From Candidatus Avelusimicrobium pullicaecorum (GTDB lineage: Bacteria > Elusimicrobiota > Elusimicrobia > Elusimicrobiales > Elusimicrobiaceae): a stretch of DNA of 42,490 nucleotides. Shown here piece after piece: positions 1 to 42,490 of the stretch. Location: the NCBI GenBank assembly GCA_944322825.1, contig CALUQD010000001.1, positions 80,015 to 122,504 on the forward strand. The letters run 5' to 3'. How positions within the stretch are numbered: position 1 is the stretch's first letter; every line of letters begins with the position of its first letter. The notes beneath the pieces are model-generated. The model did no database searches. It had not been told where the DNA came from and saw only the letters and a list, made by a program, of their open reading frames with translations. The position numbers and the translations under genes are program-made.

Positions 1-677
1 TCCCCGGTAATATGGATGAATTGCCAATTGGACAAGCGTTTGGAAAGTTTGGCCACAATTTCCGCACACGCCGCATTGAGGCCCTTGGCCCCCTGGCTGC
101 CGCCAAAAATAAGCGCGGTGTGTTTGGCCGAGTCCAGCCCTAAGCCTTCCAAAACGGCTGTTTTATCAGGCGTATCGGCAAATTCCCGGCGGATAGGCGT
201 ACTGGTCAGCACGGCGTTTTTGATTTTTTTATTGACCGGCAGCCCCAGCATAAACAAATCGGCAAATTTGCCGCAAATTTGGTTGGATAAGCCCAGCCGG
301 GCGTTGGAATCGTGCACCGCTGTTTTGACCCCGGCAACGTGCGCCATAAACACCAGCGGGAACGAAATATATCCCCCCGTACCGACGGCTACATCCGGCC
401 GGAATTCTTTAATGATGCGGCGGGTTTCCCACAGCGATTTAAAAAATTTCCCCCAAAAGCGCAAATGACGCAGCGGATTAACGGAACGGGGCAGGCCGGT
501 GAAATCGATTTCCCGGTAGCGCAGTTTATGCGTTTCCAACACTTGGGCGGCCGGATCGTTTTTCCGCACGATAAAAAGCACCGCCAGCCCTTGCCTGCGG
601 AGTTCTTTGCCTAAAGCCAACCCCGGATAGAAATGGCCCCCGGTCCCGCCGGAAGCAATTAAAAAGCGTCTGTTCAT
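1..677 (-). CDS. murG: MurG, lipid II-forming GlcNAc transferase (3' end cut by window)
   Basis: Transfers GlcNAc from UDP-GlcNAc to undecaprenyl-pyrophosphoryl-MurNAc-pentapeptide on the inner face of the membrane, giving lipid II. The first 225 residues are visible. The N-terminus carries the glycine-rich loop GGTGGHFYPG (residues 10-19) that in this family contacts the lipid-linked acceptor. FGGSQGAKGLN near residues 190-200 is the start of the donor-binding C-terminal domain. The ATG at 677 lies 4 nt after the ftsW stop, so it is the last visible gene of the dcw unit. The rest of the C-terminal domain lies outside the window. No other family fits this combination of motifs and context. 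Confidence 0.95.
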   Translation of the reverse strand, partial: MNRRFLIASGGTGGHFYPGLALGKELRRQGLAVLFIVRKNDPAAQVLETHKLRYREIDFTGLPRSVNPLRHLRFWGKFFKSLWETRRIIKEFRPDVAVGTGGYISFPLVFMAHVAGVKTAVHDSNARLGLSNQICGKFADLFMLGLPVNKKIKNAVLTSTPIRREFADTPDKTAVLEGLGLDSAKHTALIFGGSQGAKGLNAACAEIVAKLSKRLSNWQFIHITG

Positions 678-681
678 AAAG

Positions 682-1914
682 TTATTTGTTCCTATTTTTA
701 TAATTTGTAATGTCTTCGCGCAGGTTATTTTGGGTATTATCCACTGCGGCCATATTAAGGATAATGCCCATCATTACCAGCGTCATAATAACGGACGACC
801 CGCCGTACGAGAAGAACGGCAAAGCAATCCCTTTGGTAGGCAACAGGCCAACGGCCATCGCCATATTAAAAAATGCCTGCATACAGATGGTAATCGTCAA
901 CCCGAAGATGACCATACTGTGAAACGTCGTTTTGGCTACGCGCGCCAAGCTGATGCCCCGCACCAGCAGCCAACAGAAAAACGCTAAAATCACCACCACG
1001 CGCAGCAGGCCCAGTTCTTCGCACATAATGGAAAAAATAAAGTCCGTATGCGCCGCAGGCAGATATTCCAGTTTCAGTTCGCTGTTTCCCAAGCCTTTGC
1101 CAAACCAGCCGCCCGAGCCTATCGCCAAAAACGACTGCACCAACTGATACCCGCTGCTGCCGGCCTTTTCAAACGGGTTGAGGAACGAAAACAAGCGTTC
1201 CCGCCGATAGGCCACAAATAGCAGTTGGTGAATGATAATGGGCGACACCGCTATTGCCGGAACGGCCAAATGCTTTAGCCGCGCGCCGGCCACCAACAGC
1301 ATAAACACAAATACCGCGCCCATCAGCGTGGGCGTTCCGATGTCTTTTTCGGCCAGGATAAGCGCTAGTGTTACGCCGGCCACCGCCATCGGTTTAATGA
1401 GCAGTTTCCAGTTTTTAGCCAACTTGCCTGAAACATTATTCAAATAATCGGCCACATAAATCACCAGGGTTACTTTGGCAATTTCAGAAGGCTGGAGCTT
1501 AAAAAAGCCAAAGTCGATCCAGCGGTGCACGTTGGCCTGTTCGCGCGTGAACAGTACGGCAACCAACAGCACCCAGGTGACGTACATCAAATTCATCGGT
1601 GAGAAAATTTTAATTTTCTGCAGTTTGTCATACGTCTGCGACAAAAACAGCGCCGCCGCCACGCCCAACATATCAAAAAGAAGCTGCCGTTTAAAAAAAG
1701 ACGTAGAATCAAATGCGCTGGACGAATACGTAAACAAAAGCCCGAACAGCACAAACGCAAACGTAATAAACGCCAGCCGTTTATCCAGCCGCAGGGGCTT
1801 CCATTCTTCCTTCCGGCGGGCGGCAAAAGAATCGCTGTGCCCTTTATAAAGGGTTGGGCTGCGTTTGATGAAATTATTGCGCCGTTTGGGGGCTTTGTTA
1901 AACAACTTGACCAT
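682..1914 (-). CDS. ftsW: FtsW, septal peptidoglycan glycosyltransferase of the SEDS family
   Basis: Polytopic SEDS protein that polymerises lipid II at the septum together with its cognate class B PBP, here the FtsI encoded three genes upstream. It is 410 aa long with a basic cytoplasmic N-terminus of about 40 residues before the first membrane segment. The family signature AHTDFIFSIMCEELGLL and the C-terminal GLLPTKGIALPFFSYGGSS are intact. Location between mraY and murG, not beside mreCD, favours FtsW over RodA. The start is 3 nt after the mraY stop. murD, which commonly sits between mraY and ftsW, is absent. Confidence 0.95.
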   Translation of the reverse strand: MVKLFNKAPKRRNNFIKRSPTLYKGHSDSFAARRKEEWKPLRLDKRLAFITFAFVLFGLLFTYSSSAFDSTSFFKRQLLFDMLGVAAALFLSQTYDKLQKIKIFSPMNLMYVTWVLLVAVLFTREQANVHRWIDFGFFKLQPSEIAKVTLVIYVADYLNNVSGKLAKNWKLLIKPMAVAGVTLALILAEKDIGTPTLMGAVFVFMLLVAGARLKHLAVPAIAVSPIIIHQLLFVAYRRERLFSFLNPFEKAGSSGYQLVQSFLAIGSGGWFGKGLGNSELKLEYLPAAHTDFIFSIMCEELGLLRVVVILAFFCWLLVRGISLARVAKTTFHSMVIFGLTITICMQAFFNMAMAVGLLPTKGIALPFFSYGGSSVIMTLVMMGIILNMAAVDNTQNNLREDITNYKNRNK

Positions 1915-1917
1915 ACG

Positions 1918-3003
1918 TTACCTGATTTTTAAGGACGCCAACGCCAACAGCATCAACATTGCGCCCACAATCCAAAACCGTACAATTACTTTCGGTTCCG
2001 GCACGCCCAACAATTCAAAATGGTGGTGAATGGGCGCCATTTTAAAAAGCCGTTTGCCGTGCGTCAGTTTAAAGTATCCCATTTGCAGCATTACGGAGAG
2101 TGTTTCCAATACAAAAATACCGCCCGCAATCGGCAGCAACAGTTCTTGCTTGACGCATAAAGCCGCCGTGCCGATTACACCGCCTAAAAACAGCGAGCTC
2201 GTATCGCCCATAAACACCTGGGCGGGATAGGCGTTAAACCACAAGAACCCCGCACACGCCCCAATCAGCGCGCCCATAAAGACGGTAATTTCCCCCGCCC
2301 CCGGCACATAGATGATTTTTAAGTAATCGGCAAAATTGACGTTTCCCGCCAGATACGCCACAATCGCATATGTAGCCGCCGTAAACACCATACACCCGCT
2401 GGCCAGACCATCCAGGCCGTCCGTCAGGTTCGTGGCGTTGGAGGAACCGACGATGACCAACATCGCAAACGCAAAATAAAACACCGATAAATCGATAAAC
2501 ATCTTGCTCATATACGGGATAATCAGCGAGGTGGCATACTCCCCGTTGGGCGGGTTCATCGCCAAATACCCTACCACCACGATAGCGGTAAACAGTTGGA
2601 TGGCCAGCTTGATGGAGGATTTCATCCCTTCCGGGTTCTTTTTTACCAACTTGGTATAGTCGTCCATTACGCCGGCAATTCCCAACGTAACCGTGGTAAA
2701 CAGCAACAGCCAAATATAATTGCTGTCCCACCGGGCCCACAGCAGTACGCTTAGCACCAGGCTGACAAAAATCAACAGCCCCCCCATCGTAGGCGTTCCG
2801 CTTTTGGATAAATGGGAGGCCGGGCCGTATTCGCGTTCAATCTGCTGGATTTTGTAGGAACGCAATTTGGCCACCACTTTCGGCCCAATGAGCAGCGTCA
2901 GCAAAAACGACGTTACAATCGCCGCGCCGGTGCGGAAGGTGATGTAGCTAAAGATGTTTAGGAAGCTGAAATCATTCGTAAACAGCGAGAGGTAATATAA
3001 CAT
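1918..3003 (-). CDS. mraY: MraY, phospho-MurNAc-pentapeptide translocase
   Basis: Integral membrane enzyme that joins UDP-MurNAc-pentapeptide to undecaprenyl phosphate to make lipid I. It is 361 aa, the usual length. Motifs in order: GTPTMGG (69-75), DDYTKL with the aspartate pair at 114-115, NLTDGLDGLASG (192-203), FMGDTSS (264-270) and PIHHHFELLG starting at residue 324. These hold the conserved acidic and histidine residues around the Mg2+ site. An AAGGAG-type ribosome site overlaps the end of murF, whose stop is 5 nt upstream. Confidence 0.97.
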   Translation of the reverse strand: MLYYLSLFTNDFSFLNIFSYITFRTGAAIVTSFLLTLLIGPKVVAKLRSYKIQQIEREYGPASHLSKSGTPTMGGLLIFVSLVLSVLLWARWDSNYIWLLLFTTVTLGIAGVMDDYTKLVKKNPEGMKSSIKLAIQLFTAIVVVGYLAMNPPNGEYATSLIIPYMSKMFIDLSVFYFAFAMLVIVGSSNATNLTDGLDGLASGCMVFTAATYAIVAYLAGNVNFADYLKIIYVPGAGEITVFMGALIGACAGFLWFNAYPAQVFMGDTSSLFLGGVIGTAALCVKQELLLPIAGGIFVLETLSVMLQMGYFKLTHGKRLFKMAPIHHHFELLGVPEPKVIVRFWIVGAMLMLLALASLKIR

Positions 3004-3008
3004 TTTGT

Positions 3009-4352
3009 CTAAATCTCCTTGAGGATATTTTCAAAATTCATCGAGCGCGACGCTTTGACCAAGCACGTGCCGCCTTTTTTAAGGACGGCGGAAAGATCTT
3101 TCGTCCAGCCCGCCGGAGTAGGAGCATAAAACGCTTTTACGCCGGGCGCCGCCTTTAATTTTTCGTAGGCGTATTTCATCTCCGGTCCGGCCAAAAAAGC
3201 ATATTCCACGCCGTTATCCAACACTTGGCGCGCCACCAGCCGGTGGTATTCTTTGGATGAATCACCCAATTCCTTCATATCGCCCAGCACCGCCACGCGC
3301 GGTTTGGAAATTTCGCGTCCTAAAATTTCCAATGCGTTTTGCATACTGGCTGGATTGGCGTTGTAGCAATCCAAAATAAATTCCACGCCCTTTTGATGCA
3401 TCCGCTCCAAGCGCATCGGCATAGGCGTATAGTTTAGGAATCCTTTTTTGACGTTATCCATATACAGCCCCAGCGCAATGGCCGCCGCGGCCGCCGCGGC
3501 CGCGTTTAGCTTGTCGTGGTGTTCCAGTTTCAGGTCCAGCATATACGCTTCGCCTTTGTAGGTAAAGGAAAATTTTTCCGTTTCCAAAATCTGCAAGTCC
3601 GCCCCCGGGTGAAACCCGAACGAAATGCGTTTGCCTTTAAATTCCGTATTCAAACGGCACAGCATTTTATCATCGGCATTATACACCAGCGTTCCGCCGA
3701 AATTAAGGCATTTGGCGATTTCGGTTTTGGTTTTATAAACGGTTTCCAAATCGTGGAAAAATTCCAAGTGCGCGGCCGATACGTTGGTAATTACCGCCAC
3801 GTCCGGCACCGCCAGAGAAGCGGTTTCTTCGATATCGCCGGGGTGAGAAGCCCCCAGCTCAAAAATGCCGTATTTGTGCTTGGGCTGGATTTCCAACAGC
3901 GAAAACGGCACCCCAAATTGGTTGTTAAAATTGCCCATATTGGCCGTCGTTTCGCCGGCCGTTTCGCAAATGGCGCGCAGCATTTGTTTGGTGGTGCTTT
4001 TGCCGTTGGAACCGGTGATGGCGGCCACCTTCAGCGTGCTGTTGACGCGGTGGTATTTTGCCAACGCCTGTAAGGCTTTTAACGAATCGTCCACCAGCAG
4101 GAAGGACGCGTCCGCATTTTTAGGAAGTTCAAACCCTTTTTCCGCCAATACGACGGCTGCGCCTTTTTTCAGTACATCGGGGATAAACTGGCGCGCATCG
4201 TGGTTTTTGCCTTTTAACGCAATAAACGCATCGCCGGGGCGGATAACGCGGGAATCCGTAACAAAAGAAGTCACCTTTGTTTTGGGAGCGGAGGAAATCA
4301 GTTCCGCACCGGTAATTTTCGCTATTTTGCTGAGGGTTAAATCAAGTTTCAT
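3009..4352 (-). CDS. murF: MurF, UDP-MurNAc-tripeptide:D-Ala-D-Ala ligase
   Basis: Cytoplasmic ATP-dependent Mur ligase that adds D-Ala-D-Ala to the UDP-MurNAc tripeptide. It is 447 aa. The P-loop reads TGSNGKST (113-120). FNNQFGVPFSLLE, and NPASMQNALEIL in the C-terminal region, are MurF-type rather than MurE-type sequences. A run of eight alanines (about 282-289) is encoded by an unusually GC-rich stretch near 3485-3505. Strong SD AAGGAG lies 5 nt before the ATG. It follows ftsI directly; murE, usually found there, is missing from this cluster. Confidence 0.93.
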   Translation of the reverse strand: MKLDLTLSKIAKITGAELISSAPKTKVTSFVTDSRVIRPGDAFIALKGKNHDARQFIPDVLKKGAAVVLAEKGFELPKNADASFLLVDDSLKALQALAKYHRVNSTLKVAAITGSNGKSTTKQMLRAICETAGETTANMGNFNNQFGVPFSLLEIQPKHKYGIFELGASHPGDIEETASLAVPDVAVITNVSAAHLEFFHDLETVYKTKTEIAKCLNFGGTLVYNADDKMLCRLNTEFKGKRISFGFHPGADLQILETEKFSFTYKGEAYMLDLKLEHHDKLNAAAAAAAAIALGLYMDNVKKGFLNYTPMPMRLERMHQKGVEFILDCYNANPASMQNALEILGREISKPRVAVLGDMKELGDSSKEYHRLVARQVLDNGVEYAFLAGPEMKYAYEKLKAAPGVKAFYAPTPAGWTKDLSAVLKKGGTCLVKASRSMNFENILKEI

Positions 4353-4382
4353 ACATACTCCTTACCAAAATCAAATCGTTTA

Positions 4383-6080
4383 TTAAAAATCCAACTGGTC
4401 CGGCGCTACGCCTTTCATTGCCAGCATCCGCTCCATAATTTCCTTAAACACCGGGGCCGCCGCTGTGCCGCCAAAACTGTATTTGCCCGGATTATCCAAA
4501 ACAACCAGCACGGTAAACTGCGGGTCGGACACGGGGGCAAACCCGCAGAACGAAGCCACGTGGCTGCGTTTGGCGTAGCCGCCTTCTTTGCTTAATTTTT
4601 CGGCTGTACCCGTTTTGCCGGCCACCTGGTAGCCGGTTATTTGCGCCCGCTTGCCGGAGCCGACTTCCACCACGCTTTGGAGGACTTTTTTCATTACGTC
4701 CGATGTTTCCTGCTTGATGACGCGGCGGATTTTAACCGGCTTGGATTTCTTTTCCACTTTTCCGCCGGCGTATTCAATACGGTCCACGATATGCGGCTGC
4801 ATTAAAATCCCTCCGTTGGCGACGGCCGAATAAGCGTTAATCAGCTGGATGGGCGTGACGGCCACGCCATAGCCGTAGCCTTTGGTGGCGGTGTCGACTT
4901 TGGTCCATTTGCTAAAATGCGGCAAATTGCCCTTAGACTCGCCGTTAAAGTTGATGTCCGTTTTGGTGCCGAAGCCAAAACCCTTGATATAGTAAAACAG
5001 ATTTTTGGCCCCCAGCTCCAGGGCGATTTTCCCCGCCCCGATGTTAGAGGACAGCTGCATAATTTCGGGAATGGACAAAAAATCTTTTTTATGCTGATTG
5101 TCGTGCACCACCACCCCGCGGGCGATTTCCCACTTGCGTCCGTCCATATCAATACTGTCCGTTACCCGCACCACGCCCGCATCGAGCGCAGAGGAAATGG
5201 CAATCGTTTTGAACGTGGAACCCGGTTCGTACGTAAATTGGAACGCCAGCGATTGCCCGTCTTTGACCGGGTACGACGCCGCCGCCAAAATTTTGCCCGT
5301 TTTGGTTTCTTGCACCACCGCGATGGCGTGTTCCACGCCGCCAACGTCTTCCACCGCTTTTTTTAATGCGTTTTCGGCGTAGAATTGGGCCACGGCGTCA
5401 ATGGTTAAATAGACGTTGGCCACGGAAAGTTCTTCTTTAAGTTTCCGGTCGTAAATAATTTCGCCGCGGCGGGCGCGTTTGGCGCGTTTTTTGCTGATAT
5501 CCTGGCTGAGTTCCCGATTGTACATTTGTTCAATGCCGGACAAGCCGTAATTCTTGGAATTGGACGCGCCCACGATATCAAGCGCACTGTTCCCATACGG
5601 GTGGATGCGTTCATATTCCGGCGTTAGTTCCAGCCCCTGCCCCAGGCGGGTGCGCAGAATTTGCGAAATTTTAATGTATTTATCCGGCTTGATTTTTTTA
5701 GCGATAAAAAAGAAGTTCCCGGAACGGTTCCATTTAGTTAAAATCTGTTTTTTGCCCATTCCCAACGTTTCAGCCAAGAACGCCACCGTTTTGCTTTTGT
5801 CTTGCACGTAGCGTTTGTTGACGCCGCAGGAATGGGTGCGCACCGATTCGGCCAGTTCGCGGCCGTTTATATCCAAGATTTTGCCGCGCAGGCGGTCCTC
5901 GGCCAGGTAATTGTAGATGGCGCGTTCGGCTTTGGAGGAAAATTCTTCATACAAAAACGTTTGCATATAGAACAGCCGCCCGAAAATCACCAAAGGCGCC
6001 AGCAAAATAATCATCCCCGCCACGCGCATACGGCTTTTGACGTTGAACACAAACGGAGAATTAGCGGGTTTTTTAAACAT
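4383..6080 (-). CDS. ftsI: FtsI / PBP3-type class B transpeptidase
   Basis: Septal D,D-transpeptidase that cross-links peptidoglycan made by FtsW. It is 565 aa, with a short cytoplasmic N-terminus, one membrane segment (about 18-38), a PBP dimerisation/pedestal region containing RGKILDINGRELA, and a C-terminal transpeptidase domain. The three active-site boxes are intact: STFK with Ser288, SSN (344-346) and KTGTAEK (489-495). It starts 2 nt after the ftsL stop and ends 30 nt before murF. Position between ftsL and murF in the dcw cluster fixes it as FtsI rather than the elongation PBP2. No PASTA repeats are present. Confidence 0.94.
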   Translation of the reverse strand: MFKKPANSPFVFNVKSRMRVAGMIILLAPLVIFGRLFYMQTFLYEEFSSKAERAIYNYLAEDRLRGKILDINGRELAESVRTHSCGVNKRYVQDKSKTVAFLAETLGMGKKQILTKWNRSGNFFFIAKKIKPDKYIKISQILRTRLGQGLELTPEYERIHPYGNSALDIVGASNSKNYGLSGIEQMYNRELSQDISKKRAKRARRGEIIYDRKLKEELSVANVYLTIDAVAQFYAENALKKAVEDVGGVEHAIAVVQETKTGKILAAASYPVKDGQSLAFQFTYEPGSTFKTIAISSALDAGVVRVTDSIDMDGRKWEIARGVVVHDNQHKKDFLSIPEIMQLSSNIGAGKIALELGAKNLFYYIKGFGFGTKTDINFNGESKGNLPHFSKWTKVDTATKGYGYGVAVTPIQLINAYSAVANGGILMQPHIVDRIEYAGGKVEKKSKPVKIRRVIKQETSDVMKKVLQSVVEVGSGKRAQITGYQVAGKTGTAEKLSKEGGYAKRSHVASFCGFAPVSDPQFTVLVVLDNPGKYSFGGTAAAPVFKEIMERMLAMKGVAPDQLDF

Positions 6081-6082
6081 AG

Positions 6083-6340
6083 TTATTTATCTTCCAACAC
6101 CACAATTTCGTGCGGTTTAGCCGGCACCATTCCCAATTTTTCCTGCGCCAAGCGGGTGATGTTTTCCGGGCTGGACAGGCGGGATATTTCCAACTGCAAA
6201 TACTGGTTGCGGGCTTCTTTTACTTCCACCTCGTTTTGCAGTTGACTGATCGTACGGCCCGAGCGGTTGATTTCAATGCGCATCATCACCACTCCAAAAC
6301 CAAATAAAGCAATCACAAAAACAATACCAAAGAGTTTCAT
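6083..6340 (-). CDS. ftsL: FtsL-like divisome protein
   Basis: Small bitopic protein of 85 aa: one membrane helix (about 3-20), then a coiled coil (about 25-60), then ITRLAQEKLGMVPAKPHEIV, which resembles the conserved tail of FtsL/FtsB-type proteins. In other bacteria FtsL forms a complex with FtsB and FtsQ that activates FtsWI. The gene lies exactly where ftsL belongs, between rsmH and ftsI. Its ATG overlaps the rsmH stop by one base (TAATG), suggesting translational coupling. FtsL and FtsB are hard to tell apart by sequence; position decides. Confidence 0.85.
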   Translation of the reverse strand: MKLFGIVFVIALFGFGVVMMRIEINRSGRTISQLQNEVEVKEARNQYLQLEISRLSSPENITRLAQEKLGMVPAKPHEIVVLEDK

Positions 6341-7227
6341 TATTTCATCCTTTCTATCACCCGCAGTTTGGCGCTGCGTGCCCGCCGGTTTTGCCGGACT
6401 TCGTCATACTGGGGCGAAAGCGCGTGCTTGTTGACCAACCGCCACGCGCCCGATTTGGCTAGTTCCTTAAAACGGTTTTTGACCAACCGGTCCTCCAGCG
6501 AATGGAACGTCAGCACGGCGGCGCGCCCGCCGGGTTTAATGATTTTTTCCAAAGCGTCTAAGGCTTGCTGGACGTTTTCCAGCTCCTGGTTGCAGGCAAT
6601 ACGCAGCGCCTGGAATGTTTGCGTAGCCGGGTGCGTTTTGCCGCGTTTGCCGCCGTACACACCTGCTACGATTTGGGCCAACTGCTGGGTGGTGGTTATT
6701 TCCCCCTGCCGCCGCGCCTGCATAATGGCCAGTGCAATCGGCGTGGCGTTGCGTTCTTCGCCATACTCTTTTAAAATCCGTTCCAGCTCGCCCATTGGCC
6801 AAGTGTTCACAATTACCGCCGCGCTGAGCGGGTTTTGCTGGTCAAAACGCATATCCAGCGGCCCATCGTGCAGAATGCTGAACCCGCGGGCCGGGTTATC
6901 CAACTGGTAGGAGCTTAAGCCCAAATCAAACAACGCGCCGTCGGCGCCTTCCAGCCCTAAATTTTTTAATTCCTGCGGGGCCTGGGTATAGCTGGCGTGA
7001 AAAACCGTCAGCCGCGGGTCATTGACGCGCTCAACAGCCATACGCAGGGCTTCGGCGTCTTTATCAAACCCCAAAATACGCGCCTGGGCGTTTAGGCGGT
7101 TTAAAAAGAATTTAGTATGCCCGCCCAAGCCTAACGTGCCGTCCACATACACCCCGCCGGGGTTTAACAGCAACATATCGGCTATTTGGGCAGCCATAAT
7201 GGGAATATGCACCCACGTTTCATTCAT
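6340..7227 (-). CDS. rsmH: RsmH (MraW), 16S rRNA C1402 N4-methyltransferase
   Basis: SAM-dependent methyltransferase acting on cytosine 1402 of 16S rRNA in the decoding site. It is 295 aa. The N-terminus VHIPIMAAQIADML and the SAM-binding YVDGTLGLGGHT motif are typical, followed by GALFDLGLSSYQLDNPARGFS and a C-terminal FHSLEDRLVKNRF. RsmH is the normal leading gene of the dcw cluster, and ftsL follows. Its start overlaps the stop of the upstream metallopeptidase gene by one base (TGATG). mraZ, which often precedes rsmH, is not present. Confidence 0.96.
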   Translation of the reverse strand: MNETWVHIPIMAAQIADMLLLNPGGVYVDGTLGLGGHTKFFLNRLNAQARILGFDKDAEALRMAVERVNDPRLTVFHASYTQAPQELKNLGLEGADGALFDLGLSSYQLDNPARGFSILHDGPLDMRFDQQNPLSAAVIVNTWPMGELERILKEYGEERNATPIALAIMQARRQGEITTTQQLAQIVAGVYGGKRGKTHPATQTFQALRIACNQELENVQQALDALEKIIKPGGRAAVLTFHSLEDRLVKNRFKELAKSGAWRLVNKHALSPQYDEVRQNRRARSAKLRVIERMK

Positions 7228-8636
7228 CAGCCAAATCCCCCTTTGTAACCGTTGGTCGGAACCAATTTCAGCTTATTGATTTTGGTCTTTTGCGGAGCCG
7301 GTTTAGCGGCCGGTTTTGGGGCCGCGGACGGATTTGGCTCCGGTTTAGACGGCGCCGTTGGCACACGGTCGGTTGTTATACTGGCGGCAGAAACCGTGCC
7401 GGTGGAAACGGTTTTGGCAGACGGTTTTTTAGAACTGGCCTGTAAAATTTTTCCTTCCTCGTATGCTTTTTGCAAATCGTGCCTCCAGACGTTTTCCAAT
7501 ACGCTTATTCTGTTAAAAGGCATTCCATAAGCGCGGTAAAGCGCTTGGTGCAGCGGGGTTTTCGCTTTTAGTTCATTACACATCCGGTAAAATTCGTCCC
7601 GGGTGCGGGTTTTGAGCAAGTAAGCCACTACACTGTAAGCCTGCGTGTACCAAAGTTCGGCCTGTTGGGTGGAATAATTGCTTAAATCTTCGGCTTCGGT
7701 CATTTCTTCGAACGGGATATATTCCCCTTTCAAAATCCGGCGCAGACTGCGGTCCACCCAGCCGGGTTTTTCCTTGGTGGTGGTGATTTGCATATAGACG
7801 GCCATCCCCTCCGAAAGCCACAGCGGCGAAATGGTAGGCAGGAAATAACCGTCAAAATACAAATGCGTCAGCTCGTGTACGGAAAGCGGGTAAAAACTGT
7901 TGCTTTCAATTACGTACATCGTATCCGACTGTAAATTGGAGGACGCCCCCGACCACGCCGGCCGTTTGGTATATTTCATATAGCTGTCTTTCTGTCCAAA
8001 AAGCATTACCAAAATTTTGTTGGGTTTGATGATAATTGTAAAAGGCGTCAAATCCAACATCAAATTGCCGTGGATATTATCCAGCACCGTCTTGATGGTA
8101 GGAGTGACGGGGTATTTTTCCCGGTAGATTAAATAGTTAAATGTATCGGCGGTGAAAAAACCGGGCGGCGGCGGCAGCCAGCGCACTTTTTGGGCAGCGT
8201 TTTGCGGACGGTATGCCTGGACGGGCAAATCGTCTATCTTATCTTCGGGCGCGTTAGCGGCCAAATGGGAGATGTTTTCCAAACCGGAAATCATTTGCTT
8301 AAATTCTTTTTCGTCGTTTTCCGGTTCCTGGGCATTCGGTTCTTTTTTAGCTTCGGCATTCGCTTGGCGGGTAGGCGGGAGGGATATATCCGGGCGCAGT
8401 TCGCGCGCGCGGCCGCGTTCGTCATCGTCCGTTTCCGCCGGCGCCAAAACCGGCACGGTTTTGGGTTCTGCGGGCTTGGGCGCGGCGGGTTTGATGACGT
8501 CTTGGCGCGGCGTATCGGAAAACAAATCTTTCATCATTTCTTTTGGATTTAAGCCAAACGAACGCAATAGCGGCGGCGTGATTAACACAGCCGCTAATAG
8601 CCACAAAAAGAAAACCAGTTTTTTAACCGTATTCAT
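7227..8636 (-). CDS. Membrane-anchored gluzincin metallopeptidase (peptidase MA-like), unknown substrate
   Basis: 469 aa. Residues about 5-22 form a signal anchor or signal peptide. Residues 45-120 are a Pro/Ala/Glu-rich linker, and the C-terminus (about 405-469) is another Pro/Ala/Lys-rich tail. The centre is a zinc-protease domain with HELTH at 254-258 and a downstream Glu in LSEGMAVYMQ (Glu276), the H-E-x-x-H plus E arrangement of peptidase MA-like gluzincins. It should act outside the cytoplasm. It overlaps rsmG by 4 nt (ATGA) and rsmH by 1 nt, so it is an integral member of the rRNA-modification/cell-division operon. The substrate is unknown; a role in the envelope or at the division site is inference from context. 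Confidence 0.8.
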   Translation of the reverse strand: MNTVKKLVFFLWLLAAVLITPPLLRSFGLNPKEMMKDLFSDTPRQDVIKPAAPKPAEPKTVPVLAPAETDDDERGRARELRPDISLPPTRQANAEAKKEPNAQEPENDEKEFKQMISGLENISHLAANAPEDKIDDLPVQAYRPQNAAQKVRWLPPPPGFFTADTFNYLIYREKYPVTPTIKTVLDNIHGNLMLDLTPFTIIIKPNKILVMLFGQKDSYMKYTKRPAWSGASSNLQSDTMYVIESNSFYPLSVHELTHLYFDGYFLPTISPLWLSEGMAVYMQITTTKEKPGWVDRSLRRILKGEYIPFEEMTEAEDLSNYSTQQAELWYTQAYSVVAYLLKTRTRDEFYRMCNELKAKTPLHQALYRAYGMPFNRISVLENVWRHDLQKAYEEGKILQASSKKPSAKTVSTGTVSAASITTDRVPTAPSKPEPNPSAAPKPAAKPAPQKTKINKLKLVPTNGYKGGFG

Positions 8637-9283
8637 TTTTCGCTTTTTTCAAACAAAGCCAAATGGCGCTTTTTATTGTCGCACGGCAACGTATAGCGTT
8701 CCACGCCCAGGAGCACCCCTCCGCATGCGGCAACGTCGCAGTCCTGCGTTTGCGGGTTTTCCCCCTGGAAGGCGATAAACACGCCCTCCGGCTTAACCGC
8801 ACCTAGACAAATGGCCAAAATATCGGGCAGCTGCCCCATAGCGCGTTCGGTTAAAAAATCAAAGGCAAATTTAGTCCCCTGTCCCAAACGCACTTGTTTT
8901 ACTTTGGCGTTTTTCAACCCTAACTGCAAAATTGCCCAATTCATAAAAGAGCAACGTTTTTCAATGCTTTCAATCAGCGTGACTTCCGCCTGTTCCAGCG
9001 CAATGGCCGCCGTCAGGCCGATATATCCAGCCCCGGCGCCGGCGTCCGCCACTTGGGGGTGTTCAATCCCCTTGACGTGCGCCATCGCGTTTATTTTGGC
9101 GGCGGCGGTGAGGCCGTCGCAAATATGGCGGGATAAAATTTCCTCCAGCCCGCTTACGCTGGTTAAATTCAAAAAATCTTTTTTCTCCCATACTAGCTGT
9201 GCATAGCGAACCAGCGCATCCGCCTGCTTGGGCGAAAGCGTCAGCCCCAGTCCGGCCGCAAAGCTAACGAGCTGCTCTTGCAT
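8633..9283 (-). CDS. rsmG: RsmG (GidB), 16S rRNA G527 N7-methyltransferase
   Basis: 216 aa SAM-dependent methyltransferase for G527 of 16S rRNA. The family features are visible: KDFLNLTSVSGLEEILSRH, the SAM-binding DAGAGAGYIGLTAAI, and the later region around FLTERAMGQLPDI. The classic GSGAGFPG motif appears here as GAGAGYIG, a modest variation. The gene overlaps the 3' end of mnmG by 20 nt and the next gene by 4 nt. The mnmE-mnmG-rsmG order is the ancestral one near rpmH in many bacteria. Confidence 0.92.
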   Translation of the reverse strand: MQEQLVSFAAGLGLTLSPKQADALVRYAQLVWEKKDFLNLTSVSGLEEILSRHICDGLTAAAKINAMAHVKGIEHPQVADAGAGAGYIGLTAAIALEQAEVTLIESIEKRCSFMNWAILQLGLKNAKVKQVRLGQGTKFAFDFLTERAMGQLPDILAICLGAVKPEGVFIAFQGENPQTQDCDVAACGGVLLGVERYTLPCDNKKRHLALFEKSEK

Positions 9284-11057
9284 TTTTAAGCCTCCGGTAG
9301 CGTTCGATATGCACGGCCAACAATTGCAAATCAGCCGGCGTTACGCCGGGGATACGTCCCGCTTGGCCCAACGTTTGCGGTTTAACGGAGGCCAATTTTT
9401 GTGCGCTTTCAAACAACAAACCGCGCACGGTGGAAGGATCAAACCCTTCCGGGATTTTGACGCTGTCCATTTCCGCCAGCCGCTCGGCGTCTTTTTTGTT
9501 GCGCTCGTAATATCCCGCGTATTTGTGGTAAATATCGGCGTGGCGGCGGGCTTTTTCCACCGTCCAGGGATATAGTTCCGTTTCGTTTTCGTCCGCGGAC
9601 GCGTCGGGGTGGTCAATCAGTTTTTGGCACAGCGCCTGGTATTTTTCAAACGGGGCTTTGTATTTTTCGTCCAAGAGGCCCAGCTTAAACGCGTGCGGCG
9701 TCAGGCGCAAGTCGGCGTTGTCGTTGCGCAAAAGAATGCGGTATTCCGCACGGGAAGTAAACATACGGTAGGGCTCGTTAACGCCTTTGTTGATTAAATC
9801 GTCAATCAACACGCCGATGTACGCTTCGTCGCGGCGCAGGACAAACGGTTCTTTTTCCTGCACTTTTAAGGCGGCGTTAATCCCCGCAATAATCCCCTGT
9901 CCGCCGGCCTCTTCGTAGCCGGTGGTGCCGTTAATCTGCCCCGCCATAAATAACCGCGCAATGCGTTTGCTTTCCAACGAAGGGTACAAGTCGCGCGGGT
10001 CGGAAAAATCGTATTCAATGGCGTAGCCCGGGCGGGTGATGGAAGCGTTTTCCATTCCGGGGACGGATTTAATCAGCGCGCGTTGGACGTCCTCGGGCAT
10101 ACTGGTGGAAAAACCCTGGATGTAAAATTCTTCGGTATTAAACCCTTCCGGCTCCAAGAAAAGCGGGTGGCTGGTGACTTCCGGAAATTTTTTGATTTTA
10201 TCTTCCACCGACGGGCAATAACGCGGCCCCAAGCCGTGGATGTTGCCGCTGTACATAGCCGAACGCTGGAAATTGGCGCGCAGAATTTTGTCCGTTTCCA
10301 GCGTAGTGCGGGTGATGTAGCAGCTTAAAAAGGTGCGTTTGGATTGTTCTTTTTCATCCGTAAAGTGCGAAATCGCCTGCAACGGATTATCCGACGGCTG
10401 GAGGCGGAATTTGGAAAAATCCAGCCCGCGCGCGTTGATACGCATCGGCGTACCCGTTTTAAAGCGCAGGATGTTTAGGTTTAATTCTTCGCGCAGGTTT
10501 TTGGCTAGGCCGTCCGAGGGCATATCGTTGTAGCGGCCGCCGCGGAACATTTCCGTACCGATGTGAATGGTCCCCGCCAAAAAAGTGCCTGTCGTCAAAA
10601 TGACGGTTTTGGTGTGATAAAACGTATTGCGCAGCGTCAGCACGCCGTCCACGCCGTTATCCGAGGTGGAAATTTTGACGGCTTCGTCCTGCATAATATC
10701 CAAATTAGGCTGGCGTTCCAAAAAATGTTTAAAGGTGAACTGATAAACTTTTTTATCGCACTGGACGCGCGGGGAGTGCACGGCCGGGCCTTTGCCCGTG
10801 TTGAGCATATGGTAGTGCAAGGCGGCGTGGTCCGTCACGCGGCCCATCGCCCCGCCCAGGGCGTCGATTTCGCGCACGATTTGCCCTTTGGCTATTCCGC
10901 CGATAGAAGGGTTGCACGACATTTGGGCAATCGTGTCCAGGCTTTGGGTAAGCAGGAGCGTTTTGGCCCCCAATTTGGCCGAAGCCAGCGCCGCCTCGCA
11001 GCCGGCGTGCCCTCCGCCAATTACAATTACATCGTAAGAATCTTCACAAACAAACAT
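9264..11057 (-). CDS. mnmG: MnmG (GidA), tRNA uridine-34 carboxymethylaminomethyl synthase subunit
   Basis: FAD-binding partner of MnmE; together they install cmnm5 at U34 of certain tRNAs. It is 597 aa. The N-terminal dinucleotide-binding loop VIGGGHAGCEAA (about 12-23) and the signature MSCNPSIGGIAKGQIVREIDALGG are intact. GYEEAGGQGIIAGINAAL lies in the later FAD-contact region. Full length for the long MnmG form, not the shorter TrmFO. The start is directly next to the mnmE stop with no gap. Confidence 0.97.
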   Translation of the reverse strand: MFVCEDSYDVIVIGGGHAGCEAALASAKLGAKTLLLTQSLDTIAQMSCNPSIGGIAKGQIVREIDALGGAMGRVTDHAALHYHMLNTGKGPAVHSPRVQCDKKVYQFTFKHFLERQPNLDIMQDEAVKISTSDNGVDGVLTLRNTFYHTKTVILTTGTFLAGTIHIGTEMFRGGRYNDMPSDGLAKNLREELNLNILRFKTGTPMRINARGLDFSKFRLQPSDNPLQAISHFTDEKEQSKRTFLSCYITRTTLETDKILRANFQRSAMYSGNIHGLGPRYCPSVEDKIKKFPEVTSHPLFLEPEGFNTEEFYIQGFSTSMPEDVQRALIKSVPGMENASITRPGYAIEYDFSDPRDLYPSLESKRIARLFMAGQINGTTGYEEAGGQGIIAGINAALKVQEKEPFVLRRDEAYIGVLIDDLINKGVNEPYRMFTSRAEYRILLRNDNADLRLTPHAFKLGLLDEKYKAPFEKYQALCQKLIDHPDASADENETELYPWTVEKARRHADIYHKYAGYYERNKKDAERLAEMDSVKIPEGFDPSTVRGLLFESAQKLASVKPQTLGQAGRIPGVTPADLQLLAVHIERYRRLKNARAAR

Positions 11058-12407
11058 TTATTTCCCCATACAAAACTTGGAGAAAATAATTCCGAGCACA
11101 TCGTCGGGCGTTACTTCCCCAATCAAATCCTGCAATTGCGTCAGCGCGCCGCGCAGGTGTTCGGCGTAGATTTCGCCCCCCGCCTGGGTCTGCAAGCGGA
11201 TGAGCGCGCTTTCCAGCTCCGTCTGCGCGCGCAAGAGCGCTTCGTAATGGCGCAGGTTGGAAATCATCAGCCCGTCGGCGGTTTGCGCCTCGGTCACATC
11301 GGCCGTGATGAGTTTTTTTAAATTGTCCACCCCTTCGCCCGTTTTGCACGAAACTTCGGCCTGTTCGTATTTTTCTACTTCGTCCAGCGTGGAGTGAGCG
11401 GCTTGTAAATCGGTTTTATTCCACACGATAATTGTGCGTTTTTGCTGGCGGCGGACGGCCTGCCAGAGCTCCTGTTCTTCGGGCGTAAGCGGGCGGGACG
11501 CATCCAACACAAATAAAATCAAATCCGCGCTTTCCATTGCGCGGCGGCTGCGGCGCATCCCTTCCTTTTCGGCCGGGTCCAGCGCGTGTTCGCGGATGCC
11601 GGCGGTATCGGTTAAAACAATTTTTTGGCCGTTGATTTCCAACGTTTCTTCTACCGTGTCGCGCGTGGTGCCGCTCTGGTCGGAAACGATAGCCCGGTCA
11701 AACCCCACCAACGCGTTAAGCAGGCTGGATTTGCCGCTGTTGGGCGCGCCGACAAGGGCGGTTTTCAGCCCGTCTTTGATGTACTTCCCGACAGAAAACG
11801 TATCCGCCAACGCTTTTATGTGCGCCAGTACGGCATTGATTTCGCCGCTTATAAATTCGTCGGGCAGAGGCGTCATCTCTTCGTCCACATCGTCCAAGCG
11901 CACTTCAATTTGCGCCAGCAGTTCCGACAGACGTTTTTTAATGTCCGTCAATCGTGCGGACAGTTTCCCGTCCAGCGAATCCATCGCCAATTTGTGCGCG
12001 GCTTTATTGCCGGACGCTATCAAATCGCACAGCCCCTGCGCTTCTACCAGGTCCATTTTGCCGTTTAAAAAAGCCCGCTGGGAAAATTCCCCCCGCTTGG
12101 CCGTCACGGCCCCGTGCGCGCACAACAGTTCCAGCAAACGCCCCTTTACATAGGGCGACGCGTGAATGGCAAATTCCACTACGTCCTCGCCGGTGTAGGA
12201 ATGCGGCGCCTGGAAATACGTAATTAGCGCCTTATCCAACACATCTTTGCCATCATAGAGGGTGCAGAAAAGCTGCTTGCGTGGTTCAGGCAAGTGTGTA
12301 CGGCGGGTAAGCTCGCAGAGGATGCGGCAAGCTTCCGGGCCGGACAGCCGCACCAAAGCGACCGCTCCGCCCGCTCCCGTAGCCAAAGCGCAGATGGTAT
12401 GTTGCAT
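11058..12407 (-). CDS. mnmE: MnmE (TrmE), tRNA-modifying GTPase
   Basis: 449 aa GTPase that with MnmG modifies U34 of tRNA. It has the N-terminal tetrahydrofolate-binding domain, a helical domain, and an inserted G domain: G1 GAPNSGKS (220-227), DTAG (267-270), NKTD (330-333). It ends in FCMGK, with the conserved cysteine at 446 four residues from the end. First gene of the long minus-strand unit. The ATG at 12407 has no visible SD; a TAAAAT box lies 6 nt upstream. Confidence 0.97.
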   Translation of the reverse strand: MQHTICALATGAGGAVALVRLSGPEACRILCELTRRTHLPEPRKQLFCTLYDGKDVLDKALITYFQAPHSYTGEDVVEFAIHASPYVKGRLLELLCAHGAVTAKRGEFSQRAFLNGKMDLVEAQGLCDLIASGNKAAHKLAMDSLDGKLSARLTDIKKRLSELLAQIEVRLDDVDEEMTPLPDEFISGEINAVLAHIKALADTFSVGKYIKDGLKTALVGAPNSGKSSLLNALVGFDRAIVSDQSGTTRDTVEETLEINGQKIVLTDTAGIREHALDPAEKEGMRRSRRAMESADLILFVLDASRPLTPEEQELWQAVRRQQKRTIIVWNKTDLQAAHSTLDEVEKYEQAEVSCKTGEGVDNLKKLITADVTEAQTADGLMISNLRHYEALLRAQTELESALIRLQTQAGGEIYAEHLRGALTQLQDLIGEVTPDDVLGIIFSKFCMGK

Positions 12408-12419
12408 AGGTATATTTTA
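12408..12419 (-). promoter_or_regulatory. Possible -10 element of the mnmE operon
   Basis: On the minus strand TAAAAT (12414-12419) lies 6 nt before the mnmE ATG and there is no SD in between. No convincing -35 is seen at 16-18 nt. If used, the mRNA would start at or next to the ATG. Weak on its own, but it matches the spacing seen at several other first genes here. Confidence 0.35.
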
Positions 12420-12506
12420 TCACTTTTTGGGGGTGTTTTTGGGAGGTTTTTTCTCCTCGGTAGATCCCCGTTTTGAGCAAGTCCCCAAAAAACATTCAAA
12501 ATAAGC

Positions 12507-12512
12507 TATACT
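12507..12512 (+). promoter_or_regulatory. Possible -10 element for the flavodoxin-fold gene
   Basis: TATACT lies about 80 nt before the ATG at 12593. No good -35 is found at 16-18 nt. The leader that would follow contains the direct repeat GGCCCTTTT twice (12528-12536 and 12537-12545, approximately) and an imperfect CCCGG/CCGGG hairpin before the SD. Confidence 0.4.
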
Positions 12513-12592
12513 GGGGTAGACGAAAAGGCCCTTTTAGGCCCTTTTCCTCAGCCCGGTATTTTGCCCGGGTGCAACCAAGGGAGAATGATTTT

Positions 12593-13147
12593 ATGGCTAA
12601 AAAAATTCTGGTTTTAACCGGCAGTCCCCGCCAGCTGGGCAACAGCGCCCTATTGGCGGATGCGTTTATCCAGGGGGTAAAAACCGCGGGGCATACTGTC
12701 CAAGTGTTTGAGACGGCCTTCCACCCCATTTTGCCATGCAAAGCTTGTGACAAATGCTGGACCAACGGCAAACCGTGCGTATTCCCGGATGAATTTGAAA
12801 AACTCGCCCCGATGTTGGAAGAAGCCGACGTGCTGGTGCTCTGCACCCCGCTGTATTGGTTTACGATGACGGCCCAGCTAAAAGCCGCGGTGGACAAGCT
12901 CTACTCGTATATGAAGCCCACCGCCCCGCGCAAGCTGAAAATTAAAGAATGCGTGTTGCTGGCCGCCGCCGAAGGAAACGAGGCCGACGGCGATTACGAC
13001 GGTTTAAAAGCTACCTATAAGTCGATTGCCGATTATCTAAAGTGGAAAGACCGCGGAATGCTGTTAGTAGGCGGTACGTGGGATGCGGGTGAAATCATCA
13101 AAACCGGGAAATTAAAAGAAGCCCTGGAACTGGGCAAAACCATCTGA
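12593..13147 (+). CDS. NAD(P)H-dependent FMN reductase / flavodoxin-fold oxidoreductase
   Basis: 184 aa from the ATG at 12593, chosen because it is preceded by the SD AAGGGAGA and gives the family N-terminus MAKKILVLTGSPRQLGNSA, the FMN phosphate-binding loop. An in-frame upstream extension exists but has no family sequence. CKACDKCWTNGKPC (four cysteines) and LCTPLYWFTMTAQLKAAVD are typical of flavodoxin-like FMN reductases and iron-sulfur flavoproteins. The cysteines could hold a metal or FeS centre, but the spacing is not diagnostic. Substrate unknown. It is monocistronic, divergent from mnmE, and ends at a clear terminator. Confidence 0.85.
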   Translation: MAKKILVLTGSPRQLGNSALLADAFIQGVKTAGHTVQVFETAFHPILPCKACDKCWTNGKPCVFPDEFEKLAPMLEEADVLVLCTPLYWFTMTAQLKAAVDKLYSYMKPTAPRKLKIKECVLLAAAEGNEADGDYDGLKATYKSIADYLKWKDRGMLLVGGTWDAGEIIKTGKLKEALELGKTI

Positions 13148-13168
13148 GCTTTGCCGCCCGATATGCAC

Positions 13169-13197
13169 ACAGCCGCTGGTTTCCCCGCGGCTGTTTT
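13169..13197 (+). terminator. Intrinsic terminator of the flavodoxin-fold gene
   Basis: ACAGCCGC (13169-13176) pairs with GCGGCTGT (13187-13194), followed by a short T run. It starts 22 nt after the stop codon. Confidence 0.75.
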
Positions 13198-13219
13198 AGC
13201 TTACACCTTTGGCAACTGT

Positions 13220-13753
13220 TTAAAATTGATAATAGTCTTCCCCGCTTTCATATACGCCCTTATAAACCGCGCCTAAGGCTTTGCAAATACGGCCTAATTT
13301 TTCATTTCCTTTCGGCACGCGGCATTCCCGTCGGGTACGGTCTGCGTAATATGCATAATAATACGGAATATCAGTACCTGTTGGCATCCCCCGCACAACA
13401 GTGTACGTCGGAAATAAATTCTGAATATAGAATTTCTTGTAAGTCATTTTTTTACCGTCGCTGGAGATCGTGCCGCCGGCCGGAAGCGAAATATCCAAAT
13501 CTTCCAAGCTTTCAGCATAGGTGCCGTTGGCCATAAAATAAACTTCCTGTGCATCCGCCACGGCATCTGCCAGCGTTATTAGCTGCGTATAACGGGCTTT
13601 GGCTACCGCCACTTCGTACTGCGGCAGCGCAATTGCCGCCAGAATGCCGATAATGAGAACGACAACCAACAGCTCAATCAAGGTAAAACCGCCAAAACGG
13701 CGTTTTGCGGCATTTTTCCCCGCCGAAAGGTTTTTTTGATAAATTTTGTTCAT
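13220..13753 (-). CDS. Type IV pilin-like (prepilin) protein
   Basis: 177 aa from the ATG at 13753 (a TTG two codons earlier is less likely). A basic leader of about 22 residues ends in FGG, followed by FTLIELLVVVLIIGILAAIA. This is a textbook type III signal: prepilin peptidase would cut before the Phe, and Glu5 of the mature protein is present. The C-terminal domain has a cysteine pair (in RRECRVP and GRICKAL) of the kind that forms a disulfide loop in pilins. It is cytoplasmic-membrane stored and exported by a type IV pilus or type II-like system whose genes are not nearby. It is a single gene with no other pilus component in the window, inserted between jag and mnmE. No SD is visible. Confidence 0.88.
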   Translation of the reverse strand: MNKIYQKNLSAGKNAAKRRFGGFTLIELLVVVLIIGILAAIALPQYEVAVAKARYTQLITLADAVADAQEVYFMANGTYAESLEDLDISLPAGGTISSDGKKMTYKKFYIQNLFPTYTVVRGMPTGTDIPYYYAYYADRTRRECRVPKGNEKLGRICKALGAVYKGVYESGEDYYQF

Positions 13754-13759
13754 ATGCAA

Positions 13760-13787
13760 AATTTATCAAAAAAAAAAAACAAATCAA
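13760..13787 (-). promoter_or_regulatory. Possible promoter of the pilin-like gene
   Basis: TTGATT (13782-13787) and TAAATT (13760-13765) with a 16-nt spacer that is mostly a run of 12 T on the minus strand. The -10 ends 6 nt before the ATG, so the message would be leaderless. The homopolymer in the spacer could make expression slippage-prone (inference). Confidence 0.45.
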
Positions 13788-13788
13788 G

Positions 13789-13934
13789 GGCCTTCCAGGC
13801 CTCGGTGCTCTGCCTCGGACAGGGTTCCGCCCAATACGGTGCTTACGCAATAAGGGAACAACTTGTTGGGGATGTTTTTGGCAAGGGCGAGCCGGGGCAG
13901 AGCCTGGCCTCCCTTTCCTTTACCCCTTAGCACG
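13789..13934 (+). repeat. Diverged repeat, copy 1, in a gene-free stretch
   Basis: Shares blocks with the copy at 13982-14111: CCTTCCAGGCC, TCTGCCTCGGACAG, TACGGTGC, ATAAGG-AACAAC, GTTG, and a final TTCCTTT-CCC-TAGC. Order and spacing are conserved with small indels. GGCCTtccAGGCC at its start (13789-13801) is a perfect inverted repeat. Strand is arbitrary. The stretch 13760-14182 has no convincing gene; short frames there are interrupted and differ between the copies. Confidence 0.7.
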
Positions 13935-13981
13935 ATTAGTGGAGCCACACTGTTTTCGAAATGACGCGTTCATAAGCAACA

Positions 13982-14111
13982 GCCTTCCAGGCCGCGGGGT
14001 TCTGCCTCGGACAGAGTGGCGTTAGGTACGGTGCCAGCGCCATAAGGAACAACCCGTTGTGAACACTTCCGACACCGGGGCGATATTCCCCTTCCTTTGC
14101 CCGCTAGCGCG
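13982..14111 (+). repeat. Diverged repeat, copy 2
   Basis: Second copy of the element at 13789-13934, about 193 bp further on, in the same orientation. Divergence is spread over the whole unit and includes single-base indels, so a conserved protein is unlikely; a structural DNA/RNA element or a decaying duplication are both possible. Confidence 0.7.
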
Positions 14112-14182
14112 CCCCCCCTTTCCGCCTTGTTTCCCCAAATGCGTTTTTCATCATAAATACTCCGGCTGGACTAGGGCTATAT

Positions 14183-14219
14183 AAAAAAGCCCGGCTCCCA
14201 AAGAGGAACCGGGCTTTTT
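14183..14219 (-). terminator. Terminator after jag
   Basis: GCCCGG (14189-14194) pairs with CCGGGC (14209-14214), with further CTC/GAG pairing inside. Runs of A on the left and T on the right make it usable from both strands. It lies 15 nt past the jag stop and ends the rpmH-jag unit. Confidence 0.85.
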
Positions 14220-14233
14220 AAAAACAACCGAAA

Positions 14234-15583
14234 TTATTTCGTTTCGTTTTGGCTGTTTTCCGCCGGAGCGTCAAACAACGGACCACAGTTGCAGGCCGGG
14301 TTTTCTTCCGAGGCAGGCTGTTGGGCCGCCGGTTGAACGGTTTCCGCCGCCGGAGCCGTTTCGGCCGGTTGTTCGGCCGCTGTGGGCATTTGCGCCGGGG
14401 TTACCGTCACCGTTTCCTGCACGGTTACCGTTTCCTGCACCATTACGGTTTCTTGCACGGGAGCTTGTTCCACGGAAGGAATTTCGCAAGCGGATTTCTG
14501 CTCGGCGGGAACCGCTTGGACCGTTTCTTGCGTAGCGGCCGTTTCGCCGCCGCAGCAAGAGCAGGATTCGTGGTATTCGTTCAACGCCTTTTCGGCCTCG
14601 GCTTCGGCCACCGCCTGCTGGGCGGGCGTTTCTTCGGGGATATCTTCGCCGATTACACCCGGTACAAAGTCCGCCGGAGCCGTATTGGCGTGGGCGGCTT
14701 CCAGCGCTTTTTCGGTCGGGCGGAGCGTCACTTTGCGCCATTTGCCTTCCCCTTCCGAAGCGGTGTTGACAAATTCGTTCCCTTCCACCGCACGGTGGAT
14801 GTAGCGGCGCAGCTGCGCGCTCATCGGGCGGAAGCGGAACACGCTGTGCCCGCGTTTAATCATATCAATACCTTTGGCGATTTCCGCGTCAATTTTGTCT
14901 TCCGCTTTGCGCCAGTAGTTCTGCGTATCGGTGATGACGGAAATCGGTTTATCAAAGTGGCGGCTTAAGGCCAGCGTGGTTAAATACTGGATGGCTTCCA
15001 GCGTTTTGCCTTCTTTGCCAATAACAATGGCCGGGTGGTCGCAGTCAAACGTCAGCAAAATGCGCTGTTGTTTTTCGTCCCACCACACGTTCAAATTTTC
15101 CACCTTCACGCCCATTTGGGTAAGCACTTTTTCCAAGTACTCTTTGGCTTCCTGCATCGGCGCTTTGAGGTTTTCCGGAATGACCGCATTTTGGATGGCT
15201 TCACTCGGCAAGAGCTGCGGTTCGTTGGCTTTGGGCTGTTTTTCGCGCACTTCGCGCACTTCCCCGCTCAAACGTTCGGAGCGGCGGTTGCGGCGGCTGC
15301 GGGAAGATTCCCCCCGTTCCTTGCGGCCGCGCCCGCCGCGGGACGATTTAGAAGAACGTCTTTTTGGTACATCCATATAGATTTGCGAATCCAAATCCGC
15401 CGTGCTCCAGCGTTTTTGGCGCAGTTCCACCACCGCCGGACGGGAACCTATCCCTAAAAAGCCTTTTTTCGGGCTTTCCAGGACGGTCACTTCCACTTGG
15501 TCACGTCTTAAACCTAATTCTTTTAGTCCTTTGGCAATAGCTTCGGACACTTCTTTAGCTTGTACTTTAATTTTGCTCGGCAT
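14234..15583 (-). CDS. jag: Jag/KhpB-type RNA-binding protein with long C-terminal extension
   Basis: 449 aa, about twice the usual size. It has a Jag N-terminal domain (1-60, with ESPKKGFLGIGSRPA), a basic Arg/Ser-rich linker (75-118), a KH domain with GKEG (189-192), and an R3H domain with R259 and H263. In other bacteria Jag/KhpB binds RNA and affects cell elongation and division. Residues about 310-449 are extra: acidic, Ala/Pro/Gln-rich, with CSCC (341-344), a lone Cys366, three VQETV units in a six-residue period (376-392) and CNC (431-433) near the end. It follows yidC by 18 nt with an AAGGAG SD, as in many genomes. Confidence 0.9.
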   Translation of the reverse strand: MPSKIKVQAKEVSEAIAKGLKELGLRRDQVEVTVLESPKKGFLGIGSRPAVVELRQKRWSTADLDSQIYMDVPKRRSSKSSRGGRGRKERGESSRSRRNRRSERLSGEVREVREKQPKANEPQLLPSEAIQNAVIPENLKAPMQEAKEYLEKVLTQMGVKVENLNVWWDEKQQRILLTFDCDHPAIVIGKEGKTLEAIQYLTTLALSRHFDKPISVITDTQNYWRKAEDKIDAEIAKGIDMIKRGHSVFRFRPMSAQLRRYIHRAVEGNEFVNTASEGEGKWRKVTLRPTEKALEAAHANTAPADFVPGVIGEDIPEETPAQQAVAEAEAEKALNEYHESCSCCGGETAATQETVQAVPAEQKSACEIPSVEQAPVQETVMVQETVTVQETVTVTPAQMPTAAEQPAETAPAAETVQPAAQQPASEENPACNCGPLFDAPAENSQNETK

Positions 15584-15601
15584 ATCAAATGGGCTCCTTA
15601 A

Positions 15602-17209
15602 TTAATTGGCTTTGGCCATCTTCCTGTTGACGAACGTTTGAATCCCGTAGGTAATCAAGCTGTTGGTCAGCCAGTACAACACCAACCCGGACGGAAAGTT
15701 CATAAACAGCAGGGTAAAAATAAGCGGCATATACTTAAACATAGCGGCTTGGGCCGGGTCCGTCCCGGCGGGAATGTTGCCCTTTTGCTGGAAGTACATC
15801 ACAGCACCCATCAAAATAGGCAGCAGGTAGTACGGATCTTTGGACGACAGGTCCGTAATCCAAAACACAAACTTCGCCCCGTGCAAGGACCACGACGTCC
15901 GCAGGGCGTTAAACAGCGCCAGGAAAATAGGCAACTGGATCAACATCGGCAAGCACCCTGCCAGCGGGTTGACCTTATATTTGCGGTACAGGGCCAGCGT
16001 TTCGCGGTTAAGGGCTTCCGGGTTGCCTTTGTATTTTTCCTGGATACGTTTCATTTCGGGCTGAATTTTTTTCATTTGGGCGGCCGATTTCAGCTGCATC
16101 AGCGTAAACTTGAACAAAATCAGCTGCAAGAGCACCGTCATCATAATGATGGCTACCCCATAGTTGCCCGTCCATCCGTAGAAGGTTTCCAGCACGTTGC
16201 GGGCAATTTTGCCTAACGCGCCGAAGAAACCAAACGCGATAGAGCGGTCCAAATGATACGGCAGTTTTAAGAACGCTTTGTAATCTTTCGGTCCAAAATA
16301 AAAATCCGACTTATATTCTTCCTTCGATTTGGCTTCCACCGTTATCCCAGGTACGGAAATGGAAAACTGCGGCCCTTCCAACGCGCCTTCGCCGGCTAAG
16401 CCCCACAGGCGTTTTTGCGTGCCGATTTTTACCTTATCGGCGCTTAAATCGCCGGGCTTCCAGCCTTGCGGAATAAGTACGGACAGGAAATAGCGGTTTT
16501 CAATCCCCGCCCACAGCCACGGCAGTTCGGGCTGCTTGTCGCCTTTGGCAAAGGTTTCCAGGGTGGGTTTCTTTTTATCCTTTTCCTGCACCAGGTACAC
16601 GGCTTTGGATTCGCGTTCGTTATCCTTCATCTCGCTTTTTACCGTCGCCAAGCCGGGGCCGAAGTTCCAACTCCACGGCGCTACGGCTAAATCCTGGGTG
16701 GTTTTGTTTTCAAACGTAACGGACACATTATTAATGCCGTTTTCGTTAAAACGGAACGTTTTATATACGCTAAAACCGGGGATAATATCCCCCACGAAAG
16801 TAATGGAATCTTTCGTGCGGGCAAACTCGGCAAAATCCACCTGCGGCAACGTGGCGAAATAGCCTTCGCCTTCGTACGGGGTTAAATTGACGTCTTCTAC
16901 TATGTCTTTAAACAGGTAAGTTTTTATCCCCGCCCCTTTGGAGGAAAACGTCACGTCTGCCTGGGGCATAGTAAGCGTGAACAATTCTTCGGGTTTGGGA
17001 GCGGAGGTGGGTTCTTTGCTGACGAGAGACGCAGCGGCCAGCACCGTTTGGGCGCCGGGCTGTTGTTGGGCGGTTTGTTCCTGCTTTTTTAGCTGAGCTT
17101 CGGCGGCTTCTTGGGCGGCGCGGGCTCGGGGGAGGGCAACAAACTGGTTGTAGCCCGTAAGAATCAGCAGGAACAACATCGCGGTAATCAAAAACTGTCT
17201 GTTGTTCAT
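15602..17209 (-). CDS. yidC: YidC membrane protein insertase
   Basis: 535 aa of the Gram-negative type: N-terminal membrane anchor (about 5-22), a Gln/Ala-rich linker, a large periplasmic domain (about 70-335), then the conserved insertase core with membrane segments around YGVAIIMMTVLLQLILF, LAGCLPMLIQLPIFLALFNA, YYLLPILMGAVMYF and GLVLYWLTNSLITYG. It inserts proteins into the inner membrane, alone or with SecYEG. GAGGAG SD 5 nt before the ATG. The large periplasmic domain supports a diderm cell. Confidence 0.97.
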   Translation of the reverse strand: MNNRQFLITAMLFLLILTGYNQFVALPRARAAQEAAEAQLKKQEQTAQQQPGAQTVLAAASLVSKEPTSAPKPEELFTLTMPQADVTFSSKGAGIKTYLFKDIVEDVNLTPYEGEGYFATLPQVDFAEFARTKDSITFVGDIIPGFSVYKTFRFNENGINNVSVTFENKTTQDLAVAPWSWNFGPGLATVKSEMKDNERESKAVYLVQEKDKKKPTLETFAKGDKQPELPWLWAGIENRYFLSVLIPQGWKPGDLSADKVKIGTQKRLWGLAGEGALEGPQFSISVPGITVEAKSKEEYKSDFYFGPKDYKAFLKLPYHLDRSIAFGFFGALGKIARNVLETFYGWTGNYGVAIIMMTVLLQLILFKFTLMQLKSAAQMKKIQPEMKRIQEKYKGNPEALNRETLALYRKYKVNPLAGCLPMLIQLPIFLALFNALRTSWSLHGAKFVFWITDLSSKDPYYLLPILMGAVMYFQQKGNIPAGTDPAQAAMFKYMPLIFTLLFMNFPSGLVLYWLTNSLITYGIQTFVNRKMAKAN

Positions 17210-17230
17210 AAAACTCCTCTTGTATTACAG

Positions 17231-17257
17231 CCGCCGGCGGCTTATACCGCCGCGGCG
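17231..17257 (-). other. GC-rich hairpin in the yidD-yidC gap
   Basis: GGCGG (17236-17240) and CCGCC (17247-17251), loop of 6, one further C-G pair outside. It sits about 25 nt before the yidC start and has no T run for termination. It could tune yidC translation or protect mRNA ends. Confidence 0.4.
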
Positions 17258-17288
17258 TTTAAGAGGAAGCCTTTACAGAAAAACAACT

Positions 17289-17525
17289 TTAAGGCACCGG
17301 GTCGTATCCGCCCGGATGAAAAGGATGGCATTTTAACACCCGCACCAAAGCCAGCCGCCCGCCTTTTAGCGCACCATACTTGGTAATTGCTTGTTTGGCA
17401 TATTGGCTGCACGTCGGCACGAACCGGCATACGCCGCGGGGCCCCAAAAAAGGGCGCACCGTCAACATAAAGATGTTGAGAAGCAAAAGCAGCAAATCCT
17501 TTAATAAAAGCGAAATCTTTTTCAT
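17289..17525 (-). CDS. yidD: YidD, membrane protein insertion efficiency factor
   Basis: 78 aa from the ATG at 17525, preferred over a TTG four codons upstream because GAAGGG lies in SD position. Signature region [20 protein letters not shown] and then [20 protein letters not shown], the diagnostic three-cysteine pattern of this family. The N-terminal hydrophobic/amphipathic helix associates with the inner membrane. It helps YidC insert proteins. Encoded between rnpA and yidC as usual. Confidence 0.95.
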
Positions 17526-17553
17526 AGGGCCCTTCAATAATATAGGGTTACGG

Positions 17554-17925
17554 CTATTTTTCTGAAGAGTTAATTAATAAAGCGGCTTTGCCGCACAGTG
17601 TCTTGAGCGCTTCCTGCGCTGCGTGCACTTGGGTTAATGTTTCGCTTTTCCGGGGGCTGAAAACAAGGTCCGCCCCTGGCTGAATGTTTTTTCTGTTTAA
17701 TCTAAAAGCTTCTCTTAAAAGTCTTTTGGCGCGGTTGCGTACAACCGCTGGGCCCAGCTTCCTGGACACCACTACCGCAAAACGGGCCGGCATTCCTGCA
17801 CCGGGGCCGGACCGCCACCACAGAACAATTCCCTTATACTGCAGTTTTTCGCCGCCCTGGATAACCCTTTGGAAATCTTTTTTCAGGTGCAGGCGGCACT
17901 CACGCGGCAGACCGTTTGACGGCAT
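17554..17925 (-). CDS. rnpA: RnpA, protein component of RNase P
   Basis: 123 aa basic protein that helps the RNase P RNA bind and cut 5' leaders of pre-tRNA. The family signature [13 protein letters not shown] is intact (about 62-74), preceded by [16 protein letters not shown]. The start lies 4 nt after the rpmH stop, leaving no room for an upstream start. The RNA partner (rnpB) was not recognised in this window. Confidence 0.95.
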
Positions 17926-17929
17926 ACGC

Positions 17930-18070
17930 TTAGGCGGCTCTGATCAATTCGTGGCGGCCTTTGGCCCTTCTGGCGCTGAGGACTTTTCTGCCGCCAGCGG
18001 TAGCCATTCTGGCTCTGAATCCGATGTGTTTGGCGCGTCTTCTTTTGTTAGGTCTGTAGGTCGGTAACAT
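17930..18070 (-). CDS. rpmH: Ribosomal protein bL34
   Basis: 46 aa: [20 protein letters not shown], then [20 protein letters not shown]. The second half matches the bL34 pattern RM.T..GR.VL..RR.KGR almost residue for residue. It is first in the rpmH-rnpA-yidD-yidC-jag unit. No strong SD is seen upstream of the ATG at 18070 although the leader is about 90 nt. Confidence 0.97.
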
Positions 18071-18168
18071 ATTATCTTAAACGTTAATTCTGGCCCGGAA
18101 AAACCGGACTGGAAAAAACGTATCTCCTGTAATTAATTTAAAATGGTTTCTGTGTGAAACGTACTGAT

Positions 18169-18198
18169 ATTATATCTTTTCTTTAGCGGCTTTGCCAA
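18169..18198 (-). promoter_or_regulatory. rpmH: Promoter of the rpmH operon
   Basis: TTGGCA (18193-18198), 18-nt spacer, TATAAT (18169-18174). Predicted start near 18162, giving a leader of about 90 nt that includes a CCGG-TTTTT-CCGG hairpin. Confidence 0.8.
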
Positions 18199-18226
18199 CA
18201 AATTTGCATTTTGGCCTTGTTTCCGT

Positions 18227-19564
18227 TTACGGAACCGGTATGAATAAAATGGGATTATTCAAAACGTTTTTATCCAAAATTTGTCCGCCGTCTAATTTGG
18301 GTATATACACCACCACCTGGCGCTGCGGGTCCAGCCGTTCTTCTTCGCGGCCTGCAGGCTGGTAATACGTCCCCTCCGGGATTTCGTAGGCAATCACTTC
18401 ACCCAACATCACGCTTTGGTAACGTTTGGCGTTAAGCCCCGCCCGATGCAAATCCTGGGCCAGCTTATTTTGGTTGTCGTACCTCGGGGCAAGGACCGCG
18501 GCCCGCAAGGCAGGCGTCTCCGGGGCGGACGCAGAGGCTTTTGTTGCATTTTTTAACAAAGCGATTTTTTCCTGCAATAGCGGCGGCACCAAATTATACG
18601 GATGTAAATCAAAGGAGCCGTCCTTGTAGGAGACTAGCACGCTTCCACTTAGCAAAGTATCCCCCCCTTTTATTTGTATATTTCTGTGCAGCACCGCCAC
18701 CGTCACCGGCTGCTTGTTGGCTGGGTGCTCCGGCAGGGCATAAACCTCGGCATAGGAATTGCGCGGAGTAAATAGGTCAGCCAAGCGCTCAATCTGCGGC
18801 AATTGCGGCCGAGAGGCGGCCTCTTCCTGGGCAAATTGCACCGAAATCCCGCGCGGATGAAGGGCGCGATAGCCCCGGGTATAGGCGTCTTTTAAGGATT
18901 GGGGCGCCTGCTGCGGGGTCAACAAAACAGTGCGGCCGTCCTCGTAGCGCAGCAAATAGCTGCCGGCAGGGCAGGCGCGGTGCACGTCCGCAAAATAGCG
19001 CAGACGGTCATTAATAAAAACGGTTACTTTTTCCCCCGTTTGGCGTATCCGCAAGACCACCGGTTTAGAGGTGCTTCTCATCAAATAGTTGACGGTCGCC
19101 TTCAGCTGGTGCGTGCGTTTGAAATGTTCCGGGCCCAGCTCCACCACGCGTACCTGTTCGCCGGACGGCAATGTGAGAAACGTATCTTTTTTAGCGGCCG
19201 GGGTTTGCGCAACCAACAAGCGATTTAATGTGGCTTGCAACTCCTGGTTGAGGGGCAGCGCCGCCGGGAGATTTTCTTTTGAAAACGGAATTTCCAGCTG
19301 GACGGGTTCTCCTTGAAACCGAAAATACAGCTGGCGGGAACCGGCGGCGCGGCAGAACGGCGCCTGAGCCGATGGCACCGTCAAAAATTTTTTGGATACG
19401 GACGACACCGCCTTCTGTTCGGCCGCCGCACGCGGCGCGCCTTCCAGGAAGTTCTTAACAACTTTGCCCTTTTGGGCGCAAGCCGGCACGGACAGCCCGG
19501 CCAATAAACCCGCCCACAATACCAGGCGGACCGGAAAAGAAACGACGGAAAAATGCTTTTTCAT
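18227..19564 (-). CDS. Secreted protein of unknown function
   Basis: 445 aa from the ATG at 19564 (MKKHFSVVSFPVRLVLWAGL), chosen because it opens a good signal peptide ending near PACAQ. I recognise no family. The mature part is beta-rich in character, and two stretches resemble each other: YLLRYEDGRTVLLTP (about 200) and VLVSYKDGSFDLHP (about 315), each followed by a short helical segment containing Leu-Lys/Gln. No catalytic motif is evident. It lies just upstream of the rpmH promoter on the same strand with no clear terminator, and is divergent from recO. Likely periplasmic or surface-bound; function unknown. Confidence 0.7.
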   Translation of the reverse strand: MKKHFSVVSFPVRLVLWAGLLAGLSVPACAQKGKVVKNFLEGAPRAAAEQKAVSSVSKKFLTVPSAQAPFCRAAGSRQLYFRFQGEPVQLEIPFSKENLPAALPLNQELQATLNRLLVAQTPAAKKDTFLTLPSGEQVRVVELGPEHFKRTHQLKATVNYLMRSTSKPVVLRIRQTGEKVTVFINDRLRYFADVHRACPAGSYLLRYEDGRTVLLTPQQAPQSLKDAYTRGYRALHPRGISVQFAQEEAASRPQLPQIERLADLFTPRNSYAEVYALPEHPANKQPVTVAVLHRNIQIKGGDTLLSGSVLVSYKDGSFDLHPYNLVPPLLQEKIALLKNATKASASAPETPALRAAVLAPRYDNQNKLAQDLHRAGLNAKRYQSVMLGEVIAYEIPEGTYYQPAGREEERLDPQRQVVVYIPKLDGGQILDKNVLNNPILFIPVP

Positions 19565-19659
19565 ATATTTTATTTTCCCAATTTTACCGACGGGAAACAA
19601 GGGTCAAAAGGCCCAAAGGGGCGTAGGCCTTTGGTTCTATGCGCCGCCGGCCGCAAATT

Positions 19660-19668
19660 TGCTATGCT
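19660..19668 (+). promoter_or_regulatory. Extended -10 promoter of recO
   Basis: TGC followed by TATGCT (19663-19668), ending 6 nt before the recO ATG at 19675. No -35 is seen, as is common for extended -10 promoters. A leaderless transcript is expected. Confidence 0.55.
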
Positions 19669-19674
19669 GTTACT

Positions 19675-20388
19675 ATGGTATTTACCGACTCGGGCATTCT
19701 TCTTTACCGCCAGCCCTTCCGCGAAGCGGACCGAATGGTTTCGCTCTATACCCGCCAGCACGGGCGCATTAACGTCCGGCTGCCCGGCGTGGCGCGCCCG
19801 TCGGGCAAATTAAAAGCGCTCAGCGAACCGTTTGTATATGGGGATTACCGCATTTACGTCCGCCGCGGCGGCACCGTCGGCACCGTGACGGGCGGCAAAT
19901 TGCAAAACGTGTTTCCCGCGGTGCGCCGCAGTTTAAAACGCACCGCCCTGGCCATGCATTTTTGCGAATTGTTCCAGCGCTTAACCCCCCTGCACCAGCC
20001 AAGTGAAGCCAAATTTGAACTGCTGGTTTCTTCCCTTACCGAGTTGGAATATGGCGAACCTAACCCGGCCTTTGCCGCGGCGTTTACCCTGCGCCTGATG
20101 ACGCTGGCCGGTTTTGGGCTGGACCACCCTGTCCTAAAAATATCCGCCGAATTTTGGCGGCGTATGCACGAAGATAAATTGTCTTCGTTAGAGTTTTCCA
20201 CCCCCGAAGAAATGCTTTCGCTGGCCAAGTGCAACAGCGTGTGCCGCCGGTTTTTAAACCAATACTTGGCCTATCCGCTCAATACCCTTAGGAGTTTCAC
20301 CCTGGATGAAGGCGAAGACACCCCCTTGGCGGTTGCCGCTTTGCAGGAAGACGGCCCCGCAACACTGCAGCCGGCCTCTTTATCCTAA
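19675..20388 (+). CDS. recO: RecO, recombination mediator
   Basis: 237 aa from the ATG at 19675 (MVFTDSGILLYRQPFREADR), the usual RecO N-terminus with its OB fold; a longer in-frame start is not supported. LPGVARPSGKLKALSEPF and LAMHFCELFQRLTP are typical RecO segments. RecO anneals SSB-coated ssDNA and with RecR loads RecA in gap repair. The C-terminal zinc cysteines of some RecO proteins are largely missing (only two cysteines, in KCNSVCRRF), which is common. The ATG follows an extended -10 by 6 nt without SD. Confidence 0.88.
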   Translation: MVFTDSGILLYRQPFREADRMVSLYTRQHGRINVRLPGVARPSGKLKALSEPFVYGDYRIYVRRGGTVGTVTGGKLQNVFPAVRRSLKRTALAMHFCELFQRLTPLHQPSEAKFELLVSSLTELEYGEPNPAFAAAFTLRLMTLAGFGLDHPVLKISAEFWRRMHEDKLSSLEFSTPEEMLSLAKCNSVCRRFLNQYLAYPLNTLRSFTLDEGEDTPLAVAALQEDGPATLQPASLS

Positions 20389-20396
20389 AACAAAAC

Positions 20397-20425
20397 GGGC
20401 ATAGGTCCAATGGCCCTTTCTGTTT
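20397..20425 (+). terminator. Probable recO terminator
   Basis: GGGCAT (20397-20402) pairs with ATGGCCC (20410-20416) with one bulged G, followed by TTTCTGTTT. Part of the hairpin is the first copy of the direct repeat noted below. Confidence 0.5.
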
Positions 20426-20441
20426 AGGTCCAATGGCCCTT
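20402..20441. repeat. Two 17-bp direct repeats
   Basis: TAGGTCCAATGGCCCTT at 20402-20418 and again at 20425-20441, identical, 23 bp apart (about two helix turns). The second copy overlaps the -35 of the next gene. An operator is possible; a local duplication is the alternative. Confidence 0.8.
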
Positions 20442-20468
20442 GTAGAAAAAATCAAATTTTCTGATAAT
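20440..20468 (+). promoter_or_regulatory. Promoter of the 20496 gene
   Basis: TTGTAG (20440-20445), 17-nt spacer, GATAAT (20463-20468). Leader about 20 nt with SD GGAGGAAG before the ATG. Confidence 0.6.
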
Positions 20469-20495
20469 AAAAGATATCAAACTTGTGGAGGAAGT

Positions 20496-21113
20496 ATGTG
20501 TTATAAAAATTGGATGGGAATTTTGACCGCGCTGGCCATTGCCGCAATGCCGGCGTCCGTGTCGGCCGAGCAAAAGACGTTTCAGCTGATCCACTGGACG
20601 AAAGCCTTGCAAACGGAAAACAAACGCGTGGACAACCAGGGCTCCGCTTCCGTATTTGGCGTATCGGTAAGCGCGCACGTTGACCGAATTAGCGCCCAGG
20701 CGCACGCCAACAAAAAAATAAAAAACTTTTTTTCGTACCTGCGCACTTATAAAAAAGCCTCGGATGCCTCCATCCGCCAGTGCCAGGCCAATTACGAAAC
20801 CTTGAAATCCGCCGTCCAGCACAACCAGCTCTTTAGTCATTATGCGCTTACGGCTGTGTCCCCGCAGGATTTTTGCCGGCTCTCAGCCAAAGAAGTAGCT
20901 TACCTGGAACGTTTGTTTAAAGGGACGGCCTCCCCCATCAGAGCCCGCCAGTATAAGTCCGCTTTGCTGTTGACGATGTACCAACAGAAAAAGTATATTT
21001 GGTTTGCCGTCGAACCGCAGAACAAACTGATTACGCTTGTCTATAACAACCCGGACGATCTGAAAGAAATTTCCGGTTTAAGCGGAGGATGGAAACAACT
21101 GGCGGTCAAATAA
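20496..21113 (+). CDS. Exported protein of unknown function
   Basis: 205 aa from the ATG at 20496, chosen for the strong SD GGAGG and because it opens a signal peptide (MCYKNWMGILTALAIAAMPA, cleavage likely after SVSA). The mature protein of about 180 residues is basic and probably mixed alpha/beta: a helical middle (around FFSYLRTYKKASDAS), a cysteine pair (RQCQANYETL and DFCRLSAKEV) that could form a disulfide, and a C-terminal region with strands IWFAVEPQNKLITLVYNN. No known domain recognised. It is monocistronic, between two terminators. Confidence 0.7.
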   Translation: MCYKNWMGILTALAIAAMPASVSAEQKTFQLIHWTKALQTENKRVDNQGSASVFGVSVSAHVDRISAQAHANKKIKNFFSYLRTYKKASDASIRQCQANYETLKSAVQHNQLFSHYALTAVSPQDFCRLSAKEVAYLERLFKGTASPIRARQYKSALLLTMYQQKKYIWFAVEPQNKLITLVYNNPDDLKEISGLSGGWKQLAVK

Positions 21114-21126
21114 CTTTTAATTCCGC

Positions 21127-21157
21127 AAAAAAGCCCCGGCGCAAACCGGGGCTTTTT
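21127..21157. terminator. Bidirectional terminator
   Basis: A6, GCCCCGG (21133-21139), loop CGCAAA, CCGGGGC (21146-21152), T5. It separates the convergent 20496 gene and the HAD gene. Confidence 0.9.
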
Positions 21158-21200
21158 GATGCTTAAAATGCGGGTAACGCCTGGATAATCCGGCTGGTGC

Positions 21201-21860
21201 TCAGGCCAGCAGTTCATCCATATCCGGGTAGATGTCTTTTAAGGAGTGGTAAATTTTAAACGCGTTCTCCCGGATGTACTGGGTGGGCTGTTTGATTTGA
21301 GGCACCACACAGGTGCGCATCCGGGCCGTAATGGCGGCGGTCGCCCCGGCCACGGAATCTTCAAACACCAAACATTCGCTCACGTCCACTCCCAGCTTTT
21401 GGGCGGTTGTTAAGTAGACTTCCGGGTCCGGCTTGGGGCGGGATACGTCATCGGAAGTGGTAACGGAGGAAAAATATTTTTTGATGTCCTTTTTCTCCAG
21501 CAAATGCATTACCCAGCGCGTAATGTTGGAAGACGCCAGCGCCACCTTCAGCCCCCGGTTATAAAAAAATTCCACCGCTTCCTTGGCGCCGGGGCGGAAG
21601 TGTATTTCCCCGTTGGAAGCCAGGTATTCTTCAAAAATTTCCCCGGTGCGGATGTGCATTTTTTCAATATCGGTTTGGGGACCAAAATGCTGCCGGATAA
21701 AGTTGGCGGCATCGGCGCGGCTGATACCGACGCACGATTCAAAAAGCTCATACGTAAAATCCAGCCCATCCTCGGCCGCGGCTTTTTTATAGCATTCAAA
21801 ATAAATCGGTTCCGTGTTGAACAGCAATCCGTCCATATCAAAAATAACCGTCGTAATCAT
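21201..21860 (-). CDS. HAD-superfamily phosphatase/phosphoglucomutase-like hydrolase
   Basis: 219 aa. Motif I FDMDGLLFNTEP has the nucleophile Asp8 and the acid/base Asp10; motif II is LASSN; motif III is the lysine in SRPKPDPEVY; motif IV is VFEDSVAGATAA. A helical cap sits between motifs I and II. This is the subfamily IA beta-phosphoglucomutase/sugar-phosphatase type. The exact substrate cannot be read from sequence. Single gene, divergent from glyQ. Confidence 0.88.
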   Translation of the reverse strand: MITTVIFDMDGLLFNTEPIYFECYKKAAAEDGLDFTYELFESCVGISRADAANFIRQHFGPQTDIEKMHIRTGEIFEEYLASNGEIHFRPGAKEAVEFFYNRGLKVALASSNITRWVMHLLEKKDIKKYFSSVTTSDDVSRPKPDPEVYLTTAQKLGVDVSECLVFEDSVAGATAAITARMRTCVVPQIKQPTQYIRENAFKIYHSLKDIYPDMDELLA

Positions 21861-21867
21861 ATAGTGT

Positions 21868-21876
21868 ATTATAGCA
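21868..21876 (-). promoter_or_regulatory. Extended -10 promoter of the HAD gene
   Basis: TGC followed by TATAAT (21868-21873), ending 7 nt before the ATG at 21860. No SD fits in the space left, so the message should be leaderless. Confidence 0.65.
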
Positions 21877-21918
21877 GTTTTTGCCGGGCAAAGCCCAGCG
21901 CGGCGCGTCCGTATTTTA

Positions 21919-21924
21919 TATAAT
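21919..21924 (+). promoter_or_regulatory. -10 element of glyQS
   Basis: TATAAT, 10 nt before the glyQ ATG at 21935. It leaves a leader of only a few nucleotides. No clear -35. No T-box-like leader is possible in this space. Confidence 0.55.
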
Positions 21925-21934
21925 GTATTTACCT

Positions 21935-22822
21935 ATGAAAAACGGTATGAATTTTCAGGATATGATATCCGCCCTAAACACCTATTGGACTAAACAAGGC
22001 TGCGTCCTCGTTCAGCCCTACGACGTTGAAAAAGGCGCCGGCACCTATAACCCGGAAACCTTTTTCGGCTCTTTAACCAAAAAACCCGTCAAACGCGCGT
22101 ATGTGGAACCGTGCCGCCGACCGGCCGACGGCCGCTACGGCGAAAACCCCAACCGCCTGGGCAAATACTATCAGTATCAAGTGATTATGAAACCCGCCCC
22201 GGCCAACATCCAAGAAATTTACTTAAATTCCTTAAAAGCCATCGGCCTGGACCCCAAACAGCACGACGTGCGCTGGATTGAGGACGATTGGCAATCCCCC
22301 ACCTTGGGCGCGTCAGGCGTCGGTTGGGAAATTTGGCTCGACGGTATGGAAATCACGCAGTTTACGTATTTCCAAAATATGGCCGGCTATGCGTTAAACC
22401 CCATTACGGTGGAAATCACCTACGGGCTGGAACGCATTGCAATGTACTGCCAAAAAGTGGATAACGTGTTTGACATCCGCTGGAACGACGAAATCACCTA
22501 CCGCGACGTACACCACGAAGGCGAACGGCAGTTTTCGCATTATTATTTTGAAGAATCCAACGTGGACCACCTGCGCCGCTACATCCAGGAATGCGAAGAA
22601 GAATGCTTCGCCCTGTGCAAAAAAGGCCTGTATTTGCCGGCGTACGACAACGCGATGAAACTGTCGCATTACTTTAATATGCTCGAAGCGCGCGGGGCGA
22701 TTTCCGTGTCAGACCGCACCAACAACATCACCAAAATCCGCAATTTGGCCAAAGCCTGCGCCAAAACATATGTGGAAAGCGTGGAAGGAAACGAAGCTAA
22801 AAACGAGGAGGCCGCCCAATGA
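21935..22822 (+). CDS. glyQ: Glycyl-tRNA synthetase alpha subunit
   Basis: 295 aa from the ATG at 21935; an ATG four codons later ([14 protein letters not shown]) is also possible. It is the catalytic subunit of the bacterial alpha2beta2 enzyme that charges tRNA-Gly. Characteristic segments: [27 protein letters not shown]-like [35 protein letters not shown], and the glycine-binding region around YGLERIAMY. It overlaps glyS by 4 nt (ATGA). Confidence 0.97.
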
Positions 22823-24897
22823 ACGCGTTATTGGAAATTGGCGTAGAACATTTGCCCGCCCGCTTTATGGCGCCGGCCTTAAAGCAGCTTAAAGAATTAA
22901 CCGCCCAACTATTGGACGAAAAAAGAATTTCGTATAAATCGGTGGACTCTTTTGGCACATACCGCCGCCTGGTGGTCGTTATTGAAGACTTAGCCGAAAA
23001 ATCGGCCGATGTGCAAAAAGAAGTCAAAGGGCCGCCGGCTAAACTGTTAAAAGACGCCAATGGCAATTTTACCCCCCAAAGCGCGGGTTTTGCCCAAAAG
23101 AACGGAATTGCACCGGAAAAGCTGACCATTGTAGAAACGGAAAAAGGACCGTTTATTTATGCGGTGGTCAAAATCAAAGGCGAAAAGACGGTTAAACTCC
23201 TGCCGGAGATTTTCACGCGCATCGTAACCGGGCTGGAATTTGCCAAAAATATGATTTGGGAAGAATCCGGCCTGCGCTACGGCCGCCCGATACGCTCCTT
23301 GATTGGCCTGTACGGCGAAAAAGTGATTAAATTCTCCGTAGCCGGAGTGGAATCCAACCGCAACACGTATCCGCTTTCTTCTTTCGGCCGCAAACCGATT
23401 AAAGTGGCCAAGGCCGACAAAACCTGCTATGCCGATTTGCTCCGCTCCCAGCCGCAGCCTGTTTTGGCCCTGCCGCAGGAACGCAAAGAGGCTTTAATCA
23501 AAACCGTTTCCAACGAGGCTAAAATCCGCGGGTATCAAGCGGATTTAGACCCGGAATTAATCGAAGAAACCGTCTGGTTTACCGAACACCCGGTGGCCGT
23601 CGGGGGCGATTTTGAAATCAAATTTTTAACCCTCCCCAAAGACTTGGTGACGACGGTGCTTAAAAAACAAATTAAAATGTTCCCCGTCACTAACGCCAAC
23701 GGCGAATTGCAGCCGTACTTTATCGCCGTGCGGGACGGTATTTCCGTCAACCAAAACGAAGTGCGCGACGGATTTAAAAAAGTAATGTCCGCCCGCCTTT
23801 CAGACGCGGTGTTCTTCTTTGAAAACGACAAGAAAGACGGTCTGGAAAAATTCAAAGAAAAACTCAAAAATGTGCAATTTTTGGAAGGACTGGGTTCGAT
23901 GTACGACAAATCGCTTCGCACCCAGCAATTGGCCAACTGGCTGTGCGAAAAGCTGCACAAAGCGGCTGTAAAAGATACGGTGGATTATGCGGCCTCCCAC
24001 GCGTATGCCGACTTGGCCAGCCACGTCGTGTACGAGTTCCCGGAGCTGCAAGGCTATATGGGCGGCCAGTACGCCGCCTTGGAAGGCCGCGCGGACGCCG
24101 CCAAAGCAATGGAAGAATTTTACTTCCCGCTGACGTCCTCCTCCGAACTCCCCTCCACCGAAGAAGGGTGTATTGTTTCGCTGGCGGGCAAAATAGACAC
24201 GTTGGTAGGCAACTTTTTAATCGGGCAAATTCCCACCGGAAGCGAAGACCCCTTCGCCTTGCGCCGCCAGGCGTTTGGCGCGGTGCGCATCTTGCTGGAA
24301 AAGGAAATGAATGTATCGCTGAAAGACTTGGTGGAAAAGGCGGCCTCTCTATACCCCGCCGGTACGCCGGATAAGGGCCTAAAAGAACTGCCGGGCTTTT
24401 TGTTCCAGCGGCTGGCCTTGGTATTGGAACAGCGCGGGCACAAAGCCGCCACGTTAAACGCCGTGGCCAATTGGTACGAAATGCCGCTTACACAGGTGGA
24501 AGCCTTGGTCAGCGCGTTGGAAACCGTCAAAATGGGCGAAGATTTTGCCCAAATGTTGGAACCGGCCAAACGCGTGTGCAACCTCCTCAAAAAAGCCGAA
24601 GACGTAACGGAGGATGTAAACGAAAGCCTGTTCGAACTGCCGGCCGAAAAAGCCTTGTACGATAAAATCCACGAAGTCGATGCTTCGCTGGGGTGCACCG
24701 TACATACGGCCCAAACGAAAGAAGGGTATTTAAACATTCTTAAAACCTACGGCGCATTCAAAGAACCGCTGGAAAATTTCTTTAAGGATGTGATGGTAAA
24801 CGCCGAGAACCCCGCCGTGCGGAAAAACCGCCTAGCCCTCTTGGCGCGCGTACGCCGCTATCTGACGCAAACCGTGGCGGATATCACCCAGCTGTAA
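22819..24897 (+). CDS. glyS: Glycyl-tRNA synthetase beta subunit
   Basis: 692 aa, normal for GlyS. N-terminus [20 protein letters not shown] and [14 protein letters not shown], then [14 protein letters not shown], an HD-like region, and a C-terminal anticodon-binding domain ending in [16 protein letters not shown]. It binds tRNA-Gly and is needed for activity of the alpha subunit. Followed 20 nt later by a strong terminator. Confidence 0.97.
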
Positions 24898-24917
24898 AAA
24901 CGGCTCTTTCCGTTCAT

Positions 24918-24948
24918 CCGCGCCTGTTTCGACAGGCGCGGATTTTTT
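24918..24948 (+). terminator. Terminator of glyQS
   Basis: CCGCGCCTG (24918-24926), loop TTTCGA, CAGGCGCGG (24933-24941), then ATTTTTT. A nine-pair GC-rich stem, very strong. Confidence 0.93.
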
Positions 24949-24994
24949 GCGTTTTGGGCCCTTTTCGACGGAGAAAAACGTATAAAAACAGGCC

Positions 24995-25022
24995 TTGACA
25001 ATTTTTTTAATCCGCCTATACT
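24995..25022 (+). promoter_or_regulatory. Strong promoter of a candidate non-coding RNA
   Basis: Perfect -35 TTGACA (24995-25000), 16-nt A/T-rich spacer and -10 TATACT (25017-25022). It is the best match to the housekeeping consensus in the window. A run of A/T lies upstream. No reading frame with SD follows. Confidence 0.8.
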
Positions 25023-25028
25023 ATCCAT

Positions 25029-25511
25029 ACAGGAAGTTAGTCCGTAGGCCCTTGCCGGGGGCTGCTTGTAAGCGGACAAAAGCGGTGACGTGAGGTAGTG
25101 TTGCTGTTGTTGTAAAGGTGCCGAGCCGGAAGATGTAGGCGTACGTGCTAGGGAAGGTTAGGATGGTTAGGTTACGTAACTGTCCGGGAACCGGTAAGGC
25201 GTATAGCCAGGCGTATCTGGCCGCGGACGGGCAGGGCGATAAGTGTTGTACCGTCTGGTTGTTAGGGCGCCGACGCGGAGTTGTAAAGCGGTGTAGTGCG
25301 GCGGAAAGGTAATGGAAGTCGTGCTAGTTCGTGGTAACGGTGTTTCCGGCGGTTGATGTAATTGCTTCGGCCGGGTGGAAACAGTAAGCGGCATAAGTCC
25401 CGGTGAGATGTAGTTGGGCCTATCCTGAGAGCAGTAGATGACGCAGTGAGGAGTAAGAATGGAGACGTCAAGATGAACCCCTCGGTTTGGATAACCGGGG
25501 GGTTCTATTTT
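25029..25511 (+). ncRNA. Candidate large structured non-coding RNA, about 480 nt
   Basis: Bounded by a strong promoter and a strong intrinsic terminator, with no credible coding frame. The sense strand is G-rich and C-poor (25081-25180 has 40 G and 12 C by my count). Helices seen by eye: GTCCG 25040-25044 with CGGAC 25073-25077, enclosing GGCCC 25047-25051 with GGGCT 25059-25063; GTCCG 25182-25186 with CGGAC 25224-25228, enclosing GCCAG 25206-25210 with CTGGC 25217-25221; GTTTCC 25342-25347 with GGAAAC 25377-25382, enclosing GGC/GCC. GTTACGTAAC (25171-25180) is self-complementary. GGCGTAT and GGTTAG each occur twice. I could not match it to RNase P RNA, tmRNA, 6S or SRP RNA. Confidence 0.6.
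25475..25511 (+). terminator. Terminator of the candidate ncRNA
   Basis: GAACCCC-T-CGGTT (25475-25487) pairs with AACCG-G-GGGGTTC (25493-25505) over a 5-nt loop, then TATTTT. About 13 pairs including one G-U. Confidence 0.88.
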
Positions 25512-25555
25512 GCAACAGTAAATGTAGTTTTCCGCCCCGAGCGTTCAGCCAAAAT

Positions 25556-25580
25556 AAAACCCGGTTAAAACCGGGTTTTT
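25556..25580 (-). terminator. Terminator after the small lipoprotein gene
   Basis: AAAA-CCCGG (25560-25564) with CCGGG-TTTTT (25571-25580), loop TTAAAA. It works from either strand and is about 5 nt past the stop of the minus-strand gene. Confidence 0.8.
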
Positions 25581-25584
25581 AAAT

Positions 25585-25935
25585 TTATTCCAATACGCTG
25601 GGCGGCGGGAGAAGCCCCGTTTCGGACGGAGAGCTTTGCGCGGAAGCTTCGCCGGAGGCGTTTTCGGTTTCTTCGTCCTGCAGGGGCGTTAAAATCATTT
25701 CTTCGTAGCTTTCATCCGGCAGGGCGGTGGAAATGGTTTCTTCCTGCGGGATAAACGTTTCCTCCTGCGCCGGGGCCGCCACGGTGATATTGCCGGCGGA
25801 CGGCGTTTGCACCGGCCGTGCCGAAGAACTGCCGGAAGAATAGGCATTGCTGGGGTTCCACCACGCGGGCGGATTGCCGGCACACGCGGCCGAGAGCAAC
25901 CCCAACGCCAAGAAAAGGAATAGATTCTTCTTCAT
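25585..25935 (-). CDS. Small lipoprotein of unknown function
   Basis: 116 aa. MKKNLFLFLALGLLSAAC is a lipoprotein signal peptide with the lipobox LSAAC and lipidated Cys18. The mature part is of low complexity, Ser/Pro/Glu-rich, acidic, with ETFIPQEETIS and EDEE-type patches and no cysteine; probably disordered. It starts in the gap after lipA and its promoter overlaps the lipA 3' end. Nothing in the sequence indicates a specific role. Confidence 0.7.
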   Translation of the reverse strand: MKKNLFLFLALGLLSAACAGNPPAWWNPSNAYSSGSSSARPVQTPSAGNITVAAPAQEETFIPQEETISTALPDESYEEMILTPLQDEETENASGEASAQSSPSETGLLPPPSVLE

Positions 25936-25941
25936 ACTTTT

Positions 25942-25972
25942 ATTATACCAATATCGCGCTTTAATTAGTCAA
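25942..25972 (-). promoter_or_regulatory. Promoter of the small lipoprotein gene
   Basis: TTGACT (25967-25972), 19-nt spacer, TGG plus TATAAT (25942-25947), an extended -10. The -35 lies inside the end of lipA. The -10 ends 6 nt before the ATG, leaving no room for an SD. Confidence 0.65.
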
Positions 25973-26845
25973 TACGGCTTTGCGGTAAAGGGCGCCCGCG
26001 CGGTAGCTGCTGCGCACCAGCGGGCCGCTGGCAACGCCCTTAAAACCCAAGGAAAGGGCTTCTTGCTCCCAGGCCTGGTATTCTTCGGGCTGAGGGTAGC
26101 GCGCCACCGGGTAATGCGCGGCGGACGGCGCCAGATATTGGCCGATGGTCAGCAAATCCACCCCCACCGCCCGCAAATCTTTTAGTAAAGCGGTAATCTG
26201 TTGAGAGGTTTCCCCCAGGCCTACCATAAAACCGGTTTTGGTTAAAACATTCGGCGCCAATTTTTTGGAACGCTCCAACAGGGTTAACGTGCGCTGATAA
26301 TCCGCCCCCACCCGCACCGCCGAATACAGCTGCGGCACCGTTTCCACATTATGCGCCAGCACATCCGGGCGGGCGGATAAAACGGTTTTTAAAGCGGCTT
26401 CGTCGCCGCGCAAATCGGAAATCAGCGGTTCCACCTTCACTTCGGGCGTAAGGGCGTGGATGGCGTCAATCACGCGGGCAAAATGGGCGGCGCCGCCGTC
26501 TTGTAAATCATCGCGGGTGGGCATTGTCAATACGGCGTAGCGAATACCCCACTCTTTTACAGCCTGCGCCACGCGGGCGGGCTCGTTTTCATCGGGCGGC
26601 AAAGGGCGCGCTTTGGTCACCGCGCAAAACCGGCAGCCGCGCGTACAAATATCGCCCAGCACCATAAACGTCGCGTCGCCGCAGTTAAAACATTCCCCGC
26701 GGTTGGGGCAGCGGGCCGCGTGACAAACGGTATGCAGGGTAAATTTATTAATAGACTGCTGTGCGTGCAGCGCCGCCGAGGAACGCAAGGCCGCTTTGTT
26801 GCGGCCCACTAAATCTTTTAGCCATTGGGGGATAGGTGTAGTCAT
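25961..26845 (-). CDS. lipA: LipA, lipoyl synthase
   Basis: 294 aa radical-SAM enzyme that inserts two sulfurs into octanoyl groups on lipoyl domains. Both FeS sites are complete: auxiliary cluster Cys41, 46, 52 (CX4CX5C) and radical-SAM cluster Cys67, 71, 74 in CTRGCRFC. ATFMVLGD, TRDDLQDGGAAHFARVI and a C-terminal segment with GLxSGPLVRSSYRA-like sequence (GVASGPLVRSSYRA) complete the family pattern. lipB is not adjacent. The ATG follows a TATAAT by 7 nt with no SD. Confidence 0.96.
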   Translation of the reverse strand: MTTPIPQWLKDLVGRNKAALRSSAALHAQQSINKFTLHTVCHAARCPNRGECFNCGDATFMVLGDICTRGCRFCAVTKARPLPPDENEPARVAQAVKEWGIRYAVLTMPTRDDLQDGGAAHFARVIDAIHALTPEVKVEPLISDLRGDEAALKTVLSARPDVLAHNVETVPQLYSAVRVGADYQRTLTLLERSKKLAPNVLTKTGFMVGLGETSQQITALLKDLRAVGVDLLTIGQYLAPSAAHYPVARYPQPEEYQAWEQEALSLGFKGVASGPLVRSSYRAGALYRKAVLTN

Positions 26846-26852
26846 TATGTTT

Positions 26853-26858
26853 ATTATA
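26853..26858 (-). promoter_or_regulatory. -10 element of lipA
   Basis: TATAAT ending 7 nt before the lipA ATG. No clear -35. No SD between. Divergent from the SpoIID promoter about 30 bp away. Confidence 0.6.
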
Positions 26859-26889
26859 CAAAAAGCTCCGCCTCGCCCGCCGAAAACGA

Positions 26890-26895
26890 TATAAT
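26890..26895 (+). promoter_or_regulatory. -10 element of the TPR-SpoIID gene
   Basis: TATAAT, about 29 nt before the GTG start. The short leader carries the SD AGGAG, in contrast with the leaderless-type neighbour lipA. Confidence 0.5.
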
Positions 26896-26924
26896 ATAAG
26901 AAATCCCTTTTGCCAGGAGCCGAA

Positions 26925-29030
26925 GTGAAAGCCTTTCTTTTCTTTTTACTGGGATGGATGTGCCTGACCCTTCCGCTGGGGGCCGAGGAAACCCCTCAGA
27001 AAACCGAAGAAGAACGCCTGCAGGAAGCGGGCGAGCTGTATTTTGACTACAAACCGCAGGAAGCCCTAGAGGCATATATCGACCTATCCAAAGATACCAA
27101 CAACCGCCAGGCGTTTTTAAACGCGGCGTTTATCGCGTTGGAACAAAATGACCCGAAACAAGCGGTGGATATTATGTCGGCCGCCTATAAAATCTATCCG
27201 CAGGACCGGGAAACAATCGAAATGGCTGCCGAAGCCTACCTGGCCGACGGGCAATATCAATCCGCCGAGAAACTGCTTTCTATGCTGCCGGAAAACACGA
27301 AACGCGCCGGGTTTTTATATATCAACCTAGCCCGCGCGCAAATGGGCCTTAATGAAAAGCGCCTGGCTAAATACAACTTAAAAATGGCCGTCCGCGCCGG
27401 CACGCATCCAGCATTGGCCAACTATTTGCTGGGGCTGTTATACGAAGAAGAAAAAGATTACAAACAAGCGGCCGAAGTGTTCCGCAAAGCCACCGTCTAC
27501 GATCATCAATTTATCGAAGCCAAAAAGCACTACGCCGCCGCTTTGGAAGAATTAGGCAATTACAACGAATCCTACCGCCAATACCGGATGATTTATTCTT
27601 CCGAAAAGAGCAACCGGGAAGTCAATCAAGCCTTGGCCCGTTTAAAACCGCGTCTGTCACGCCCGGAAAAAGAAATTATCGGCGGCAAAGAAATTCTCAA
27701 GCACCATATTGTCAAACCGCTTATGCCCCCCGAAGGCCTCAAAACGCGCGAAATTAAAATCGGTTTAGGAATGCGCCAAAACGGCCGCCCGTCCACGCGC
27801 GACACCGTGCACTTTATTCCGTCGCACGATTTTAAAATTACCGACGCCCAAACAGGCAAAGTCCTGGCTTCCGGCAAAGCCAAGGAAAGCTGGGTGGCGG
27901 TGCTGAAAGACCGCAAACCCTATTTGCTTTCCCCGAAAAACAAAAAAATCTCTTTTAAAAAATCCATTTTAATCACGCCTTCTTCCCCTTCGGAAGAGGA
28001 AGGACACACCCTTATCGTTAAAAACGTAATGAGCGGCGCCGGTATGACCTGGGCCAGCGTGGACGATAAAGAATACCGCGGCAAACTCCAAATCACCTAT
28101 AATTCCACGCTAAACACGCTTATTCCCATCAACATTGTAAATATAGAAGAATACCTGGCTGGCGTAATTGCGTCTGAAATGCCCACCCAGTTCCCCATGA
28201 ATGCCCTGCGCGCGCAGGCCGTGCTGGCGCGCACCTATGCCCTCAAACACCTGGGCAAGCACAAATACTACGGCTACGATTTGTGCGATACGCAAAACTG
28301 CCAAGTGTACGGCGGCGTCAGTTCGGAAAGCGAACGCGGCAACACGGCCGTAGAATCCACTATGGGCGAAATAATGCGCTACAAACAAAAACCCATTGAA
28401 AGCGTTTTCTCCGCCAACTGCGGCGGCGTGACCCAAAGCGCCAAGGAAGCCGGCTGGTACGAAACCCCCTACTTGCAGCCCGTTTCCGACTATAAAGATT
28501 TTGATTTTGACACTCTGCAGCCTTATCATTTTAAAGAACTGCTGCAATATCCGCATGACGCGTACAGCCGCTACGGCAAAAATGTCAGCCTGGCTGCCTT
28601 CCGCTGGACGCGCGTGGTGGAAGTGGACGACATCACCCAAGTCATCAAACGCAAGAAAAAAGACATCGGCCGCATTACCGGCATTATCCCCCTGCGCCGC
28701 GGGCGCTCGGGCTACGTCAGCCGCCTGCTGGTCAGAGGGACCAAAGGCAACATTACGTTAAATAAAGAAAACGTCATCCGCAATAATTTAAGCCTGGGTA
28801 TGCTGCGCAGCAGTTATTTTATTGTGGAACCCAACTACCGGGACCGGGAATTGGAATTTTTCGTGTTCTACGGCGGCGGCTGGGGCCACGGCGTAGGTTT
28901 TGACCAAACCGGCGCCGCCGGCCGGGCCGAAGACGGGCAGGACTATAAAGAAATTTTAAACCACTATTTCCCGCTGGCCGATTTCTATTCCCCCTCCTTA
29001 GAAACAACCTCCGATAAAAAAGCTAAATAG
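26925..29030 (+). CDS. TPR protein with C-terminal SpoIID/LytB domain
   Basis: 701 aa from the GTG at 26925, chosen because AGGAG lies in SD position and it opens a signal peptide (MKAFLFFLLGWMCLTLPLGA). Residues about 30-235 are TPR-like helical repeats. The SpoIID domain (about 370-690) has NALRAQAVLARTYALKHLGK, DTQNCQVYGGVSSESERG, NCGGVTQSAKE and WGHGVGFDQTGAAG, all hallmark segments. SpoIID proteins are lytic transglycosylases that act on denuded glycan strands, and LytB-type relatives occur in non-sporulating bacteria. Exported, probably a peptidoglycan-remodelling enzyme scaffolded by its TPRs. Monocistronic. Confidence 0.9.
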   Translation: MKAFLFFLLGWMCLTLPLGAEETPQKTEEERLQEAGELYFDYKPQEALEAYIDLSKDTNNRQAFLNAAFIALEQNDPKQAVDIMSAAYKIYPQDRETIEMAAEAYLADGQYQSAEKLLSMLPENTKRAGFLYINLARAQMGLNEKRLAKYNLKMAVRAGTHPALANYLLGLLYEEEKDYKQAAEVFRKATVYDHQFIEAKKHYAAALEELGNYNESYRQYRMIYSSEKSNREVNQALARLKPRLSRPEKEIIGGKEILKHHIVKPLMPPEGLKTREIKIGLGMRQNGRPSTRDTVHFIPSHDFKITDAQTGKVLASGKAKESWVAVLKDRKPYLLSPKNKKISFKKSILITPSSPSEEEGHTLIVKNVMSGAGMTWASVDDKEYRGKLQITYNSTLNTLIPINIVNIEEYLAGVIASEMPTQFPMNALRAQAVLARTYALKHLGKHKYYGYDLCDTQNCQVYGGVSSESERGNTAVESTMGEIMRYKQKPIESVFSANCGGVTQSAKEAGWYETPYLQPVSDYKDFDFDTLQPYHFKELLQYPHDAYSRYGKNVSLAAFRWTRVVEVDDITQVIKRKKKDIGRITGIIPLRRGRSGYVSRLLVRGTKGNITLNKENVIRNNLSLGMLRSSYFIVEPNYRDRELEFFVFYGGGWGHGVGFDQTGAAGRAEDGQDYKEILNHYFPLADFYSPSLETTSDKKAK

Positions 29031-29087
29031 TGGGCAACAGCGGCTTTACCGGCGTTGGGCACACAACACAGCGTGGCTTTGCCAAAC

Positions 29088-29120
29088 AAAAAAGCCCCGG
29101 TTTTTCCAACCGGAGCTTTT
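29088..29120. terminator. Bidirectional terminator
   Basis: A6, CCGGTT (29097-29102) with AACCGG (29108-29113), flanking GC/GC pairs, then TTTT. It serves the convergent SpoIID and 29140 genes. Confidence 0.85.
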
Positions 29121-29139
29121 GCAATTCTATACACAATAA

Positions 29140-30939
29140 TTATTGGCCGGATAATTTGCGCTGAGCTTCCGCCTGGATTTGCTGGATCTGTTTTTGTTTT
29201 TCCGCGTCCGGCACGTCAGAAGCCATTACCTGGTTTACTTTTTCATACATTTCGCGCAGGACGGGGCGGGCGCGTTTTTCCAGCTCGGCTTTTTGTTCGG
29301 GCGAAGCTTGCTGGATGTTAGGATCCTTCATTATTTGCGCCAGCGAAGTATCCACCTGGCGGTTGACGCGGGCCTCCTGTAACTGAGGGTCTTTTTGCAA
29401 GGCGTCCAGTTCTTTATTTACGCCTTGGCGCAATTCCATAGTGGCTTGCTGCTTAGTTGTTTTGGAAGAATCCGGATCCTGCCAAATTTTCATATAATCG
29501 TCGTAGTATTTTTTATAAATCGCATCGATGCGGCGGGCGCCTTCTTCGCCATACACTTCACCAGCGGTTTTCAGTTTTTCATCGCGTTCTTGACGCAAGG
29601 ACTGGTCAATGGCGGCCAATTCTTTTTCGCCGGTGCGGTAACTGCGGCCCAGGATTTTCCCTTCTTCTTCGTCTTTTACGCGCTGTTCCACTTCCCGGCG
29701 CTCCACATTATCTTCCGCCGCAAACAACCCTTTGGTGGATTTTCCATTTTTGGTGATAATTTCTTCCAACGCTTTGCGGCGGGCGCGCTGGTTTTCCATT
29801 TGTTGGTTATAATACTCCTCGACGGGAAGCCCCTGCAAAGCCAGTTTCATATCTTTTTCGCGGGCGGCGTCAATCACTTGGTTGGCCTGGACGGCAATCT
29901 CGGGGCCGTACTGTTTGGCAAGCTCCTCTTTTAGGCGATTGTCTTTTTCTATCCGCTCCTGCTGGAATTTTTTAAAGCTGTTGTCGTTGGACATTTTTTG
30001 CAGTTTCTGTTCGTATTTCTGCGCCACTTGCTTGACTTTTTCGGCGATTTGCTGAGGATTCATATTGGGGTTATTGACGGCGGAAGCCATTTCATTTTGG
30101 AAGTCGTCCATCACCTGCCCCGCTTCCTGCGCGGCTTCCTGCCCGAAAGCGTTACCCATACTCTGCACGACTCCTGCTTTTTGCGAAGCCACCTGGTCCA
30201 GCACCGGGGCAAACGGACCGGCAGAGGCGGCCGCGGGCGAGGCATTGCGCTGGAGGTATTTTTCGATATTGGCGTCTTTCTTGCTCTTAGGCATTAAGGC
30301 TTTGGCCAAGGCGCGGTCGATGTTGCTGGAAAGGCCTTTTAATTGGTTTTGCAGCTGTTCCTGCTGTTTTCTGTTCATCCCCGTTAAAAAGGGCGAAAAA
30401 GCGCGCTCCCGCTCGGCTTCGACGGCTTCCTGCGCGGTGGGGCGGTACACGCCCGGCGCCTGCTGATAGGGGGCCGTTTCCGGCGCGGAGGAGGCGTAAC
30501 TCCCCGCACTGGAACCATATTGCCCGTAGTTGCCCGGGGAAAACCCTTTGGGGTGATAAGTATAATTGCCGGAGGGCAGTGAAACCCCGGCGGAAACGGA
30601 CGGCAAAGCCGCATAAGGCGGTTGTTGAAAATTATTCCCGGCGGAAAGCGTATAATCGCGCGGGTTGAGGGCCACCTCCGGACGGCGGGCATACCGCTGG
30701 ACGGCCATGGCGCGTTTTTCCTGTTTGGCTATCGGCGCGGCGGATGGAGCAGGAAGGCCCAGTATTTCCTCGTTTTTTAAATCTTCCAGCATACGGCGTT
30801 CGATGTGTTTTTCCTGCTGCAGCTGGGCTTGCTGGGCGGAGGAGGCATTGTAAGCCAGAATGCGCAGCAACGCCACCGCCACTGCCAACAATACCACCAC
30901 AAAAAGAGCAAATTTCAACAGCCGTTTATTTTTTTCCAT
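29140..30939 (-). CDS. Membrane-anchored helical protein of unknown function
   Basis: 599 aa. One N-terminal membrane anchor (about 10-28), then a Tyr/Gly/Ser/Pro-rich low-complexity segment (about 90-170), then a long, charged, Gln/Lys/Glu-rich helical region to the end, probably coiled coil. Within it recur segments built on [YF]G-x-E followed by helix: FGQEAAQEAGQVMD, YGPEIAVQANQVID and YGEEGARRIDAIYK. The same pattern occurs in the neighbouring lipoprotein. The start is 1 nt after the stop of that gene, so they are co-transcribed. No known family recognised. Most of the chain should lie outside the cytoplasm. Confidence 0.7.
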   Translation of the reverse strand: MEKNKRLLKFALFVVVLLAVAVALLRILAYNASSAQQAQLQQEKHIERRMLEDLKNEEILGLPAPSAAPIAKQEKRAMAVQRYARRPEVALNPRDYTLSAGNNFQQPPYAALPSVSAGVSLPSGNYTYHPKGFSPGNYGQYGSSAGSYASSAPETAPYQQAPGVYRPTAQEAVEAERERAFSPFLTGMNRKQQEQLQNQLKGLSSNIDRALAKALMPKSKKDANIEKYLQRNASPAAASAGPFAPVLDQVASQKAGVVQSMGNAFGQEAAQEAGQVMDDFQNEMASAVNNPNMNPQQIAEKVKQVAQKYEQKLQKMSNDNSFKKFQQERIEKDNRLKEELAKQYGPEIAVQANQVIDAAREKDMKLALQGLPVEEYYNQQMENQRARRKALEEIITKNGKSTKGLFAAEDNVERREVEQRVKDEEEGKILGRSYRTGEKELAAIDQSLRQERDEKLKTAGEVYGEEGARRIDAIYKKYYDDYMKIWQDPDSSKTTKQQATMELRQGVNKELDALQKDPQLQEARVNRQVDTSLAQIMKDPNIQQASPEQKAELEKRARPVLREMYEKVNQVMASDVPDAEKQKQIQQIQAEAQRKLSGQ

Positions 30940-30940
30940 A

Positions 30941-32000
30941 TTATTTTGCAGCCAGCGAAAGCGGCGTTCCGCGCACTTTGGCGGCGTTTATCTCCAGTTC
31001 TTCGTTCAGGCGGACTTGCAAAGCCGTCATTTCCTGGCGGTATTTTTCCCCCGCTTGGAATAAGGCTTCCTGCATTTGGCTCAACCGGGCCGGAGTACGA
31101 ACCAGCGCATCCGCCGCCTGTTTGTATGTTTCAAAAATATCCCGCGTCTGCAAGACTGCCTCTTTTCCGTACAATTTTTCGACTTGTTTTTCCACTTCCT
31201 GGTGGGCGGCTATCAGCTGCGCCCGCAAAGAAGCGGCCTGCTTGTCCGACAAGGAAACCACCGGGTCGCCGTATTTGGCCACCACGGCGGTGAAGGCGCT
31301 GTCTGCTTGTGTACCGACGCGGGCCAACTCGCGCTGCAAGCCGTCGCGGTCGTTGTCGGAAGAAAGCGCCAGGGCATAATCGCCGGCGGCTTTTTGCAAA
31401 ATAGGTTCCGCTTTTTGGGCGCATAAATCGCCGTAATCCCGGGAAATTTCCGAAAGCATCGCTTGGGCGGCCTGCTGCAAGGCCTGCGTGGACTGGCTGC
31501 GCTGTTCGGCATCCGGGGCCGTCCACGAAAGGGTTTTCTGCTGGGCGGCAAATGAAGCCAGTTTTTGGGAATAGGCCGTATTCATTTCCTCCAGCTTTTC
31601 CGCCGCGTCCTGCGGGGTGGGTGCGTTCAAAACGGCTTTAACCGCCTCGTCGCGAAATTGCGTCAGCAACGCGGATGTTTCGTCCGCCGCCTGGTGCGCG
31701 AAATGTTCCCGCGAAGCGGATTCCAGCGCGTTTTTCTGCGCAAAAATCAACCCCGAAAGGCGCGTATCCTGCGTGGGCGGCAGCAAGGCTTTTAGGGCCT
31801 TATCCGGCAAGAGGCCGTCCTGCACAAGCGGCTTGGCGCGCGACTGCGACAGACCGCGGAACTCCTGCGCTTTTTGCATATAGCGCGCCACATTGTCCGC
31901 ACGGGCGGAACGACGTTTTGGATGGACGTCCTCCTCTGGCGGAGTACAGGCGAACAAACCTATTCCTAACAAGAAAGCCAAAGCAAGCGGTGTTTTCATA
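30941..32000 (-). CDS. Helical lipoprotein of unknown function
   Basis: 353 aa from the ATG at 32000; a TTG upstream is in frame but lies across the -10 box. MKTPLALAFLLGIGLFAC is a lipoprotein signal with Cys18. The mature part is almost wholly helical and Ala/Gln/Glu-rich. It contains YGDLCAQKAEPILQK and YGKEAVLQTRDIFE, resembling segments of the protein encoded directly downstream. First gene of a two-gene unit. Possibly a partner of the membrane-anchored product (inference from pairing and shared motif). Confidence 0.72.
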
Positions 32001-32006
32001 TTCTCA

Positions 32007-32035
32007 TTATACCCCAAAAAGCCCAGTTTGTCATC
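32007..32035 (-). promoter_or_regulatory. Promoter of the helical lipoprotein operon
   Basis: ATGACA (32030-32035, five of six consensus bases), 17-nt spacer, TATAAT (32007-32012). The -10 ends 6 nt before the ATG at 32000, with no SD. This is the clearest leaderless-type promoter here. Confidence 0.75.
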
Positions 32036-32086
32036 CCTTTTTCCGAACGCGCGTGCGTAGAAGAACTCCTCCTAGCCGCGCGCCAT

Positions 32087-32113
32087 AAAAAGCCCCGCCG
32101 AAGCGGGGCTTTT
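32087..32113 (-). terminator. Terminator of hisS-aspS
   Basis: GCCCCGC (32092-32098), loop CGAA, GCGGGGC (32103-32109), with A and T runs on both sides. It lies 4 nt past the aspS stop. Confidence 0.92.
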
Positions 32114-32117
32114 AAAA

Positions 32118-33866
32118 CTACTCTTTTACGATTTGGATTCCCAATTCTTTTAGTTGGATATCGTCCACCGTGTTGGGCGAATCCGTCAGCGGGCAAACCG
32201 CCTGCGCCGTTTTGGGGAAGGCGATTACTTCGCGGATGGAATCTTCCCCGGCTAGCAGCGCGGTGATGCGGTCCAAGCCTAACCCAATGCCTCCGTGTGG
32301 CGGCGCGCCGGCTTCCAGCGCGTTTAAAAGCATACCAAAGCGGCGGGCGGATTCTTCCTTGGAGTGTTTCATCAAGGCCAAGATACGTTCCTGCACATCG
32401 CGGCGGCAGTTGCGCACGGAGCCGGAGGCCAGTTCGTTGCCGTTAAGCACCAAATCGAACTGATACGAGCGGACGGAAGCGGGGTCCTTTTCCAAGTTAG
32501 GCAAATCTTCTTCCACCGGGGCCGTAAAGGGGTTATGGGCGGCGTCCCAGCGGTCCTCTTCCGGGATGTATTCCAACAGCGGAAAGTTGGTAATCCACGC
32601 AAAAGCCCATTCGCTTACGCGGGGCAATTCTTTGACGAGTTCCTTGCGCAAAGCGCCCATAAATGTTTGGCAGGTGTGCAGGTTCATATCGCTGCCGATA
32701 AAGAGGATATCGCCATCTTGCGCACCGACGGCTTCTTTTACGCCGTTCATTTCTGCGGGCGTAAAGAATTTGGCCGACGGGCCTTCAAACGCGTCGCCTT
32801 TCACCTTCAGCCATACGAGGCCCTTGGCGCCGTTTTTCTTAACGAGTTCGGTCAACTTATCCAAATGGCCGCGGGAATACGCCGCGCCCTTTTCGCCACG
32901 GATAGCGCGGATGGCGCCGCCGGCGGCCAGGATTTCTTTAAATACTTTAAACCCGGTATTTTGGAACACGCTGTTGACGTTTTTCATTTCCAGCGTGTAG
33001 CGCAAATCGGGCTTATCGGAACCGTATTTTTCCATTGCGTCGTGGAAGGAAATTTTAGGAAACGGAACCGTCAGTTCTTTGCCGGCCGTTTTAAAAATTT
33101 CCTTCATCAAGCCTTCTACGATTTCGTGGATATCGTTAATCGTTACAAACGACATTTCCATATCAATCTGGGTATGTTCGGGCTGGCGGTCGGCGCGGAG
33201 GTCCTCGTCGCGGAAGCAGCGCGCCAGCTGGAAGTAGCGGTCAATGCCGCTGGCCATCAACGTTTGTTTAAACATCTGGGGGCTTTGCGGCAGGGCGTAA
33301 AATTCGCCGTGGTGCACGCGGGAGGGCACCAGGTAGTCGCGCGCGCCTTCCGGCGTGGAACGCGTTAAAACCGGGGTTTCCACTTCCAAAAAGCCATTGG
33401 CGTCCAAATAGCGGCGGGCGGCCTGCATCAAGCGGTGGCGCAAAAGCAGGTTGGCGTACATTTGCGGGTTGCGCAAATCCAGGTAGCGGTATTTGAGACG
33501 GATTTCTTCGGCTACCGCGCGGGATTTTTCCACGTCAAACGGCAGCGGGATGGACGTATTTAATACGTTAAATTCGTCCGCCACCAGTTCCACTTCGCCG
33601 GTTTTCATATTTTTATTCACCGCCCCTTCAATACGGCGGTTGACGGTACCTGTTACTTCGATGACATATTCGTTACGCACGGCGGAAGCTTGCGCAAAAA
33701 ACGGTTTGGAAGGTTCCACCACCACTTGGCAAATGCCGCTGCGGTCCCGCAAATCAATAAAGAGCACCCCCCCGTGGTTGCGGTAGCTGTTCACCCAGCC
33801 GCACAGGGTTTGTTTGGTGCCAAGCAGGGAAGCGGTAATATCCCCGCAATAGTTCGTTCGTTTCAT
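32118..33866 (-). CDS. aspS: Aspartyl-tRNA synthetase, bacterial type
   Basis: 582 aa class II synthetase: OB-fold anticodon-binding domain (1-105), catalytic core with FKQTLMASGIDRYFQLARCF and DEDLRADRQPEHTQIDMEMS, a GAD insertion, and motif 3 in GIGLGLDRITALL. The N-terminal segment reads GWVNSYRNHGG with His at position 31. This residue is characteristic of non-discriminating AspRS, which also charges tRNA-Asn with Asp; discriminating enzymes usually have Leu. asnS is nonetheless present at 35661. It overlaps hisS by 4 nt (ATGA). Confidence 0.96.
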   Translation of the reverse strand: MKRTNYCGDITASLLGTKQTLCGWVNSYRNHGGVLFIDLRDRSGICQVVVEPSKPFFAQASAVRNEYVIEVTGTVNRRIEGAVNKNMKTGEVELVADEFNVLNTSIPLPFDVEKSRAVAEEIRLKYRYLDLRNPQMYANLLLRHRLMQAARRYLDANGFLEVETPVLTRSTPEGARDYLVPSRVHHGEFYALPQSPQMFKQTLMASGIDRYFQLARCFRDEDLRADRQPEHTQIDMEMSFVTINDIHEIVEGLMKEIFKTAGKELTVPFPKISFHDAMEKYGSDKPDLRYTLEMKNVNSVFQNTGFKVFKEILAAGGAIRAIRGEKGAAYSRGHLDKLTELVKKNGAKGLVWLKVKGDAFEGPSAKFFTPAEMNGVKEAVGAQDGDILFIGSDMNLHTCQTFMGALRKELVKELPRVSEWAFAWITNFPLLEYIPEEDRWDAAHNPFTAPVEEDLPNLEKDPASVRSYQFDLVLNGNELASGSVRNCRRDVQERILALMKHSKEESARRFGMLLNALEAGAPPHGGIGLGLDRITALLAGEDSIREVIAFPKTAQAVCPLTDSPNTVDDIQLKELGIQIVKE

Positions 33867-35092
33867 AAAAGTTTTTTAACCTCGTCAATTAATGCTTCAA
33901 AAGGAATTTGTTTCTGTTCGCCGGTCGCTAAATCTTTAAACGTTACGGCGCGCTGGGCCAGTTCGTTGCCGCCCAAGATGACGGCGTAGGCCGCGCCGCA
34001 GCGGTCGGCCTGTTTCATTTGGCCTTTGACGTTTTTGTCAAAGAGGCCGCCTTCCGTACGGATGCCTGCCCGGCGCAAAGCCTGCATTAAATTAAAGGCG
34101 GTTTCGTTGCATTCTTTTTCCAGCGACACCACATACACGCTTTTTTCTTTGGCGTGTTCGGTTTCGCCGCGGGCCATAATCACGCGTTCGGCGCCCATTG
34201 CCCAGCCGATGGCCGGCGTGGCCGGGCCGCCCATATTTTTGACCAGCGTATCGTAGCGTCCGCCGGCCGCAATGGCGTTTTGGGATACATCCCCCGCCTG
34301 GAATTCAAACACCGTGCGGGAATAATAATCCAACCCGCGCACGAGCATGGGGTCCACCTCAAAATCTATTTTGCCCTTGAGGAGTGCCTGCACTTCGTCA
34401 AAGTGGGCCTGGCATTCGGGGCAGAGCTTCATCGTGGGAACGCGGCCCGCAAAACGGGCGCCGTCAATTTTGCAGTCCAGCACGCGCAGCGGGTTTTTTT
34501 CCAAGCGGGTTTGGCAGTTTTCGCAAAGGGTATCTTTTTCGGCAGACAGGAAACTAATTAATTCCTGGCGGTAGAGCGGGCGGCATTTATCACAGCCCAG
34601 GCTGTTGATTTTTACCTTGTAGTTTTTCGCGCCAAACTTGGAAACGATGTCTTTTAACATCAAAATCACTTCGGCGTCGGCCGCCGGGGCCGAATTGCCG
34701 ATATATTCCGCGCCGATTTGTTCAAATTCGCGGTAGCGGCCCGCCTGAGGGCGTTCCGCGCGGAACATATTGCCGATATAATAAAATTTCTGTACGGGCG
34801 CGTTTTGCGTAAAATTATTTTCCAAATACGCGCGCACCACACCGGGCGTGCCTTCGGGGCGGATAGCCAATTGACGGTGGCCGGCGTCTTCAAAGGCGTA
34901 CATTTCTTTTTGTACGATGTCGGTCGTTTCGCCGGTGGATTTGATAAAGAGTTCTTTCAGCTCCACCGTGGGCAGGCGCAGTTCGCCAAACCCATAAAGG
35001 GAAAATACGCCGCGGGCGCAGTTTTCCAGTTCGGTAAAATTTTTGGATTGGGGTTCAAAGATGTCTCTAAACCCGCGTACTAGTTTAGCCAT
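33863..35092 (-). CDS. hisS: Histidyl-tRNA synthetase
   Basis: 409 aa class II synthetase. N-terminus VRGFRDIFEPQ, motif 2 region RPEGTPGVVRAY and FRAERPQAGRYREFEQIGAE, histidine-binding LVRGLDYYSRTVFEF, and a C-terminal anticodon-binding domain. An insertion with CDKCRPLYRQE and LCENCQTRLE, plus a later Cys in CPEC, resembles the cysteine-containing insertion of many bacterial HisRS. First gene of hisS-aspS. The ATG follows an extended -10 by 7 nt. Confidence 0.96.
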   Translation of the reverse strand: MAKLVRGFRDIFEPQSKNFTELENCARGVFSLYGFGELRLPTVELKELFIKSTGETTDIVQKEMYAFEDAGHRQLAIRPEGTPGVVRAYLENNFTQNAPVQKFYYIGNMFRAERPQAGRYREFEQIGAEYIGNSAPAADAEVILMLKDIVSKFGAKNYKVKINSLGCDKCRPLYRQELISFLSAEKDTLCENCQTRLEKNPLRVLDCKIDGARFAGRVPTMKLCPECQAHFDEVQALLKGKIDFEVDPMLVRGLDYYSRTVFEFQAGDVSQNAIAAGGRYDTLVKNMGGPATPAIGWAMGAERVIMARGETEHAKEKSVYVVSLEKECNETAFNLMQALRRAGIRTEGGLFDKNVKGQMKQADRCGAAYAVILGGNELAQRAVTFKDLATGEQKQIPFEALIDEVKKLL

Positions 35093-35099
35093 ATAGCTA

Positions 35100-35108
35100 A
35101 TTTTAGCA
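35100..35108 (-). promoter_or_regulatory. Extended -10 promoter of hisS
   Basis: TGC followed by TAAAAT (35100-35105), ending 7 nt before the ATG. No -35 and no SD. Confidence 0.55.
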
Positions 35109-35195
35109 TTTTATGAGGGAAGCGGCTAGCCGATCGCCCCCGTTGTACAAAGCCCCAAATGTTCGGTGCGCCCGGGGCCGCGAGCAGGACCCGCC

Positions 35196-35277
35196 CCGAC
35201 GGCTTCCTCCGCTCACGTCGGAAGCGAAGCGCGCCTCTAAACAAAAAACCACGCGTTGGCGTGGTTTCTAAATGGTG
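35196..35277 (-). repeat. 82-bp direct repeat, copy A
   Basis: Nearly identical to copy B at 35297-35378 (two differences seen), period 101 bp. It contains a complete terminator hairpin (35243-35267) and ends with the 5 bp that in copy B form the 3' end of tRNA-Ala. The rest of the tRNA is not duplicated. No gene is seen in 35109-35195. Confidence 0.9.
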
Positions 35278-35296
35278 CAAACGTAAGCGGTTCGTT

Positions 35297-35378
35297 CCGA
35301 CGGCTTCCTCCGCTCACATCGGAAGCAAAGCGCGCCTCTAAACAAAAAACCACGCGTTGGCGTGGTTTCTAAATGGTG
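35297..35378 (-). repeat. 82-bp direct repeat, copy B
   Basis: Copy adjoining tRNA-Ala, sharing its last 5 nt including CCA. A degenerate inverted repeat CCGACG/CATCGG (CCGACG/CGTCGG in copy A) lies at the far end. Confidence 0.9.
35344..35368 (-). terminator. Terminator of tRNA-Ala
   Basis: On the minus strand AAACCACGC, loop CAAC, GCGTGGTTT followed by more T. It begins 6 nt after the tRNA CCA end. A second identical hairpin is present in repeat copy A. Confidence 0.88.
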
Positions 35379-35449
35379 GACGTGATCGGGATCGAACCGA
35401 CGACCTCCTCGTTGCGAACGAGGCGCTCTCCCAGCTGAGCTACACGCCC
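35374..35449 (-). tRNA. tRNA-Ala (anticodon CGC)
   Basis: 76 nt with encoded CCA. Acceptor GGGCGTG/CACGTCC contains the G3-U70 pair that identifies alanine tRNAs. D arm GCTC/GAGC; anticodon arm CCTCG-TTCGCAA-CGAGG with anticodon CGC, reading GCG; T arm GTCGG-TTCGATC-CCGAT. All arms pair fully apart from the identity wobble and a T-arm G-U. It is divergent from asnS. Confidence 0.96.
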
Positions 35450-35492
35450 GAAAAATCGGTTTTTATGTCTGGGTTTTGCTTCTGACATGTTT

Positions 35493-35501
35493 ATTATAGC
35501 A
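35493..35501 (-). promoter_or_regulatory. Extended -10 promoter of tRNA-Ala
   Basis: TGC followed by TATAAT (35493-35498). Predicted start about 37 nt before the mature 5' end, leaving a leader for RNase P. Confidence 0.65.
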
Positions 35502-35617
35502 TATCCAAAATTAAAAAGAAAAATAATTTTCATTTTCTCCGTCGGAAAAATTGATTGTTTTGATTATATGCTTGCCCGCCTTGCCGCGCCAGTGTTTCTT
35601 TTCTTTTCCCAAAAAGA

Positions 35618-35623
35618 TACAAT
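35618..35623 (+). promoter_or_regulatory. Possible -10 element of asnS
   Basis: TACAAT about 38 nt before the ATG; a TATACA overlaps downstream. No clear -35. Confidence 0.35.
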
Positions 35624-35660
35624 ATACAAGTACTCCGTTTATCTTTTTATAGAGGGAATT

Positions 35661-36959
35661 ATGTCTAGCAAATATCGCGTGAAAGACGTGGGCCAATACC
35701 TAGGCCAAGAAATCACTTTAAAAGGCTGGCTGTATAACAAACGCTCCAGCGGCAAACTGCACTTTTTGCAGCTGCGCGACGGAAGCGGCATCATCCAATG
35801 CGTAATGTTTAAAGGGGATGTTTCCCCCGAACTATTTGAACTGGGCGATAAAGTAACCCAGGAATCTTCCATCCTCGTAACCGGCACCGTGCGCGAAGAT
35901 AAACGCTCTCCGCTGGGTTATGAATTGGGCGTAAAAAATTTGGAAGTCGTGCAGATGGCCAAAGATTACCCCATCTCCCCCAAAGAACACGGCCCCGAAT
36001 TTTTGATGAATTACCGCCACCTGTGGCTGCGCTCGGCCAAACAAACCGCCATTTTGCGCATCCGCGACGAAATTATTTTTGCCATCCGCGAATACTTGCA
36101 TAAAAACGGATTTGTCCTTTCCGACTCCCCCATTTTAACCCCCGCCGCCTGCGAAGGCACCAGCACGCTCTTTGAAACCGATTACTTCGGCCAAAAAGCG
36201 TTCCTCTCGCAAAGCGGACAGCTCTATGGCGAAGCCTCGGCCATGGCTTTGGGCCGCACCTATTGCTTCGGCCCTACCTTCCGCGCCGAAAAAAGCAAAA
36301 CCCGCCGCCATTTAACCGAATTTTGGATGGTGGAACCCGAAGTGGCCTACAACGATTTGGACGATAATATGGACCTGGCTGAGGACTTCATCAAATACAT
36401 CGTGGGCCAGGTGCTCAAAAACCGTGCCGACGATTTGAAAACCCTGGAACGCGATACCACCAAACTCCAGGCTACCGTGGAAAAGCAGTTCCCCCGCATC
36501 GATTACACCGACGCCATCGAAATTTTACACAAAAAAGGCAACGATACCCCCTGGGGAGGCGATATCGGCGGCGACGAAGAAACCTTGCTGGGCGAAGATT
36601 ACGATACCCCTATTATGATTCACCGCTACCCGGCGGCCATCAAAGCCTTCTATATGAAGCGCGACCCCAAGAACCCCAAAGTGGTCCTGGCCGTGGACGT
36701 CATCGGCCCCGAAGGCGCGGGTGAAATCATCGGCGGCAGCGAAAGAGAAGCCGATTACGACGCCCTTTTAGCCCGCATTAAAGAACAAGGCCTCGACCCC
36801 CAAGGCTACGACTGGTACCTGGATTTGCGCCGCTACGGCAGCGTGCCCCACTCCGGCTTTGGTATGGGCATTGAACGTATGGTCCGCTGGATTTGCGGCC
36901 TGCAGCACGTGCGCGAAACGATTCCGTTCCCGCGTATGATGGATAAAATCCATCCGTAA
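35661..36959 (+). CDS. asnS: Asparaginyl-tRNA synthetase
   Basis: 432 aa from the ATG at 35661, chosen for the SD GAGGG and because it gives the usual N-terminus with OB fold ([20 protein letters not shown]). The upstream in-frame extension has no family match. Core motifs: [53 protein letters not shown], and C-terminal [16 protein letters not shown] ending in [10 protein letters not shown]. AsnRS rather than archaeal-type AspRS by the SGQLYGE and [12 protein letters not shown] pattern. Monocistronic. Confidence 0.95.
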
Positions 36960-36979
36960 GTTTTAACTGCCACTAAAAA

Positions 36980-37010
36980 CCCCGCGTCTGAAAAAGGCGC
37001 GGGGTTTTTT
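36980..37010 (+). terminator. Terminator of asnS
   Basis: CCCCGCG (36980-36986) with CGCGGGG (36998-37004), 11-nt loop, then TTTTTT. About 20 nt past the stop. Confidence 0.9.
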
Positions 37011-37182
37011 AATGCCTTTTATCATAAACGCCGCTTTCCTGCCGACCCCACGCTGCTTAGGGCAGCCCCGTCAACAAAGGGCCTTCCGCCCAAAGAGATA
37101 TCATACTGTGTTTTCCCCCAGACCCCACGCCAAGGTGCAAAACAAGATTTTCCCATACTAGATATTCCGGCTTTCGATACAT

Positions 37183-37216
37183 AAAAAAGTCCGGCGCCAA
37201 AAGCACCGGGTCTTTT
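37183..37216 (-). terminator. Terminator of the yceD-to-ankyrin operon
   Basis: On the minus strand a CCCGGTGC/GCGCCGG stem with one wobble, loop TTTTG, followed by CTTTTTT. About 20 nt past the ankyrin gene stop. The 170 bp between this and the asnS terminator shows nothing else. Confidence 0.75.
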
Positions 37217-37236
37217 AAAATAGAAATATCGGCTCT

Positions 37237-38988
37237 TTACCGGCTGCGCCGAACGGATTGGCGGGTGAGCGTTTTGGCCTGGGAAACTTTTGTTTTGCAC
37301 CGGGCCATAATATCCGCCGGTGTTTTGTAGCCTAATAGATTATCATTCTTGCTGATACCGCCCGTTTTGGCGCCAATGGAAACCAAATAATCGTATATTT
37401 CCTTGTTGCATAATAATGCGGCAAAGCCTAAAGGCGTCATCGGTTGGGCATTCTTTTGCGGAGCCACGCGGTATTCCAGCATCATCGCCAAACGCCCTTC
37501 CTTCCGGGCCAACGCCACCAGGTGTTTTAACATATCCATATTCTGCGTGCGCACCGCAATATGAAAGACGTTTCCTTTGGGCGAAGATTCATAAAACCGC
37601 GCCATATTGTCCACCAAATACGTCACTATGTCTTTATGGCCGTTTTCCACTGCTACTGCAAGCGGAGTTTCTCCGGCTTTATTCTTATCAAACACAACCG
37701 CTTTATTGGCCGCAATCACTTTTTTGGCCAGTTCCATATCGCCCGTCTGTGCGGCGGTAAAAATATCCGCATCCGTCACGGGTTTTTCCTGCGATTGCTG
37801 GCCCAGCTGCGGCAGTTCGCGTCCTTCTGCCTTGGCTTGGGCCATCAAGGCCGCATTGTCTTGCTCGATGACGCTGTTTTTCACTTGCGTCAAATCCATA
37901 TCAAACCATTTAAGCACCTGCCCCCGGTTATTCTTGCGCGCAGCCATATAAGGGATCAGGCCGTCCTTTGCGGGAATCGTCGGGTCTGCATCCGCCGCCA
38001 GCAAACGGCGCACTACTTCCTCGTACCCTTTGGCCGCTCCCCAGTACAGGGCCGTCTGACCCGCTTTGTTTTGCATATTTACGTCCAGCGGGGCTTGCAT
38101 CGTTTGCGGTTTTAAAAGCTCGCGGATGATTTCGGGGTGGTTGTAGCGGGCGGCGTAAATCAAAGCGGTATTGCCATCATTATTGGCCGCGTTAACGTCC
38201 GCCCGGTACGCCATTAAAGATTGTACGCTGGGCACGTCCCCCAGCGAGGCCGAAATAATAAGCGGCGTATTGCCTTTTTCGTTCTTTACATTCGGGTCTA
38301 TTCCGCCCTTTAGCATTGCCAAAACGCCCATCGGATTTTTTTGGGCGCTGGCGCGGAACAGATAGGCCGTATTAAGCCCTTCCCGCACACCGCTGGATAA
38401 AAACAGGTCAATAAATTCGGCCTGTTTCTTTTCCAACGCGATATACATCGGCGAGTGGTTATAATTATTTTTCGCGTTGATGTCCGCCCCGGAATAGACC
38501 AGCAGGCGGGTAATCTCCGGGAAGTTGCCGTACAGGCTCCGCAGCAGGGCGGTATCCTTGTTAAAAGAATTGGTTTTATTGACGTCCGCCCCGTTTAAAA
38601 TAAGCTGCTGGACGGCATCCAAATTGCCCATCGTTGCGGCGGCCACAATAAGCGGATCGCCTTTACTGTTGACGATATTCGGATTGTTCTTGCTTTGCTC
38701 GTTTAGGATGGTTAGAAAAGACTGCGTATCCTTCTTTTGCAAAGCGGCCGTAGCTTCATCGGCAATTTCGGTAGGAGTTTTGACGACGACGATTTTATCG
38801 TATTTATTATTTTTGCTGTTGGGCGTATAACCGCTTTTAAACGTAAACGCCAACATCAGCACAACAGGTATCGCCGCCACTACCGCCAGCGTAACCAGCG
38901 GTTTTTTGATAAGCAAGGAAATTGCTTCCGACAGTTTACTTTCCGCCGGAACATTCCCTTTCGTCGTGTTCTTGGGGTTCGGAAGCAT
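37237..38988 (-). CDS. Membrane-anchored ankyrin-repeat protein
   Basis: 583 aa. A short N-terminus and one membrane helix (about 30-50) are followed by two blocks of ankyrin repeats, about 100-355 (with GDPLIVAAATMGNLDAVQQL, NTPLIISASLGDVPSVQSL and NTALIYAARYNHPEIIREL as clear units) and about 405-545 (GETPLAVAVENGHKDIVTYL), separated by a charged Gln-rich stretch. Ankyrin repeats bind proteins; no enzyme domain is visible. Topology is unclear: a single anchor could place the repeats on either side. It is last in an operon after rnc, 11 nt gap, SD GGAGG. Confidence 0.85.
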   Translation of the reverse strand: MLPNPKNTTKGNVPAESKLSEAISLLIKKPLVTLAVVAAIPVVLMLAFTFKSGYTPNSKNNKYDKIVVVKTPTEIADEATAALQKKDTQSFLTILNEQSKNNPNIVNSKGDPLIVAAATMGNLDAVQQLILNGADVNKTNSFNKDTALLRSLYGNFPEITRLLVYSGADINAKNNYNHSPMYIALEKKQAEFIDLFLSSGVREGLNTAYLFRASAQKNPMGVLAMLKGGIDPNVKNEKGNTPLIISASLGDVPSVQSLMAYRADVNAANNDGNTALIYAARYNHPEIIRELLKPQTMQAPLDVNMQNKAGQTALYWGAAKGYEEVVRRLLAADADPTIPAKDGLIPYMAARKNNRGQVLKWFDMDLTQVKNSVIEQDNAALMAQAKAEGRELPQLGQQSQEKPVTDADIFTAAQTGDMELAKKVIAANKAVVFDKNKAGETPLAVAVENGHKDIVTYLVDNMARFYESSPKGNVFHIAVRTQNMDMLKHLVALARKEGRLAMMLEYRVAPQKNAQPMTPLGFAALLCNKEIYDYLVSIGAKTGGISKNDNLLGYKTPADIMARCKTKVSQAKTLTRQSVRRSR

Positions 38989-38999
38989 ATTTCCTCCTG

Positions 39000-39665
39000 T
39001 TATTTTTTGAGCTGTTCAAAAGCAGCTTGGGCGGCGGCTTGCTCGGCCAGCTTTTTATTGCGTCCTTTGCCTATGCCCAATTCTTTCCCGTCCAGGCTCA
39101 CCCGCACGGTAAAGATTTTGTTATGTTCCGGGCCGACCGTCTGAATAACTTCGTACACTGGGGTATGCGGCCCGCGCTTTTGCAGAAATTCCTGCAATAC
39201 GCTTTTGAAATCTTGCGCGTCCTGCGTAAGCGGTTGGGTTTTAACCCAGGGCAAAATAACCGCTTCCGCCGCCGCGTAGCCGCCGTCTATATAGACGGCG
39301 CCAATCACAGCTTCCACCGCGTTGGAGATGATACTGTCCCTCTCCCGGCCGCCGGTGGCCAGCTCGCCGTGCCCCAGGCTCATATACTGGCCCAGGTTCA
39401 GCTGTTTGCCCCAAAGATACAGGTTGCGACGGGAAACTAAGTTCGACTTAATTTTAGAAAGCACTCCCTCTTCTACATGAGGGCATTGGTTGTAGATGTA
39501 ATCCGCAACAATGGCACCTAATATACTGTCCCCCAGGAACTCCAAGCGTTCGTTGTGTTTAACGCTGCGGTGTTCCCCGGCGAAGGACTTATGAGTGAGT
39601 GCTTCCTTTAAAACAGCCTTATCTTTAAAGCTATATCCTATGATACGCTCTATATCCGTGTACAC
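39000..39665 (-). CDS. rnc: Ribonuclease III
   Basis: 221 aa, GTG start 2 nt after the acpP stop. The catalytic signature NERLEFLGDSILG has Glu42 and Asp46, and a second acidic site occurs in VEAVIGAVYIDGG. The C-terminal dsRNA-binding domain ends in GRNKKLAEQAAAQAAFEQL. It cuts dsRNA in rRNA processing and mRNA turnover. acpP-rnc is a common neighbour pair. Confidence 0.96.
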   Translation of the reverse strand: MYTDIERIIGYSFKDKAVLKEALTHKSFAGEHRSVKHNERLEFLGDSILGAIVADYIYNQCPHVEEGVLSKIKSNLVSRRNLYLWGKQLNLGQYMSLGHGELATGGRERDSIISNAVEAVIGAVYIDGGYAAAEAVILPWVKTQPLTQDAQDFKSVLQEFLQKRGPHTPVYEVIQTVGPEHNKIFTVRVSLDGKELGIGKGRNKKLAEQAAAQAAFEQLKK

Positions 39666-39667
39666 GT

Positions 39668-39913
39668 TTATTTTTTGGCGTTCTGTTCGATGTATTCGAT
39701 GGTTTCGCCAACGGTTTTGATTTTTTCGGCTTTTTCATCCGGGATTTCAATACCGAATTCGTCTTCCAAAGCCATAATGAGTTCTACCGTATCCAAGGAA
39801 TCGGCGCCCAAATCATTGACGAACTGAGCTTCGGGTTTCACCTGGTCGGCTTCCACACCCAATTGTTCCACGATGATATTTTTTACTCTTTCTTGCACGT
39901 TTTCTACAGACAT
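39668..39913 (-). CDS. acpP: Acyl carrier protein
   Basis: 81 aa acidic four-helix protein. [13 protein letters not shown] carries Ser39, the site for 4'-phosphopantetheine. It carries growing acyl chains in fatty-acid synthesis. Encoded 44 nt after fabG with SD GGAGG. Confidence 0.97.
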
Positions 39914-39957
39914 TTTGTCCTCCGATAATTAAAGGGCTTCCCCTTGTACGTATTTAA

Positions 39958-40701
39958 TCAAATATAAAGCCCGCCATTGACGGCGAGAATATGCCCCGTA
40001 ATATACGAAGCATCTTCGCTGGCCAAAAACATTACTGCTTTGGCGATGTCCTGCGTCTTAGCAAATCGTTTCAGCGGTACGGCTTCCAGCGCTTTGGTTT
40101 TCACTTCTTCCGGCAAAGCGTCCGTCATAGCCGTTTGCACAAAACCGGGCGCCACCGCATTCACACGCACATTGCGGGAGCCAAATTCTTTGGCAAATGT
40201 TTTGGTCAGCCCGATAATGCCCGCTTTGCTGGCCACATAATTGGCCTGGCCCGCATTGCCCATCTCCCCCACCACGGAAGAAATGTTTACAATGCTGCCG
40301 CTTCTTTTTTTGAACATCACTTTTAAAGCGGCTTTGGACATTAAAAACGTTCCTTTTAAATTAACGGCGATAACGTCATCCCAGTCCTGTTCGCTCATAC
40401 GGATAGTCAGGTTGTCTTTGGTGATGCCGGCATTGTTTACCAGCACATCCAGCGAACCCAACTCTTTTACCGCATTGGCTACAAAACTTTCACATTCGTC
40501 AGTTTTGGCCACATTGACCGGCTGCGTATACACTTTCCCGACATAGGCGCCCAACATTTGGGCGGCTTGGGCAAGCGCGTCTTTATTGGTGCCGCAGATG
40601 GCCAAATTAGCGCCGGCTTTGGCAAATTCTTCGGCAATCGCCAGGCCGATGCCCCGCGTTGCCCCGGTAATCATTACGTTTTTGCCTTTAAAATCCGCCA
40701 T
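39958..40701 (-). CDS. fabG: FabG, 3-oxoacyl-ACP reductase
   Basis: 247 aa short-chain dehydrogenase. TGATRGIG (12-19) binds NADPH, NNAG follows, and the catalytic set is Ser142, Tyr155, Lys159 (YVASK). It reduces 3-oxoacyl-ACP in each elongation round. The start overlaps the plsX stop by one base (TAATG). fabD, often between plsX and fabG, is absent. Confidence 0.95.
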   Translation of the reverse strand: MADFKGKNVMITGATRGIGLAIAEEFAKAGANLAICGTNKDALAQAAQMLGAYVGKVYTQPVNVAKTDECESFVANAVKELGSLDVLVNNAGITKDNLTIRMSEQDWDDVIAVNLKGTFLMSKAALKVMFKKRSGSIVNISSVVGEMGNAGQANYVASKAGIIGLTKTFAKEFGSRNVRVNAVAPGFVQTAMTDALPEEVKTKALEAVPLKRFAKTQDIAKAVMFLASEDASYITGHILAVNGGLYI

Positions 40702-41744
40702 TAGGCTTCCTCCTGGTGGATTTCCGTTTCAATTGTATCAAATGTTGGTTTTAAAGCCGCAATTTTGGCGGCAATATCGCCGATGAAATCCTTTTCCACC
40801 AGCCGCGCCGCCGTTTTAATGGCGTTGTAGATGGCAAAATCGTTGGATTTCCCGTGCGAAATAATCGCCACGCCGTTTACCCCTACCAGCGGCGCACCGC
40901 CGTAGCAGTCCGGGTTGGTATGGCTTTTAACGGCTTTAAAAGCCCCTCTGGCTAACAGCGCGCCCAATATGGCCAGCGGACGTTTTTTAATTTCGCGCTT
41001 AATCATTTGTATCATCGTTTTAGCCAACCCTTCGGCCATTTTTAAAACGATATTTCCTACAAATCCGTCGCAAACAATCACGTCCGTATCGCCGGTATTC
41101 ACGTCGCGCCCTTCCACCGTGCCTTTAAAGTTCACGCCGATTTCGCGCATATGCGGAATGGTGTGCTTGACCAAAAAGTTGCCTTTGGTTTCCTCTTCGC
41201 CGATGGACAACACGCCAACCGACGGAGCCGGAATATCAAACACTTTCTGCATATAAGCCGACCCCATCACCGCAAATTGCAGCAGGTGAATGGGTTTGCA
41301 ATCGGCGTTGGCGCCGCCGTCCAAAAGCAAGCTTACGCCCTTGAAAGTGGGCATAGGCGTGGCAATAGCCGGCCGCTGGACGCCTTTAATGCGCCCCATA
41401 CCAAACAGGGCTGCCACCATTGCCGCACCGGAATGACCGGCGGAAACAAATGCGTCCGCCTGGCCTTTGCGGACCAAGTTGGCGCATACGACGATGCTGG
41501 CGTCTTTTTTGTTACGGCATTCTTTGGCGGGTTCCGCCCCCATATCGATGGTTCGGGGAGCGTGGACGATAGAGATGTTTTTGGGTACATCTTCATAGCC
41601 CAGCGCGCGGAGCTCCCGGCGCAATACGACTTCGTCCCCCACCAAGATGATCTCAAGATCCAGATTCTTGGCGGCTTTCAAAGCGCCTAACACGTTGGGT
41701 GTTGCGCCAAAATCTCCGCCTAATGCGTCCAGGGCTATTTTCAT
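40701..41744 (-). CDS. plsX: PlsX, acyl-ACP:phosphate acyltransferase
   Basis: 347 aa. N-terminus IALDALGGDFGATPNVLGAL, then ADAFVSAGHSGAAMVAALFG, LLDGGANADCKPIHLLQFA and CDGFVGNIVLKMAEGL, all PlsX hallmarks. It makes acyl phosphate from acyl-ACP for PlsY in phospholipid synthesis; peripheral membrane enzyme. Follows rpmF by 9 nt. Confidence 0.97.
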   Translation of the reverse strand: MKIALDALGGDFGATPNVLGALKAAKNLDLEIILVGDEVVLRRELRALGYEDVPKNISIVHAPRTIDMGAEPAKECRNKKDASIVVCANLVRKGQADAFVSAGHSGAAMVAALFGMGRIKGVQRPAIATPMPTFKGVSLLLDGGANADCKPIHLLQFAVMGSAYMQKVFDIPAPSVGVLSIGEEETKGNFLVKHTIPHMREIGVNFKGTVEGRDVNTGDTDVIVCDGFVGNIVLKMAEGLAKTMIQMIKREIKKRPLAILGALLARGAFKAVKSHTNPDCYGGAPLVGVNGVAIISHGKSNDFAIYNAIKTAARLVEKDFIGDIAAKIAALKPTFDTIETEIHQEEA

Positions 41745-41753
41745 AATAAACCG

Positions 41754-41963
41754 TTATTTGGCTTCTTCAGTCTTTTCGGCTTTGGCTTTTTGGGCTACCA
41801 CCACTCTGTCTTTATAGAACCCGCAAGTCGGGCAGACGTTGTGCGGCAGTCTGGGAGAATGACAATTCGGGCAGGCCACGAGCTGCGGCAATTCTACTCC
41901 GGAATTGTGGGATCTTCTCATATCCCGGCGGGAACGAGTGTGTTTTTTCTTTGGATTGGGCAT
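41754..41963 (-). CDS. rpmF: Ribosomal protein bL32
   Basis: 69 aa. MPNPKKKHTRSRRDMRRSHN is the family N-terminus. The zinc-type motif CPNC (about 32-35) and CPTCG (about 45-49) is complete, so this is the zinc-binding form. AGGAG lies about 9 nt before the ATG. rpmF-plsX is a common pair. Confidence 0.96.
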   Translation of the reverse strand: MPNPKKKHTRSRRDMRRSHNSGVELPQLVACPNCHSPRLPHNVCPTCGFYKDRVVVAQKAKAEKTEEAK

Positions 41964-42007
41964 TGGTATAACTCCTATTTTACTCTAGTAAAATTCAAAA
42001 TGAATTG

Positions 42008-42490
42008 TTACTTAAATTTCCCTTTCAATACGGCAAAAGGGGACAAATTCGCCGGCTTACACCCACACGGAGCGATATTTAAATCCTGTCCGCACTGGGG
42101 GCAGAGCCCCTTGCAATCGGGCTTGCATAAAAAACGGATGTCGTCCGTTAAAGCCAGTGTTTGTCTTACCAGTAACATTATATCAATTATTTCCGACTTG
42201 TTGCTATATGTTTCCAAAAATTCTTCTGTAAAATTTTGTTCGGTTGTCTTCAGGCAGCGGGCACACTGCACCTGGCGCTGGCCCGTTACGCTGCCGCGCA
42301 CCAAAATTTCATTTGTAGCTACAGAAAACGCCAGCCCCACCGTTACTTGTGTAATTTTATTGGGGGCTTCCAACACATCCGCAAAATACTTGGGACTAAT
42401 TTGCGCAGAACACTCCAGCCCGCCCATGCGGATAATATCGGCCGTTTTAAATTGTAAATCCTGCGGGACGTCATACTCCCGGTAAAACGA
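42008..42490 (-). CDS. yceD: YceD/DUF177 family protein (5' end cut by window)
   Basis: 160 codons are visible, open to the window edge; an internal ATG at 42427 is not taken as the start because the upstream frame FYREYDVPQDLQFKTADIIR is open and fits the family. VQCARCLKTTEQ, then CKPDCKGLCPQCGQDLN and CGC, give the cysteine-rich pattern of DUF177. It is linked in other bacteria to 23S rRNA metabolism and nearly always precedes rpmF, as here. Confidence 0.88.
   Translation of the reverse strand, partial: SFYREYDVPQDLQFKTADIIRMGGLECSAQISPKYFADVLEAPNKITQVTVGLAFSVATNEILVRGSVTGQRQVQCARCLKTTEQNFTEEFLETYSNKSEIIDIMLLVRQTLALTDDIRFLCKPDCKGLCPQCGQDLNIAPCGCKPANLSPFAVLKGKFK

What the first reader, a model, noticed from the sequence alone, without database searches (positions are those of the whole stretch)
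24995..25511. Candidate novel large non-coding RNA between glyS and a lipoprotein gene
A near-consensus promoter (TTGACA-16-TATACT) is followed by about 480 nt without a usable reading frame and then a 13-pair intrinsic terminator. The strand is strongly G-rich and C-poor, unlike flanking genes, and several local helices can be drawn, some nested (for example GTTTCC/GGAAAC at 25342/25377 and two GTCCG/CGGAC closures). I could not find the conserved cores of RNase P RNA (GAGGAAAGTCC, ACAGA...GGCUUA), tmRNA (T-loop plus alanine acceptor), SRP RNA or 6S RNA. Its size and promoter strength recall abundant structured RNAs such as OLE, ROOL or GOLLD, but no homology is claimed.
Basis: partly seen in the sequence, partly recalled or inferred. 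Interest (0 to 1): 0.8.

Follow-up and report, generated by a model that had tools for sequence, protein, structure and literature searches.

The report
Structured RNA ending in five-codon gene
A genus of gut bacteria carries a new, strongly folded RNA of about 480 bases that ends in its own ribosome-binding site and a five-codon mini-gene, and a second RNA in the same genomes is built the same way, which suggests an undescribed kind of RNA that works by engaging ribosomes.

Summary
In detail: a near-consensus promoter (24995-25022), a G-rich, C-poor transcript without any long reading frame, and a 13-pair terminator (25475-25505). Rfam has no match; RNase P RNA and tmRNA lie elsewhere in the genome. 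Orthologues sit between glyS and lipoprotein/lipA, one strong copy in about 56 of 66 genomes of this Elusimicrobiaceae gut genus, with none convincing elsewhere in the phylum. The fold is supported by covariation: 26 pairs changed on both sides against 8.9 in shuffles. The codons differ widely between species (36 distinct 12-mers, all three stop codons), yet 54 of 56 copies keep five codons. Natural reductions to about 195 nt keep the closing stem, the core hairpin and the mini-gene. A second RNA family of the genus, re-found with a model that excludes the mini-gene, has the same plan with six or five codons (MEESTR in this genome). Best reading: a new class of structured RNA that engages ribosomes through its own minigene. 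Structure and minigene are well supported; transcription, translation and function are untested.

The parts
24995..25022 (+). sigma-70 type promoter, TTGACA-16-TATACT
   Evidence: conserved in all 11 close homologues and in nearly all distant ones
25029..25511 (+). structured RNA (family 1); start inferred from the promoter, end from the T run
   Evidence: alignment A2, covariation
25044..25051 (+). 5' strand of the long-range closing stem, GTAGGCCC
   Evidence: a stem at the same place with different sequence in classes D/E
25342..25382 (+). core hairpin with the invariant motif GGTTGAT...TG-N-TTCGG (25351-25370)
   Evidence: invariant across classes; kept in the 195-nt forms
25416..25423 (+). 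3' strand of the closing stem, GGGCCTAT
25448..25453 (+). Shine-Dalgarno sequence GAGGAG, 5 nt before ATG
25459..25476 (+). five-codon minigene ATG GAG ACG TCA AGA TGA (METSR)
   Evidence: 54 of 56 family-1 copies have exactly five codons, with TGA, TAA or TAG stops
25475..25511 (+). intrinsic terminator; stem starts inside the stop codon
22819..24897 (+). glyS, conserved upstream neighbour
25585..25935 (-). small lipoprotein gene, conserved convergent neighbour
25961..26845 (-). lipA, conserved next neighbour

Best explanation
The locus makes a stand-alone structured RNA of about 480 nt, the first described member of a new RNA class of one Elusimicrobiaceae genus. Shown by comparison: a closing stem and a covarying branched domain with an invariant GGUUGAU...UUCGG hairpin; then, outside the closed domain, a Shine-Dalgarno sequence, an AUG, five codons, a stop, and a terminator stem that begins in the stop codon. 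A second RNA family of the genus has the same plan with six or five codons. Inferred: the mini-frame is translated, and the act of translation rather than the peptide is what matters. A ribosome initiating there fits between the folded domain on its exit side and the terminator hairpin on its entry side, because the hairpin begins 16-18 nt after the A of AUG, about where the footprint of an initiating ribosome ends. The RNA would thus dock its folded domain next to the 30S platform, hold the ribosome briefly while the hairpin is opened, and release it after five codons. I think it acts in trans as a ribosome-engaging regulator or scaffold RNA.
For: Covariation in family 1 (26 doubly changed pairs, shuffles 8.9, 0 of 500) and in family 2 (26 of 52 pairs). 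Minigene of five codons in 54 of 56 genomes with 36 distinct interiors and all three stops; shuffled tails have such a frame in 1.2-1.4% of cases. Family 2 re-found with a model without minigene or terminator, and a 5-6-codon frame lies downstream of nearly every hit. Reduced forms of about 195 nt keep closing stem, core hairpin and minigene. Initiation region more open than the rest (0.66 versus 0.34 unpaired). Residue choice is largely explained by base composition, which speaks for the act of translation rather than the peptide.
Against: No transcript, ribosome or protein data. Openness of the initiation region is only slightly above controls. T is depleted at codon position 2, which could mean selection on the peptide. 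In L095/L097 a small hairpin encloses the start codon, and some of the weakest family-2 members lack an obvious Shine-Dalgarno sequence. Family-1 members found with model R1 are partly ascertained by their 3' end. No partner protein or target is known.
Confidence: 0.38

Rival explanations
1. The folded domain is an independent non-coding RNA, and the minigene only serves its production or stability: a ribosome at the 3' end keeps nucleases or Rho away or ensures clean termination, as the two-codon minigene of axe-txe is proposed to protect its mRNA.
For: Minigenes that protect in cis are proposed (PMC8708949). The strand is C-poor, which would suit an RNA that avoids Rho (own knowledge). The minigene abuts the terminator.
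Against: A terminator hairpin alone usually protects a 3' end. Two different RNA families keep fixed but different lengths (five and six codons), which plain protection would not need. The 195-nt forms lose most of the domain but keep the minigene.
Confidence: 0.27
2. Dual-function RNA whose peptide product is active, for example a hydrophilic 5-6-residue signal or effector (METSR, MEESTR), with the folded domain controlling its translation.
For: Peptides of both families are hydrophilic and resemble each other (METSR with MEESTR in the same genome). T depletion at codon position 2.
Against: Peptides differ strongly between species (MKHHS, MTEQQ, MTPSN, MHSCK). Hydrophilicity is mostly what the A-rich composition gives (0.18 versus 0.23 expected hydrophobic, p 0.025 without correction for relatedness). 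No export signal fits in five residues.
Confidence: 0.2
3. Cis-acting leader: a sensor domain and leader peptide control read-through of the terminator into a downstream gene.
For: A minigene directly before a terminator resembles attenuators.
Against: The genes downstream point the other way (lipoprotein, lipA convergent) in nearly all genomes, and the arrangement changes in a few divergent ones.
Confidence: 0.05
4. A strongly diverged known housekeeping RNA (SRP RNA, 6S, RNase P RNA or tmRNA).
For: Neither SRP RNA model finds a hit in this genus.
Against: RNase P RNA and tmRNA are elsewhere in the same genome. SRP RNA models are silent in other genera of the order too, whereas this RNA is confined to one genus. 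A permissive scan of the locus lists none of these families.
Confidence: 0.03

Closest known systems
Large ornate bacterial RNAs: OLE, ROOL, GOLLD (PMC12286853) and the raiA motif/ModT (PMC11706538)
   Same: Stand-alone, large, strongly structured bacterial RNAs with covarying helices and their own transcription unit
   Different: No sequence match in Rfam; confined to one genus; length varies 195-520 nt; ends in a minigene, which I do not know from those RNAs
Dual-function regulatory RNAs, for example VcdRP with a 29-aa protein (PMC8672173)
   Same: One transcript with an RNA part and a small frame
   Different: Five or six codons instead of a small protein; no known base-pairing target; peptide sequence poorly conserved
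Minigenes, for example the two-codon frame of axe-txe (PMC8708949)
   Same: Very short translated frame whose translation rather than product matters
   Different: That minigene acts on the mRNA of a following gene; here no gene follows and the minigene ends the transcript
tmRNA
   Same: Structured RNA that contains a very short frame and meets ribosomes
   Different: The frame has its own Shine-Dalgarno and start; the genome has a separate tmRNA and the locus does not match the tmRNA model

Membership tests
Any Rfam 15 family (OLE, ROOL, GOLLD, raiA, 6S, SRP and others) | Score above the family's gathering threshold | tested here: not met
   Window and divergent members: none; permissive scans of the locus and of family 2 give only matches far below threshold
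RNase P RNA | Match to RF00010, normally a single copy per genome | tested here: not met
   The RF00010 copy is at G000:C18
tmRNA | Match to RF00023, tRNA-like domain and tag frame | tested here: not met
   The RF00023 copy is at G000:C27
SRP RNA | Match to RF00169 or RF01854 | tested here: not met
   No match here; models silent in the whole order, so they may miss the true gene
Ornate homo-oligomeric RNA (ROOL/GOLLD/OLE-like behaviour) | RNA-only multimer | not testable with these tools
   Needs purified RNA
Structured RNA gene (general) | Conserved base pairs with compensatory changes above controls | tested here: met
Dual-function RNA | Conserved translated frame | tested here: inconclusive
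   Start, stop, Shine-Dalgarno and length conserved; translation itself not measured
Dual-function RNA | Functional peptide with conserved sequence | tested here: not met
   Peptides diverge between species; residue choice follows composition
Riboswitch or attenuator leader | Co-directional downstream gene under control | tested here: not met
   Downstream genes are convergent in most genomes

The most novel reading that the evidence does not exclude
A new kind of bacterial RNA: a large folded domain that delivers itself to ribosomes by carrying, at its 3' end, a ribosome-binding site and a minigene whose fixed length is set by the ribosome footprint, so that the RNA acts in trans as a translation regulator or scaffold. 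At least two such RNAs exist in one genus.
Probability: 0.35. Interest if true: 0.9.

Novelty: categorically new. Interest (0 to 1): 0.74.

Why it matters
Large structured bacterial RNAs are few, and most have no known function. Here two families of one genus share a plan that points to a working partner, the ribosome, and so makes a direct test possible (toeprint, ribosome profiling, start-codon mutation). The natural series from about 500 nt down to about 195 nt shows which parts are indispensable. If the minigene is a docking device, it would be a mode of RNA action for which I found no description, and the rule (folded domain, Shine-Dalgarno, 4-8 codons, abutting terminator) could be searched for in other bacteria, where such RNAs would be listed as non-coding.

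Tried and rejected
Known RNA families: Rfam at gathering and permissive thresholds for the window, divergent members and family 2: none. RNase P RNA and tmRNA: present elsewhere. SRP RNA replacement: dropped because SRP models are silent in other genera of the order as well while this RNA is confined to one genus. A longer protein frame: not conserved in close relatives, sense or antisense. Weak model hits outside the genus (G118, G129, G134, G139, G141): terminators after coding genes. Phage origin: no hit in viral contigs, and synteny is fixed. Attenuator: gene orientation. Selection on the peptide: mostly explained by composition. Further RNAs of this plan in three genomes by a pattern with a strong Shine-Dalgarno: none beyond family 1, and the reversed control pattern gives more hits; family 2 has a weaker Shine-Dalgarno and escapes that pattern. 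My first alignments ignored strand and were discarded. One helix in the structure string (helix 15, the terminator) was entered one column off; its counts should be ignored. Literature searches found no description; the library holds open-licence papers only.

Full report
CHECK OF THE OBSERVATION. Between glyS (22819-24897, +) and a convergent small lipoprotein gene (25585-25935, -) the window holds TTGACA-16-TATACT (24995-25022) and a 13-pair terminator (25475-25505) with a T run. The stretch between is 37.5% G and 17.4% C and has no long frame. As RNA it folds at -186 kcal/mol, better than all 100 dinucleotide shuffles (z -3.8). Rfam gives nothing at the curated thresholds for the whole window except a tRNA elsewhere. 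At permissive thresholds it gives only sub-threshold matches, most of them around the two terminators.

WHERE IT OCCURS. A DNA search of 101 genomes found 11 copies aligned over the full length (own included) and about 20 partial ones, all convincing ones in the same genus. The 11 align from the -35 box to the T run. A covariance model of the 3' third (R1) over 341 Elusimicrobiota genomes finds one strong copy in about 56 of 66 genomes of the genus (E about 1e-8 to 1e-41). The weak hits outside the genus are terminators behind coding genes. The locus is fixed: glyS, RNA, then convergent lipoprotein and lipA, even where the RNA shares little more than the core motif. In a few divergent genomes the lipoprotein gene lies upstream instead. 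In other genera of the family the region behind glyS shows no such RNA, including G118, a single contig of 1,643,562 bases that I take from memory to be Elusimicrobium minutum. A scan of about 85,000 species genomes with one form of the core motif gave 16 hits. Those with informative titles are uncultured Elusimicrobiales or Elusimicrobiaceae (one from sheep colon); the others are titled only as uncultured bacteria, and the contig lengths of several equal those of genomes of this genus. Viral contigs gave none.

STRUCTURE. In the 11 close homologues a fold with a long-range closing stem (25044-25051 with 25416-25423), a branched interior and a core hairpin has 26 pairs with changes on both sides. 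Shuffles give 8.9 on average, 0 of 500 reach the observed value, and slid controls give 1 to 5 (the overall 92.6% of cells paired is an underestimate, because I entered the terminator helix one column off). Fourteen more distant members (classes D/E) have a different sequence but again a closing stem at the same place, a core hairpin and 19 doubly changed pairs. The invariant motif is GGUUGAU...UG-N-UUCG in the core hairpin. Two genomes (L095, L097) carry reduced forms of about 195 nt that keep only the closing stem, one long hairpin, the core hairpin and the 3' end described next.

Immediately before the terminator lies GAGGAG-N5-ATG GAG ACG TCA AGA TGA (25448-25476): a Shine-Dalgarno sequence and a frame of exactly five codons whose stop codon forms the foot of the terminator stem. 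Of 56 genomes with a family-1 copy, 54 have exactly five codons; the other two have four and eight. There are 36 distinct 12-base interiors, for example METSR, METSN, MDTAR, MKEST, MKHHS, MTEQQ, MVSTK, MRSHT, MTPSN and MHSCK. Stops are TGA, TAA and TAG. The start is always ATG, usually with a Shine-Dalgarno sequence 5-7 nt upstream. The distance between core and terminator varies from 104 to 133 nt, while the frame does not vary. Shuffled tails have such a frame in 1.2% of cases. The initiation region is predicted to be more open than the rest (0.66 versus 0.34 unpaired; control tails 0.56-0.60, so this is weak support). Codon position 2 is poor in T, but the hydrophilic residues are largely what the A-rich composition gives (hydrophobic fraction 0.18 versus 0.23 expected). 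The act of translation is therefore more likely to be under selection than the peptide.

A SECOND FAMILY WITH THE SAME PLAN. Weak R1 hits (L102, L105, L107, L115, L117, L118, L121) turned out to be another RNA of about 390-435 nt at a different locus, with its own promoter, a different covarying fold (26 of 52 pairs changed on both sides), no Rfam match, and again a minigene at the terminator: MEESTR, MEQSTN, MEESTK, MAETK, MNQTK, MDDKAN. The window's own genome has it at G000:C15, about 2,930-3,341 on the minus strand, with MEESTR. To avoid circularity I built a model (R2) from the interior only, without minigene or terminator. It finds one copy in 45 of 66 genomes of the genus and in none of 275 other Elusimicrobiota. 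Downstream of nearly every hit, the weakest included, a short frame of mostly 5-6 codons ends at a terminator (MEKAIS, MKKAIS, MKKAK, MKRAT, MEKEK, MNECT, MIEST, MPEQK). Some of these weakest ones lack an obvious Shine-Dalgarno sequence, and one strong hit (G030) shows no such frame in the stretch examined. Whether the two families are distant paralogues is open.

INTERPRETATION. Shown by comparison: two single-copy, genus-limited structured RNAs with conserved promoters, terminators and minigenes of nearly fixed length. Inferred: they are transcribed as such (promoters, terminators); the minigenes are translated (start, Shine-Dalgarno, variable codons, alternative stops, fixed length); translation docks the RNA on a ribosome. 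Geometry fits docking: the terminator stem begins 16-18 nt from the A of AUG, about where the footprint of an initiating ribosome ends (own knowledge), so five codons would be about the shortest frame that lets a ribosome initiate without first opening the hairpin. The folded domain would then sit at the mRNA exit side. I put 0.9 on a real new structured RNA class, about 0.85 on translation of the minigene, and 0.38 on the docking mechanism. Rivals are a protective minigene for an otherwise independent RNA (0.27) and a functional peptide (0.2). A leader for a downstream gene is disfavoured by gene orientation.

RELATION TO KNOWN SYSTEMS. By size and degree of structure it recalls OLE, ROOL, GOLLD (PMC12286853) and raiA/ModT (PMC11706538), without sequence match. 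By content it recalls dual-function RNAs such as VcdRP with 29 aa (PMC8672173) and minigenes such as the two-codon frame of axe-txe, which acts in cis, possibly by protecting the mRNA (PMC8708949). RNase P RNA and tmRNA are excluded because both are elsewhere in the genome. SRP RNA models are silent in the other genera of the order that were searched too, so a role as SRP RNA cannot be formally excluded, but the confinement to one genus speaks against it. I found no paper that describes these RNAs.

LIMITS. No transcript or ribosome data were available. The sequences are mostly metagenome-assembled. Model R1 contained the minigene region, so family-1 counts for divergent members are partly ascertained; R2 does not have this flaw. 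Counts are not corrected for relatedness. Literature coverage is limited to open-licence papers.

Noticed in passing
G000:C15, about 2930-3341, minus strand (L181:1099-1511): Second structured RNA family with a 5-6-codon minigene in the same genome (MEESTR), next to a gene for a predicted phage-repressor-like regulator and a convergent ABC transporter gene.
   Followed up: yes
whole genomes of the order: Neither Rfam SRP RNA model finds a convincing SRP RNA in this genus or in the other genera of the order searched, although most control genomes ring; the SRP RNA of this order may be strongly diverged.
   Followed up: partly
L095 and L097 (G027, G003): In the reduced 195-nt forms the start codon of the minigene sits in the loop of a small hairpin GGCGU(A)AUGACGCC that also covers part of the Shine-Dalgarno sequence.
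   Followed up: no
window 25585-25935 (-): Small lipoprotein with a constant N-terminal AGNPPAWWNPS and C-terminal PSVLE, conserved next to the RNA but in either orientation.
   Followed up: no
minigene pairs of the same genome: The last residue of the two minigenes often agrees within a genome (METSR with MEESTR, METSN with MEESTN), with exceptions; may only reflect common descent.
   Followed up: no
minigene codons 3-5 (window 25465-25470; class D and family-2 loci): Six-base palindromes recur inside the minigene (GACGTC in class A, GTCGAC in class D and in family 2) but are absent in other classes; could allow dimer contacts or be chance.
   Followed up: no

Follow-up and report, generated by a model that had tools for sequence, protein, structure and literature searches.

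Two adjacent genes of Candidatus Avelusimicrobium pullicaecorum, one for a lipoprotein (A) and one for a membrane-anchored protein (B), encode bodies that are tandem ~80-residue helical hairpins marked by [YF]G, three in A and four in B. Sequence comparison shows these repeats, establishes A and B as paralogues with differing anchors, and reveals a second lipoprotein/anchored pair, C/D, elsewhere in the same genome. The domain family, here called YG-hairpin, looks undescribed, and we tentatively read A and B as parts of a periplasmic scaffold or tether.

The A/B locus and its putative promoter

The window, a 42,490-nucleotide stretch of contig CALUQD010000001.1, comes from a genome assembly of 1.52 Mb in 80 contigs with 87% completeness. 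The features of the A/B locus are:

29090-29120, minus strand: terminator-like hairpin of 13 pairs behind B, where B and the SpoIID-domain gene converge, from a consensus scan
29140-30939, minus strand: gene B, membrane-anchored protein, ATG start, translated as 599 aa
30941-31999, minus strand: gene A, lipoprotein, ATG start, TAA stop, translated as 352 aa
32006-32034, minus strand: promoter-like site ATGACA-17-TATAAT, 11/12 matches, putative in function
32092-32104, minus strand: terminator-like hairpin between aspS and A, from the consensus scan only

The order on the minus strand is A then B, and the spacing of 1 nt given in an earlier note on this DNA is borne out, base 30940 being all that separates the two reading frames. 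Upstream of A lie aspS and, beyond it, hisS; the gene downstream of B, which runs towards it, encodes a SpoIID domain and TPRs. Elsewhere in the window (37237-38988) is a gene for a 583-aa ankyrin-repeat protein (Pfam Ank_2, E 1.4e-50).

The TATAAT of the promoter-like site stops 6 nt short of the start codon of A, and the message for A and B would therefore probably be leaderless, the promoter itself being putative. TATAAT lies 6-7 nt from the first-gene start in 14/15 members of the window's clade (the exception is L084), and a -10-like hexamer occurs 3-14 nt before the ATG of 23/45 first genes versus 3/24 B genes situated behind A. Deeper relatives with A have a TATAAT-like stretch further upstream, plus a GGAG-like stretch instead. 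The hairpin at 32092-32104 weakly suggests that A and B form their own transcription unit; it is a weak site because the consensus scan found 13 terminator-like sites in all where 8.7 were expected.

Two exported proteins built of in-register hairpins

Protein A begins MKTPLALAFLLGIGLFAC-TPPEE, with a lipobox (LFA-C18) whose Cys18 is invariant in all 17 aligned A proteins. B starts MEKNKR, a basic N-terminus followed by one hydrophobic anchor helix, and continues through a Pro/Gly/Ser/Tyr-rich linker (about residues 59-187, pLDDT mostly <50). Each protein has a short N-box, SARADNVARYMQKA in A (residues 31-44; the form matched to B in the profile comparison is RSARADNVARYMQKA) and KSKKDANIEKYL in B (residues 218-229). 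Over 41 aligned B rows K220, E226-K227-Y228 and G266 are invariant. The hairpin repeats of each protein are as follows:

A, residues 80-160: hairpin R1, YG lost
A, residues 161-245: hairpin R2, Y189-G190
A, residues 246-335: hairpin R3, Y277-G278
B, residues 238-322: hairpin R1, F265-G266
B, residues 323-404: hairpin R2, Y344-G345
B, residues 438-517: hairpin R3, Y463-G464
B, residues 518-599: hairpin R4, YG lost

That both proteins are mostly helical, as had been proposed from the letters alone, agrees with AlphaFold2 models in which A is ~81% helical (mean pLDDT 86.4) and B ~74% (mean pLDDT 77.0, the body past residue ~240 mostly >85). The predicted helix breaks precisely at the Gly in 4/5 YG/FG sites, namely G190 and G278 of A and G266 and G345 of B, and is unbroken at G464. 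The repeat unit of these models thus consists of a first helix interrupted at [YF]G and, after a turn, a second helix able to continue into the next repeat.

Alignments of 20 A proteins and 41 B proteins supplied seven repeat profiles of ~80 columns, which were compared in all 21 pairs. Six of the repeats have a YG/FG site (in A-R1, its remnant), which fell at offset 0 in 15/15 of their pairs, and these same-register pairs scored 23.9-67.1, all above the maximum of the 21 column-reversed controls (7.6-18.9) and of column-shuffled controls (6-14). The YG-less B-R4 exceeded every reversed control in 5/6 pairs, failing with A-R1 (13.6). Pairwise identity between repeats is low, about 3-27%. The suggestion of the earlier note that A and B have a module in common therefore stands, its [YF]G segments being true in-register repeats detectable by profile methods; additions to that note are A-R1, B-R4, KYGDP as a further site of A, and the colinearity of the two bodies.

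Profile-profile comparison aligned A columns 31-330 colinearly with B columns 226-528 (E 2.1e-19), with the N-boxes of the two proteins aligned just ahead of the first repeat, and in several genomes a search with the B profile picked up A as a more weakly matching relative of B. At the level of sequence profiles this shows A and B to be paralogues over most of A, and not merely carriers of a common module.

Searches for a known family

The earlier note knew of no described family with this layout, and its claim held in the libraries and literature searched, neither the profile libraries nor PDB sequences matching A or B to an unrelated known family. In hmmscan searches of Pfam, NCBIfam, PHROGs and PADLOC neither protein matched above a curated cut-off. 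The best Pfam match of A, PF25459 (E 7e-4; 19.8 bits against a cut-off of 27), was judged composition-driven and rejected, and a Pfam scan of the 41 B proteins gave scattered matches only, each in 1-3 members. Searches of PDB sequence profiles returned best E values of 0.046 (A) and 0.095 (B), both to unrelated entries, and Foldseek found nothing in the PDB at E<=0.001 for either model. The best VIA-align matches, for A at Z 8.4 (rmsd 25.6, 137 aligned) and for B at Z 11.0 with a designed helical bundle (rmsd 5.2, 127 aligned), may mean only a common helical-bundle arrangement, and the Foldseek and VIA-align lists consist of generic helical bundles. A full-text literature search on Elusimicrobiota envelopes, judged at the level of search entries, contained no entry naming these proteins.

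Distribution, gene order and evolution of A and B

In 61 related genomes searched with single sequences, A turned up in 19 and B in 30; a twentieth A match (G006) was not counted because it sits within the B gene of that genome. The B profile matched 53/294 genomes of the phylum, all in the window's genus, and 0/236 others, from which the A/B form would appear to occur in just one genus of the Elusimicrobiaceae, Avelusimicrobium. B is present in 45 loci, 42 of them assessable and three without aspS in the stretch. A lies directly before B in 24 loci, the spacing ranging from an overlap of 14 nt to a gap of 63 nt. B stands without A, directly behind aspS, in 18/42 assessable loci (aspS-B gap 45-412 nt). 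The check proposed earlier, whether the two genes are always adjacent in relatives, accordingly has a divided outcome: they are neighbours in 24/24 loci that hold both, but pairing is not obligate. Among the loci read that contain aspS, none has A away from the site behind that gene.

The presence of A changes at least 6 times on a tree of AspRS (41 ingroup rows, 23 with A and 18 without), in which just 9/42 inner branches have strong support. The nearest relative of the window by AspRS (L082, 97% identity) lacks A; a 260-nt gap at L082:5700-6010 retains the start-side promoter region of A, twice over, and no recognisable A body. In G005 (L041/L011), A is broken by in-frame stops (two TAA counted) and B is intact behind it. 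Members of the genus without a canonical B have variants at the same place, such as a 298-aa anchored protein at the B site (L136:3505-4398) and an anchored protein that combines an N-box with a single YG repeat (L132:885-2081); behind the latter, and truncated where the contig ends, is a protein with a signal peptide and three YG sites (L132:3-785). A few relatives have, between B and the SpoIID-domain gene, a secreted group with similar N- and C-terminal parts (L133:2518-5955, L134:1061-1969).

Estimates of dN were 0.20-0.26 for A (three relatives) and 0.14-0.20 for B (4 comparisons), with dS of 0.94-1.24 for A and 0.93-1.24 over all the A/B comparisons, and a dN of 0.02 for AspRS. Such substitution estimates show the A/B family to be fast-evolving, yet under purifying selection. 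Rate covariation between A and B over 15 loci (partial r 0.77) was not clearly above the control with the neighbouring SpoIID-domain gene (A-SpoIID 0.66, B-SpoIID 0.69).

A second pair and the wider hairpin family

A repeat profile built from 60 rows (A5) matched 62/294 genomes at E<=0.01, comprising 57/58 of the same genus and 5/236 others. Two of these five, both in the sister genus g13 and lipoproteins by their N-termini, were kept. The other three were dropped as chance matches: one in G041 of 32 residues, one in G116 that we take by its motif to resemble a Fic protein, and one in G150 that is presumably phage-derived. G030 gave weak matches that lack YG (E 0.007 and 0.034), and these were left out of the family. 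In the window's own genome A5 gave a match at G000:C16 (E 0.017). A search of 60 family genomes with a further profile, A6, matched 39, its many matches to signal-peptide ends not being counted. Two genes outside the window were recognised in this way:

G000:C3:5043-5672: gene C, lipoprotein with one repeat, found through A6 relatives and a reading of the locus
G000:C3:5695-6480: gene D, membrane-anchored protein with a Pro-rich linker and one repeat, found by an A5 match

The C/D pair (G000:C3:5043-6480, equivalent to L196:1044-2481) has the lipoprotein first and the anchored protein second, the same order as A/B, and adjoins tatD (by Pfam) on one side and, on the other, a gene that we take from its sequence to be rplT, for ribosomal protein L20. 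Profile comparisons linked C to D (E 2.1e-10), D to A5 (2.6e-6), C to A5 (2.2e-5) and A6 to A5 (7.8e-10), versus 0.078, 0.45, 0.22 and 0.019, respectively, in reversed controls. The D profile directly finds A (G092, 9e-5) and B (G028, 2.6e-4); against the whole A alignment it is weak (probability 2%), and where C or D was otherwise set against the profile of A or B in full, the probability was only 48-68% (three comparisons). These profile links show C/D to be a second lipoprotein/anchored pair with the same hairpin in the same genome, unlinked to A/B.

Because two rounds of iteration merged the C and D sets with each other and with A, both were rebuilt from single-sequence hits, nine dual-match ORFs being given to the higher-scoring query and three duplicate loci removed. 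C matches 39/61 genomes of the genus. D matches 31/61 at E<=0.001, 15 of them with E <1e-60; many of the remaining D-profile matches are C genes, found via common homology. C immediately precedes D in ten of 15 cases; another D gene lies where a contig starts, and four have no recognised C. C is present in 12/14 genomes in which B follows aspS and there is no A, compared with 11/19 genomes with A, and G020 and G034 have B with neither A nor C detected. The counts are only suggestive of A and C as interchangeable lipoprotein partners, being confounded by ancestry. One further genome, G113, has a divergent-subfamily A/B pair plus a C/D-like pair (L151:4342-7444, L245).

Sister-genus members G090 and G210 encode one-repeat lipoproteins near an S-adenosylmethionine synthetase gene (L198_3; L200_4 and L200_5 in tandem), and in large lipoproteins of the sister genus (L199_4, 872 aa; L201_6, 591 aa) one or two repeats can be recognised. 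The ~80-residue in-register repeat characterises the YG-hairpin proteins, the YG itself being lost in A-R1 and B-R4, and all appear from their N-termini to be exported, by lipobox, signal peptide or N-terminal anchor.

Hairpins fused to thioredoxin-like domains

Fifteen further matches of the C profile each contain an ORF, eleven with a C-x-x-C motif and four (L253, L254, L255, L257) without. The eleven were aligned with the C protein of G028:

L265:129-908, L266, L263, L264, L256, L258-L262, L267, L215:2221-3123: thioredoxin-like plus YG-type fusions, lipoproteins or signal-peptide-only proteins of the genus

The thioredoxin-like segment precedes the YG-type region in 12/12 of them. C-x-x-C and a Pro are also invariant in 12/12, the former by choice of rows. 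Pfam matches of single proteins fall just under the cut-off, the best being PF13098 (25.2 versus 27 bits), and occur in 4/12 members. Against the PDB the fusion profile matched best a thioredoxin disulphide isomerase (2ju5, E 0.0027) and then a thioltransferase (1kte, 0.01); a single-sequence search gave no such match, and C of the window's genome had no match in Pfam.

A scaffold or tether, and its alternatives

We tentatively favour, as a good possibility short of a probability, the reading in which A and B form a modular periplasmic scaffold or tether that displays homologous hairpins from different anchors. B would be anchored in the inner membrane, a flexible linker carrying its hairpin body out into the periplasm; the lipid of A would fix that protein, probably to the outer membrane; and the hairpin bodies would bind each other or their own copies and so connect the anchors. 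C/D would be a smaller version with one hairpin each, and in the thioredoxin fusions of relatives the hairpin would serve as a docking module. On this sequence evidence a complex spanning the periplasm, as the earlier note had ventured, is plausible. The scaffold or tether reading is supported by the in-register repeats, the colinearity of A and B, the helix breaks at Gly, adjacency in 24/24 loci, the second pair in the same order, purifying selection and the fusions. It is weakened by the loci with B alone, by G020 and G034, by an A-B distance correlation not clearly above that of a neighbour, and by the weak comparisons of C/D with whole A/B.

What is already known, and offers an analogy, is the joining of anchors across the periplasm through common modules. 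In the Lpt bridge, homologous beta-jellyroll modules are carried by inner-membrane-anchored, soluble and outer-membrane proteins (LptC, LptA and the N-domain of LptD). Hairpin proteins similarly exist in membrane-anchored (B, D) and lipidated (A, C) versions and as proteins that have just a signal peptide (L132:3-785, and thioredoxin fusions such as L265); unlike the jellyrolls, the A and B models are all-helical except for a few bridges of 1-2 residues. No lpt gene is among the 10 window genes scanned, and nothing observed points to lipid transport. The transducers TolA and TonB resemble B in having an N-terminal anchor, a linker and a periplasmic body, and TolA has a lipoprotein partner, Pal, as B has a lipoprotein gene beside it. 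The body of B is made of helical hairpins, unlike theirs, and A and B are paralogous to each other, as TolA and Pal are not. B has no Pfam match to TonB_C or TolA_C (the two matches listed for it, E 0.01 and 0.65, are to unrelated families), and no ExbBD/TolQR-type gene is among the 10 neighbouring genes scanned. A bolder and doubtful extension is that the envelope of the genus has a dedicated system built on one hairpin, set on inner-membrane anchors, lipoproteins and soluble thioredoxin-like carriers that would dock mutually, as a helical counterpart of the Lpt-type bridge; two independent lipoprotein/anchored pairs occur in the window's genome and several relatives.

Somewhat less likely than the scaffold, and still a real contender, is that A and B (and C and D) are tandem-duplication paralogues that work separately as homo-oligomeric envelope or surface proteins, their adjacency being a mere trace of duplication. 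B alone in 18/42 assessable loci, the two genomes without detected A and C, the six switches of A presence over the 41 ingroup rows of the AspRS tree, the 4/15 D genes without a recognised adjoining C (one more being at a contig edge) and a coevolution test not above its control are all as this would have it. The recurrence of the lipoprotein-then-anchored order in two unlinked pairs of one genome speaks against it, as does the failure to find A off the site behind aspS in loci that hold aspS.

The hairpin could instead be a periplasmic chaperone or redox-partner module, of the Spy/CpxP, Skp or thioredoxin-partner type, with A and B as anchored holdases or adaptors, which we think unlikely. 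Spy/CpxP and Skp are exported, all-helical, hairpin-containing proteins, as A and B are, and in the fusions the hairpin follows a thioredoxin-like domain with C-x-x-C and Pro in 12/12 (chosen for C-x-x-C) that weakly matches thioredoxin/glutaredoxin families. Unlike those chaperones, A and B have tandem repeats with a [YF]G break and are lipid- or membrane-anchored, and no profile of Spy/CpxP (LTXXQ), Skp or SurA matched either of them (Pfam and NCBIfam to E 1) or the 41 B proteins (Pfam to E 0.01). No thioredoxin match was obtained with A or B, or with C and D of the window's genome, and no such fold is among Foldseek matches at E<=0.001, a weak test for helical bundles.

Convergence of Ala/Gln/Glu-rich helices, for which the low repeat identity and biased composition might be cited, is very improbable and already refuted as far as profile statistics reach, given 15/15 pairs at offset 0 above a reversed maximum that preserves composition and helical periodicity, a colinear A-B match, and independent profiles that find one another.

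Significance

The envelopes of Elusimicrobiota look little studied. The YG-hairpins are short, high-confidence domains suited to structure and interaction work, and the thioredoxin fusions offer a handle on hairpin function. The presence of the hairpin in 57/58 sampled genomes of the genus, together with the two pairs, points to a lineage-specific envelope structure; A/B and C/D suggest a hitherto unrecognised modular structure between the two membranes of these cells.
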